52,166 nucleotides of DNA, taken from an uncultured Bacteroidales bacterium (lineage in GTDB: Bacteria; Bacteroidota; Bacteroidia; Bacteroidales; UBA932). Of the stretch, positions 1 to 52,166 are shown piece after piece. The notes beneath the pieces were generated by a model. That model was not told the origin of the DNA, did no database searches, and saw only the letters and a program-made list of their open reading frames with translations. The stretch lies in the NCBI GenBank assembly GCA_947306365.1, contig CAMZGD010000017.1:1-52166 (forward strand), written 5' to 3'. A program made the position numbers and the translations under genes. Within the stretch, counting starts at the first letter, position 1. Each line of letters starts with the position of its first letter.

Positions 1-20
1 CTCAGGCCACAATCGGACAC

Positions 21-55
21 AAAAAAGAGGGTGACCACTTTTTAGTCACCCTCTT
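21..55 (-). terminator. Rho-independent terminator of the rplS/tRNA-Arg unit
   Basis: An 11-bp perfect stem (25-35 pairing with 45-55) is followed on the minus strand by a run of six T (complement of 21-26). It lies directly beyond the 3' end of tRNA-Arg, so it probably ends the leftward rplS-tRNA transcript. Confidence 0.85.
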
Positions 56-65
56 CAAAACTTTG

Positions 66-139
66 TGACTCCCACGGGATTCAAACCCATAACCTTCTGA
101 TCCGTAGTCAGATGCTCTATTCAGTTGAGCTAGGGAGCC
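66..139 (-). tRNA. tRNA-Arg (anticodon ACG)
   Basis: Read on the minus strand, the 74-nt gene folds into a full cloverleaf. The acceptor arm GGCTCCC pairs with GGGAGTC (one G-T pair), the T-arm contains GGGTTTGAATCCC, and the anticodon arm has loop CTACGGA, giving anticodon ACG, which reads CGU/CGC arginine codons after A34 deamination. The discriminator base is A and CCA is not encoded. It lies 11 nt downstream of rplS and ahead of the terminator, so it is probably cotranscribed. Confidence 0.95.
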
Positions 140-150
140 AGGGGTGAGCT

Positions 151-528
151 CTACTCGGCTGCGGAAGCAGTGAGGGTAGCTCTCTTTTTCTCCTTGATGC
201 GGGCTTTCTTGCCGGTCAGGCCTCTGAGGTAGAAGATACGTGCGCGACGCACCTTACCGACCTTGTTGAGTTCAATCGAGTCGATGAAAGGGGAGTTGTA
301 CGGGAAAATACGCTCCACTCCGATTCCGTTCGACATCTTGCGTACGGTGAAGGTCTTGGAAATGCCGGCGCCGCGTTTCTGGATCACGATGCCACGGAAT
401 TTCTGAAGACGCTCCTTGTTCTCTTCCTTGATCTTGTAGGTAACGGTGATGGTGTCACCGGCCTTGAAGTCGGGAAATCCTTTCTGTTCTTGTGCCAGCG
501 CGTCGCAGGCTACTTTCATTAAATCCAT
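151..528 (-). CDS. rplS: 50S ribosomal protein L19
   Basis: This 125-residue protein is a full-length bacterial L19, which sits at the interface of the 30S and 50S subunits. The family landmarks are in order: FKAGDTITV near the N-terminus, QKFRGIVIQKRG, the SNGIGVERIFP segment, and the basic tail KVRRARIFYLRGLTGK. The chosen start at 528 adds only three residues before an alternative internal Met (residue 4), which cannot be excluded. A -7 box lies at 609-616, leaving an untranslated leader of about 80 nt. tRNA-Arg(ACG) follows 11 nt downstream on the same strand. Identity is certain; only the exact start is open. Confidence 0.97.
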   Translation of the reverse strand: MDLMKVACDALAQEQKGFPDFKAGDTITVTYKIKEENKERLQKFRGIVIQKRGAGISKTFTVRKMSNGIGVERIFPYNSPFIDSIELNKVGKVRRARIFYLRGLTGKKARIKEKKRATLTASAAE

Positions 529-608
529 ATTCTAAACTGCTCTTAAGCGCAACGTTGCTGGATTTCTTCTGATCACTTTCGCAAGAGGTTGCTTCATTTT
601 TGGGACTG

Positions 609-616
609 CAAAAATA
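609..616 (-). promoter_or_regulatory. -7 box TATTTTTG upstream of rplS
   Basis: Matches the Bacteroidota sigma-ABfr consensus TAnnTTTG on the minus strand in an AT-rich pocket, about 80 nt ahead of the rplS start. Confidence 0.55.
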
Positions 617-654
617 CAAATATTTTTTGTACTTGCAACTTTTTTTTCAAAAAA

Positions 655-1335
655 TCATTCGAAATGGATTTCGCCGAACCATTCCGGCGTGTGAAAGTTC
701 GGCCGCGGGCTTCCTACGGGGTTCCAGCTCAGGAAGTGGGGGACGGCCGTATGGTCGCCGCACTTATAGAAATTGGCCCGTACGGTCCGGCCGCTGAATG
801 ACGTAAGGTTCAGGTCGGACTGGGCGTAGAGCCGCTTCGGGACGGCGATGGTGAGCGTCCAGGCCTGCGGCCCTTCGCGCGTGCCGAAGGCTTCGCTGCC
901 CAGCGTCGACTCGCGGCGGATCTGGCGGACGATCTCCTCGCCGCAGCGGTGCCGTTCGTTCCGGTTTGGGCCAAAGTGGAAAGTGCCGTGCCCGATGCAG
1001 TTCATCTCCAGGTTGAAATACGCGCTGTCGCGCTCGGAGGGGATCATGAAGAACTCGACACAGTCATCGAGATAGGGAAGGGATCCGGCATCCTGGCCGT
1101 ACGTGGCGCGGACGCCTTCCTCCCGTACTTCGTACTGAAGGTAGATCTCCGTTTCGGAATGCATGATGCGGAAACGGACGTCCGGCTTGTAAGGGAAGTC
1201 CGCCCAGTTGACTTGGTCGATGGCGTGCCATTCGACGGCGGCCTCATCGAACCGGGCCTTCACTTCTTCGATGGACGGTTCGGGGGTGGAAAAGGCTACT
1301 TTTGCTACGAGAATTGTCATAATAAGCAGTTTCAT
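655..1335 (-). CDS. Secreted CBM9-like carbohydrate-binding protein
   Basis: The 226-residue product begins with a short hydrophobic segment (LLIMTILVAKVAFS) that looks like a signal peptide, so it is probably exported. The rest resembles the CBM9/DOMON-like beta-sandwich found in periplasmic Bacteroidota proteins: an early VEWHAIDQVNW segment, then IYLQYEVRE and the acidic LDDCVEFFM motif where strands meet the ligand face, and a C-terminal RANFYKCGD...SWNPV stretch. No catalytic residues are recognisable, so it is a binding protein or a stand-alone module, not an enzyme. It is a single gene, convergent with nothing and divergent from ppdK; its -7 box (1340-1347) ends only 4 nt before the ATG. 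The family assignment is from memory of the fold pattern. Confidence 0.7.
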   Translation of the reverse strand: MKLLIMTILVAKVAFSTPEPSIEEVKARFDEAAVEWHAIDQVNWADFPYKPDVRFRIMHSETEIYLQYEVREEGVRATYGQDAGSLPYLDDCVEFFMIPSERDSAYFNLEMNCIGHGTFHFGPNRNERHRCGEEIVRQIRRESTLGSEAFGTREGPQAWTLTIAVPKRLYAQSDLNLTSFSGRTVRANFYKCGDHTAVPHFLSWNPVGSPRPNFHTPEWFGEIHFE

Positions 1336-1339
1336 GATG

Positions 1340-1347
1340 CAAATTTA
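1340..1347 (-). promoter_or_regulatory. -7 box TAAATTTG of the CBM9-like gene
   Basis: A perfect TAnnTTTG match on the minus strand; only 4 nt separate it from the ATG at 1335, so the transcript should be leaderless or nearly so. Confidence 0.6.
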
Positions 1348-1368
1348 GGATTTTTGGGAAAAAATATT

Positions 1369-1376
1369 TACATTTG
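1369..1376 (+). promoter_or_regulatory. -7 box TACATTTG of ppdK
   Basis: A perfect TAnnTTTG match in an AT-rich segment, leaving a leader of about 60 nt before the ATG at 1443. It is back-to-back with the promoter at 1340-1347. Confidence 0.6.
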
Positions 1377-1442
1377 TAAGATGAAAAGATGATTCCACGG
1401 ACAATTATCATTAATCAATACAATCATTAAACGTTACAATCT

Positions 1443-4157
1443 ATGAAAAGAGTTTATCGATTCGGAGGTAAGGAAGCTGAAGGCAACGGCCAGATGCGCA
1501 ATCTCCTGGGCGGTAAGGGCGCCAACCTCGCGGAAATGTGTACGTTGGGCATCCCTGTCCCGGCAGGTTTCACCATCACGACGGAGTGCTGCACGGAGTA
1601 CTATGCACTCGGCGGTGGCTATACCGAAGAACTGAAGCACGACGTGGCCGAAGCGCTCAAGGCGACCGAGGCCATCATGGGCAAGAAATTCGGCGACCCG
1701 AAGAACCCGCTGCTGGTCAGCTGCCGTTCCGGTGCGCGCAGCTCGATGCCGGGCATGATGGATACCATCCTGAACATCGGCCTCTGCTCCGCCACCATTC
1801 CGGGCATGATCGAAAAGACCCAGAATCCCCGTTTCGTCTATGACGCATACCGCCGTCTCATCATGATGTATTCCGACGTCGTGATGGAGAAGGCGGAAGG
1901 CATCGAGCCGGAGGACGGCAAGGCCATCCGCCAGCAGCTCGACAAGATGATGGAAGACCTCAAGGAGGAGAAGGGCTACAAGTCCGACACCGAGATCACG
2001 GCCGAGGAGCTCAAAGACCTGGCCGAACGGTTCAAGGTTCGCATCAAGGAAGTGCTCGGCGTCGAATTCCCCGACACGGCCGAAGCGCAGCTCTGGGGTT
2101 CCATCGGCGGCGTATTCAAGTCGTGGAACGGCAAGCGCGCCATCAAGTACCGCCAGATCGAAGGTATTCCCGATGACTGGGGCACCGCCGTCAACGTGCA
2201 GTCGATGGTGTTCGGCAACATGGGTGACACCTCGGCGACGGGCGTGGCGTTCTCCCGCAACCCGGCCAACGGTGACAACAAGTTCTATGGCGAATGGCTC
2301 ATCAATGCGCAGGGCGAGGACGTCGTGGCCGGCATCCGCACCCCGAACCCGCTGAACAACGCCACCAAGAGCCCGCAGAACGCGCACCTGAAGTCGCTCG
2401 AAGATGCGATGCCCGCCGTGTACAAGGAACTCGACGATATCCGCATGCTCCTCGAGAAGCATTTCAACGACATGCAGGACATCGAGTTCACGATCCAGGA
2501 AGGCAAGCTCTGGATGCTGCAGTGCCGTATCGGCAAGCGCACCGGCCTGGCCGCCCTCAACATGGCGATGGATATGCTCGAAGAAGGCATGATCGACGAG
2601 AAGACGGCCGTGACGCGTGTTTCGCCGGCCCAGCTCGACGAGATCCTGCACCCGATCCTCGACCCTGCCTCCGAGAAGAAGGCGACGGTCGTGGCACACG
2701 GCCTCCCGGCCTCTCCGGGCGGCGCCGTCGGTACGATCGTCTTCACCAACGCCGACGCCGTGAAAGCGGCCGCCGCGAAGAAGAAGGTGATCCTGGTCCG
2801 CGAAGAGACCTCTCCGGAAGATGTGGAAGGCATGCGCGCCGCTGCCGGCATCCTGACGCAGAAAGGCGGTATGACCTCGCACGCCGCCCTCGTGGCACGC
2901 GGCTGGGGCAAGTGCTGCATCGTCGGTTGCGAGGACATGAAGATCAACCTCGACAAGAAGGAAGTCTCCTTCGCCGGTTCCGACAAGGTGTACCACGAAG
3001 GTGAGTACTTCTCGCTCAACGGTGCGAAGGGCGCCGTCTATGCCGAGCGCATCGAGACGATGGATGCATCCGACAACCCGCGCTTCGTCAAGTTCATGGC
3101 CATCGCCGACAAGTACCGCAGACTGGGTGTCCGCACCAACGCCGACAACCCGGAGGACACGGCCCGCGCCCTGAGTTTCGGCGCCGAAGGCATCGGCCTG
3201 TTCCGTATCGAGCACATGTTCTACGGCAAGAACTCCGAGACCCCGCTGAGCAAGCTCCGCAAGATGATCCTCTCCAAGACGGACGACGAACGCCGTGCGG
3301 CCCTGAATGAACTCGAGCCGTACATCAAGGCGTCGGTCAAGGGCACGATGAAGGTGATGGACGGCAAGCCCGTGACCTTCCGTCTGCTCGACCCGCCGTT
3401 GCACGAATTCGTGCCGCAGACCGAGGACAAGAAGGCTGAGCTGGCCGAAGAGCTCCACATTACGAAGCGCGACATCGAGAAGCGCGGCGAAAGCCTCCAC
3501 GAGGTCAACCCGATGATGGGTCACCGCGGCGTCCGTCTCCACATCACCTATCCGATGATTTCCGAGACGCAGTTCCGCGCCATCTTCACCGCCGCCATCG
3601 AGCTGAAGAAGGAAGGCTTCAACCCGAAGCCCGAGATCATGATCCCGGTCACCATCTCCGAGCGTGAGCTCCGCTTCCAGAAAGCCATCTGCGAGAAGAT
3701 CCGCGCCGAAGTCGAGGCTAGCCTCAACGAGCACGTGGACTACAAGTTCGGTACGATGATCGAGATCCCGCGCGCCGCGCTGACCGCCGACCGGATGGCC
3801 CGCACCGCCGAGTTCTTCTCCTTCGGTACGAACGACCTCACGCAGATGACCTTCGGCTTCAGCCGCGACGACGTGAGCACCTTCATGGGCGATTATCTGG
3901 GCAACAAGATCCTGGATGCCGACCCGTTCAAGACGCTCGACACCAAGGCCGTGGGCAAGCTCGTGGACTATGCCGTCAAGGCTGGCCGCTCCACCCGCGA
4001 AGGACTCAAGTGCGGTATCTGCGGCGAGCACGGCGGCGATCCCGCTTCCGTGAAGTTCTGCCACAAGATCGGCTTGAACTACGTGTCCTGCTCGCCGTTC
4101 CGCGTGCCGATCGCACGGCTCGCAGCGGCGCAGGCTGCCATTGAAGACGAGAAATAA
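1443..4157 (+). CDS. ppdK: Pyruvate, phosphate dikinase
   Basis: At 904 residues this is a complete PPDK, which interconverts pyruvate + ATP + Pi and PEP + AMP + PPi; in anaerobic Bacteroidales it serves PPi-linked glycolysis or gluconeogenesis. The N-terminal ATP-grasp domain opens with LLGGKGANLAEM and contains SCRSGARSSMPGMMDT. The swivelling phosphohistidine domain has GGMTSHAALVARGWGKCC with the catalytic His near residue 480. The C-terminal PEP/pyruvate TIM barrel contains GIGLFRIEHMF, FGTNDLTQM and the C-terminal GICGEHGGD motif with the proton-donating Cys. It is monocistronic: promoter at 1369, terminator at 4172. The third codon positions are strongly GC-rich, which creates a long antisense open frame that is not a gene. 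Confidence 0.98.
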   Translation: MKRVYRFGGKEAEGNGQMRNLLGGKGANLAEMCTLGIPVPAGFTITTECCTEYYALGGGYTEELKHDVAEALKATEAIMGKKFGDPKNPLLVSCRSGARSSMPGMMDTILNIGLCSATIPGMIEKTQNPRFVYDAYRRLIMMYSDVVMEKAEGIEPEDGKAIRQQLDKMMEDLKEEKGYKSDTEITAEELKDLAERFKVRIKEVLGVEFPDTAEAQLWGSIGGVFKSWNGKRAIKYRQIEGIPDDWGTAVNVQSMVFGNMGDTSATGVAFSRNPANGDNKFYGEWLINAQGEDVVAGIRTPNPLNNATKSPQNAHLKSLEDAMPAVYKELDDIRMLLEKHFNDMQDIEFTIQEGKLWMLQCRIGKRTGLAALNMAMDMLEEGMIDEKTAVTRVSPAQLDEILHPILDPASEKKATVVAHGLPASPGGAVGTIVFTNADAVKAAAAKKKVILVREETSPEDVEGMRAAAGILTQKGGMTSHAALVARGWGKCCIVGCEDMKINLDKKEVSFAGSDKVYHEGEYFSLNGAKGAVYAERIETMDASDNPRFVKFMAIADKYRRLGVRTNADNPEDTARALSFGAEGIGLFRIEHMFYGKNSETPLSKLRKMILSKTDDERRAALNELEPYIKASVKGTMKVMDGKPVTFRLLDPPLHEFVPQTEDKKAELAEELHITKRDIEKRGESLHEVNPMMGHRGVRLHITYPMISETQFRAIFTAAIELKKEGFNPKPEIMIPVTISERELRFQKAICEKIRAEVEASLNEHVDYKFGTMIEIPRAALTADRMARTAEFFSFGTNDLTQMTFGFSRDDVSTFMGDYLGNKILDADPFKTLDTKAVGKLVDYAVKAGRSTREGLKCGICGEHGGDPASVKFCHKIGLNYVSCSPFRVPIARLAAAQAAIEDEK

Positions 4158-4171
4158 GCTTGTTTGAATCC

Positions 4172-4206
4172 GGGCCCTTCCGTGCAAGCGGGAGGGCCTT
4201 TTTTTA
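4172..4206 (+). terminator. Rho-independent terminator after ppdK
   Basis: GGCCCTTCC pairs with GGGAGGGCC (one G-T pair) across a short loop and is followed by a run of T just before the next ATG at 4213. Because the gap is so small, some read-through into the DUF368 gene is likely. Confidence 0.8.
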
Positions 4207-4212
4207 TATCAG

Positions 4213-5079
4213 ATGAAAATCGTACAGAACCTGGTTGTCGCGCTCAAGGGCTTCTTCATGGGCGCCGCCAACGTGGTGCCGGGGGTGTCCGGCGGAACCA
4301 TCGCCCTGATTACGGGCATCTACAAGGAAATCATCGAGGCCCTGGGCAGCCTGACGCAGAAGGAAACCTGGAAGGCGCTGTTGAAAGGGGACTTCAAGGG
4401 TTTCTGGCAGCAGGTCCACGGGACGTTCCTGCTCTGGCTGGCCGTCGGCGTGGTGCTCAGCGTGTTCTCGCTCGCGAAGCTGATGACCTATGTGCTGCAG
4501 CATTTCCCCGTGCAGACCTGGGCGTTTTTCTTCGGGCTGATCGTCGCCTCGGCCATCCTGATGTTCAAGGACATCAAAGGGTGGGGGATCCGGGAAGTCC
4601 TCTTCACGCTCGGCGGCGTGGCGCTGGGGCTGCTGGTGTGCACGCTGTCGCCCACGCAGACGCCCGACAACTGGTTTTTCATCTTCCTGTGCGGTGCCAT
4701 CGCCGTGTGCACGATGATCCTGCCCGGCATCTCCGGGAGCTTCATCCTGGTGATTATGGGCAAGTACGATTTCATCATGCAGGCCGTAGCCGACCTCGAC
4801 TGGCCGGTGCTCATCGTTTTCGCCCTGGGTTGTGTGGTGGGCATCCTGGCTTTCTCAAAGTTCCTGCACTGGCTGCTGGGCCGCTTCGAGAAGCAGACGA
4901 TGCTCGTGCTGCTGGGCTTCGTGCTGGGTTCGCTGGTGAAAGTCTGGCCCTGGGCGAACGACAGCGTAAAAGCGCTGCCGGATCCCCATTACGGGGCGGC
5001 AGCGCTCTGGTGTATGCTGGGCATCCTGCTGGTGCTCGGCATCGAAAGCATCGCCACTCAAAGTCGCAGGAAGCAGTGA
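4213..5079 (+). CDS. DUF368 (PopT-type) polyprenyl-phosphate transporter
   Basis: This 288-residue integral membrane protein matches the DUF368 family. The N-terminal KGFFMGAANVVPGVSGGT signature is followed by about eight hydrophobic segments, and a second related motif TMILPGISGSFILVIMGKYD occurs near residues 172-191, the internal duplication typical of the family. DUF368 proteins (PopT) have been shown in other bacteria to recycle undecaprenyl phosphate across the inner membrane for envelope glycan synthesis; that role is inferred here from family membership. It lies 7 nt beyond the ppdK terminator and has no recognisable own -7 box. Downstream are hairpins and the convergent efflux operon. 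Confidence 0.88.
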   Translation: MKIVQNLVVALKGFFMGAANVVPGVSGGTIALITGIYKEIIEALGSLTQKETWKALLKGDFKGFWQQVHGTFLLWLAVGVVLSVFSLAKLMTYVLQHFPVQTWAFFFGLIVASAILMFKDIKGWGIREVLFTLGGVALGLLVCTLSPTQTPDNWFFIFLCGAIAVCTMILPGISGSFILVIMGKYDFIMQAVADLDWPVLIVFALGCVVGILAFSKFLHWLLGRFEKQTMLVLLGFVLGSLVKVWPWANDSVKALPDPHYGAAALWCMLGILLVLGIESIATQSRRKQ

Positions 5080-5082
5080 AAA

Positions 5083-5098
5083 GTCGCCATCAGGCGAC
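5083..5098. repeat. Short hairpin after the DUF368 gene
   Basis: GTCGCC-ATCA-GGCGAC forms a perfect 6-bp stem-loop 4 nt after the stop codon. There is no T-run, so terminator function is uncertain. Confidence 0.5.
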
Positions 5099-5105
5099 CG
5101 CCGGA

Positions 5106-5171
5106 GGCCGGTACTTTGCTGGATAATGCGGAAGAACGCACAGGCCCTCGCATTAGCAAAGTACTAAGGCC
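5106..5171. repeat. Long imperfect inverted repeat between convergent genes
   Basis: The left arm 5106-5130 and the right arm 5149-5171 pair over the blocks GTACTTTGCT / AGCAAAGTAC and AATGCG / CGCATT, with a 4-nt GGAT bulge on the left arm and GGCC / GGCC at the outer ends. It sits between the convergent DUF368 and permease genes. It could be a bidirectional terminator or a degenerate mobile repeat. Confidence 0.6.
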
Positions 5172-5187
5172 GGGAGGCGCGGGGTTT

Positions 5188-5200
5188 GGGGCAGCGCCCC
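5188..5200. repeat. GGGGC-AGC-GCCCC hairpin at end of efflux operon
   Basis: A perfect 5-bp GC stem lies 4 nt beyond the permease stop codon. It lacks a T-tract on either strand, so it is only a possible transcript end. Confidence 0.4.
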
Positions 5201-5204
5201 AGTA

Positions 5205-6422
5205 TTATTCGTACCTTAACGCGTCGATCGGATTGAGGCTCGCCGCCTTGCGGGCGGGATACCAGCCGAAGAAGACGCCGGTCAGCACGCAGACTAGGAA
5301 CGAAAGCACGATCGAGAAAGTGGAAACGGACGTCGCCGTCCCGAACAGGGCGATGACCTTGGCGGCCACTACCCCCAGCAGGACGCCGATGACGCCGCCC
5401 GCCACGCTGATGATGATCGATTCGATGAGGAACTGCAGCAGGATCTGCCGGCCCTTGGCGCCAATCGACATCCGAAGGCCGATCTCCCGCGTACGCTCCG
5501 TCACGGACACATACATGATGTTCATGATGCCGATGCCGCCGACGATCAGCGAGATGCCGGCAACGGCGGCGAGCAGGACCGTGAGCATGTCCATCACCGA
5601 ACTCATCGTTTCCATCATCTCCTGCTGCGAACGCACGTTGAAGTCGTTCTCCTGGCCGATCTTGATGTTGTGGTTGGTCTGCAGGATCTTGGTAATCTCG
5701 TCGATGGCCTGGTCGGTATACTCTTCAGAAAGGGCGGAAGCGGTGATGCCCTGGATGTAACTGATGGCAAGGATGCGTTTCTGGACGGTGGTGTAGGGTG
5801 CGATCAGCAGGTCGTCCTGGTCCATTCCCATGCTGTTGTATCCCTTGGATTCCAGCACGCCCACGATTTTCATCGGGATCTTGTTGTAGCGGATGGTCTG
5901 TCCGAGCGGGTCTTCCCCGTCGGGAAAGAGTTCGTTCACGACCGTCTGGCCGACGACGCACACCTTGGCGGCGTGCAGGATGTCGTTTTCGGTGAAGCAC
6001 GATCCGCTGGCGATCGCGTAGCCGCGGATATCGAGATACTGCTCGTTCACGCCGTAGATGGTGGTCGGCGTATTGCTGGATCCCTTGATGGCCTGGCCGC
6101 TGGCGTTGACCGTCGGGGTGATTTTGTCGATGTAGCTGGCCTGGGAGATGATGGATTCGTAATCGGACAGTTTGAGCGTCTGCATGCTTGAACCGCTCTG
6201 GCGGACGCCGCCGAACCGGCCGTTGCCCGGGCTGACCATGATCATGTTCGATCCCATCGAGCCGATTTCCGCACGGATGCTTTGCTTGGACCCGTTGCCG
6301 ATGGCGAGCATCGCGATAACCGAAGCCACGCCGATGATGATGCCGAGCATCGTGAGGAAGCAGCGCATCTTGTTGTTCAGGAGCGCTTTGATGCAGATCT
6401 TGAGTAAGTTGTTGATATCCAT
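5205..6422 (-). CDS. MacB-type ABC transporter permease
   Basis: The 405-residue protein has the MacB/FtsX topology: one N-terminal transmembrane helix within residues 18-45 (MLGIIIGVASVIAML), a large periplasmic domain to about residue 275 including GSMGSNMIMVSPG, then three C-terminal helices with the FtsX signature IGIMNIMYVSVTERTREIG. It would work as a mechanotransmitting permease that drives a TolC channel and does not itself carry substrate through the membrane. Unlike E. coli MacB, the ATPase is a separate gene, 3 nt upstream. It is the last gene of the leftward TolC-adaptor-ATPase-permease operon. Substrate (drug, toxin, lipid or peptide) cannot be read from the sequence. Confidence 0.92.
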   Translation of the reverse strand: MDINNLLKICIKALLNNKMRCFLTMLGIIIGVASVIAMLAIGNGSKQSIRAEIGSMGSNMIMVSPGNGRFGGVRQSGSSMQTLKLSDYESIISQASYIDKITPTVNASGQAIKGSSNTPTTIYGVNEQYLDIRGYAIASGSCFTENDILHAAKVCVVGQTVVNELFPDGEDPLGQTIRYNKIPMKIVGVLESKGYNSMGMDQDDLLIAPYTTVQKRILAISYIQGITASALSEEYTDQAIDEITKILQTNHNIKIGQENDFNVRSQQEMMETMSSVMDMLTVLLAAVAGISLIVGGIGIMNIMYVSVTERTREIGLRMSIGAKGRQILLQFLIESIIISVAGGVIGVLLGVVAAKVIALFGTATSVSTFSIVLSFLVCVLTGVFFGWYPARKAASLNPIDALRYE

Positions 6423-6425
6423 GGC

Positions 6426-7166
6426 CTAATCCTCCTCTTTGGGTAGCGATGCCAGCACTTCTTCGGCGGAAGCGATGGTTTCGTTCCGTACGTCGCTGAT
6501 GATGCGGCCGTCGCGCAGGGTGATGGTGCGGCTGCTGAAAGCGGCCAGTTCGGGGTTGTGCGTGACGAAAATGATGGTCCTGCCGTCGCGGTGGAGGCGC
6601 TGGAACAGGGCCAGCACTTCGTAGGAAGTACGGGAGTCCAGGTTGCCGGTCGCCTCGTCGGCGAGGATGATGACCGGGTCGTTGACCAGGGCGCGGGCAA
6701 TCGCCACGCGCTGCATCTGGCCGCCGGAGAGCTGGTTCGACTTGTGCGTGAGGCGGTCGCCGAGGCCCACTTCCCGGAGGGCGGTGACGGCGCGTTCGCG
6801 GCGCTCGGCAAAACTGATGCCCCGGTTGTACATCAGGGGCAGCTCCACGTTCTCGATGGAGGTGGTCTTCGGCAGCAGGTTGTAGTTCTGGAAGATGAAA
6901 CCGATCTTGCGGTTGCGCAGCGTGGCGCGGTCGTTCTTCGTCATCTCGCGGACCGACACGCCGTCGAGGTAATACTCGCCCGACGTCGGGACGTCGAGGC
7001 ACCCCAGGATGTTGAGCAGCGTCGACTTGCCGGAGCCGCTGGTACCCATGATGGTCACGAACTCGCCCTGCGTGATGGTGAATGAAACGCCGCGGAGCGC
7101 GCGCACCACTTCGTCGCCGACGATGAATTCACGCTTGATCTGTTCGAGCCGGATAATCTCGTTCAT
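6426..7166 (-). CDS. MacB/LolD-type ABC transporter ATP-binding protein
   Basis: A complete 246-residue ABC ATPase. Walker A is GTSGSGKST near residue 41, the Q-loop lies in [12 protein letters not shown], the signature is [17 protein letters not shown], Walker B is VIILADEAT with the catalytic Glu, and the switch His is in FVTHNPE. The family is the MacB/LolD group that pairs with FtsX-like permeases. The stop lies 3 nt ahead of the permease start and the gene starts 2 nt after the adaptor stop, so it is translationally linked to both. It powers the tripartite export complex by ATP hydrolysis on the cytoplasmic side. Confidence 0.95.
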
Positions 7167-7168
7167 CG

Positions 7169-8347
7169 CTATTCCGTACGTTTGTTGTCACCCTGCTGCG
7201 GCGGACGCGGCATGAAGGGATTGTTGCCGCCGCCCTGCGGCTGTTTGAATTCGCCCTGGGGGCCATTCTTGCTGACCAGCCGGGTTCCGGTGACAACACG
7301 GTCGCCGGCCTCGAGCCCTTCGATGATTTCAGTCTGCACGCCGTCAGTGACGCCGGTGACCACGGACACCGGTTCCAGTTTCCCGTCGCGCAGCTGCCGC
7401 CACACGGTGTTCTCCTGGTATTTTTCCCCTTCGGGGGTGAAGCGCAGCGCACGCACCGGAACGGCAAGGACGTCGTGCTTGTCGAGCGTGTAGATGGTGA
7501 TGTTGGCGGTCAGGCCCGGCTTCAGCTTGAGGTCGGGGTTCGGTGCATTGATCACCACCTGGTAGGTTACGACGTTCGAGGTCGTGGTGGCCTGCAGGCG
7601 GACCTGGGTTACCGTGCCGTCGAAGGTGTCTTCCGGGAATGCATCCACTTCGAATTCCACGCGCTGTCCTTCCAGCACCGAGCCGATGTCGGCTTCGTCC
7701 ACGTTGGCGATCACCTGCATCGCGGTCAGGTCGTTGGCGATGGTGAACAGGGTCGGGGTGCTGAAGCCGGAGGCCACGGTCTGTCCTTCATCCACGGCCC
7801 GCGACAGCACGACGCCGTCGATGGGCGAGTAGATCTTCGCGTAGCCGATGTTCTTCTGGGCCTTGCTGTAGTTGGACTGGGCCTGCGACCAGGCGTAGCG
7901 GGCCTTGTCGTAGCTGTACTGCGCCTGCTCGAATTCCGTCGCGCTGACCAGTTCCTTCTCGTACAGGCCCTTGATGCGCTGGTAGTATTTCGTCTGGTAG
8001 TCGTATTCCACCTTTGAGGAATTCAGGTTGGCCCGAGACGATTCGAGTTCGGTCTGGAGGACGCTCATGTCGAGCTCGGCGATCAGCTGGCCTGCCTTGA
8101 CCACGGAGTTGTAATCCACGTAGATCTTCGAGATGATGCCGGACACCTGGGTACCGACTTCGACCTGCTTGATGGGCTCGACGGTTCCGGTGGCGGTGAC
8201 GCTGTTGGAGATGGTGGTCGGCTCGATGGTCGTGACCTGGTAGACGAGCGTCTGCTTGTCTGGCTTGTGCAGCAGCAGGATAAGGGCGGCCGCGATGACG
8301 GCGGCTGCGAGGACGGCCCAAAGGATGACTTTGGATGTTTTTTTCAT
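7169..8347 (-). CDS. MacA-type periplasmic adaptor (membrane fusion) protein
   Basis: The 392-residue protein has an N-terminal membrane anchor (VILWAVLAAAVIAAALILLL, residues 8-27) and the modules of an HlyD/MacA adaptor: the lipoyl half-motifs VGTQVSGIISKIYVDYNSVV and YSPIDGVVLSRAVDEGQTV, an alpha-helical hairpin between them (about residues 95-165), a beta-barrel domain and a C-terminal membrane-proximal domain. The last 30 residues are rich in Gly, Pro and Gln, a low-complexity tail not needed for the fold. It links the inner-membrane permease/ATPase to the TolC-like channel encoded upstream. Spacing to neighbours is 13 and 2 nt. Confidence 0.94.
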   Translation of the reverse strand: MKKTSKVILWAVLAAAVIAAALILLLHKPDKQTLVYQVTTIEPTTISNSVTATGTVEPIKQVEVGTQVSGIISKIYVDYNSVVKAGQLIAELDMSVLQTELESSRANLNSSKVEYDYQTKYYQRIKGLYEKELVSATEFEQAQYSYDKARYAWSQAQSNYSKAQKNIGYAKIYSPIDGVVLSRAVDEGQTVASGFSTPTLFTIANDLTAMQVIANVDEADIGSVLEGQRVEFEVDAFPEDTFDGTVTQVRLQATTTSNVVTYQVVINAPNPDLKLKPGLTANITIYTLDKHDVLAVPVRALRFTPEGEKYQENTVWRQLRDGKLEPVSVVTGVTDGVQTEIIEGLEAGDRVVTGTRLVSKNGPQGEFKQPQGGGNNPFMPRPPQQGDNKRTE

Positions 8348-8360
8348 ATGGATGACAATT

Positions 8361-9698
8361 TTATAGATCGATGGGTTGGTTCATATAGCGCTCCAGCAGT
8401 TTCTCTGAGAGCAGCGCCTGGTATTTGGCCTGCAGCTGCTGGGAGCGGGCGCTGAGGTAGTTGTTCTTTTCAGTAAGCAGTTCCACGGTGTTCTTGATGC
8501 CGGCTTCGAACTGCTCGCTCACCAGCCGGAAGCTTTCGGCAGCCGCCTCAAGCTGCGACTTGGCGGCGAAATAGCGCTGCTGGGCAGCGATGGCGTCGTT
8601 GCGGACCGATTCAATCGTCGAGAGCAGCTGCTTGCGGGTGCTCTCGCCCTGCAAGCGGACCGATTCCCGCTGCAGCTGGGCCTTGCGCACGTTGGTGCGC
8701 ACTTGTTTGCCGTTGAAGATCGGCAGGCTGAGATTCAGGCCCAGGCTTTCGCCGAGCTTGTTGCCGAGCTGGTCGAAGTAGGTCACGCCGGTACCGGACG
8801 AGTAGCCGGTCGAGAGTCCGGCATTCATCGAAATGGAGGGGAGGGCGGAGCCCTGGGCGATCTTCACGCCGAGTTCAGCCGATTCGAGGTCGAGTTCGCT
8901 GCTGCGGATCTGCGGCAGGGTGGCGAGTGCTTCGGCGTAAGCGTCGGCCAGATCCGGGACCGGCATCCCGACCACGGCGTCGTCGATTTCCGGATAACGG
9001 ACTTCGAACGGTTCGTCGAGTCCCAGTTCCAGCAGCTGCTTGAGCTGGAGCCGCGCGCTTTCGAGCGTGTTCTCGGCGGCGACGGTCTGGTACTGGTCGC
9101 TGGCGTGCTGGGATTTCAGTTGGGACAGTTCGACGCGTGAGATGCTGCCGGCCTCGAATAGCTGCTGGCCGCGGTCCACCTGCCGGGCGGAGAGTTCTTC
9201 CGCCTGGCGGTTCAGGTCGAGGGCCTCGCGGTTGTAGAGCACCTGCAGGAACGCCTGGGCCACTGAGATTTCAAGGTCGATGCGCGCCTGCTCCACGTCA
9301 AGTTCCGAGGCGTCCCGCTGCACCTGCGACTGCCGCACGGTGTTACGGAGCCGGCCGCCCTGATACAGCGACAGACCGGAATTGAGTCCGAAACTGTTGC
9401 TGACCGAAACGCCGCCGTTCTTTTCCATATATTCGTTATAGGTCGATACGTTCTGGAAGTTGGTCCCGAAACTCGATGAGAAGTTGAGCGTCGGATATTG
9501 CTGGGCTTTCGCCTGTTCGAGCGAGGCGTCGGCCGTTTCGAGCGATACTTCCTGTGTCCTGATCTGGATGTTGTGCTGCAATGCGTAGTCGATGCACTGC
9601 CGGAGGGTCCATCCTTCGGTGTTCTGTGCGCGGGATACCTGAGACAGGCACAGCGTCAGCGCGAGGAGAAGGATGCCCGGAATGGGAGTTTTCTGCAT
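8361..9698 (-). CDS. TolC-family outer membrane efflux protein
   Basis: The product is 445 residues from the Met at 9698, chosen because it gives a standard signal peptide (MQKTPIPGILLLALTLCLSQ... cut near SRAQ); an in-frame ATG at 9725 would add nine residues without improving it. Two OEP repeats follow, each with long amphipathic helices (WTLRQCIDYALQHNIQIRTQE in the first, LKIRSSELDLESAELG-like in the second), the trimeric alpha-barrel plan of TolC. It is the first gene of the efflux operon. No convincing TAnnTTTG box was found upstream, so the operon promoter is unidentified. Confidence 0.94.
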   Translation of the reverse strand: MQKTPIPGILLLALTLCLSQVSRAQNTEGWTLRQCIDYALQHNIQIRTQEVSLETADASLEQAKAQQYPTLNFSSSFGTNFQNVSTYNEYMEKNGGVSVSNSFGLNSGLSLYQGGRLRNTVRQSQVQRDASELDVEQARIDLEISVAQAFLQVLYNREALDLNRQAEELSARQVDRGQQLFEAGSISRVELSQLKSQHASDQYQTVAAENTLESARLQLKQLLELGLDEPFEVRYPEIDDAVVGMPVPDLADAYAEALATLPQIRSSELDLESAELGVKIAQGSALPSISMNAGLSTGYSSGTGVTYFDQLGNKLGESLGLNLSLPIFNGKQVRTNVRKAQLQRESVRLQGESTRKQLLSTIESVRNDAIAAQQRYFAAKSQLEAAAESFRLVSEQFEAGIKNTVELLTEKNNYLSARSQQLQAKYQALLSEKLLERYMNQPIDL

Positions 9699-9767
9699 AT
9701 GAAAGGATTTGATACTATTTGACACGATTTGTGCGCGCTCGTTTAATGCTATGTTGCGGATATTTTC

Positions 9768-9775
9768 TATCTTTG
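9768..9775 (+). promoter_or_regulatory. -7 box TATCTTTG of the GH20 gene
   Basis: A perfect TAnnTTTG match 19 nt before the ATG at 9795. Confidence 0.65.
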
Positions 9776-9794
9776 AACAATAATCTACTAAGAC

Positions 9795-11318
9795 ATGAAG
9801 TATTTCTTTTACTTGTTTTCGGCCGTTGTCCTGCTGGCCGCATTCGTTTCGTGCAAAGGGAACAAGGATGCTTCCGGCCCGATCGCCGTCGTGCCCAATC
9901 CCGTCTCGGTCGAATATGGCGGCAGGGGCGTGAAAATCCCCTCCGGTGCCACTATGCCGCGTCTGTATGAGTCTGTCGACAAAAAGCTTGCTACTGAGGA
10001 ATATATCCTAGATACCCGCAGAGGAAGGGTCAAGATCAGGGGCGGTTCCGACACCGCCGTTTTCTGGGGCCGGCAGACGTTGCTGCAGATCATCGCCCAG
10101 GTCAGGGAGCAGGGTGGCAATTGGATTCCCGGCGTGTTGATCCACGACAAGCCCGCCTTCGCCTACCGTGGCGCGCATCTCGACTGCTGCCGCCACTTCT
10201 TTACGGTCGACGAGGTGAAGGAATTCATCGATATGATCGCGCTGCACAAGATCAACGTTTTCCACTGGCATCTGACGGAAGACCAGGGCTGGCGTGCCGA
10301 GATCAAGCAGTATCCGCGGCTGACGGAGGTCGGTTCCGTACGGGCTGAGACGCTTGTGGGACACTATGGAAGCAAGGAATACGACGGAACGCCGTACGGC
10401 GGCTTCTATACGCAGGACGAGATGCGCGATGTCGTGGCCTATGCGGCGGAGCGTTTCGTCACGGTGATTCCCGAGATCGAGATGCCGGGCCACGCTTCCG
10501 CGGCGCTGGCAAGCTATCCGGAGCTCGGGTGCCGCGGAGCGGATTATCCTTACAAGGTGCAGACGACGTGGGGCATTTTCCCCGAAGTGTTCTGTGCGGG
10601 CAACCCCGAAACGGTCACTTTCCTGGAGAAGGTGTTCGACGAGATCTGCGACATCTTCCCGTCTGAGTACATCCACATCGGCGGGGACGAGGCGCCCCGT
10701 GAGGAATGGGAGAAGTGCCCGAAGTGCCAGGCGTTGATGAAGGAGAAGGGTTTCACGCGCGAGGCGGAGCTCCAGAGCTATCTGGTCACGACCATCGAGC
10801 AGTATCTGGCCGGAAAGGGCCGCAAGATCATCGGCTGGGACGAGATTCTCGACGGCGGTGTCTCCCAAAGTGCGACGGTGATGTCGTGGCGCGGGGCCAA
10901 GGGCGGCATTGCGGCGGCCAAGATGGGCAACGACGTGGTGATGACTCCCAACATCTATTTCTATCTCGACTACTATCAGACCAGCGACCCGCAGGGCAAC
11001 GAGGAACCCCTTGCCATCGGCGGTTGTCTCCCGCTCCGCAAGTGCTATTCGTTCGATCCGTTCGACCAGCTCGATGACAGCGAGAAAACGCATATCAAGG
11101 GGATCCAGGCGAACATCTGGACGGAATACATCGCTACGTTCGATAAGGTGCAGCATATGGCGCTTCCGCGGCTGGCAGCCCTCGCCGAGGTGGCCTGGAG
11201 CAATGGGAACCGCACGGAATACGATGACTTCGTAGACCGCATCGTCCGGTCGCTGCTCCCCATTTACGACGAACGCGGCTACAACTACGCCCCGTACGCT
11301 TTCAAGGACATTGAGTAA
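9795..11318 (+). CDS. GH20 beta-N-acetylhexosaminidase, lipoprotein
   Basis: The 507-residue protein starts with a lipoprotein signal peptide (LLAAFVSC lipobox, Cys near residue 20), so it is probably anchored in the outer membrane or periplasm. A GH20b N-terminal domain (VVPNPVSVEYGG) precedes the TIM barrel, marked by FAYRGAHLDCCRHFF, INVFHWHLTEDQGWR and the catalytic Asp-Glu pair in IHIGGDEAP (D298-E299). It removes terminal GlcNAc or GalNAc from host glycans or chitooligosaccharides by substrate-assisted catalysis. The distal WRGAKGG and ANIWTEYI motifs of the active site are present, so the enzyme should be active. It is a single gene with its own promoter and strong terminator. Confidence 0.96.
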   Translation: MKYFFYLFSAVVLLAAFVSCKGNKDASGPIAVVPNPVSVEYGGRGVKIPSGATMPRLYESVDKKLATEEYILDTRRGRVKIRGGSDTAVFWGRQTLLQIIAQVREQGGNWIPGVLIHDKPAFAYRGAHLDCCRHFFTVDEVKEFIDMIALHKINVFHWHLTEDQGWRAEIKQYPRLTEVGSVRAETLVGHYGSKEYDGTPYGGFYTQDEMRDVVAYAAERFVTVIPEIEMPGHASAALASYPELGCRGADYPYKVQTTWGIFPEVFCAGNPETVTFLEKVFDEICDIFPSEYIHIGGDEAPREEWEKCPKCQALMKEKGFTREAELQSYLVTTIEQYLAGKGRKIIGWDEILDGGVSQSATVMSWRGAKGGIAAAKMGNDVVMTPNIYFYLDYYQTSDPQGNEEPLAIGGCLPLRKCYSFDPFDQLDDSEKTHIKGIQANIWTEYIATFDKVQHMALPRLAALAEVAWSNGNRTEYDDFVDRIVRSLLPIYDERGYNYAPYAFKDIE

Positions 11319-11328
11319 ACAGGCTATG

Positions 11329-11388
11329 CCCGGCTGAGCCGGGTTTCGCTTTCACTGACTGGCCCGGTTTCGACCGGGCTTTTTTTTT
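11329..11388 (+). terminator. Tandem hairpins and terminator after the GH20 gene
   Basis: A first hairpin CCCGGCTGAGCCGGG (11329-11343) precedes a stronger one, GCCCGGTTTCGACCGGGC (11362-11379), which is followed by nine T. The second is a textbook intrinsic terminator; the first may be a back-up or degenerate copy with related sequence. Confidence 0.9.
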
Positions 11389-11544
11389 CGATGAATCGCC
11401 GGGCGCACAGGTATCGCTTCAAAAACCTACGCGCCTGACGGCGCTATCCCTCCCAAGCTGCGCTTGGGCCCCTCCCATTCACGAAACCATGGGCGGTTAC
11501 GGGTTTTTGAAGCGATACCTGATGTGCCTTCTCGCGATTCATCG
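11389..11544. repeat. Palindromic element 1: long locus-specific arms around a two-hairpin core
   Basis: Arms 11389-11427 and 11501-11544 are inverted copies: the 10-bp outer block CGATGAATCG and the 19-bp inner block AGGTATCGCTTCAAAAACC match perfectly, with a short diverged stretch between. The core carries CCCTCCCA, the hairpin CCCAAGCtgcGCTTGGG (11452-11468), CCCCTCCCA and a second hairpin CCCAT...ATGGG, then GCGG. The same core layout occurs at 23063-23109 between arms of unrelated sequence. No open reading frame. The gene-free stretch 11319-11826 is otherwise filled by the GH20 terminator, the hairpin pair at 11582-11690 and the tRNA promoter. Confidence 0.75.
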
Positions 11545-11581
11545 GTTACGTCAAGTTTAAGCAATGTCTTTGTTTTTTCGC

Positions 11582-11690
11582 TACGACACAGCTGTGGGCG
11601 CCGTCTCGTCTGTGTCGTAATAGATTTAAGGGTAAAAAGCCTTGATTATGCTTCGCGACACAGCCCAGATAGATAAACTGGCTGTGTCGC
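11582..11690. repeat. Pair of hairpins sharing the arm CGACACAG
   Basis: Two stem-loops lie 35 nt apart. The first pairs TACGACACAG (11582-11591) with CTGTGTCGTA (11610-11619). The second pairs GCGACACAGCC (11655-11665) with GGCTGTGTCGC (11680-11690). The shared 8-mer CGACACAG therefore occurs four times, alternating in orientation. No convincing coding potential or T-tract was seen. Confidence 0.65.
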
Positions 11691-11788
11691 AACTTTCCAA
11701 TGGACTTAACACGAGTCTTCCGCCGATTCTTGGGCTGTCCAAATAATGCTTTTGTTTCCTTGCTGAACATTATTCCGAAAAAGAATGC

Positions 11789-11796
11789 TATCTTTG
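11789..11796 (+). promoter_or_regulatory. -7 box TATCTTTG of tRNA-Arg(TCT)
   Basis: A perfect TAnnTTTG match 30 nt upstream of the mature tRNA 5' end. Confidence 0.6.
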
Positions 11797-11826
11797 CACC
11801 GCTTAATTTCCCGAAGGGGAAGCGCT

Positions 11827-11903
11827 GGTTCCGTAGCTCAGCTGGATAGAGCAACAGCCTTCTAAGCTGTGGGTCCCGGGTTCGAATCCCGGCGGAATCA
11901 CCA
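11827..11903 (+). tRNA. tRNA-Arg (anticodon TCT), CCA encoded
   Basis: The acceptor GGTTCCG pairs with CGGAATC, the D-arm contains AGCTCAGCTGGATAGAGC, the anticodon stem ACAGC/GCTGT closes loop CTTCTAA (anticodon TCT, reading AGA/AGG), and the T-arm is CCGGGTTCGAATCCCGG. Discriminator A is at 11900 and is followed by CCA (11901-11903), unlike the tRNA-Arg(ACG) in this window. The 3' end overlaps by 6 nt the end of the convergent gene, whose TGA stop lies on 11898-11900. Confidence 0.95.
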
Positions 11904-13957
11904 GCTACCCGGCTTTCCGCCGGGGCCGCCGGCGTTTCCGGTATAGTTCGACAGGGAGACGCTGGATCCGCCTGAGATGCCGTCTGTCGCCCAGACTCCG
12001 TTGCATTTTATATCACCGCTCACGCTTACGCCTGTATAACCGCTTGACAACGAGGGGGCTGATACGATGAAGCTCGCTATGTTGGCCGGAGCCTTGAAGG
12101 CCGCGATGAACGTTTTTCCGTCGTGGAGGGCATTCCAGGAACCGGCGGTTCCGTTCATGCTGTACACCTTCTGCGAAGCTTCGTAGCCGTTTTCCAGGCC
12201 GCCGAAGGCGACAACCGTTGCTCCGCTGTTGATATAGAGTTTCTTTCCCTCCTCGGTGTTGGCGTCAATGGCTACTTCCGGATTGCCTTTGGTGCAGATG
12301 GCCATGACATAGCCTCCGTTGAGACGGGTGTTCCCGTTGGAGTCCATGGCGTCGTTCCCGGAGGAGTACGCATATACGTAGCCCTTGTTCACGGTCAGGT
12401 CTCCCTGGCAGTTGATGGCATCGTCGGAGGAGGAGCTTACATAGGTCTCGCCGCCTTCGAAGGTGAGGTCGCCCTTGACCTCCAGGCCTTCTCCGTTGGC
12501 GCTGTTCACCAGGATGGTTCCTCCGCTGACGATAAGTTTTCCGGCGTATCCTGTTACCTTTGCATGGTCACCGGAGCCGTTCTTGGTCACCCAGCCGATC
12601 TTGATGCCCTTGGCCGATACATCGTTCGCTTCGCGGCCGGTCGTGGTTACGCTGAGGAAACCGCCGGAGATGTAGCTGTCGGACAGGGTGTGGTTTTCCG
12701 CATCGAAGTCGTAGCTTCCCGCGTGGATGCCTTTGCCGCCGTCTCCGGTATTCCGGATGGTGAGCGAGCCGCCGGTCATGGCGAAGTAGTTGTCGGCCTT
12801 CACGCCCGCCGAGCCGGAATACTCGGCATCCTCTTCATCGTACGCTACGCCGCCGGTCACAGAGACCAGGTGCGTGCCGCCTTCTACCAGGACGTAGTCG
12901 TCCGAACTGATGCCTTTCTTCATGGCGGCGGCCGTGGAGACGACCAGGGCGCCGTTCGAAAGCTGGACGTAATCCTTGCCCTTGACGCCGTTTCCAGCAC
13001 CGCTGCCGGTGCTTATCTTGATGGTGGGACCGTCCATCAGACGGATGTAATCGTCCGAGACGATACCGGATTATCCTGGGCGTTGAGCGCCTGGACGGTC
13101 AGCAGGCCGCTGCCGCTGAAAATCAATTGCGCCTCGCTGAAAAAGACAGCCTTCTGGTCCTCGTCGCCTTCCTTCGCATAACCGGCGGATGCGCTGTCGG
13201 AAAGGGTATTGGACCCTTTGACGACAACGAACGTGCGCTTCTTGTTCTGGTTGTTGACCGCCGCGCCGTTCGGATTGGTTATGCTGACCCCGTTCAGGAC
13301 GATGGCCTGTTTCTTGGCCCCGTATAGCTTGAAGAACCCATTGGCGGTAGTTCCGGAAAGTTCGTAGATAAGCACTTCGCCGCCGGTATTGTTGACGGTG
13401 ACTTGATTCCCGTTGACAGCGACGTAACCGTAGGTGTCGCCCTTAACGGCGGCGTTTCCCGTTTCGGAGAAAGTGATGGTGATCCGCCCCTTGAAAGTGG
13501 TCGTCGAGATGTCGTCGTCGGAAGCGGGATCGCCGGTGGATGCGAAGGAGAGCCCGTTATCACCGGATTCCGCCCCGGCCGGATCGAGGACGGTCAGAAC
13601 GTAGGAGACACAGGCTGCGGAATAGGTCTCGTCCGCAGCAGAAGATGCTGAAATCAGCGTGGAGCCGCCGGAGACAAGCGTGATGGCGCCGTTCTCATCG
13701 ATGGTGGCCACTTCCGGTCGGGACGAGGTATAGGAGACACGGATACGATATGCGTTCGTAAGTGCTGGAAAACTGCTTGCGACACCGATTGTGGCCTCGA
13801 AAGCGTCGGCGCTCCAGGCAAGGCCCGGGTCGATGAGTTTCGATACCGTCTGCTGTCCGCCGGGAATTCCGAATGGGCCGTCAGGGCCGAAATCGTCCTC
13901 CAGGCAACCCGTCACGGCGAGTGCCAGGGCAACGATCATAACAACAAACTTTTTCAT
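11898..13957 (-). pseudogene. Frameshifted secreted beta-helix carbohydrate-binding lipoprotein
   Basis: Two adjacent frames form one gene of about 685 codons. The first (13957-13037) starts with a lipoprotein signal peptide (ALAVTGC), then an Ig-like Big_2 domain (SSRPEVATIDENGAITLVSGGS) and a domain with TFKGRITITFSETG, as in Cthe_2159-type carbohydrate-binding proteins. The second frame carries the repeated Gly-rich beta-helix, with rungs such as GIVSDDY, GISSDDYVLVEGG, GIHAGSYDF, AINCQGDLTV and AMDSNGNTRL. Around 13060-13070 the reading switches from AQDN to GIVSDDYIRL in another frame, equivalent to one lost or two gained bases. This may be a true frameshift, phase variation or an assembly error. 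It probably bound acidic polysaccharide at the surface. Confidence 0.8.
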
Positions 13958-14001
13958 GATTTGGCAGGTATTAGCATATACCCGGTCTGCCCAACCAATA
14001 A

Positions 14002-15291
14002 TCAGGCCAAGATTTTCTTATAGGGGGCAATCATTCCTTCGGAGAGTTTTCCGCCCATCTTCGCGCGGAGCTTCGGATTGTTCATCAGCCAGCCGACCAG
14101 GTACATCTTCAGCGAGGTTTTCCATTTCTTCTGGGGAAAATCGTACTGGCCGTGAGAACGGAAGAAAGCATGGTCGGCGCGCATCAGGCCGCGCATCTGG
14201 TAGATCAGATCGCGGAAGATCTTCATGCCGCCGACGCCCAGGAAGTTCTGCGGCGGCGTGTACTGCGTTTCCATCGCCCGGCAGAGCGTGGCGCTCAGCG
14301 CATCGACCGCACGGTCGGCGTCCGTCTCGTCGCTCGCCACGCCTGCAAGGAAATTGCCGCCCACCTGGGCGCGCGCTTCCAGCAGCAGCTGCAGGTTCGG
14401 CTCGTCGGAATACTTGCCGGCCACCAGATAGCCGAACGGCGTGCCCATCGTCACAGTGCGGTGCCCGTTGCAGAACTGGCGGTCGTCGTACAGCTTGAAG
14501 CGGGATCCCATCGCGTGGTCCTTGATGCGGAACGCATAGAGGATGGCGTCGTGTTGGTGGATGGTGTTGCGCAGGAAGTCGTCGAAGCCGTCCGTATACA
14601 CGCATTTGCCCGTTGCGGCGCAGTTGAAGCAGCTCAGGCAACCGCCCTTGAAGGGGAAGTCTTCGAGGTTGACCAGGTCGCATTCGTAGGGGAAAACGGC
14701 GCGGAAGCGGTCGATCAGGGCCTGGAGCGCCGTATCGCCGGGCAACAGGTCCGCTACGATGACGGCCCTCCTGCCGGGCTTCTTTTCCGGTATGGGAGAA
14801 AGCGCCGCGGATGCGCCGCCGTCCAGCTGCCAGAAAACGAAGGACAGCCAGTCTTCGGCCTGCTTGCGGCCCTGCTTCGTCAGGATGTCTTCCATATCGG
14901 CGGAAAGCCCGTCGATAAAGCGCAGTCCCAGGTCAACGCAGTTGTCGCGGATGAACCGGTGGGCGGTGATGTCGTAGAAATGCTTCGACGTGGAGACCTG
15001 TGTGGCCGCCTTGGCGGAGAAATCCTCGCCGGAGGCCTTCATCAGCTCGATGAAACGATGGAGCTGGTACGGGACGAGAAAGGTATAGACGGGATAGCAG
15101 AAAACGATCAGTTCGGCTTTGCGCAGTGCTTCCAGGGCGGGGGAGAAATCTTTCTCGAGCGACTTGATCTGCTGACCGGCAGCCAGATAGCTGAATGCGT
15201 GCTGCGGGAACCGTTTCTCCAGATACAGGCACGTATGCAGCGTGATGGAATCGGGGCCCTTGGGGCTCCCGTTGATGACGAGGATGTTCAT
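14002..15291 (-). CDS. Double flavodoxin-like NAD(P)H oxidoreductase with a Cys motif
   Basis: The 429-residue protein opens with VINGSPKG, the phosphate-binding loop of FMN-dependent NAD(P)H:quinone reductases, and has the flavin-fold motif FCYPVYTFLVPYQLHRF. A second flavodoxin-like half starts near residue 190 (RRAVIVADLLPGDTALQAL) but lacks a recognisable NGSP loop; it contains GGCLSCFNCAATGKC, a C-x2-C-x2-C-x5-C cluster typical of iron-sulfur-associated or multimeric NADPH:FMN reductases. The last 80 residues are rich in Lys and Arg with no known domain. It is divergent from the steroid-type operon across 34 bp with overlapping promoters, so it may supply flavin or electrons to the OYE enzyme; that link is inference. 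No signal peptide. Confidence 0.72.
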   Translation of the reverse strand: MNILVINGSPKGPDSITLHTCLYLEKRFPQHAFSYLAAGQQIKSLEKDFSPALEALRKAELIVFCYPVYTFLVPYQLHRFIELMKASGEDFSAKAATQVSTSKHFYDITAHRFIRDNCVDLGLRFIDGLSADMEDILTKQGRKQAEDWLSFVFWQLDGGASAALSPIPEKKPGRRAVIVADLLPGDTALQALIDRFRAVFPYECDLVNLEDFPFKGGCLSCFNCAATGKCVYTDGFDDFLRNTIHQHDAILYAFRIKDHAMGSRFKLYDDRQFCNGHRTVTMGTPFGYLVAGKYSDEPNLQLLLEARAQVGGNFLAGVASDETDADRAVDALSATLCRAMETQYTPPQNFLGVGGMKIFRDLIYQMRGLMRADHAFFRSHGQYDFPQKKWKTSLKMYLVGWLMNNPKLRAKMGGKLSEGMIAPYKKILA

Positions 15292-15295
15292 ACGA

Positions 15296-15303
15296 CAAAG
15301 TTA
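15296..15303 (-). promoter_or_regulatory. -7 box TAACTTTG of the flavodoxin-like gene
   Basis: A perfect TAnnTTTG match on the minus strand, 4 nt before the ATG at 15291, implying a leaderless transcript. It faces away from the promoter at 15315-15322. Confidence 0.6.
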
Positions 15304-15314
15304 GCATTAATTGT

Positions 15315-15322
15315 TATCTTTG
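15315..15322 (+). promoter_or_regulatory. -7 box TATCTTTG of the SDR/5-alpha-reductase operon
   Basis: A perfect TAnnTTTG match, 3 nt before the GTG at 15326. Its position argues against the upstream in-frame TTG at 15311 as the start codon. The two divergent boxes are separated by only 11 nt, so the two units probably share regulators. Confidence 0.6.
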
Positions 15323-15325
15323 TGT

Positions 15326-16096
15326 GTGCAAACAGCCTTGATAACAGGAGGAAGTTCCGGAATGGGACTCGCGTTCGCGCGGCAGCTGGCCGGGCGCGGC
15401 TATGATTTGATCCTGGTCGGAAACCGGCCCGAGGAACTCGACGCGGCCGGGTCTTCCCTGCGTGCGGCGTACCCTGTGTCCGTCACGGTCCGGTTCAAGG
15501 ACCTGGCGCAGCCCGATGCCGCCGACCGGCTCTACGACTGGTGCACGAAGGAGGCGGGCGTCCTGCCCGACATCGTGGTCAACAATGCCGGCATGTTCTT
15601 TTTCAAGGAGCTGGATGCCGCCGACCTGGACCGCGTGCAGGCGATGGTCAATCTGCACGTGGTGACAGTGACGCGCCTCAGCCTGCTTTTCGGCGAAGCG
15701 ATGAAGCGTCGCGGCAGCGGGTATCTGCTCAATGTCTCCTCGATGGCGGCCCGGCTGCCGGTTCCCGGCATCACGGTGTATTCCGCCACGAAGGCCTATC
15801 TCAAGAGCTTCGGCCGTTCGCTGTCCTATGAACTGAAACCGTACGGGGTGGGGATGACCACCGTGTGCCCGGCAGCCGTGGCTACGCCGCTCTATCGCCT
15901 GAGCGAACAGAAGCTGCAGCTGGGTGTCCGCCTGGGGCTGATCTGGACGCCGCAGGCGTTGGCGAAGCGGGCCTTGCGGGCGATGTTCCGCGGCCGGCGC
16001 GTCGTCAGCCCCGGTTTGATGAACTGCTATCTTCCCGCTTTGATCGCCCTCCTGCCCGGATGGCTTGTCGCTGCCTTATGGAAAAAGTGGAAATGA
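15326..16096 (+). CDS. SDR-family oxidoreductase (hydroxysteroid dehydrogenase-like)
   Basis: The product is 256 residues from GTG 15326, which gives the expected SDR N-terminus QTALITGGSSGMG. The NAD(P)-binding TGGSSGMG (residues 7-14), the NNAG motif, the catalytic Ser (S139), Y152 and K156 (YSATK) are all present. The C-terminus ends in hydrophobic SPGLMNCYLPALIALLPGWLV, which resembles membrane-associated HSD17B/KAR-type SDRs and may tether it to the inner membrane beside the 5-alpha-reductase. It is the first gene of the operon; its stop overlaps an ATG (16093). A 3- or 17-hydroxysteroid dehydrogenase role is inferred from the operon; SDR sequence alone does not fix the substrate. Confidence 0.88.
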   Translation: MQTALITGGSSGMGLAFARQLAGRGYDLILVGNRPEELDAAGSSLRAAYPVSVTVRFKDLAQPDAADRLYDWCTKEAGVLPDIVVNNAGMFFFKELDAADLDRVQAMVNLHVVTVTRLSLLFGEAMKRRGSGYLLNVSSMAARLPVPGITVYSATKAYLKSFGRSLSYELKPYGVGMTTVCPAAVATPLYRLSEQKLQLGVRLGLIWTPQALAKRALRAMFRGRRVVSPGLMNCYLPALIALLPGWLVAALWKKWK

Positions 16097-17031
16097 TCGT
16101 CCTGCTGTTCCTGGCGAGCCTGCTTCCGGCGCGGGCCCAGCACGTGGAAACCGTTCCGTTCGGGGATTTCGAACACTGGACGGTCCGGCACCTGAAGGAA
16201 TCCGCGGTAATGGGCGGTGCGGTCAGGACGCTGTATGTCGTCGGTCCCGACGAAACCATCGAAGGCAACCGGACCTACGATTATGCGAAGACCATCTGGG
16301 CGTCGTCGAATGCCTATGCACGCATCTCGGGCGTCACCAAGACCAGCGTGACGGTCGAGCCGGAAGCCGGGCCGTCCGGCACCTGCGCCAGGCTGTCCAC
16401 GCAGTTTGCCAGCTGCAAGGTGGCGGGGCTGGTCGAGATCAAGGTGCTGGCCACGGGCGCGCTCTACTGGGGGCGGATGCTGGAGCCGGTCACCAGCGTC
16501 AAGCGTCCGTATTCCTTTATGGACTGGGGCATCCCGTTCACGAAGCGTCCGTCCGCCCTGCTGCTCGACTGCAAGGCGTATCTGCCCGCGACGGGTGTGC
16601 TGACGCGCGGCACCACGTTCCGCCAGACGGAATTTCCGGGCGAAGATCCCTGCCAGATCATGTTCCTGCTGCAGAAACGCTGGGAAGATGCCGACGGAAA
16701 CATCCACGCCCTGCGTGTGGGGACGGCCTTCCGGCGGATCGCCCGGAGTACGGACGGCTGGATTTTCTCTCTGGAGGTCCCCGTGATCTACGGAGATGCC
16801 CGCAAGGATCCGGCGTACCGGACGTATATGGGCCTGCTGCAGGGAGAACGGGCGTTGTATGCCGTAAACAGTCGCGGCCAGCGGAAACCCATCCTGGAGG
16901 AGGGCTGGGCGGAACCCGACACGCCCTGCACGCACGCCGTCCTGCAGATTACCGCCGGCTGCCAGGGTGCTTTCGTCGGGGCTCTTGGCAATACCCTGTG
17001 GGTGGACAACGTCCGGCTGGCCTATCCGTAG
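16078..17031 (+). CDS. Secreted PCMD-domain protein
   Basis: The 317-residue product has a cleavable signal peptide (MIVLLFLASLLPARAQ region). The start may be ATG 16078, giving a Lys in the n-region, or ATG 16093, which forms an ATGA overlap with the SDR stop; both are plausible. The mature part matches the PCMD (putative carbohydrate metabolism domain) pattern: FGDFEHW at the start, WASSNAYARISG, GTCARLSTQF, then GIPFTKRPSALLLDCKAYLP and the late VDNVRL strand. PCMD proteins are common as outer-membrane or surface beta-sandwich proteins in Bacteroidota, with no proven catalytic role. Its place inside an operon of steroid-type reductases is unusual; lipid or glycoconjugate binding is one possibility. 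Confidence 0.8.
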   Translation: MEKVEMIVLLFLASLLPARAQHVETVPFGDFEHWTVRHLKESAVMGGAVRTLYVVGPDETIEGNRTYDYAKTIWASSNAYARISGVTKTSVTVEPEAGPSGTCARLSTQFASCKVAGLVEIKVLATGALYWGRMLEPVTSVKRPYSFMDWGIPFTKRPSALLLDCKAYLPATGVLTRGTTFRQTEFPGEDPCQIMFLLQKRWEDADGNIHALRVGTAFRRIARSTDGWIFSLEVPVIYGDARKDPAYRTYMGLLQGERALYAVNSRGQRKPILEEGWAEPDTPCTHAVLQITAGCQGAFVGALGNTLWVDNVRLAYP

Positions 17032-17049
17032 AATCCATACTCCGATGCA

Positions 17050-17820
17050 ATGATATCTTCGCAAGCATTCAACCTCTTCCTGATCGTGATGTCCGCCATC
17101 GCCGTGGTCGTTTTCGTGGCGCTGTTTTTCGTGGACGCCGGCTATGGCAAGTTCTACCATCCGAAATGGGGGCCGTCGCTCGACAACCACCTGGGCTGGT
17201 TCCTGATGGAAGTGCCGGTGTTCATCGCGATGCTGGTGCTCTGGGCGCTGTCCGACCGGCGTACCGACGTCGTGCGGCTGGTGTTCCTGCTGCTGTTCGA
17301 ACTGCACTATTTCCATCGCTCCTTCATCTTCCCGCGGCAGCTGCGCGGGCACAGCCGAATGCCGTGGACGATCGTGCTGATGGGGGCGCTTTTCAATACG
17401 CTGAACGCCCTGATGCAGGGCGGCTGGATCTTCTTCCTCTCGCCGGCGGACGCCTATCCGCGCAGCTGGCTGACCAGCGTGCCGTTCCTGGCCGGTACGG
17501 CGCTGTTTTTCATCGGGATGTATGTCAACATCCAGTCGGACGGCATTATCCGCAACCTGCGGAAACCGGGCGATATGGCGCATTACCTGCCCAAGGGCGG
17601 GATGTTCCGTTTCGTGACGAGCGCCAATTATTTCGGCGAGTTCCTGGAATGGGTGGGCTTTGCCGTCCTGACCTGGTCGTGGTCAGGGGCGGTCTTTGCA
17701 CTGTGGACGTTCGCCAACCTGGCGCCGCGCGCCGCCCGCATCTACGACCTTTACAGCCGGGAGTTTCCCGACGAACTGGATACGCACAAAGTGAAGCGGA
17801 TGCTTCCGTTCATCTATTGA
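17050..17820 (+). CDS. Steroid 5-alpha-reductase homologue (SRD5A family)
   Basis: The 256-residue membrane protein has about six to seven hydrophobic segments and aligns by eye along its length with mammalian SRD5A1/2. Conserved features are GYGKF (Y32, like human Tyr33), WFLMEVP (E54, like the catalytic Glu57), LHYFHR (Y87, like Tyr91, which polarises the 3-keto group), the NADPH-binding IRNLRKPGD (residues 167-175), GGMFRFVTSANYFGEFLEW (N193, E197) and the C-terminal LPFIY. The Gln preceding the catalytic Glu in SRD5A2 is Met53 here. Family enzymes reduce the delta4 bond of 3-oxo steroids with NADPH to 5-alpha products. The exact substrate (bile acid, hormone, sterol) is unknown. It is 18 nt after the PCMD gene and 1 nt before the OYE gene. 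Confidence 0.9.
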   Translation: MISSQAFNLFLIVMSAIAVVVFVALFFVDAGYGKFYHPKWGPSLDNHLGWFLMEVPVFIAMLVLWALSDRRTDVVRLVFLLLFELHYFHRSFIFPRQLRGHSRMPWTIVLMGALFNTLNALMQGGWIFFLSPADAYPRSWLTSVPFLAGTALFFIGMYVNIQSDGIIRNLRKPGDMAHYLPKGGMFRFVTSANYFGEFLEWVGFAVLTWSWSGAVFALWTFANLAPRAARIYDLYSREFPDELDTHKVKRMLPFIY

Positions 17821-17821
17821 C

Positions 17822-19069
17822 ATGGCTGACAATCCGATCGTTTCTCCCATCTTTACGCCGGTCACCATCGGGCCGGTGACCCTGCGCAACCGTGTGATCC
17901 GCTCGGCCGCCTTCGAGAACATGGCCTACGGAAACAGTCCTTCTCAGGACCTGTATGACTATCACGTGGCCGTGGCGCGCGGCGGGGTGGGGATGACCAC
18001 GCTGGCATACGCGTCCGTCAACCGGAGCGGCCTCTCGTTCGACGGCCAGCTGTGGATGCGCGAGGAGATCGTGCCGGGTCTCCGGCGCATTACCGACGCG
18101 GTCCATGCCGCCGGCGCGAAATGCTCCATCCAGCTGGGCCATTGCGGCAATATGACGCACCGGTCCACGTGCGGCTGCCTGCCGGTCGGCGCCTCCAGCG
18201 GCTTCAATCTGTATTCGCCTACCTTTGTCCGCGGATTGAAAACGGCCGAGATCGACGCGCTGGTCGAGGATTTCGGCCGGGCCGTCGATCTGGCGCGTGC
18301 AGCCGGTTTCGACTGCGTGGAGATCCACGCCGGGCACGGCTACCTCATCAGCCAGTTCCTTTCGCCCTATACGAACCACCGGCGTGACGAGTACGGCGGT
18401 TCGCTGGATAACCGGATGCGCCTGATGCGGCGCGTGATCGGCCGGGTGATGGAAGCGGCGGGCGACGACCTGGGCGTCGTCGTCAAGATGAACATGCACG
18501 ACGGATTCCGGCGGGGAATGCAGGAGGCGGAGTGCCTGGAAGTGGCGCGCGAACTGGAAAGGCTTGGGGTACACGCCCTCGTGCTGTCGGCCGGTTTCGT
18601 GAGCAAGGCGCCGATGGAAGTGATGCGCGGCGCGATGCCGCTCAGGACGATGACGCATTATATGGATATGCGCCGGTTCTGGTGGCTCAGGGCGCTGGTC
18701 CGCGTATTCGGCCGGATTATGGTTCCTACAGTACCGTATAGCGAAGGGTATTTCCTGGAAGACGCAAAGCGTTTCCGGGCTGCTGTGAAACTGCCGCTGA
18801 TCTATGTGGGCGGGCTCGTGTCCCGGCAGAAGATGGAAGAGGTGCTGGCAGCGGGATTCGACGGGTTGCAGATGGCCCGGGCGCTGGTGCGCGACACGGA
18901 CTTCGTGAACAAGCTGCGCAGCGGTGAATGCGAGCGCAGCGAATGCGGCCATTCCAACTACTGTATCGGACGGATGTACACGCTGGAAATGAAATGCAAC
19001 CGGTGTGTGGCCGACCTGCCGGACAAGCTGCGGCGGGAAGTGGACCAGGCTGAAAAGCGGTGGCGATGA
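17822..19069 (+). CDS. OYE-family NADH:flavin oxidoreductase (BaiCD/5-beta-reductase-like)
   Basis: This 415-residue enzyme has the FMN-binding TIM barrel of Old Yellow Enzyme relatives: LRNRVIRSAAFENMA at the start, IQLGHCG, the ligand-binding His pair in IHAGHGYLISQFLSPYTN, the RRDEYGGSLDNRMRL signature, and IYVGGLVS plus GFDGLQMARALV near the end. It stops before the FAD/NAD domain present in 2,4-dienoyl-CoA reductase and BaiCD. A C-terminal Cys cluster (C-x4-C-x5-C-x10-C-x2-C) replaces the usual C-x2-C-x3-C-x11-C iron-sulfur motif, so cluster binding is uncertain. It would reduce an activated C=C bond, such as delta4 of a 3-oxo steroid. It follows the 5-alpha-reductase by 1 nt and overlaps the next gene through ATGA. 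Confidence 0.9.
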   Translation: MADNPIVSPIFTPVTIGPVTLRNRVIRSAAFENMAYGNSPSQDLYDYHVAVARGGVGMTTLAYASVNRSGLSFDGQLWMREEIVPGLRRITDAVHAAGAKCSIQLGHCGNMTHRSTCGCLPVGASSGFNLYSPTFVRGLKTAEIDALVEDFGRAVDLARAAGFDCVEIHAGHGYLISQFLSPYTNHRRDEYGGSLDNRMRLMRRVIGRVMEAAGDDLGVVVKMNMHDGFRRGMQEAECLEVARELERLGVHALVLSAGFVSKAPMEVMRGAMPLRTMTHYMDMRRFWWLRALVRVFGRIMVPTVPYSEGYFLEDAKRFRAAVKLPLIYVGGLVSRQKMEEVLAAGFDGLQMARALVRDTDFVNKLRSGECERSECGHSNYCIGRMYTLEMKCNRCVADLPDKLRREVDQAEKRWR

Positions 19070-19872
19070 ACGGAAGGGTCCTGGTTACCGGCGCTACGGG
19101 CAGTATGGGGGCGGCCGCGGTCGAATCGCTGGCGGCGCAGGGGATTCCCGTGCTGATGGCCTGCCGCAACCTGGAAAAGGCAGCGGCTGTCCGGGAGAGC
19201 GTTCTCGGCCGTCATCCGCAGGCAGACCTGGCCGTCCGGAAGATCGACCTGGCATCGCTCGATTCGGTCCGCGCGTTTGCGGAAGGCCTCAAAGCGGACT
19301 CCGTCACAGCGGTGTTCAACAACGCCGGCGTCATTTCAAAGAGCTATTCCATTACTGTAGATGGATTTGAAAACACTTTTTCCGTCAATTATTTCGGTCC
19401 TTGGCTCCTGACGCTGCTGCTGCTGCCAAAACTGCCGCCGGACGCGCGGATTGTGAACATGGTCTCGCTGACCTGCCGGTTCGTTACGCTCGATGAAACC
19501 ACCTTGCGGCCGACGGAACGTGCGTTCAGCCAGCTGGGCACGTATGCACGCGCCAAGCGGTCGCTGCTGTCTTTCTCGCTCGAACTGGCCCGCCGCCATC
19601 CGCAGTTGCGGGTCAACCTGGCGGACCCTGGGGTCGTCGCCTCCGATATGATCGACCTGGGGCACTGGTATGATCCGCTGGCCGACCGTCTCTTCAAACC
19701 GTTGTGCAAGAAGCCGGTTGACGGCGTACAACCGGCTCTGCGGGCGCTTGCTGCCGCGGAAGGCGTTCGTTATTATGTAGGAAAGGGAGACCGGGCCGTT
19801 CCCCGGCGGTATCTCAATCCGGCGCTGGACACGCGCATCTGGGCGGAAACGGAGCGGCTTATCCGCGTTTGA
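19066..19872 (+). CDS. SDR-family oxidoreductase (retinol dehydrogenase-like)
   Basis: The product is 268 residues from ATG 19066, chosen because it overlaps the OYE stop as ATGA; a GTG at 19060 is less likely. It has the NAD(P)-binding VTGATGSMG, ACRNLEKA as in RDH/protochlorophyllide reductase-like SDRs, VFNNAGV, IVNMVSL with the catalytic Ser and YARAKRS with Tyr and Lys. The sequence differs clearly from the first SDR in the operon, so the two should act on different positions or with opposite stereochemistry, for example 3-alpha versus 3-beta hydroxyl. It is the last gene of the operon and overlaps the convergent pssA by 14 nt at the 3' ends. Confidence 0.88.
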   Translation: MNGRVLVTGATGSMGAAAVESLAAQGIPVLMACRNLEKAAAVRESVLGRHPQADLAVRKIDLASLDSVRAFAEGLKADSVTAVFNNAGVISKSYSITVDGFENTFSVNYFGPWLLTLLLLPKLPPDARIVNMVSLTCRFVTLDETTLRPTERAFSQLGTYARAKRSLLSFSLELARRHPQLRVNLADPGVVASDMIDLGHWYDPLADRLFKPLCKKPVDGVQPALRALAAAEGVRYYVGKGDRAVPRRYLNPALDTRIWAETERLIRV

Positions 19873-20563
19873 GCGTAGCCAGGTTCAGCACCAGGTAATA
19901 GACAAGAATCAGGAAGATACAGAGGCTGACGGTCACGTGCCAGGGATGATGGAGTTCCCGGATCAGGCACGCGATCACCAGGACGACGCTGCCCACGATG
20001 AAGGCCTTGAGCTGCCGTGTCATTTTCTTGAGCGAAAACATGGGAAATTCGCACACCAGCAGGAAAGAAAAGAGGGCCGTCAGGACGGGAATGAACCAGA
20101 CCGTTCCCATCAGGATGTGCAGGAAACCGTCGGTATAGAAAGAATAAACGGACAGGGGAGTGAGAAGCAATGCGCAGCCCGAAGTGGCCAGGCCCAGGAA
20201 ACTGGTGGTCTGGCGGGTGTCGATGTTGAATTTGGCCAGCCGGAGCGCGGAAGCGGCGGTCAGCACGAAGGGGATCCAACGCAGCAGCGGAATCTCCGGA
20301 TGTGCGATCCCATACCAGGAAGAGAGGCAGGCCGAAGGACAGAGTCCGAAACTGATCAGGTCGGCCAGCGAGTCGAGTTCCTTTCCGATTTCAGAATAGG
20401 CGTGAAGGGCCCGGGCCGAGAATCCGTCGAAAAAGTCGAAAAACTCGGAAACCAGCAGGCAAACCAGTACGGCGGAAAAGTGTCCCCGTACCGCAAAGAC
20501 AACCCCTGTGCAACCCGAAAGCAGGTTGCACAGGGTGAGGATATTCGGAATGTGCTTCTTCAT
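19859..20563 (-). CDS. pssA: CDP-diacylglycerol--serine O-phosphatidyltransferase
   Basis: The 234-residue membrane protein contains the complete CDP-alcohol phosphotransferase motif D-G-x2-A-R-x8-G-x3-D-x3-D, seen as DGFSAR...GKELDSLAD (about residues 46-68), which binds two metal ions and CDP-DAG. The N-terminal MKKHIPNILTLCNLLSGC is typical of bacterial PssA. It makes phosphatidylserine, the precursor of phosphatidylethanolamine, at the inner membrane. The start shares one base with the stop of the C1 peptidase upstream (TGATG), so it may be translated from the peptidase transcript; no own promoter was identified. The last 14 nt overlap the convergent SDR gene. Confidence 0.95.
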   Translation of the reverse strand: MKKHIPNILTLCNLLSGCTGVVFAVRGHFSAVLVCLLVSEFFDFFDGFSARALHAYSEIGKELDSLADLISFGLCPSACLSSWYGIAHPEIPLLRWIPFVLTAASALRLAKFNIDTRQTTSFLGLATSGCALLLTPLSVYSFYTDGFLHILMGTVWFIPVLTALFSFLLVCEFPMFSLKKMTRQLKAFIVGSVVLVIACLIRELHHPWHVTVSLCIFLILVYYLVLNLATLKRG

Positions 20564-21687
20564 CAGAGGCCCATTTTTTTGCGGATGTCCCTGGGAATCG
20601 CGTCCTTATGGACCATGATGCTGATGGTACGCATCTGGATGTAGGCCCTAGACATATAGAGGTAACCCTTCATCTCCTCGTTGCGGCCTTCGCCCCAGGA
20701 ATTCTTGGTCTTGTAGAACAGATTGCCGTCCTGGTCCTTGTACAGCCCCGTGAGGTGCATCAGGTGGTCGTCGACGGTCTGGAAGCGTTCGAAGGCGGTC
20801 TGGCGGATTTCCTGCGTCACGACGCGGTCGGGATACACTTTCTCCAGTTTGACGGCCTCGGTGAAGTCTTCGGGTGCCGGGCAGATGGCGATGCCGCGGT
20901 TGTGCTGGAATTCGCCGGAGGTCAGGTCGCCGTCCCACGCGACCGTGTAGCCGTTGCGCAGGGCGTTGTCGATCACGGCCATGAAATCGTCGAGCGGCAG
21001 GTTCCACAGCAGCGCGTGGTCCCAGTTGTCCGGAATCTCGAGCGGGACCTGTTTATAGAAGGGGTGATGGCTGAAGCTCGTCAGTTCGACGTAGTCACTC
21101 AGGTCGTCCAGGCCCAGCATCTTGGCGAAGCCCAGCGGGGTGTAGGTCTTGCCCTCGTACACAAACGTCTCGGGAACCTCGCCCAGGTAGATGTCGAACA
21201 GGCTCTTGACGAGCTTGTGGTATTCGGGGCTGAGGTTCTTGAGGTTTACGGAGACATCGGCGATGCCTTTCAGGTAGGAAGACAGTTCGCCGTGGTCGTG
21301 CCGGTCGGAGCCGTAGTTGATGCCGCCATACACGCTTTCCGGCACGATGCCGTAGCGTTCGATGGCATTCGTGGCCATATGGGCGATCGAGCCGGGGTTG
21401 ATGTTGCCCCGGCCGCGGCGGAGATAATTGTCGAAGATGCGGTCCTTGTAGTTGTTCCGCACGATGAACATCTCGGAGAGATCGTATTCTCCCTTGCCCT
21501 GGCGGAGCAGTTCCGCTTCAAGGAACGACACGGTCGCGAAGCACCAGCAGGTGCCGGTACGGGCCTGGTCCTTCACCGGAGTGACGGGGATGTCGCGCAC
21601 CGGCGTGAAGGTGTAGATGGTCTGGGTCTGTGCAAAAGCAGCGGTACAGAGGACCGCTGCCAATGTGATGGTAAGGATACGTTTCAT
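20563..21687 (-). CDS. Secreted C1-family cysteine peptidase (copy 2)
   Basis: The 374-residue protein has a signal peptide (MKRILTITLAAVLCTAAFAQ) and a papain-fold peptidase domain of the bleomycin hydrolase/aminopeptidase C type. The catalytic Cys is in GTCWCFATVSFLE (near residue 47), the His in DDHLMHLTGLYKD and the Asn in KNSWGE near the C-terminus. The insert between the Cys and His carries YGIVPESVYGG and LGLDDLSDYVELTSFSHHP, as in Bacteroidales PepC-like secreted forms. It is paralogous to the gene 6 nt upstream and ends with the same PRDIRKKMG-type tail. Being exported, it is likely to trim dietary or host peptides, or cell-surface proteins, in the periplasm. Confidence 0.93.
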   Translation of the reverse strand: MKRILTITLAAVLCTAAFAQTQTIYTFTPVRDIPVTPVKDQARTGTCWCFATVSFLEAELLRQGKGEYDLSEMFIVRNNYKDRIFDNYLRRGRGNINPGSIAHMATNAIERYGIVPESVYGGINYGSDRHDHGELSSYLKGIADVSVNLKNLSPEYHKLVKSLFDIYLGEVPETFVYEGKTYTPLGFAKMLGLDDLSDYVELTSFSHHPFYKQVPLEIPDNWDHALLWNLPLDDFMAVIDNALRNGYTVAWDGDLTSGEFQHNRGIAICPAPEDFTEAVKLEKVYPDRVVTQEIRQTAFERFQTVDDHLMHLTGLYKDQDGNLFYKTKNSWGEGRNEEMKGYLYMSRAYIQMRTISIMVHKDAIPRDIRKKMGL

Positions 21688-21693
21688 TCCGGA

Positions 21694-22920
21694 TTACTTG
21701 ATGCCGAGTTTCTTCCTGATGTCCTTCGGAATGGCGTCCTTGTGGACCATGAAGTCCATCGTCTTGTAGCGCACATAGGCTTCGGAGACATACCAGAGGC
21801 CCTTGTACTTGCCGGTCTCGCCCCAGGAGTTCTTCACCATGTAATACTTGGTGCCGTTCTGGTCCTTGGCGATGCCGTAGATCTGCATGCCGTGGTCGTC
21901 GGTCGTCGTCTTGTTGTCGTATCCTTCCTGGCGGAGTTCCGGGGTGATGGTCAGTTCGGGGACGGGTTCGTTGAAGGTGGGACGCTGTCCCGGGACGGCG
22001 CCGCCGACCCAGCGGACCTGGTCGGAACCGGCCTGTTCGGCCTTCTTCTGGATGGCTTCCATGTCGGGCACGATGCCGATGCCGTCGCGGGTGAAGCCCT
22101 GTTCGCTCACGTCAGAAGCCCAGGCCACGGTGTAGCCGTTCTCGACGGCATAGTCGATGATGGCCATCATGTCCTCCATCGGCACGTTGTAGGCCTGCTC
22201 CCAGCGCCAGTTGTCTTCCACTTCCACGGGGTGTTTCTCATAATAGGAAAGGTGGGTCCAGGAAGTGAAGTCCAGATAGTCGTCGAGGTTGACGTTCAGG
22301 GTCTCGAAATAGCTCTTCGGGGTGTATTCCTTGCCCTTGTAGGTAAACTTCTCAGGAATGGGACCAAGGTAAGCGTCGAGAATCCCCTGGAGGCCCTTCT
22401 TCCAGGCGGTGGAGAGCTTGCGGTTGGGGTTCCTCAGGATGCCGTCCATGTAGCCTTTCAGTCCGGCTTCGAGTTCACCGTGCATATGGCGGTCGGTGCC
22501 GTAGTTCAGGCCCGGCATCACTTCGTCGGGCACGATGCCGTAGTCGCGGAGCACGTAGATCAGGTCGCCGAACGAGCTGCCCTGGGCATAGTTGAGCTTT
22601 CCGTCCACGCGGACGTATTTCACGGCCTTGTCGGCATAGGCGTGCGAGACGACGAACATCTCGGAAAGGTCGGGATAGTCGGCTTCCTTGAGCTTGTTGA
22701 TGCGGATGGCCTCGGACTCGATGAACGAGAGGGAGGAGAAGCACCAGCAGGTGCCGGAACTGGCCTGGTTCTTCACGGACGTGATCGGATTCTCCTTGAC
22801 CACGGTGAATTTGAAACCTTCGCCCCTGTCTTCCGGTTTCGGGGGCATGGGGCCCATGGGCGGTTGCGCGGTTGCAGCGATGCTGATGAGTGCGGCTGCG
22901 AATAAAAGGATTTTCTTCAT
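21694..22920 (-). CDS. Secreted C1-family cysteine peptidase (copy 1)
   Basis: The 408-residue product has a signal peptide (ILLFAAALISIAATAQ) followed by a Pro/Met-rich linker (PPMGPMPPKPEDRG) and the same bleomycin hydrolase-like domain as its downstream neighbour: SGTCWCFSSLSFIESEA, DDHGMQIYG and KNSWGETGKY hold Cys, His and Asn. It differs by a longer insert around residues 275-310 (GGAVPGQRPTFNEPVPEL). It is the first gene of a peptidase-peptidase-pssA transcript from the -7 box at 22951. The tandem pair is best explained by a local duplication with divergence. Confidence 0.93.
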   Translation of the reverse strand: MKKILLFAAALISIAATAQPPMGPMPPKPEDRGEGFKFTVVKENPITSVKNQASSGTCWCFSSLSFIESEAIRINKLKEADYPDLSEMFVVSHAYADKAVKYVRVDGKLNYAQGSSFGDLIYVLRDYGIVPDEVMPGLNYGTDRHMHGELEAGLKGYMDGILRNPNRKLSTAWKKGLQGILDAYLGPIPEKFTYKGKEYTPKSYFETLNVNLDDYLDFTSWTHLSYYEKHPVEVEDNWRWEQAYNVPMEDMMAIIDYAVENGYTVAWASDVSEQGFTRDGIGIVPDMEAIQKKAEQAGSDQVRWVGGAVPGQRPTFNEPVPELTITPELRQEGYDNKTTTDDHGMQIYGIAKDQNGTKYYMVKNSWGETGKYKGLWYVSEAYVRYKTMDFMVHKDAIPKDIRKKLGIK

Positions 22921-22950
22921 ATTGGAATGGATTGTTGATTCTTCAATTCA

Positions 22951-22958
22951 CAAATATA
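22951..22958 (-). promoter_or_regulatory. -7 box TATATTTG of the C1 peptidase operon
   Basis: A perfect TAnnTTTG match on the minus strand, 30 nt before the ATG at 22920. Confidence 0.6.
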
Positions 22959-23034
22959 AGCATTTTCCCAGGAATATCCAATACTGACAAAATGGCATTA
23001 TTTTGCGGTTGGTCGCTTTTTTGATTCCACTCTA

Positions 23035-23137
23035 TTTCGGGTTGGGCTAAAGGTTTCTAAACCACCCTCCCACTTAGTGGGCCCCTCCCACTGAGGCGTG
23101 GGCGCCAATGTTTAGATACCTTTAGCCCAATCCGAAA
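23035..23137. repeat. Palindromic element 2: long arms around the shared two-hairpin core
   Basis: The 28-bp arms 23035-23062 and 23110-23137 are inverted copies with two mismatches. The core 23063-23109 reads CCCTCCCA, hairpin CCCAC-TTA-GTGGG, CCCCTCCCA, hairpin CCCAC...GTGGG, then GCGCC, the same layout as element 1 at 11428-11500. A TATCTTTG box lies on the minus strand at 23139-23146, directly against the right arm and pointing into the element, so a structured RNA could be made from it. The element fills most of the space between the peptidase operon and clpB. Confidence 0.75.
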
Positions 23138-23148
23138 CCAAAGATAAT

Positions 23149-23155
23149 AGGAGGT
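23149..23155 (+). promoter_or_regulatory. Strong Shine-Dalgarno AGGAGGT ahead of clpB
   Basis: AGGAGGT is 7 nt before the ATG at 23163. Nearly all other genes here lack such a site, as is usual in Bacteroidota. It supports 23163 as the true start, so the short N-terminus is not just a missed upstream start. Confidence 0.65.
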
Positions 23156-23162
23156 AATACAT

Positions 23163-25214
<2,052 letters not shown>

Positions 25215-25281
25215 CCGCCCTCGTCGCATCCCGCTCTCCAATCGTGGCACACAACCCACTGATTCTGAGCCTCTTCCTCGA

Positions 25282-25316
25282 AATCGCTTGCGTCAAATAA
25301 CGCAAGCGATTTTGTT
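25282..25316 (+). terminator. Terminator after clpB
   Basis: AATCGCTTGCG (25282-25292) pairs perfectly with CGCAAGCGATT (25301-25311) and is followed by TTGTTT. Confidence 0.8.
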
Positions 25317-25405
25317 TAAATAGCTGAGGAGCAGAGGGATGGGTGACACGGAAAAATCCTGGGGAGGGCTGCTGAATCTTTAGCTTGGAATTGAAATCGA
25401 TTTCG

Positions 25406-25413
25406 TAACTTCG
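25406..25413 (+). promoter_or_regulatory. -7-like box TAACTTCG of the antiporter/mntP operon
   Basis: A one-base variant of TAnnTTTG, 26 nt before the ATG at 25440. Confidence 0.45.
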
Positions 25414-25439
25414 CGGCGTGATTGAAAAACGATCGAAAC

Positions 25440-26411
25440 ATGACGATTGAAATCCTTCTGTTGATCGCCGGACTGGCACTGGTGCTCATCGGTGCGGAGG
25501 CGCTGATCGACGGGGCTTCCGGACTGGCCCGCCGCTGGGGTATCAGCGAGTTCGTGATCGGTTTGACCATCGTGGCGCTGGGAACGTCGGCACCGGAGAT
25601 GGTGGTGAGTTTCATCTCGGCGGCCGAACGGAATTCCGATCTGGCCGTCGGTAACATCATCGGCTCCAACATCTTCAATACGGCGCTGATTCTCGGCCTT
25701 TCGGCCGTCATCGCCCCGGTGGCCATCACGCGCGGCAACTTGCGCCGCGACATTCCGGTCAACATCGGCATTACCTTGCTGCTCATCGTGCTCGGCCTCA
25801 AGCACACGATCTTCGGCATCGGCCAGAATGGCCTGAGCCGCGTGGAAGGCTGCATTTTCCTGGGGCTTTTCGTCTGGTATATGGTTTCTTCGTTCCTGCA
25901 CGACAAGGAGAACTTCGATTCCGGGGAAATCGTCGGAGAGACGGCGGGACGGCCGATGTCGCTGGCCAGGGCGCTGCTCTTCATCGTCGCCGGACTGGCC
26001 GCCCTGATCTTCGGCGGCAGGCTTTTCGTCGACCACGCCCAGGAAATCGCCCGTATGGCGGGCCTGAGCGACAAGTTCATCGCCATCACCGTGCTGGCCC
26101 TCGGCACGTCGCTTCCGGAACTTGCGACCAGCTGCATTGCGGCTGCCAAGGGCCGCGGCCAGCTGGCCCTCGGCAATATCCTGGGATCGAATACGTCGAA
26201 CATCCTGCTGATCCTCGGCGGATCGGCGGTCATCCATCCGCTGAACATGGGCCACATCGACCTGATCGACTATACGGCGGTCTTCGCCTGCGCCCTGAGC
26301 CTGGTGCTGTTCGCCTGGACGGGCGTGAAGAACCGCATCGACCGGCTGGAAGGCGTGATCCTGGTGCTCCTGCAGATCCTCTATTTCGCGTACCTTTTCA
26401 TCATAAAATAG
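25440..26411 (+). CDS. Calcium/sodium antiporter (CaCA family, YrbG-like)
   Basis: The 323-residue protein has ten hydrophobic segments in two homologous halves. Each half carries the alpha-repeat motif of the CaCA superfamily: ALGTSAPEMVVSFISA with GNIIGSNIFNTALILG in the first, ALGTSLPELATSCIAA with GNILGSNTSNILLILGG in the second. The acidic residues in these repeats bind the transported cation, so it should exchange Ca2+ (or Na+) across the inner membrane. ATG 25440 was preferred over an in-frame TTG at 25422 because it starts right at the first helix. It is followed after 1 nt by mntP, forming a two-gene cation-export operon. Confidence 0.93.
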   Translation: MTIEILLLIAGLALVLIGAEALIDGASGLARRWGISEFVIGLTIVALGTSAPEMVVSFISAAERNSDLAVGNIIGSNIFNTALILGLSAVIAPVAITRGNLRRDIPVNIGITLLLIVLGLKHTIFGIGQNGLSRVEGCIFLGLFVWYMVSSFLHDKENFDSGEIVGETAGRPMSLARALLFIVAGLAALIFGGRLFVDHAQEIARMAGLSDKFIAITVLALGTSLPELATSCIAAAKGRGQLALGNILGSNTSNILLILGGSAVIHPLNMGHIDLIDYTAVFACALSLVLFAWTGVKNRIDRLEGVILVLLQILYFAYLFIIK

Positions 26412-26412
26412 G

Positions 26413-26973
26413 ATGTCGCTCTGGGAACTTCTCTTGCTGGCCGTCGGCGTTTCGATGGATGCCTTCGCAGTTTCCATCGGGAAAGGGCTGTCTGCCCGGA
26501 AAGTGACAGTGCGCGAAGCGCTCGCGGTCGCACTCTGGTTCGGCGGTTTTCAGGCGCTGATGCCGGTGATCGGCTATTTCCTCGGGGCGGGATTTGCCGA
26601 TCTGGTGGAGAAAATCGACCATTGGATCGCGTTCGCCCTGCTGGCGATGATCGGCGTGAACATGATCCGGGAGGCACTGAAAGCCGGAGACGCCGAACCG
26701 GCCGATGCTTCGTTCGCATTCCGTCCGATGCTGCTGCTTGCCGTGGCTACGAGCATCGACGCGCTGGCCGTAGGCGTTTCACTGGCGTTTGTCAAGGCGG
26801 ACATCTGGCGCTCGATCGCCATCATCGGCGTGACGACGGCCTTGTTTTCCGTGGTCGGCCTGCTGATCGGCAAGAAGGTCGGAAAACGCTTCCACAAGGA
26901 TGCTCAGATCCTGGGGGGTGTGATTCTCATCGCCATCGGCCTGAAAATCCTCATCGAGCACTTATTCTTTTGA
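26413..26973 (+). CDS. mntP: Manganese efflux pump MntP
   Basis: This 186-residue six-helix membrane protein matches MntP: GVSMDAFAVSIGKGL in helix 1 and ATSIDALAVGVSLAF in helix 4 hold the two conserved Asp residues thought to carry Mn2+, and GGVILIAIGLKILIEH closes the protein. In other bacteria the gene is controlled by a yybP-ykoY manganese riboswitch or MntR; none is visible here because it follows the antiporter stop by 1 nt and shares its transcript. The 3' end overlaps the convergent fusion gene by 12 nt. Confidence 0.95.
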   Translation: MSLWELLLLAVGVSMDAFAVSIGKGLSARKVTVREALAVALWFGGFQALMPVIGYFLGAGFADLVEKIDHWIAFALLAMIGVNMIREALKAGDAEPADASFAFRPMLLLAVATSIDALAVGVSLAFVKADIWRSIAIIGVTTALFSVVGLLIGKKVGKRFHKDAQILGGVILIAIGLKILIEHLFF

Positions 26974-28623
26974 TGCTTCGATCCAACGGAGATTGAACCG
27001 GTAGTGAAGCCGGCTGGAAAGCAGGTGGATGATGCCGTCGGGCGACTGTGTGCACGCCAGATAGCCTTTGGGCTCTGCGTGCACGGCATCCATCGTAAAG
27101 GAACCGGTCCAGGCGCCGCCGTCCATCGTCCGTACAGCCCCGTCGGTCAGATGCCGGCGGACGGGCCATGTTTCCCCCTCGTCGTAGGAGAGGGCCGCGA
27201 AGAGTCCGTTTTCATCGAAGGAGCATAGGAGGATCGGGCCCTCGGCCAGCCTGCGCAGCACCAGCCGCTGTCCGCTGCCGATGGGCGGGAACGGGGATGC
27301 GGTGAGGGTCCAGGAACGTCCGCCGTCTGTGCTGCGGCTGCAGGGCATCTTTCCATCGACGGCGTTGCCGCGTCCGAGGGCCAGCAAGGTGCCGTCCGCC
27401 CGTTCGACGATCCCTGCGTGGATGCCGGCGATGGTGCTGCCGGTATCTTCCCACGTCTGTCCGCCGTCCCGGGAGACGTGCAGTGCGGTGCCGTCTTCTC
27501 CCCCGGGGCCGGCGTCGCAGCAGAGCAGGATCCGCCCGTCGCTAGTGACGATCGGTCCGGCAATGACCTGATGACGGACGGTATGTTCGGGAGCGATAAG
27601 CCGGGGATGGCTCCACGATTGTCCGTCGTCCTCGCTGCGGCGCAGTAGGATTGCAAGGTCGCGCCATTCGCCGGCGTCGCTTACCCCGTTGAAATGCAGC
27701 AGTGTACCGTCGGGAAGCGTCAGCAGCGCCGTTCCGGTCACGTTCCGTTCAGGCACCTGGAAGAAGAGGCGGGCAGGGGACCACTGGCCGTCGTGGCAGC
27801 GCGCCTGCAATACCACCATTTCGCGGCCGGCTTCGGCACGGCAGGAATACCAGACGGCCAGCAGGTCGCCGCTGCGTGTCACCGTCACGGCGGGCTGATG
27901 ATTGTGCGGGAAAAACGGTGTGGATGGGTCGTCCGGTGGCAGGATGTACGGCTGCGGAGCCAGGAAAACGGGTTCCGGCCGGCAAAGCATCGTGGCGGGC
28001 AGGACCTCCACGATACGGAAACCCCGCAGGACCGAACGGTCTTCGGGCAGGGCGGCGGCGCGGGCGTCGCTTCGCAGATAGCGGAGCTCCACATTGTGGC
28101 TGCCGCCCCGCGTGACGCGGAAACCGGTATTGTCATCCCACGCGTCCAGACACCATTCCTCTACATTTCCGTGCATGTCGTACAGTCCCCAGGCATTGGG
28201 CGGGAATTGTGCCACACGCAGCGGAACCGGCACCTTGTCACGATTGTTTCCCTGCGCCTTTCCCTGGCTTTCCGGAAACGAATCGCCGGTATTGAAGGCC
28301 GTACGGGTGCCCGCCCGGCAGGCGTATTCCCATTCCGCTTCCGTGGGCAGCCGGAACGTGCGTCCGGTACGCGCAGACAGCCATCGGCAGAAACCGGCGG
28401 CATCGTCCCACGAAACCATCGTGACGGCATCGTCGTCACCGGTCGAGAAGGCGCGCCCGTGCGATGGATCGTATGCTTCGTACTGTGCGTTGGTCACTTC
28501 CGTCGCGCCCATCTGGATCGTCGTCTCCGGAATCTGCACCAGCGGCAGCCCGATTCCCGCCACCCGGACGGTATCGGCCGGCAGGAGCGCGAACAAGAGG
28601 GAAAGGACAGGGAGAATCGTCAT
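26962..28623 (-). CDS. FGE/SUMF1-like and sialidase-like beta-propeller fusion, secreted
   Basis: The 553-residue protein has a signal peptide (LPVLSLLFALLPA) and two domains. Residues 25-210 are FGE-sulfatase/SUMF1-like: MGATEVTNAQYEAY, TMVSWDDAAGFCRWLS, FRLPTEAEWEYACRAG, YDMHGNVEEWC and VTRGGSHNV. The active-site Cys pair of true formylglycine-generating enzymes is missing after RGGS, so a lectin-like or structural role is more likely. Residues 240-545 are a BNR sialidase-like propeller with Asp-box repeats (SEDDGQSW, SRDGGQTW, STDGGRSW, SYDEGETW). The conserved Arg triad could not be confirmed. It is 5 nt downstream of the Imm32-like gene in one transcript. It may act on sialylated or other host glycans. 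Confidence 0.85.
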   Translation of the reverse strand: MTILPVLSLLFALLPADTVRVAGIGLPLVQIPETTIQMGATEVTNAQYEAYDPSHGRAFSTGDDDAVTMVSWDDAAGFCRWLSARTGRTFRLPTEAEWEYACRAGTRTAFNTGDSFPESQGKAQGNNRDKVPVPLRVAQFPPNAWGLYDMHGNVEEWCLDAWDDNTGFRVTRGGSHNVELRYLRSDARAAALPEDRSVLRGFRIVEVLPATMLCRPEPVFLAPQPYILPPDDPSTPFFPHNHQPAVTVTRSGDLLAVWYSCRAEAGREMVVLQARCHDGQWSPARLFFQVPERNVTGTALLTLPDGTLLHFNGVSDAGEWRDLAILLRRSEDDGQSWSHPRLIAPEHTVRHQVIAGPIVTSDGRILLCCDAGPGGEDGTALHVSRDGGQTWEDTGSTIAGIHAGIVERADGTLLALGRGNAVDGKMPCSRSTDGGRSWTLTASPFPPIGSGQRLVLRRLAEGPILLCSFDENGLFAALSYDEGETWPVRRHLTDGAVRTMDGGAWTGSFTMDAVHAEPKGYLACTQSPDGIIHLLSSRLHYRFNLRWIEASKE

Positions 28624-28628
28624 GGCCG

Positions 28629-28838
28629 TCAGTCTATTCTTTCGATAACCAACTCAACGGAACCGTCTTCCAGGGAATTGTATTGATCAAGATGAATGTG
28701 TGCCCCGGGGTCGCTTTCCGCCAGCGTCGTCAGTTGTCCGGCCAGCGACCGCAGTCCCTCCCTGTTGGCAGAAACAACGACCTGACCGTCCTCGATCCGG
28801 ACGGCAATCTCAAAACCGTCTTCCCAGTAAAATTCCAT
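28629..28838 (-). CDS. Imm32-like small protein
   Basis: A 69-residue acidic protein starting MEFYWEDGFEIAVRI, with ANREGLRSLAGQL in the middle and HIHLDQYNSLEDGSVELVIE near the end. This pattern matches my memory of the Imm32 family, predicted from genomic context to be immunity proteins of polymorphic toxin systems; no matching toxin is visible nearby. ATG 28838 is only 5 nt from a perfect -7 box (28844-28851), so the message is nearly leaderless. It is the first gene of a two-gene unit with the FGE-like/sialidase-like fusion. It may simply be a widely distributed small protein of other function. Confidence 0.6.
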   Translation of the reverse strand: MEFYWEDGFEIAVRIEDGQVVVSANREGLRSLAGQLTTLAESDPGAHIHLDQYNSLEDGSVELVIERID

Positions 28839-28843
28839 CAATA

Positions 28844-28851
28844 CAAAGATA
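28844..28851 (-). promoter_or_regulatory. -7 box TATCTTTG of the Imm32/fusion unit
   Basis: A perfect TAnnTTTG match on the minus strand, 5 nt from the ATG. Confidence 0.6.
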
Positions 28852-28871
28852 GCAATAAAATGGATAACAAT

Positions 28872-28901
28872 AAAGCCCGGCGGGGAATCCCGTCGGGCTT
28901 A
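28872..28901 (-). terminator. Terminator of the hsp20 transcript
   Basis: AAGCCCGGCGGG pairs with CCCGTCGGGCTT (one G-T pair) around GAAT; on the minus strand it is followed by the short T-rich stretch ATTGTTATCC. It lies 27 nt beyond the Hsp20 stop. Confidence 0.75.
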
Positions 28902-28927
28902 TTGGTGTGTAATCGTATCCGATGAAA

Positions 28928-29359
28928 TTACTGGATTTCGATCTGGCGGTGGAGGGCAGGTTTCTCGATGATTTCAAGCTTGGGGAGACGGATGTTGAGC
29001 ACGCCGTTCTCCATGCGGGCATCGATCTTGTCGGTATCCACGTCGTCGGGCAGCATCAGCGACTGCTGGAATTTCTCGTAGGAGAATTCCCGGCGGAGGA
29101 AGCGGCCGTGCTTCTTCTCCTCCTTGTTCTCAGCCTTCTTTTCCATGTCGATGAGCAGGTTGCCTTCGCCATCCAGATGGATCTTGAAGTCGCCCTTCGT
29201 GAGCCCAGGTGCCGCGATTTCCACCTCATACGCCTTTTCGTTCTCGATTACATTGATGGCAGGCGCCGTACAGTTCGGGCGTTCCATCCAGCCGGTGTCG
29301 AAGAAATCATTGAAAATTTCTGGAAGCCAGCCATTCGAAGTTCTTCTAACAGGTAACAT
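28928..29359 (-). CDS. Small heat-shock protein, Hsp20/alpha-crystallin family
   Basis: The 143-residue protein has a short N-terminal arm with FNDFFDTGW, then the alpha-crystallin beta-sandwich from about residue 37 (AYEVEIAAPGLTKGDFKIHL) to 130, with the family signature NGVLNIRLPK, and ends in an IEIQ tail that could serve as the I-x-I anchoring motif for oligomers. It holds unfolding proteins in a refoldable state without ATP, for hand-over to DnaK and ClpB. It is a single gene with a terminator; no CIRCE element or clear heat-shock promoter was found in the 140 bp upstream, which hold only the weak hairpin at 29471. Confidence 0.96.
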   Translation of the reverse strand: MLPVRRTSNGWLPEIFNDFFDTGWMERPNCTAPAINVIENEKAYEVEIAAPGLTKGDFKIHLDGEGNLLIDMEKKAENKEEKKHGRFLRREFSYEKFQQSLMLPDDVDTDKIDARMENGVLNIRLPKLEIIEKPALHRQIEIQ

Positions 29360-29470
29360 AATGCAAAAACTTTATTCGTTCCGGCGTCCGGCCTTCCGGC
29401 CTTCTTCCCGGATCCCATTCGCGGGACACTATAGACATAGACAAACTGCGGACCAGCCCGGAATAATGGA

Positions 29471-29493
29471 CAAAACGGCACGGAAGGCGTGCC
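29471..29493 (-). terminator. Weak terminator after the methyltransferase gene
   Basis: GGCACG pairs with CGTGCC around a 5-nt loop; the minus strand continues GTTTTG. It lies 7 nt past the stop codon. Confidence 0.5.
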
Positions 29494-29499
29494 AAATTG

Positions 29500-30385
29500 T
29501 CAAGAAAGCTCCGCCCGGGAAGCCAATTCGTCCACCAGCGCGCATTGCAGCGAACGCTCGATCCAATAGTGGAAACGCGTGCGGGGGAATCGTGCTTCAT
29601 ACTGCCTGGCACGGACATAGGGGAGGACTCCGTCTGCGATGTCGTGCCAGATGTCCATAAAGACGAAGTCGGTTGCCGACGGACTCATCCGATGCGCAAG
29701 ATAATCGAACGCATCTGCTTCTATGACAGATACTTTATCTTTGGATGGAAACTGTGGAAGCAGCTGCTCTTTGAAAAGCGCGATGACCGACGGGTCGCGC
29801 TCGACGACGGTGACGGAGGCCACGTCGGGCTTCAACGACGCCATATAGGTGAAATAGCCGAGTCCCAGGCCGAAGGTGACCACGCGGCCGGACGCCGCGT
29901 CAATGGCGGCCTGCGAACTCTCGATCTCGCTCGGCTTGATGGACATCCATTCCCGGCCGTCCTGCAGCACGGAAGGATAGCTGAACGGCTCCGGGAAATA
30001 GCCGATGGCGGGAATCTGCCGCAGGTCGTCCGTCAGGACCAGGTCGTCGCGGAGAAAGAGTTCGTAGGGCCGGTAATGCTGCCAGGAAAACTGCCAGGTC
30101 CCGCAGGACCGGTCGGCAATGCGGATGTTCCGGTAATACGGATTGTCGCGGTACGCGGCCGCGTCGAGCCTCCGCAGACCCGGACGCAGGTACGATTCGG
30201 CGATGAACCGGTCTTCCTCCGACGATTCGGGATCGAGACCGAGGAATCCCCCCAGCAGGGCGGCATACACTACCTGTTCGGCCGCAGGGTCCGCACCGGC
30301 GGGCAGGAGTTCCGCCATCAGTTCCGGCGTGACGGCACAGGGCGTCTCGTTGAGATAATCGGCGACGAGCCAGCCGGCGCGATGG

Positions 30386-30405
<20 letters not shown>
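29500..30405 (-). CDS. SAM-dependent methyltransferase-like protein
   Basis: The product is 301 residues from ATG 30405 (MDIRKVNHRAGW); an upstream in-frame ATG at 30426 would deepen the overlap with the antiporter gene. The C-terminal half has a Rossmann-fold methyltransferase pattern: VVTFGLGLGYFTYMAS as the glycine-rich motif I, VTVVERDPSVIALF with the acidic residue at the end of strand 2, VIEADAFDYL and DFVFMDIWHD. This arrangement resembles spermidine synthase-like enzymes. The N-terminal 130 residues match nothing I recognise. The start overlaps the antiporter gene by 20 nt, so the two are cotranscribed. Substrate unknown. Confidence 0.7.
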
Positions 30406-35760
<5,355 letters not shown>

Positions 35761-35772
35761 TCCTTTTTCCCC

Positions 35773-37440
35773 ATGCTCAACATCTATTGCAAGAATACCC
35801 GTACGTCCCGTCAGTTCAATGAGGGGACCACGCTGGAGGAGATGCTCCCCGAATTCGAATTCGTACGTCCGTATCCCATCGTTTCGGCCAAGGTGAACAA
35901 CGTGTCGCAGGGCCTTCGTTTCCGCGTGTACAACAACCGGGACATCGAGTTCCTCGACCTGCGCGACCCGAGCGCCCGCCGGGTGTACTGCCGTTCGCTC
36001 TGCTTCCTGCTTTGCAAGGCGACGCAGGACGTATTCCCGAAGGCGCAGATGGAGATCAAGCATCCTATCTCGAATGGCTATTTCTGCGAGCTCCACAAGC
36101 CGGACGGCGGTGAGACGGCGGACGGCGACGTGGCGCGGATCAAGGGCCGGATGCAGGAGATCATCGACCGGAACCTGCCGTTCCACCGGCGCGAGGTGCG
36201 GCTGGAGGAGGCCATCGAGATCTTCCGGGCGCAGGGCTATGAAGACAAGGTCCGGCTGCTGGAGACCAGCGGACAGCCGTACGTGGACTACTATATGCTG
36301 GGCGATACGGTCGATTATTATTACGGCCGCCTGTTGCCTTCGACGGGCTATATCAAGGTATGGGACATCATTCCTTACCACGGCGGCATCCTGCTGCGCG
36401 TCCCCGACCGGTTCGATCCCGACGTGCTGGCACCGTTCGTGGACCAGCCCAAGACCTTCGAGGTGTTCTCGGAAGACTTCAAGTGGAACCGGATTATGAA
36501 TCTGCGTAATGCCGGCGACGTGAACCACGTGTGCCTCGAGGGCGGTGCGTCCGACCTGATCCAGATCTCGGAAGCCCTGCAGGAGAAGAAACTCGTTCAG
36601 ATTGCAGAAGAGATTGAACGGCGCTACAACGATCCGGAGCATCCGGTGCGCATCGTGCTGATCACCGGCCCGTCGAGCAGCGGAAAGACCACCGTCACGC
36701 GCCGGCTGAGCGTGCAGCTGAAGGCCTGCGGCCTCCATCCGATTTCCTTCTCTACTGACGACTATTTCGTGAACCGCATCGAAACGCCGAAGCTCCCTGA
36801 CGGCAGCTATGATTTCGACAATTTCGAGACCGTCGACCACCGGGCGCTCGAGCAGGATGTGCTCAGGCTCCTGCGCGGGGAAGTGGTGGATATGCCCGAA
36901 TTCAATTTCGTGACGGGCCGCCGGGAGTACAACGGCAAGCACCTGCAGATGAAACCGGGCCGCGTGCTGCTCATCGAAGGCATCCACGCCCTCAATCCGC
37001 AGCTGATCCCCCAGGTGCCGGCGTCCAGCACGTTCAAGATCTTCATCTCGACGCTTACCAGCATCTCGCTCGACGACCACAACTGGGTGCCGACCAGCGA
37101 CAACCGGCTGCTGCGCCGGATCATCCGCGATTACAACAAGGGCGCGTTCTCTGCGCGTGAGACCATCAACCAGTGGCCGAACGTGCGCCGCGCCGAGGAA
37201 CAGTGGATCTATCCGTTCCAGGAGAACGCCGACGTGATGTTCAATTCGGCCTATCTGGTCGAGTTCGCCGTGCTCCACGTGCACGCCGAACTGATCCTGC
37301 GCACCGTTCCGAAGAATTGTCCCGAATACAGCGAGGCCCACCGGCTGCTGAAGTTCATCCATTATTTCATTCCGGTTTCCGACAAGGAAATCCCCGCCAC
37401 TTCACTGCTCCGTGCATTTATCGGCGGCGGAAGCATGTAG
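35773..37440 (+). CDS. TGS-domain nucleoside (uridine) kinase
   Basis: The 555-residue protein fuses an N-terminal region related to threonyl-tRNA synthetase (TGS-like ubiquitin fold to about residue 60, then a second-additional-domain-like part to about 210, including KHPISNGYFCEL) with a phosphoribulokinase/uridine kinase domain. Walker A is GPSSSGKTT (299-307), and FSTDDYFVNR, DFDNFETVDH and LLIEGIHALNP complete the kinase core. This fusion is widespread in Bacteroidota and Firmicutes and is annotated as a nucleoside kinase that phosphorylates uridine or a related nucleoside; the TGS part may bind RNA or nucleotide. It starts 12 nt after the GH2 stop. Confidence 0.9.
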   Translation: MLNIYCKNTRTSRQFNEGTTLEEMLPEFEFVRPYPIVSAKVNNVSQGLRFRVYNNRDIEFLDLRDPSARRVYCRSLCFLLCKATQDVFPKAQMEIKHPISNGYFCELHKPDGGETADGDVARIKGRMQEIIDRNLPFHRREVRLEEAIEIFRAQGYEDKVRLLETSGQPYVDYYMLGDTVDYYYGRLLPSTGYIKVWDIIPYHGGILLRVPDRFDPDVLAPFVDQPKTFEVFSEDFKWNRIMNLRNAGDVNHVCLEGGASDLIQISEALQEKKLVQIAEEIERRYNDPEHPVRIVLITGPSSSGKTTVTRRLSVQLKACGLHPISFSTDDYFVNRIETPKLPDGSYDFDNFETVDHRALEQDVLRLLRGEVVDMPEFNFVTGRREYNGKHLQMKPGRVLLIEGIHALNPQLIPQVPASSTFKIFISTLTSISLDDHNWVPTSDNRLLRRIIRDYNKGAFSARETINQWPNVRRAEEQWIYPFQENADVMFNSAYLVEFAVLHVHAELILRTVPKNCPEYSEAHRLLKFIHYFIPVSDKEIPATSLLRAFIGGGSM

Positions 37441-37463
37441 GCGCACCCAACTTCCGGAAAAAG

Positions 37464-37901
37464 TCAGATCAGGCCAAGGATCAGGTTCCAGAGCAGAAAG
37501 CGGAGGAATTTGCCGAGCAGGAGCAGGAGCGCGGTCAGCCAGGGATTCGTCTTGTAGAAACCCAGGGCGATCGCGAACACGTCGCCCACGAACGGCACCC
37601 AGCTCAGCAGCGCCAGCCATACGCCGTAGCGGTCGACGTATCGTTTCTGCTTTTCCAGGGTCTCGGGTTTTACCTTGAACCATTTCTCCAGCCACGTCCA
37701 CTTGCCGAGCCAGCCCAGGCCGAAGGAGGTCAGCGAACCCAGCCAGTTGCCCAGCGTACCGACAGCCAGGCAGCCCCAGGGATCGGCCGTCATCTGCAGG
37801 ACCGCGATGTAGAGTACGTCGGAACTGAAGGGAACGACCGTCGCCGCGAGAAATGTACCGAGGAAAAGGCCCCAGAGGCCCCAGGCGCCGAGATCAGGCA
37901 T
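37464..37901 (-). CDS. YqaA/VTT-domain (DedA superfamily) membrane protein
   Basis: The 145-residue protein is short for DedA but matches the YqaA branch: an N-terminal hydrophobic hairpin LFLGTFLAATVVPFSSDVLY, the conserved GTLGNWLGSLTSFGLGWLGK, and SWVPFVGDVFAIALGFYK, the re-entrant loop with Pro and Gly typical of VTT proteins. VTT proteins act as lipid scramblases or transporters; some DedA members flip undecaprenyl phosphate, others phosphatidylethanolamine. The gene begins 8 nt inside the end of the ThrE-like gene, so it is translated from the same transcript. Substrate cannot be assigned. Confidence 0.85.
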   Translation of the reverse strand: MPDLGAWGLWGLFLGTFLAATVVPFSSDVLYIAVLQMTADPWGCLAVGTLGNWLGSLTSFGLGWLGKWTWLEKWFKVKPETLEKQKRYVDRYGVWLALLSWVPFVGDVFAIALGFYKTNPWLTALLLLLGKFLRFLLWNLILGLI

Positions 37902-39165
37902 GGCGTCGACAGGAGAACAGGCGGTTGGGGAGTTCGCTGATGAGGATGATGCCCAGGACGATGGCGATGGTCACCTTGACGGCCATGAAGCCGCTGCCCA
38001 GGGCGAGCCGCAGCTGGTCGGACACCACATAATACGAAGTCCAGAAAACGCCGGCACCGGGCACCAGCGGGAAGATGCCGCACAGCAGGAACACGATGGC
38101 CGGGCAGCGGTCGAGCACGGAGAAATACCGTGCCGAGAGCACGACGAGCATCGTCGCGAAGACCGTCGCGGCCGGTGGCGTGAACCCGGCATAGCGGGCA
38201 AGGACCATGTAAAGGATCCATCCCAGGACGCCGCTGACGCCGCAGAGGATATAGTACTTGCGCGGTACGCCGAACAGCACCGCAAAGGCGGCCGTGCCGA
38301 TGAAGGACGCAATGATCTGGACCGGCATGGCAAAGGTGAACGGATCGACCGTCATCCCCTTCAATACGATCAGCTTTCCGAAAACCAATCCGTCGCAGAC
38401 AAAGGCCAGGGCGACGCCGGCCGCGATGCAGAAAAACACCAGCATCGCGTCGAGCAGCCGCGTGGCGCCGGCAATATAGTCTTCATTGGCCACGTCGCGC
38501 ACGCCATTGACGAACGGGACGCCCGGAATCAGGGGGATGATGGCGCCGATGATCATATTGGGCAGGCTGTGGCCGAAGCCGATGCGATGGAATGCGATGC
38601 AGAGCGCCGTCACGAAAAAGCCGCCGACGATGTTGCCCACGATCTTTGACATGTGGGGCGCCGTGACATAGAGCACGAACAGCCAGAGCAGGATGCCGCA
38701 GACGAACGACGCGGCGCAGTCGAGCATCCCGCCGCCGAAGACGATGCAGAAGCCCGCGCTGCCCAGCGCAGAGGCAAGGACTTGCTCCCAAACGGGGTGG
38801 GGGCGCATGTTACGGATTTCCTGGAGCTGCTGCCGCGCACTTTCCAGGGTGTGCTTTCCGGCGACGATGTCGCGCGAGAGCTGGTTGACGGCCACCACCT
38901 TGTCGAGCTGCGTGCCCTTGAAAGGAATGAACTCCACGTTCGCGTACTTGTTGAAGCTGCTGGTGGTGAAGATGCCGTTGCTCAGCACGAAGAAGCTCTT
39001 CTTGTCGACGCCGTAATGCGAGGCGATACGTTCCATCGTCTCTTCGACACGGGAAATCTCCGCGCCGTTCTCGAGCAGGATATGCCCCGCTTCCGATGCG
39101 ACGGCAAGGGCTTCGGCCTGCCGTTCTTCCAGATTCTCTGCCGGTGACTGTAGTTTTTCGGGCAT
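37894..39165 (-). CDS. Threonine/serine exporter (ThrE family)
   Basis: The product is 423 residues from ATG 39165 (MPEKLQSPAENLEER); earlier in-frame starts lie upstream of the promoter. The N-terminal soluble half has the ThrE motif AGHILLENGAEISRVEETMERIA and a FFVLSNGIFTT strand. The membrane half has about ten hydrophobic segments in two blocks (ThrE and ThrE_2), including IGAIIPLIPGVPFVNGVRD and CGIFPLVPGAGVFW. Both halves, often split in two genes in other bacteria, are fused here. It would export threonine and serine by proton-motive force. Its end overlaps the VTT gene by 8 nt, and it is divergent from the M16 peptidase gene. Confidence 0.93.
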   Translation of the reverse strand: MPEKLQSPAENLEERQAEALAVASEAGHILLENGAEISRVEETMERIASHYGVDKKSFFVLSNGIFTTSSFNKYANVEFIPFKGTQLDKVVAVNQLSRDIVAGKHTLESARQQLQEIRNMRPHPVWEQVLASALGSAGFCIVFGGGMLDCAASFVCGILLWLFVLYVTAPHMSKIVGNIVGGFFVTALCIAFHRIGFGHSLPNMIIGAIIPLIPGVPFVNGVRDVANEDYIAGATRLLDAMLVFFCIAAGVALAFVCDGLVFGKLIVLKGMTVDPFTFAMPVQIIASFIGTAAFAVLFGVPRKYYILCGVSGVLGWILYMVLARYAGFTPPAATVFATMLVVLSARYFSVLDRCPAIVFLLCGIFPLVPGAGVFWTSYYVVSDQLRLALGSGFMAVKVTIAIVLGIILISELPNRLFSCRRHA

Positions 39166-39201
39166 TTTCGCGACTAATGGGAAAAAACTTTCTTCGTGCT
39201 G

Positions 39202-39209
39202 CAAAGATA
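39202..39209 (-). promoter_or_regulatory. -7 box TATCTTTG of the thrE-VTT operon
   Basis: A perfect TAnnTTTG match on the minus strand, 36 nt before ATG 39165; back-to-back with the M16 promoter. Confidence 0.6.
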
Positions 39210-39222
39210 GCTTTAATTTGAT

Positions 39223-39230
39223 TATCTTTG
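39223..39230 (+). promoter_or_regulatory. -7 box TATCTTTG of the M16 peptidase operon
   Basis: A perfect TAnnTTTG match, 32 nt before the ATG at 39263; only 13 nt separate it from the divergent box. Confidence 0.6.
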
Positions 39231-39262
39231 AAGTTCGAACGAAAATTACAATTACCTGCAAT

Positions 39263-42076
39263 ATGAAGAGATTCATTTCCATTATCGCTGCCCTGGCCTT
39301 CGGCCTGGGTAATTTTGTATCTGCCCAGCAGATGCCCCCGATTCCGGTCGATCCGCAAGTCCGCATCGGCCAGCTTGAAAACGGCCTGACCTACTATATC
39401 CGGCACAACGAGGAGCCGAAGGGCCAGGCGAACTTCTACATCGCCCAGAAAGTGGGTTCCATCCTCGAAGACGAATCGCAGCGCGGCCTCGCGCACTTCC
39501 TGGAACACATGTGTTTCAACGGTACGGAGCATTTCCCGGGCAACGGCGTGGTAAAATACTGCGAATCGATCGGCGTGAAGTTCGGCGCCGACCTGAATGC
39601 CTATACGAGTATCGACGAAACCGTCTACAATATCGACAACGTGCCGGTGGAAAAGGTGCCTGAGGCCATCGATTCCTGCCTGTGGATCCTGCATGACTGG
39701 GCCGACGGCCTGCTGCTGACCCCGGAAGACATCGACGGCGAGCGCGGCGTGATCCACGAGGAGTGGCGCAGCCGCCAGAACGCCCAGATGCGTCTCTATG
39801 AGAAGATCCTGCCCGCCATCTACCCGAACAACAAATATGCGGACCGCATGCCGATCGGCCTGATGGAGGTCGTGGACAACTTCCCGTACCAGGTACTGCG
39901 CGACTATTATGAGAAATGGTACCGTCCCGACCAGCAGGGCATCGTGGTGGTCGGCGACATCGACGTGGAGGCGGTGGAAGGCAAGATCAAGGACATCTTC
40001 GGCACGATCGCGAAGCCCGTGGATCCCGCGGAGCGCTACTACGTTCCGGTCGAGGATAATGAGGAAACCATCGTCTGCCTGGCTTCCGACAAGGAATTCC
40101 CGTATGCCCAGGCATTCCTCTTCTGGAAGCACGACGCCTATCCGGACAACATGAAGGGCGACATGAACTACCTGGTTTACAAGTATGCCGTCGGCATGGC
40201 CGACATGATGCTCAACGAGCGTCTGCAGGAACTGACGAAACTGCCCGAACCGCCCTTCATGATGGCCCAGTTCGGCGGTGACGAGGACTACTTCCTGGCC
40301 AAGACCAAGAAGTCGTATATGGGCGTCCTGGTCTGCGGGGAGAACCAGCTTGAGAATGCCGTGACGACGGTCTGGCGCGAAATCCTCCGCGCCAAGCGCG
40401 GCGGTTTCACGGCCAGCGAATACGAACGTGCCCGCAGCGAATACCTGAGCCAGGTCGAAAACAGCTACAATGCGCGGGAAAAGAAGAACAGCCGTTCCTA
40501 CTGCCAGGAATACGTGCGCCATTTCATCGATGCCGAGCCGATCATGGGCGTGGAGAACGAATATGCCCTTGCCCAGCAGCTCTGCCCGAACATTCCGGTC
40601 GAAGTGGTGAACCAGCTGTTCGCGCAAATGGTGGAAGAGGGGAAGAACCTCGTGGTGGCCTGCATGCTTCCCGAGAAGGAAGGCGTCACGTATCCTACGG
40701 ATGCGGAAATGCAGCAGGCCCTCGCCGCTGTCGCGGCTGAAGATATCGAGCCGTACAAGGAGGAAGTCTCCAACGAGCCGCTGATCGCCCAGCTGCCCAA
40801 GCCCGGCAAGATCAAGAAAACACAGAACGGCCCGCTCGGCTATGCCAAGTACATCCTTTCGAACGGCGCGACCGTTTATGTGAAGCCTACGGATTTCAAC
40901 AAGGACCAGGTGATCCTGCGCGCCTTCAGTGACGGCGGCACCTCGCTCTATCCGGAAAGTGAAGCCATCAACCTGAAGAACATCGGCGTCTTCACCGAAG
41001 GCGGCGTCGGCAACTTCAGTTCAACCGCCCTGACCAAGGCGCTGGCCGGCAAACAGGCGAGCGCCAGTCCGTTCATCAGCCTCCTGGAGGAGGGGATCAA
41101 TGCTTCCTCCACCCCGAAAGACCTGGAGACGATGTTCCAGCTCGTTTATCTCCGGTTCACGGCGCCCCGTACCGATGATGACGCCTTCGCATCCTGGAAG
41201 AACCGGATGCACGCCCAGCTCGTCAACCAGGAGGCCCAGCCGATGTCCGCTTTCCAGGACACCCTCTACAAAGTCATCTACAACGACAATCCCCGCCAGA
41301 CGATGATGAAGGCGGCCGACCTCGATCAGGTTGACTACCACCGTATCATGGAGATTGCCAGGGAGCGTTTCGCCAATGCCGCCGATTTCACCTTCACCAT
41401 CACCGGTGCCTTCACCATCGACGAGATCCGTCCCCTGATCGAGCAGTACATCGCTTCGCTGCCCGGCAAGGGCAAGAAGGAGAAGGCCGAGGAAGTGCTC
41501 AACTTCGCGACCGGCCGGAATGAAGTCGTTTTCGCCAAGCAAATGGAGGTTCCGATGGCCATCGTCCTCTACCTGGAGTCCGGCAAGGGTACCTGGGACC
41601 TGAAGAATGACCTGACGATGGACATTGCACACCAGATCCTCGACATCATCTATACCGAGGAGATTCGCGAAAAGGAAGGCGGAACCTATGGCGTGAGCAC
41701 GAACGGCGGGTACAATGTACAGCCCAAGACCACGGATGAGTTCATCCAGATTGTCTACCAGACCAGCCCCGAGGACTACGAGCGCCTGAACACGCGGATC
41801 GAAGAACTGCTGAATGAATTCGCACAGAACGGTCCTGCAGAGGCCAGCCTCCAGAAGGTAAAGGACTATATGCACAAGAAGCACGCGGAGAATCTCCGTG
41901 ACAACTACTTCTGGGCAAACGTCCTCCGGGAATACCTGAAATACGGTGTCGACGCCATTACCGGCTACGACGAGATGCTCGATTCCATCACGGCCGATGA
42001 CGTCCGTGGTGCCATCGAACACTTGCTGAACCAGGGTAACCAGGCTAAAGTGGTCATGTACGGCGTAGCCGAATAA
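39263..42076 (+). CDS. M16-family (insulinase-like) zinc peptidase, periplasmic
   Basis: The product is 937 residues with a signal peptide (MKRFISIIAALAFGLGNFVSAQ). The N-terminal M16 unit holds the inverted zinc motif HFLEH (H78-E81-H82) with the third ligand in GERGVIHEEW. The C-terminal half repeats the fold (about residues 500-935) without the zinc site, so a single chain forms the closed peptide chamber, like pitrilysin. It degrades oligopeptides in the periplasm. It is followed at 34 nt by upp and then the PrsW-like gene, possibly one operon from the promoter at 39223, though a functional link is not obvious. Confidence 0.95.
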   Translation: MKRFISIIAALAFGLGNFVSAQQMPPIPVDPQVRIGQLENGLTYYIRHNEEPKGQANFYIAQKVGSILEDESQRGLAHFLEHMCFNGTEHFPGNGVVKYCESIGVKFGADLNAYTSIDETVYNIDNVPVEKVPEAIDSCLWILHDWADGLLLTPEDIDGERGVIHEEWRSRQNAQMRLYEKILPAIYPNNKYADRMPIGLMEVVDNFPYQVLRDYYEKWYRPDQQGIVVVGDIDVEAVEGKIKDIFGTIAKPVDPAERYYVPVEDNEETIVCLASDKEFPYAQAFLFWKHDAYPDNMKGDMNYLVYKYAVGMADMMLNERLQELTKLPEPPFMMAQFGGDEDYFLAKTKKSYMGVLVCGENQLENAVTTVWREILRAKRGGFTASEYERARSEYLSQVENSYNAREKKNSRSYCQEYVRHFIDAEPIMGVENEYALAQQLCPNIPVEVVNQLFAQMVEEGKNLVVACMLPEKEGVTYPTDAEMQQALAAVAAEDIEPYKEEVSNEPLIAQLPKPGKIKKTQNGPLGYAKYILSNGATVYVKPTDFNKDQVILRAFSDGGTSLYPESEAINLKNIGVFTEGGVGNFSSTALTKALAGKQASASPFISLLEEGINASSTPKDLETMFQLVYLRFTAPRTDDDAFASWKNRMHAQLVNQEAQPMSAFQDTLYKVIYNDNPRQTMMKAADLDQVDYHRIMEIARERFANAADFTFTITGAFTIDEIRPLIEQYIASLPGKGKKEKAEEVLNFATGRNEVVFAKQMEVPMAIVLYLESGKGTWDLKNDLTMDIAHQILDIIYTEEIREKEGGTYGVSTNGGYNVQPKTTDEFIQIVYQTSPEDYERLNTRIEELLNEFAQNGPAEASLQKVKDYMHKKHAENLRDNYFWANVLREYLKYGVDAITGYDEMLDSITADDVRGAIEHLLNQGNQAKVVMYGVAE

Positions 42077-42110
42077 AGCGACAGTATCTGAATGATTAAA
42101 GCATAAAGAA

Positions 42111-42740
42111 ATGAGCCAGCTCCATATTATCGACCACCCCATGATCCAGCACAAGCTGTCGATCATGCGCGACATCCACACCGGATCCAAAGACTTCCGT
42201 GAACTGCTCAAGGAGATCTCCCTGCTGATGGGCTACGAAGTGACCCGCGATCTCCCGCTCGAACCCGTCGAGATCGAAACCCCCATGCGAAAGATGACCG
42301 CCCGTGTCATCTCCGGCAAGAAACTGGCCATCGTGCCGATCCTGCGTGCAGGACTCGGCATGGTGGACGGCCTGCTGACGCTGCTGCCCGTCGCCAAGGT
42401 CGGCCATATCGGCCTGTACCGCGACGAGACCACGCACCAGCCGGTATCGTACTACTGCAAGATGCCTTTCGACATCGACCAGCGTCTGGTGATCGTCACC
42501 GACCCGATGCTCGCCACCGGCGGCAGCGCATCCGACGCCCTTACGATGCTCAAGAACCTCGGCTGCCAGCACCTGCGCCTGATGTGCCTCGTGGCTGCGC
42601 CCGAAGGCGTCAAGCGGCTGCAGCAGGATCATCCCGACGTGGATATCTACGTGGCCGCCCTGGACGAGGAACTCAACAGCGACGCCTATATCCTTCCGGG
42701 TCTTGGCGACGCCGGCGACCGCATTTTCGGTACGAAATAG
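42111..42740 (+). CDS. upp: Uracil phosphoribosyltransferase
   Basis: This 209-residue enzyme converts uracil and PRPP to UMP in pyrimidine salvage. The type I PRTase core is present: the 13-residue PRPP loop in [31 protein letters not shown] for the flexible loop, GHIGLYRDE, and the uracil-binding C-terminal [17 protein letters not shown]. It is a complete, typical family member. The last base of its TAG stop is the first base of the GTG start of the next gene, implying coupled translation. With the TGS-uridine kinase at 35.8 kb it gives the cell two routes to UMP. Confidence 0.96.
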
Positions 42741-43729
42741 TGATCGGGCTGTACATACTGTCGGCCGTTCCCCTGGCGCTGTTCATCATCCTGCTTCTGG
42801 TGATGGACTCCTTCGCCCTGACAAAATGGTCAACCCTGCTGCAATGCATTGTGGCAGGGATGGCCATGTTCATGGTCTCCTGGCTGGTCTGCCGGATTCC
42901 GGCACTGGGGGATAACAGGCTGGCCGTCTCGACCATTCAGGAACTGCTCAAAGGTTCCGTCATCTATATGCTCATCGCCCGGCGCAAGGTCGGGCTGCTG
43001 GGCGACGCGACCATCTACGGCTCCGCCGTCGGCGCCGGCTTCGGCCTGCTGTCAAGCATCTTCTATCTGACCGCCCACGGCGGCGCGGATGTCCTGCACA
43101 CGGTCTTCCTCGGGTTCGAGGCGGCCGTGATGCACATCGGCTGCACGTCCACCCTGGCCATGGCCTTGATCATGGTCCATCAGGACCGGTTCGGCGAATC
43201 CCGTACCGCCAAGGTAGTCGGTTCCTTCGTGGCCTTCCTGGCAGCCATCCTGATCCACTACGTACACGCGCTGGAGCCTATCAATCCGATCGTACTGACG
43301 TCCCTGCTGATCGTCTATTTCGTCGTCAGCAAGCATTCGCTGTTCAAGAAGGACAGCAAGTACGTCCACGACTGGCTGGACGCGGGCATCAACAACGAAA
43401 TCTCCCTGCTGGGTGCCGTCCGGCGGGGGGACTTCTCCGCGACGAAAGCGGGGGCGTACCTGCTGTCGCTGAAAGACCGTTTCGAGCCGGAGACCTTCTT
43501 CGACATGTACTGCTACATCCAGAATTATCTGGAGCTTTCAATCGCTGCCCGGAGCAACCTGATCCTGAAGGAAGCGGGGCTCGACCCGGTCCGTGACCCG
43601 GACAACCCGTCGCGCCTGTCGGAGATGGTGGCGCTCAGAAAAAGGATCGGCCCGACGGCGGAACTCGCCCTCAGGCCGATCGTAGACCGGAACCAGGTCA
43701 ACCGCTGGGCGCTGAACAACCTTATCTGA
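42740..43729 (+). CDS. Degenerate PrsW-like intramembrane protein
   Basis: The product is 329 residues from GTG 42740, overlapping the upp stop by one base; it starts in the first of about seven or eight helices (IGLYILSAVPLALFIILLLV). Membrane residues 60-210 follow the PrsW pattern, but with changes at the key sites: QELLKG where active PrsW has EExxK, GFGLLSSIFYL where an EN pair is usual, and MHIGCTS keeping the His. Loss of two of the Glu residues suggests a non-catalytic relative of the intramembrane protease. The cytosolic tail from about residue 215 (YVHDWLDAGINNEISLLG...) has no domain I recognise. It overlaps the convergent thioredoxin gene by 8 nt. Confidence 0.65.
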   Translation: MIGLYILSAVPLALFIILLLVMDSFALTKWSTLLQCIVAGMAMFMVSWLVCRIPALGDNRLAVSTIQELLKGSVIYMLIARRKVGLLGDATIYGSAVGAGFGLLSSIFYLTAHGGADVLHTVFLGFEAAVMHIGCTSTLAMALIMVHQDRFGESRTAKVVGSFVAFLAAILIHYVHALEPINPIVLTSLLIVYFVVSKHSLFKKDSKYVHDWLDAGINNEISLLGAVRRGDFSATKAGAYLLSLKDRFEPETFFDMYCYIQNYLELSIAARSNLILKEAGLDPVRDPDNPSRLSEMVALRKRIGPTAELALRPIVDRNQVNRWALNNLI

Positions 43730-44285
43730 GGTCGTCCTGCGCTTCGAGAAGCGCCTGCAGCGCAGCCGCCGTGAAGGCGATGCCGGCAATCTTTCCGTCC
43801 GGGTCAAGCAGGAACATCGTGGGAATCCAATGGAGATCGAAAGCGGTCGAAATTGGATTCTCTTTCATTTTGATGCCGTTGCACAGCTGTAGCCAGGCTA
43901 TTTCGTGCTCGACGCAATAGTCGGTCAGGGCCTGCTTGTCGGTATCGAACGACACGCCCACGAACTGTACGCCTTTCGGTGCATACGTCGCATAAAGTTC
44001 TTTCATGGCCGGCACTTCAGCCCGGCAGTCCTTGCACCAGGTCGCCCAATAGTCCAGGACGACATAGTTTCCGCGGAAATCGTTCAGGCGGACCGGCTCG
44101 CCGGCTACGTCGGGCGCTTCAAAGTCGGGCGCTTCGGTTCCGATGGCCAGGTTCGGCAAATACTGGCTCATGTCGACGGCTTCAGCAGCCGGGGCCTCCG
44201 GCGCGGGGGCGGGCGTCTTTTTCTGCTTGTTGCAGCCGGCTGCCAGGATCAGCAGCGCCGCTGCGAGGATGAGGATTCTTTTCAT
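43722..44285 (-). CDS. Thioredoxin-fold (TlpA/ResA-like) lipoprotein
   Basis: The 187-residue protein starts with a lipoprotein signal peptide (ILILAAALLILAAGC), then a Pro/Ala-rich linker (APAPEAPAAEA) and an AhpC/TSA-type thioredoxin domain. The redox-active pair is in WATWCKDCRAEVP, the cis-Pro in HWIPTMFLLDPDGKI, and the central insert IGTEAPDFEAPDVAGE is typical of TlpA. It would act as a periplasmic disulfide reductase or in maturation of thiol proteins. It lies 3 nt after the hemerythrin-LuxR regulator in the same transcript, which hints at redox or nitrosative stress control. Confidence 0.93.
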   Translation of the reverse strand: MKRILILAAALLILAAGCNKQKKTPAPAPEAPAAEAVDMSQYLPNLAIGTEAPDFEAPDVAGEPVRLNDFRGNYVVLDYWATWCKDCRAEVPAMKELYATYAPKGVQFVGVSFDTDKQALTDYCVEHEIAWLQLCNGIKMKENPISTAFDLHWIPTMFLLDPDGKIAGIAFTAAALQALLEAQDDLR

Positions 44286-44288
44286 GGT

Positions 44289-45224
44289 TTATTCAATGGA
44301 ATTGATGTCGATCAGGTTGTTCAGGATGGCGTAGGCCGTCAGGCCCGCCACGGTCTTGATGCCGATCTTGCGGGTGATGTTCTTGCGGTGGGTTATGACG
44401 GTGTTGATGGAGATGTTGTGCCGGTCGGCGATTTCCTTGTTGAGCAGGCCCTGCGCTACGCTCACGAGGATTTCCTTCTCACGTTCGGAAAGCGCTTCCC
44501 GCCCGGCATCGGCTTCGTGGCCGGTCTCGGCGCGGGCATACCGTCCCGGCGATTCCAGCATCCGGACCATCGGGACCAGCACGTCGTCTTCGATGCAGGT
44601 ATGGTGGTCCAGGTCCTGCTGCAGGTTGTAGATCGAAAGCAGCACGCTGATGCGCCGCCGGTTGTCGCAGACATCCGGCAGGGACTTCATGATCAGGTTC
44701 TTCAGGTCGGAAAGCGTCTCCTGGATATGGGCGTGGTTGTCCTCGAACCGGTCGATCGTGAAGCTGGTGTTGCGGTTTCCGGCAAGCAGGTTCCGCACAT
44801 AGGGGATGACCGAACGCTCCTCGTAGTCGAAATGCCGCTGCAGTTCCGTGCGGTAGTCGGCGAAGAACTTGCGGATGACCTGCTTCTGCGTCGGTGTGCA
44901 GGGCTCGATCAGCGCTTCCAGGGCGGTGTCGAGCTCGACAAGCGAGCGGTTGACGTAGTAGTCGTGCGATTCGTTGAGATAGTGCAGGATGTCGGTAAGG
45001 CGGCAGTCGCGGAGCTTTTCCGGGGCCGGCCGGAAGTCCGGGTCGGCATAGACCTCACTCAGCAGCAGGAACGTGTCCGGATCGACGTCGGCTTCCGTGC
45101 AGATGTCCTCCACCGTGCGGTCGCCGAACCGCTGGTCGATGCCGAAACGGGGGAGCAGGCCCAGCAGGTGGAAATCACGCTCCACAAGGTCGGCCATCTT
45201 CATTTTTTTGCTGAAATGCATCAT
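44289..45224 (-). CDS. Hemerythrin-domain LuxR-type transcription regulator
   Basis: The 311-residue protein joins three parts. Residues 15-65 resemble the ScdA/RIC N-terminal domain (FGIDQRFGDRTVEDICTEADVD), but the Cys-Cys pair of true ScdA is absent. Residues 75-225 are a four-helix hemerythrin-like domain with di-iron ligands: ESHDYYV, LQRHFDYEE, EDNHAHI and LDHHTCIEDD. Residues 240-300 are a LuxR/FixJ HTH (LSEREKEILVSVAQGLLNKEIADRHNISINTVITH). A di-iron sensor of O2, NO or iron controlling transcription is a reasonable inference. Promoter at 45251; the thioredoxin lipoprotein follows 3 nt downstream. Confidence 0.88.
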   Translation of the reverse strand: MMHFSKKMKMADLVERDFHLLGLLPRFGIDQRFGDRTVEDICTEADVDPDTFLLLSEVYADPDFRPAPEKLRDCRLTDILHYLNESHDYYVNRSLVELDTALEALIEPCTPTQKQVIRKFFADYRTELQRHFDYEERSVIPYVRNLLAGNRNTSFTIDRFEDNHAHIQETLSDLKNLIMKSLPDVCDNRRRISVLLSIYNLQQDLDHHTCIEDDVLVPMVRMLESPGRYARAETGHEADAGREALSEREKEILVSVAQGLLNKEIADRHNISINTVITHRKNITRKIGIKTVAGLTAYAILNNLIDINSIE

Positions 45225-45250
45225 ACGGTCAAGCGGTTGTATTTCGTTTG

Positions 45251-45258
45251 CAAAAGTA
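45251..45258 (-). promoter_or_regulatory. -7 box TACTTTTG of the hemerythrin-LuxR unit
   Basis: A TAnnTTTG match on the minus strand, 26 nt before ATG 45224, squeezed into the 42-bp gap after the M1 peptidase gene. Confidence 0.55.
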
Positions 45259-45266
45259 ACGAATTT

Positions 45267-47597
45267 TCAGGGTTGCAGCAAGTAGCCGGCCGCCTGCAAT
45301 ACCTTGGTCTTCAGCAGGGGATGCAGTTCCGGATGGGAAGCCAGGAAGGATTCGACGGCTTCTTTCGCAGCTGGTGCGGTCTGCGGCCCGAGGATGCGCC
45401 TGCACCAGGAAGCCGGGAAGAAGATGTCGCCCGTGCGCTGGATCTCGGGCAGGATCTCCAGGGCGGGACGGATATAGGCGACGGCCTCGTCGCGCCGAAG
45501 CGGATGGCAGAGCAGGTCGAGGGCGGCGAGGACCCGTGATTCCGGCCGGCGGTTCTCCACGAGCAGCAGCGACTGGAAGAAGGCTTCCCGGTCTGCACGG
45601 TCGGGCTCGGCGGCCTGCACCACGAAATCGAACGTAGCCAGCCTGTCGGGATGCGGGATGCGTTCTCGTTGCGTGTCCCGGATGGCGTCGGCCCGTTCGG
45701 GGAACCGGAGCATCAGCTGATAGGAGAGGTTGGTATAGTCATTTTCACCCAGTGTCAGGCCATGGGGCGGTTGCTGTCGCTCCCAGAGGGCATAGAGCCA
45801 GTCGCAGGTCCTCGGCCCCTCCGCCAGGTAGAAAAGGGTACGGAAAGCCTGCAGGCGGATGTCGTGGGGACGTTCGCTATCAAGAACGATTTGGAGAAGC
45901 GTCTCTTCCAGTTGCGTCGCTCTGTTTTTTGTCCCGCTCCGCCAGGCGTCGGCTGCATAGCCGAGCAGGGAGCCGAAGATGAGGCTGTTTTGCTCCTGGA
46001 GGAGCTGTCCGGCCGCCCAGTCGACGAATCGCTCCGCATCCAGCCGTTTCCGCCACACATTCTCATAAAGATTCATCAGCGAGCGGAGGCGCGCCGTTTC
46101 GTCGAGTACCGGGTACTGGGCATAAGCCTGTCCTGCCTGCTCTTCGTCAAGCGGAAACCAGCCGTAGGCCATGACGTCGGCCGCATATTCGTCGGGGGAG
46201 AGGCAAGGCATGCCGGGTTCTTTCACCCAGTGGCGGCTCCACGCGTCGATGTCGAAAGCGGCCTGCGGACTGAGGGCGGCAATCAGGTCGTCCCAGGTGG
46301 CATTGCCGTAGGCGTAAGTCCGAAGATAGGTCTGCAAGCCCTTTCGGAAGGCTTCCGCACCCATCTTCCGGGCGAGCATGTCCATCACGACGGGCGCCTT
46401 GTCGTAGATGATGTTGCCGTAGATGAGCCCGGCGTTCTGCAGATTGTCGAGCGGACGCCGGATCGCATTGGAACCGACCGTGCGGTCCTCCGCATAAGCA
46501 GGCGCATAGTACGACTTCAAGTCGTTCAGCCGGTGGTTGACGGACGGGAAGGCCGGCCGGACTATCTGCGCAGCGAACCAGTTGGCGAATACCTCCTTGG
46601 TCCATACGTCGTCGAACCATTTCATCGTCACATAGTCGCCGAACCACATATGGGCGGTCTCGTGGGCGATGAGCTGTGCCCGGTCGAGCCGTTCGGCCTC
46701 CGTGGGCGCGGGGCCCAGGAAGATGCGCCGGTCGTTGTAGAGCGTGGCGCCGGTGTGTTCCATGCCTCCGTACTGGAAGTCCGGCAGGACGATGAAGTCG
46801 TATTTGGCAAAGGGATAGGGGATGCCCGTGTATTCTTCCAGGTAGTCGAGCGCATCGAAGACCAGCCGGAAGATGTCGGATTGCTGGGCCAGTCTGGCGG
46901 GATCGGTCTCCCGGTAATACATCGAGATGGTCCGGCCGCCGCGTTCTGCGAAGGTGCGCTCGAACTTTCCGGCCACGAACGAGAAGAGATAGGTGCTGAG
47001 CGGCTCGGTCTCCGCGAAGCGGATGGTCTTGCGGTGGTCGGCTTCCGCCGTCTCCTCCTCGATATAGGTATTGGACACGGCCGTCCAATTGTCCGGAACG
47101 GTCAGCGACAGCGTGTACCGGGCCTTGAGGTCCGGCTGGTCGAAGCAGGGAAAGAGCGTGCGCGCGCGGTCGGGAACCAGCAGCGTGTAGAGGAAATCGT
47201 CTCGCCGGTTGAGCGACCGGTCTCCCGCCGTAAAAGCGATTTCGATGCGGTTCTCCCCTTTGACCGTGTGTCTCTTACTGATTATAATGTGTTCATTTTC
47301 AATGTGTACGAATGGCGTATATCCATTGATGCTTAAGGATTCGGGAAAGCCCTTCGCCTTGAAATCCAGAACGATGTCGTCCTTGCGGTCAAGGGTCAGC
47401 CGGATGGTCTCCCGGGCTTCGACGGGCTGGTCCTTTTCAGCTGGAAGATCGAAATGCAGGTCATAGCGGACATCGGCCATGACTGTGCTGCGCGCCTCGG
47501 CCAGTTCTACGGGCACGCCTTCTCCGGGGGTACGGAAACATCCTGCCAACAGGATGGACAGGGCCAGTGTCAGGCCCAGATGAGCAGGCCGGAACAT
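45267..47597 (-). CDS. M1-family aminopeptidase, lipoprotein
   Basis: The product is 776 residues from ATG 47597, which gives a lipoprotein signal peptide (LGLTLALSILLAGC); the frame is open much further upstream but that part is antisense-like read-through of the AtoE gene in another frame. The beta-sandwich N-terminal domain contains LFPCFDQPDLKA, the catalytic domain has GGMEHTG (the GxMEN-type exopeptidase motif), HETAHMWFGD (H312-E313-H316) and the third zinc ligand in WTKEVFANWF. A helical C-terminal domain completes it. It removes N-terminal residues from peptides in the periplasm. Its start overlaps the AtoE gene by 28 nt. Confidence 0.95.
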   Translation of the reverse strand: MFRPAHLGLTLALSILLAGCFRTPGEGVPVELAEARSTVMADVRYDLHFDLPAEKDQPVEARETIRLTLDRKDDIVLDFKAKGFPESLSINGYTPFVHIENEHIIISKRHTVKGENRIEIAFTAGDRSLNRRDDFLYTLLVPDRARTLFPCFDQPDLKARYTLSLTVPDNWTAVSNTYIEEETAEADHRKTIRFAETEPLSTYLFSFVAGKFERTFAERGGRTISMYYRETDPARLAQQSDIFRLVFDALDYLEEYTGIPYPFAKYDFIVLPDFQYGGMEHTGATLYNDRRIFLGPAPTEAERLDRAQLIAHETAHMWFGDYVTMKWFDDVWTKEVFANWFAAQIVRPAFPSVNHRLNDLKSYYAPAYAEDRTVGSNAIRRPLDNLQNAGLIYGNIIYDKAPVVMDMLARKMGAEAFRKGLQTYLRTYAYGNATWDDLIAALSPQAAFDIDAWSRHWVKEPGMPCLSPDEYAADVMAYGWFPLDEEQAGQAYAQYPVLDETARLRSLMNLYENVWRKRLDAERFVDWAAGQLLQEQNSLIFGSLLGYAADAWRSGTKNRATQLEETLLQIVLDSERPHDIRLQAFRTLFYLAEGPRTCDWLYALWERQQPPHGLTLGENDYTNLSYQLMLRFPERADAIRDTQRERIPHPDRLATFDFVVQAAEPDRADREAFFQSLLLVENRRPESRVLAALDLLCHPLRRDEAVAYIRPALEILPEIQRTGDIFFPASWCRRILGPQTAPAAKEAVESFLASHPELHPLLKTKVLQAAGYLLQP

Positions 47598-48919
47598 ATG
47601 ATTAGGCCGGAAACGACCAGGTCGATGAGGCAGAAGCCCATGATGTCCTTCGCGTTGAGTTTCGCGATGGCCAGGGCGGGAATGGCCCAGAAGGGCTGGA
47701 TGAGGTTGGTCCAGGCATCGCCCCAGGCGATGGCCATGCCGGTCAGGCCGGGATCCACGCCCAGGTCGGCGCCCGCCGAGAACATGATGGGCGCCTGGAT
47801 GGCCCAGTGTCCGCCGCCGGAGGGAACGAACATGTTCAGGATCGCGGCGCACAGGAAGGTGAGCAGGGGATAGGTGGTCGGATTGGAGATCGAAATGCAG
47901 GCGTCGCTGATTACCGTACCCAGGCAGATGCCCGATTTGCCCACGCCCATGATGATGCCCATGATGCCGGCGTAGAACGGGAACTGCAGCAGGATGCCCG
48001 CCGCTCCCGTAGCGGCTTTCGTGAAAGCGCCCACATACGCCAGCGGCGTCTTGTGGAGGATGATGCCCAGGAACAGGAAGATCAGGATCACGGTATTGAG
48101 GTCGAGCGAACCGCCCCGGAAGAACAGCTTGATGACGACGTAGGCGAGGCCGAGCAGCGAGATGATCCAACTCAGCAGGCGGCTGTTTTCCATCTTTTCG
48201 GCCGGCGTGTCCGGTTTGGCCGCCAGTTTTTCCGGTTCTTCGCGAAGCAGCAGGGGATCGACCGAAACAACCTGTCCTTCTTTCGGATGCATCAGGGAAT
48301 TGACCAGTACCAATGCAGCGATGACCAGTACGACCATGATGAGGTTGTGCGGATCCAGGACGGTCTGGGAGATCGGTACGGGATTGACGAGCGCGCCGCG
48401 GGTGATTTCCTTCAGCCCCGTGCCCGGCGTGGCCATGGTCAGGGGAATGGAACCGGAAATGCCGGCGTGCCAGACCACGAAGCCGCTGTAGGCCGACGCG
48501 ATCAGCAGGCGATAGTCCACGCCGCGCAGCTTGCGGGCGATTTCCTTGGCGAAAATCACGCCCACGATCAGGCCGAACCCCCAGTTGAGCCAGCAGGCGA
48601 CGGCCGAGACCCCCGTTACGACGGCGATGGCGCCGGCGGGCGTCTTGGGCAGGGAGGCCAGCGCGCTGATGCCTTTCTTGACGACGGGCGCCGCTGCGAG
48701 CGCGGAACCGCACACCAGCACGAGCGCCATCTGCATCGCGAATGCCAGCAGCGACCACACGCCGTTCCCCCAATGCTCGACCACCTCCAGCGGCGTCTGC
48801 CGGCAGACCGGCATGGCGATCAAAAAGGCAACGACGGTCAGGATTACGGCAAAGATAAATGGCTCAGGGAGAAATCGTTGGACGACCTTGACGCAGGCAC
48901 GTATGATTTTCTGGAACAT
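47570..48919 (-). CDS. atoE: Short-chain fatty acid transporter (AtoE family)
   Basis: The 449-residue, roughly twelve-helix membrane protein matches AtoE: WSLLAFAMQMALVLVCGSAL, CWLNWGFGLIVGVIFAKEIAR near the N-terminus, SAYSGFVVWHAGISGSIPL and the conserved NMFVPSGGGHWAIQAPIM near the C-terminus. A loop at residues 205-245 is charged and variable. AtoE proteins are linked to uptake of acetoacetate and short-chain fatty acids; direction in this organism is not known. It leads a two-gene transcript with the M1 peptidase and is divergent from the polyamine transporter operon. Confidence 0.92.
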   Translation of the reverse strand: MFQKIIRACVKVVQRFLPEPFIFAVILTVVAFLIAMPVCRQTPLEVVEHWGNGVWSLLAFAMQMALVLVCGSALAAAPVVKKGISALASLPKTPAGAIAVVTGVSAVACWLNWGFGLIVGVIFAKEIARKLRGVDYRLLIASAYSGFVVWHAGISGSIPLTMATPGTGLKEITRGALVNPVPISQTVLDPHNLIMVVLVIAALVLVNSLMHPKEGQVVSVDPLLLREEPEKLAAKPDTPAEKMENSRLLSWIISLLGLAYVVIKLFFRGGSLDLNTVILIFLFLGIILHKTPLAYVGAFTKAATGAAGILLQFPFYAGIMGIIMGVGKSGICLGTVISDACISISNPTTYPLLTFLCAAILNMFVPSGGGHWAIQAPIMFSAGADLGVDPGLTGMAIAWGDAWTNLIQPFWAIPALAIAKLNAKDIMGFCLIDLVVSGLIICSGLLIWA

Positions 48920-48938
48920 TGCTGCAAAAATTGGTATG

Positions 48939-48946
48939 CAAAGTTA
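48939..48946 (-). promoter_or_regulatory. -7 box TAACTTTG of the atoE-M1 unit
   Basis: A perfect TAnnTTTG match on the minus strand, 19 nt before ATG 48919. Confidence 0.6.
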
Positions 48947-48957
48947 CATCTTTTTTC

Positions 48958-48965
48958 TATCTTTG
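48958..48965 (+). promoter_or_regulatory. -7 box TATCTTTG of the porin-potAB operon
   Basis: A perfect TAnnTTTG match; the first start codon downstream is that of the 33-codon ORF at 48982, and the porin ATG is at 49105. Confidence 0.6.
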
Positions 48966-48981
48966 CGGCATTAAACCGGCC

Positions 48982-49083
48982 ATGAAGAACTTTCTCTTTT
49001 CCAACGGCTATGCCAGCTCCTTCGACCCGCTTGCCAGCATGACGGGCCGGAGCCTCGTACCTTTGGGAACCGGTACCGTCTAA
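48982..49083 (+). CDS. 33-residue ORF in the leader of the polyamine operon
   Basis: ATG 16 nt after a perfect -7 box opens a 33-codon frame ending in TAA at 49081. The peptide starts MKNFLFSNGYASSF and ends RSLVPLGTGTV; it has no signal peptide or recognisable domain. The porin gene starts 21 nt after its stop. It may be a leader peptide for translational control, a remnant of a degraded gene, or not translated at all. Codon use fits the neighbours but the length is too short to prove coding. Confidence 0.4.
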   Translation: MKNFLFSNGYASSFDPLASMTGRSLVPLGTGTV

Positions 49084-49104
49084 CCCAAATAATACAAATT
49101 TTCG

Positions 49105-50115
49105 ATGAAAAGATTGTTTGTCTTGTTTGCCTTCCTTCTGGTTTCGTGTGCAGCGTTTGCACAAGATGAGATACCGCAGTCGGAGGGCACTTTGCTTGTC
49201 GTACCCCGTATTGACCTCGATCCTGCGTATTCGGGCGGCGAGTGGTCTTTCGATTTGGGAAGCACGTCCCTTTACACGCTTTTCGAAGGCAATCTGACAA
49301 AGAACCTGTCGTTCTCCGTCAGCAACCACTGGTTCGCTTTCTGCACGGAATGGGACGATGCGGCCAGCCTGTACCGGAATACCTGGCATTCCAATTCCGC
49401 CAACTGGGTCGACTGGGCCAACCTGACGCTAACGCTCGGGAACTTCTTCGTCACCGCAGGCAAGGACTATATGCGGATCGCGACCTATGAGATAGACGAG
49501 TACGACTACAATGCCCACTGGCAGATGAATTCCCTGCTCTGGAACATGCTGCAGGTGTATCAGTGGGGCGGGCTTGTCGGCTGGCAGAACGATGACGAAA
49601 GCCTGAAAGTGTCCCTGCAGATGACCACGGACCCGATGATGGTCCATCCCTTTGAAAGGAGGGATCTCAAGGATTACGCCTATACATTCAATACGACCTA
49701 CGAAGGGGAAGCGCTGTCGCTGATGGGATCGGTCACGCACTCCGGTTCCTGGGGCTGGATCGGCGCGCTCGGAGCTAAGGTGCCGGTATCCGACGCCCTT
49801 ACGCTCGGAACCGACATCAGTCTGACCGAGTTCGTCAAATCAGGCGCCCTGTCCGTCGAAGCATCCGTTTCGGACAAGCTGGACCTGGTCGGCAAGGTGG
49901 GCTACGAGAAAATCGGCTCGGACTGGGGTGAAATGTTCGGCGGCGGACAATTCTTCGGCGGCGCGGCCTGCAACTGGTACCCGCTCCGGGACAGCCGTGA
50001 CCTGCGCGTCCATCTGGTGGCCGCCCCCATGGTCTATGTGCATTCCGATGATACGGTATCCAGCCTGTATCTCTCGGCCGGCGCCACCTATTTCTTCTCG
50101 TTCAAACTCTTCTAA
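49105..50115 (+). CDS. Outer-membrane beta-barrel protein of the polyamine operon
   Basis: The 336-residue product has a signal peptide (MKRLFVLFAFLLVSCAAFAQ; the Cys could even act as a lipobox but is not well placed) and alternates short hydrophobic/aromatic strands with polar turns throughout (LSFSVSNHWFAF, LTLTLGNFFVTAG, YLSAGATYFFSFKLF). It ends in Phe, the usual terminal residue of outer-membrane barrels. No family was recognised. It is 12 nt upstream of potA, so it probably provides the outer-membrane channel for the same substrate, a pairing I do not recall as standard for spermidine/putrescine transporters. Confidence 0.7.
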   Translation: MKRLFVLFAFLLVSCAAFAQDEIPQSEGTLLVVPRIDLDPAYSGGEWSFDLGSTSLYTLFEGNLTKNLSFSVSNHWFAFCTEWDDAASLYRNTWHSNSANWVDWANLTLTLGNFFVTAGKDYMRIATYEIDEYDYNAHWQMNSLLWNMLQVYQWGGLVGWQNDDESLKVSLQMTTDPMMVHPFERRDLKDYAYTFNTTYEGEALSLMGSVTHSGSWGWIGALGAKVPVSDALTLGTDISLTEFVKSGALSVEASVSDKLDLVGKVGYEKIGSDWGEMFGGGQFFGGAACNWYPLRDSRDLRVHLVAAPMVYVHSDDTVSSLYLSAGATYFFSFKLF

Positions 50116-50127
50116 CGCTTTTCCGGA

Positions 50128-51525
50128 ATGGCTGACGAGAAAGACATCATCATCCGGCTGGACCATATCTCCAAGTCGTTCGGTGACAAGAAGGTGCTTG
50201 ATGACATCTCCCTCTATGTGAAACGTGGCGAATTCGTCACGTTCCTCGGCCCTTCGGGTTGCGGCAAGACCACGACGCTGCGCCTGATCGCCGGTTTCGG
50301 CAAGCCGGACGAGGGCAGGGTGCTCATGGAAGGAAAGGACATTTCCGACGTTCCGCCGTATCAGCGGAAACTCAATACCGTTTTCCAGCGCTATGCGCTT
50401 TTCCCGCACCTCGACGTATACGACAATGTCGCCTTCGGCCTCAAGCTCCAGAAGGTTCCGGAAGACGAGATCGAGAAACGCGTGAAGAAGGTGCTGAAAC
50501 TCGTCAGCATGTCGGATTACGAAGAGCGCGACGTGGAGTCGCTCTCCGGCGGCCAGCAGCAGCGTGTGGCCATCGCCCGCGCCCTGATCAACCAGCCGAA
50601 GATCCTGCTGCTCGACGAGCCGCTCGCCGCACTCGACCTGAAGATGCGCAAGGACATGCAGATCGAGTTGAAAGAGATGCACAAGAAGCTGGGCATCACC
50701 TTCATCTATGTGACCCACGACCAGGAGGAGGCCCTGACGCTCTCCGACACCATCGTGGTGATGAACGAGGGCAAGATCCAGCAGATCGGCACCCCGACCG
50801 ACATCTACAACGAACCGGTCAACTGTTTCGTGGCCGATTTCATCGGAGAAAGCAATATCCTGAAAGGCAGGATGCTGCGCGACCGTCGCGTCGCTTTCAT
50901 CAAACACGAGTTCGACTGCGTGGACGAAGGGTTCGGCGAGGACGTGACCGTTGACGTGGTGGTCCGCCCCGAAGACATCTATTTCACGAAGGATCCGGCC
51001 AAGTGCCAGTTCAAGGCGAAGGTCAATTCCTGTACGTTCAAGGGCGTGCACTATGAGATGTGGGTGGATACCGACACCGGTTACGAACTGATGATCCAGG
51101 ATTATGACCCCTATGAGGTCGGAAGTGAAGTGATGCTTTACATCGATCCGGATGACATTCAGGTAATGAAGAAGGAACGCCGCGCCAACACCTATCCCGC
51201 CAAGGTCAGGGGAGAGGGGAAGGTCGAGTTCCTCGACACGGAATTCGCCTGCGATACGACGGGCTTTGCGGAGGGCGACGAGGCCGTCGCCACCATTCGC
51301 TTTGAGCACGTGGAACTGCTCGACTACGAAGAGGACGCCGACCTGACCGGAAACGTGGTCTTCATCCTGTATATGGGCAACCACTACCACCTGACCATCA
51401 AGACGGAATGCGGCGAGAACATCTGGGTCGACACCAACGACATCTGGGACAAGGGCGACTTCGTGGGCATCAAGATCCTGCCCGGGAACATCAAACTCTC
51501 CAAACCGGCGGCTGGAAATGAATAA
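50128..51525 (+). CDS. potA: Spermidine/putrescine ABC transporter ATP-binding protein
   Basis: The 465-residue ATPase has Walker [10 protein letters not shown], the Q-loop in [15 protein letters not shown], signature [15 protein letters not shown], Walker [16 protein letters not shown] and switch His in VTHDQEEA, the MalK/PotA subfamily pattern. It is about 90 residues longer than E. coli PotA: after residue 240 it has two TOBE-like OB segments instead of one ([12 protein letters not shown] and [15 protein letters not shown]), the common Bacteroidota form. It energises polyamine uptake with PotB/PotC and a PotD binding protein. Its stop overlaps the potB start by 8 nt. Confidence 0.95.
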
Positions 51526-52166
51526 GCGTTCGAGCTGGGCATTGCCTTATTTCATCTTCCTGGTGCTCTTCGTGGTGCTGCCGCTGGTGATGATCCTGCT
51601 GTATGCGCTGCAGGACGGCTCCGGCCACTTCACGCTCAGTAACATCACGAAGTTTTTCACCGACAAGGATGCGTTGAGCACGTTCGCCCTGTCCATCGAA
51701 GTGGCCATCGAGAACACGCTGCTGTGCATCCTGATCGGCTATCCGGCCGCCTGGATCCTCGCGGACAACAAGCTGAACCGGAGTGCCGTCACCGTGGTGC
51801 TCTTCATCCTGCCGATGTGGATCAACGCCCTGATGCGGACGCTGGCCACGGCCGAACTCTTCAACATGGCGGGCATCCCGCTGGGGAAGGGAACGCTGCT
51901 GTTCGGTATGTGCTACGACTATCTGCCGTTCATGATCTACCCGATCTACAACCAGCTCAAGAAAATGGACAAATCCTACGCAGAAGCGGCGCAGGATCTC
52001 GGCGCGACGCCCGGACAGGTGTTCCGCAAGGTCACCCTACCGCTGTCGATGCCGGGTGTGTGGAGCGGCGTGATGATGGTCTTCATGCCCACCGTCTCCA
52101 CCTTTGCCATTTCGGAGTTCCTGACCAACAACAAGATCAAGCTCTTCGGTACGATCATCCAGGAAA
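51518..52166 (+). CDS. potB: Spermidine/putrescine ABC transporter permease, partial
   Basis: The frame starts at ATG 51518 ([18 protein letters not shown]) and runs off the window end after 216 codons, without a stop. It has the binding-protein-dependent permease layout: the first helix at residues 8-30, the TM group from about 68, and the cytoplasmic EAA loop [20 protein letters not shown] that contacts PotA. PotB homologues are about 260-290 residues, so roughly three-quarters is present; potC and potD would be expected beyond the edge. It overlaps potA by 8 nt. Confidence 0.93.

Follow-up and report, generated by a model that had tools for sequence, protein, structure and literature searches.

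The bile acid isoalloLCA is said to affect host immunity. This "flat" 5-alpha compound also inhibits Gram-positive pathogens at micromolar levels according to a review (PMC10382948), and because of these two activities it matters which bacteria carry an enzyme module of the kind described below, and with which extras. The same review describes gene clusters of Parabacteroides merdae in which a 5-alpha-reductase (5AR) is accompanied by a predicted 3-beta-HSDH and an NADH:flavin oxidoreductase, states that disruption of the P. merdae 5AR resulted in no alloLCA derivatives, and presents the Bacteroidota flavoenzyme as a hypothesised 5-beta-reductase (PMC10382948). A gut bacterial delta4-3-ketosteroid 5-beta-reductase is also in print; its authors compare it with FadH (1PS9), a homologue (PMC12238238). 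Among the characterised steroid 5-alpha-reductases, the bacterial PbSRD5A prefers progesterone, and human SRD5A2 lost its activity on Q56A/L substitution (PMC7815742). The gene set considered here is not new in itself, being in print for P. merdae; in the present genome it includes a probably exported PCMD-domain protein. Searches of a limited literature collection, in which absence is no proof of novelty, returned no paper joining 5-alpha- and 5-beta-reductase terms and none with three of four terms on PCMD and steroids.

The window analysed, a 52,166-nt stretch of an uncultured Bacteroidales genome, carries five coupled genes on the + strand (15326-19872). The first, SDR1 (15326..16096; GTG start, 256 aa), encodes a classical short-chain dehydrogenase (PF00106, adh_short, 1.4e-37) and is overlapped by the gene of the PCMD-domain protein (16078 or 16093..17031; PF13201, 7.4e-17), which has a hydrophobic N-terminal stretch. 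After a gap of 18 nt follows the SRD5A homologue (17050..17820; 256 aa; Steroid_dh, PF02544, 2.1e-39), a predicted membrane 3-oxo-delta4-steroid 5-alpha-reductase, then, after 1 nt, a short OYE/FadH-type flavoenzyme (17822..19069; 415 aa; Oxidored_FMN, PF00724, 4.2e-56), whose gene shares an ATGA overlap at 19066 with SDR2 (19066..19872; 268 aa; adh_short, PF00106, 1.1e-19). Every junction is as claimed in the original prediction of a tightly coupled operon. Upstream lies a divergent intergenic region of 34 bp (15292..15325) with a TAnnTTTG element, which we take to be the Bacteroidota -7-like element, on each strand (starting at 15315 on the + strand and at 15303 on the - strand); 24 such sites occur in the whole window, both strands counted. 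The divergent flavoprotein gene (14002-15291) was rejected as an operon partner, since none of the 100 comparison loci has a relative of it at 1e-8; its relatives occur in nine other genomes of the genus, all nine of which carry SRD5A, each time on a different contig. Mobile spread of the locus was also rejected, with 0 matches in 50,697 phage records and 2 in 72,556 plasmid records. The ORF and tBLASTn lists are mechanical calls made in this analysis, and the source genome is 87% complete.

The SRD5A homologue scores 135.4 bits with PF02544 (cut-off 22.6) and aligns over residues 10-255 with PbSRD5A (PDB 7c83, 5.1e-48) and over residues 22-256 with human SRD5A2 (PDB 7bw1, 3.1e-40), the latter alignment running through the N-terminal steroid-binding part; no other PF02544 gene was found in the source genome at its 87% completeness. 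Tyr32, Glu54, Tyr87, Asn193 and Glu197 are identical in PbSRD5A, in human SRD5A2 and in all 148 sequences of the order (168 rows with more than 200 aligned residues minus 20 duplicates), E54 and Y87 corresponding to the 3-keto-binding pair E57 and Y91 of SRD5A2. One of these sequences, L109, is titled Pseudoflavonifractor. Unlike both reference enzymes, the homologue has an OYE partner gene and carries Met at residue 53, beside Glu54, where those enzymes have the Gln of QEY (Q56 of SRD5A2, Q53 of PbSRD5A). Because this Met is found in the window and in 148/148 sequences, the protein is filed, by its sequence, under a "MEY" branch outside QEY-type SRD5A; a Nocardia homologue has Met too, and Met53 was therefore rejected as a Bacteroidales-only trait. 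The original prediction of a steroid 5-alpha-reductase homologue keeping five residues of the mammalian enzyme thus holds for the nearly full-length homology and for all five residues, but the active site departs from the canonical one at Met53, which that prediction does not mention.

The family PF02544 also covers fatty-enoyl and polyprenol reductases, and this breadth, together with the deviating Met53, could be taken to mean that the protein is such a reductase and the operon a part of ordinary lipid metabolism. However, enoyl-CoA reductase gave a single match (1.3e-6) confined to the C-terminal residues 146-255, against the near-full alignment with SRD5A2, and the Glu/Tyr pair for the 3-keto group is the same in all 148 rows. 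A relationship to fatty-acyl or polyprenol reductases, which had been named as the finding that would overturn the steroid assignment, was rejected on this similarity, and we consider a lipid enzyme very improbable. Met53 counts at the same time against the steroid module itself, since it replaces a Gln whose loss abolished the activity of human SRD5A2.

The OYE flavoenzyme shares with BaiCD (NF041087) and FadH (PDB 1ps9) the N-terminal FMN barrel and has cysteines close to where FadH carries its Fe-S motif, but at about 410 aa it has no counterpart of the C-terminal half of these proteins (about 640-670 aa), and in 0 of 113 rows does the sequence run more than 11 residues beyond its C-terminus. 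It falls outside BaiCD (190.4 bits with the BaiCD model NF041087, cut-off 825), a miss which counts against the proposed module, the direction and cofactor of the enzyme being putative. H169, H172 and Y174 are kept in at least 97% of the 113 rows, C375 and C381 in all of them, C392 in 112 and His377 in 107. The four cysteines of the FadH 4Fe-4S motif are presumably spaced CxxCx3Cx11C; three of the four (C375, C381 and C392) are retained here, the second being Ser in the window, and an HxxH pair is present that FadH lacks. That this enzyme supplies a 5-beta series in parallel with the 5-alpha series of SRD5A, as originally proposed, would agree with the FadH-homologous gut 5-beta-reductase in print (PMC12238238) and with the reversibility, in principle, of the reaction. 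However, the Bacteroidota flavoenzyme is drawn as an oxidative step on 5-beta bile acids preceding 5AR (PMC9645264 Fig. 6), and it would be less economical for a single operon to turn the same substrate into opposite products; we regard parallel reductases as unlikely. Because reviews have the flavoenzyme working oxidatively before 5AR, operation in series appears the better reading.

Both SDRs retain their characteristic residues, S139, Y152 and K156 of SDR1 in at least 97% of 80 rows and N108, S134, Y160 and K164 of SDR2 in at least 97% of 63 rows. SDR1 is a candidate 3-hydroxysteroid dehydrogenase with a putative substrate; SDR2, closest to PRK06197-type and protochlorophyllide-reductase-type SDRs (PRK06197 at 1.3e-37, under its cut-off), is a possible second hydroxysteroid dehydrogenase. 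The operon as a whole is rather likely to be a Bacteroidales module for the redox chemistry of the A ring of 3-oxo-steroids, and its enzymes probably run in series and not in parallel. One SDR would convert the 3-hydroxy group into the 3-ketone, the OYE enzyme would form the 3-oxo-delta4 steroid by abstracting the 5-beta hydrogen, or reduce it back, the membrane SRD5A would transfer a hydride from NADPH to the alpha side of C5 while Tyr87 and Glu54 keep the 3-keto group in place, and an SDR would then reduce C3 with the opposite stereochemistry. The net effect would be the conversion of a bent 5-beta steroid into a flat 5-alpha one, or the saturation of 3-oxo-delta4 steroids.

Gene order was compared in titled loci taken as the best 80 of at least 556 confirmed relatives, so these counts describe the nearest relatives only; 63 loci have a full flank (3 kb or more upstream, 4 kb or more downstream), and 17 were dropped. 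Within these 63, again from the best 80 of at least 556, the SRD5A-OYE pair is kept in 59, SDR1 lies near SRD5A in 54, SDR2 in 42 and PCMD in 18, the commonest order being SRD5A-OYE-SDR1-SDR2 (19/63). The four loci without an adjacent OYE gene, the nine without SDR1 nearby and the 21 without SDR2 count against the module, and five of the 20 untitled comparison loci (L045-L049, from the window's own genus) have SRD5A and OYE with neither SDR nearby. The five-gene operon is thus apparent in this genome but is not a constant set; the predicted SRD5A-OYE pairing is conserved, and the SDR partnership is less strict.

The pairing was also seen at the genome level. In 61 relatives, both genes, SRD5A only, OYE only and neither were found 26, 1, 2 and 32 times, respectively (p=8e-14; seven weaker OYE matches of 31-35% identity were not scored as OYE). 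The corresponding numbers for gut-type SRD5A in 392 genomes of the order, sampled from a larger group at a minimum completeness of 90 (own genome excepted), were 52, 1, 22 and 317 (p=7e-46), so that 52 of 53 gut-type genomes carry OYE; both p-values treat genomes as independent. Some genomes count against the module: G037 has a gut-type SRD5A and no OYE, G039 has the two genes on different contigs, a strong relative of the OYE occurs in nine other-branch genomes, and in three genomes OYE is accompanied by neither SRD5A type. The line between the types (5AR-A/5AR-B) was set in this analysis at an E-value of 1e-99, and 15 of 110 genomes with only weak or short SRD5A matches were counted in neither. 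In the SRD5A tree, a quick build with long-branch warnings, the gut-type group (78 rows) forms one side of a branch with SH-aLRT 99, and where flanks were read OYE is present with 72/78 gut-type rows versus 0/20 in the other branch. In 14 of these 20 other-branch loci an extended SDR adjoins SRD5A; the single one that was scanned has matches to 3Beta_HSD and SdmB, and to HpnA more strongly, which is only suggestive of a steroid link. By these comparisons, SRD5A and OYE form a unit that has been conserved in many families of the order, forestomach lineages among them.

The PCMD protein scores 62.3 bits with PF13201 (cut-off 28), and no other PF13201 gene was found in the source genome (87% complete). 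A Gln following the hydrophobic N-terminus is invariant in 29/29 aligned rows, and the protein is probably exported. Its occurrence in 18 of the 63 full-flank clusters (best 80 of at least 556 relatives) makes it a frequent extra outside the constant core; on this count, and with 13 or more changes traced along the SRD5A tree, its role as an obligatory part was rejected. The PCMD subfamily is present in 40/53 genomes with gut-type SRD5A and in 25/339 without, kinship not removed; this association is confounded by kinship, because 25 of the 65 PCMD genomes (two weak ones of 67, G201 and G238, excluded) are without gut-type SRD5A, several of them in the families of carriers. Five members of the subfamily sit among genes with no visible steroid link, which also spoke against an obligatory role. 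A profile made with 24 rows from the clusters gave 421-470 bits with these five proteins and at most 33 bits with 15 ordinary PCMDs. The cluster PCMD is, on these scores, a separate subfamily that shares its domain with other PF13201 proteins, including PDB 3hbz (named putative glycoside hydrolase), the best match in the PDB sequence search at 0.021, the rest being weaker. It may perhaps bind or present a hydrophobic substrate outside the inner membrane.

Compared by description only, the locus is like the P. merdae 5AR cluster (PMC10382948) in grouping an SRD5A-type reductase, an OYE-family enzyme and SDR partners, and the predicted resemblance to the gut Bacteroidales 5AR/5BR/3-beta-HSDH set stands for the gene classes, the 3-beta-HSDH identity being putative. 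It differs in the PCMD gene inside the cluster, in SDR1 lying upstream of SRD5A, in having two SDRs, and in the largely forestomach origin of its closest relatives (best 80 of at least 556). Titled stand-ins for P. merdae, Odoribacter laneus and B. dorei were Sanguibacteroides L125 and Phocaeicola massiliensis L134.

A ruminant stomach compartment (rumen, reticulum, omasum or abomasum) is named in 14 of the 22 loci with at least 74% identity (best 80 of at least 556), and all four compartments lie upstream of bile entry; the operon also occurs in relatives from caecum, colon, rectum and faeces. The source genome (87% complete) has one match to PF02275, the bile-salt-hydrolase family, above the cut-off and partial (profile positions 1-160 of 316; 7.7e-11). 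Habitat and partial match both speak against the P. merdae/Odoribacter bile-acid pathway operating here unchanged, with LCA or 3-oxoLCA converted to isoalloLCA and with SDR1 and SDR2 as 3-alpha- and 3-beta-HSDH. That pathway is favoured by the gene classes shared with the reported cluster, by the commonest gene order noted above, and by the bile acids measured by targeted LC-MS in sheep rumen digesta, among them 3-oxo-DCA, 3-beta-HDCA and one that appears in print as "AlaloLCA" (PMC12066648); it can be held tentatively, at somewhat under even chances. The same forestomach habitat would suit a module acting on dietary plant sterols or trace steroid hormones and turning 3-oxo-delta4 intermediates into 5-alpha stanones and stanols. 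In herbivore faeces, C29 sterols and compounds derived from them, such as 5-alpha-sitostanol, predominate, although 5-alpha-stanols may also come directly from vegetation (PMC6366745); the progesterone preference of PbSRD5A and the extended SDR beside the sister SRD5A branch point the same way. However, no delta5-4 isomerase was identified in the operon, and the hindgut relatives share it, so that sterols or hormones as substrates appear possible but doubtful. Bile acid, dietary sterol and steroid hormone are all candidates for the natural substrate. From the original prediction, the steroid-type reductase, its OYE partnership and the P. merdae gene classes are retained, and the parallel 5-beta series and the bile-acid substrate are weakened.

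All 148 homologues examined break the published QEY motif, and therefore the question of how Met can sustain catalysis where human Q56A/L is dead is directly testable; the PCMD link likewise offers a lead, open to testing, on what this poorly understood domain does. In a bolder combination, which we consider rather improbable, the operon would be a forestomach module acting before uptake by the host on dietary or endogenous steroids, not on classical hindgut bile acids, with PCMD as a dedicated exported factor for steroid capture or delivery. If this were true, Bacteroidales would own a five-part steroid-processing system and not a set of loose enzymes.

The five plus-strand genes that the original prediction had read as one tightly spaced operon were borne out by the ORF coordinates and Pfam assignments, all above the cut-offs: SDR1 (15326-16096; PF00106), PCMD (from 16078 or 16093 to 17031; PF13201), the SRD5A homologue (17050-17820; PF02544), OYE (17822-19069; PF00724) and SDR2 (19066-19872; PF00106). 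The gene cluster is real and conserved. Its 3' neighbour (19859-20563) lies on the opposite strand with a 14-nt overlap with SDR2, and 34 bp separate SDR1 from a divergent flavoprotein gene starting at 15291, which nine further genomes of the genus carry on a different contig from SRD5A. The product of this gene (14002-15291, minus strand) combines a flavodoxin-like N-terminus with a compact C-x2-C-x2-C-x5-C motif resembling that of iron-sulfur flavoproteins.

In the divergent gap (15292-15325), TAnnTTTG occurs on both strands, ending 3-4 nt 5' of both start codons, and a third gene (about 657-1335, minus strand) carries it at an equal 4-nt spacing. The element is found at most 60 nt upstream in 7 of 34 window ORFs, and its spacing to the start may be a sign of leaderless mRNAs in this lineage. 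Further downstream, by the look of the sequence alone, a tandem pair of similar cysteine-peptidase-like genes with signal-peptide-like starts (20563-22920, minus strand) is followed by a gene for a ClpB-like AAA+ protein of 683 aa (23163-25214, plus strand), seemingly without the usual N-terminal domain.

Gene order across relatives upheld the SRD5A-OYE pairing. Among the best 80 of 556 loci, all titled, 63 had at least 3 kb of upstream and 4 kb of downstream flank, and in these OYE was located near SRD5A in 59, SDR1 in 54, SDR2 in 42 and PCMD in 18. The most frequent order, SRD5A-OYE-SDR1-SDR2 (19/63), is exemplified by Heminiphilus faecis (locus L102) and is also that of Sanguibacteroides (L125); in Barnesiella sp. 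An22 (L110) these four genes are accompanied by a divergent PCMD on their upstream side, Phocaeicola massiliensis (L134) has an SRD5A-OYE-SDR2-like arrangement, and the window order SDR1-PCMD-SRD5A-OYE-SDR2 is common to three of the 63. Among 20 further loci, five from the window's own genus (L045-L049) carry SRD5A and OYE with neither SDR nearby, and three others carry SRD5A alone. Co-inheritance of the pair holds genome-wide: both genes, SRD5A only, OYE only and neither were found in 26, 1, 2 and 32 of 61 relatives (p = 8e-14) and in 52, 1, 22 and 317 of 392 genomes (p = 7e-46), with genomes treated as independent in both calculations, which they are not.

In a phmmer comparison with PDB chains, the 17050-17820 product matched PbSRD5A (7c83; 5.1e-48) over residues 10-255, human SRD5A2 (7bw1; 3.1e-40) over residues 22-256, and a very-long-chain enoyl-CoA reductase (1.3e-6) over residues 146-255 only. 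Because of the alignment ranges to the first two, the predicted protein is classed as an SRD5A homologue with the N-terminal steroid-binding part included. According to the PbSRD5A paper (PMC7815742), a Q-E-Y motif is present, in which E57 and Y91 bind the 3-keto oxygen and Q56 bonds E57, and activity is lost in human Q56A/L, E57L and Y91F. The window protein has E54 and Y87, but residue 53 is Met, whereas PbSRD5A and human SRD5A2 have Gln; thus, the residues listed in the original prediction were correct, but the list was incomplete, with Met53 left out. M53, E54, Y87, N193 and E197 are each present in 148/148 distinct sequences of the order (128 gut type and 20 second branch, left from 168 rows once 20 duplicates had been removed; among them is L109, a record with the title Pseudoflavonifractor). 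Met also occupies the equivalent position in a more distant Nocardia homologue.

SRD5A profile matches were obtained in 110 of the 392 genomes of the order: 53 of type A (the gut type, to which the window protein belongs), 42 of type B (the second branch) and 15 weak or short, with the line between the types drawn at 1e-99. A quick 100-row tree placed the 78 type A rows on one side of a branch with an SH-aLRT of 99, and OYE was near SRD5A in 72 of them and in 0 of the 20 type B loci read (L165-L184). Type B sequences also carry Met in place of Gln (MEY), and 14 of these 20 loci have a same-strand extended SDR directly upstream; the one scanned matched Epimerase (PF01370, 3.5e-33), 3Beta_HSD (PF01073, 7.8e-25) and, under the curated cut-offs, HpnA (1.3e-66) and the sterol demethylase SdmB (1.2e-55). 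An OYE relative at 1e-60 is present in 19 of the 42 type B genomes (nine strong), which counts against exclusivity of OYE to type A. Three congeneric type B genomes (G273, G108 and G199) carry, ~9 kb from SRD5A on the same contig, an OYE relative interrupted by an in-frame stop.

The OYE protein scored far under the cut-offs of the BaiCD (190 against 825 bits) and mycofactocin OYE (213 against 793 bits) models and, at 415 residues, is without the second half found in both. Beyond the C-terminus of the window OYE, the 113 aligned rows continue for 11 residues at most, so the short form is typical of these sequences. A YqjM-like HxxH pair (H169, H172) and Y174 are conserved in at least 97% of the rows, and C-terminally C375 and C381 are kept in 113/113, C392 in 112/113 and H377 in 107/113. 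FadH has four cysteines at this site, which are ligands; OYE may hold a metal or Fe-S centre there with changed ligands. Additionally, a related cluster without SRD5A (L236, G006:C16:1-4876) has the order SDR - 4Fe-4S/flavodoxin-like protein - OYE - SDR, and the 4Fe-4S domains and flavodoxin-like start of the protein next to OYE hint at external electron carriers.

According to PMC10382948, 3-oxo-delta4-LCA is converted to isoalloLCA by Parabacteroides merdae, Odoribacter laneus and Bacteroides dorei, disruption of the 5-alpha-reductase (5AR) in P. merdae prevents formation of alloLCA derivatives, and 5AR is clustered with a predicted 3-beta-hydroxysteroid dehydrogenase (HSDH) and an NADH:flavin oxidoreductase hypothesised to be a 5-beta-reductase (5BR). 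PMC9645264 places 3-alpha-HSDH and 5BR first as oxidative steps, followed by reductive 5AR and 3-beta-HSDH. The cluster type is therefore already in print; compared with the clusters described there, that of the window has an added PCMD and SDR1 5' of SRD5A, and its closest titled relatives (among the best 80 of 556) come largely from the forestomach. The SRD5A homology and conserved OYE pairing make a 3-oxo-steroid A-ring module the most likely reading. It is reasonably probable that the operon works as such a module, with its enzymes acting in series, and we are rather confident that it does steroid chemistry in general.

Bile acids, one of the proposed natural substrates, appear somewhat doubtful in that role. 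Bile enters the gut after the stomach compartments, and among the 22 titled loci at ≥74% identity (L054-L074 and L085, from the best 80 of 556), a stomach compartment (rumen, reticulum, omasum or abomasum) is named in 14 titles, a RUG name, which we take to mean a rumen genome, stands in three, reindeer in one and nothing but run numbers in four; hindgut sites are absent from all 22. Sources of the more distant loci include caecum, colon, rectum and faeces. The only bile-salt-hydrolase-family match in the window's genome is partial, though above the cut-off. At the same time, bile acids were reported by targeted assay in sheep rumen digesta, with 3-oxo-DCA, 3-beta-HDCA and one entry printed 'AlaloLCA' among them (PMC12066648).

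No PF13201 gene other than the window PCMD was found in its genome. When 24 cluster-borne PCMD rows were made into a profile, five PCMDs located elsewhere scored 421-470 bits and 15 ordinary PCMDs at most 33 bits, a gap that marks the cluster-borne proteins as a distinct subfamily. They occupy varied positions in either orientation, with at least 13 state changes of presence on the SRD5A tree. Among the 392 genomes, 40 of the 53 with type A have the subfamily, compared with 25 of the 339 others (p = 2.5e-26) and with none of the 42 type B genomes; kinship and gut lifestyle may lie behind part of this co-occurrence, because several families have PCMD without SRD5A. In one genome (G024:C5, L039/L214), an ordinary PCMD outside the subfamily (20.6 bits) lies just 3' of SDR2. 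The cluster-borne PCMD is plausibly an exported helper. The kind of cluster is already known; what is new and testable is the Met53 substitution and the link to PCMD.
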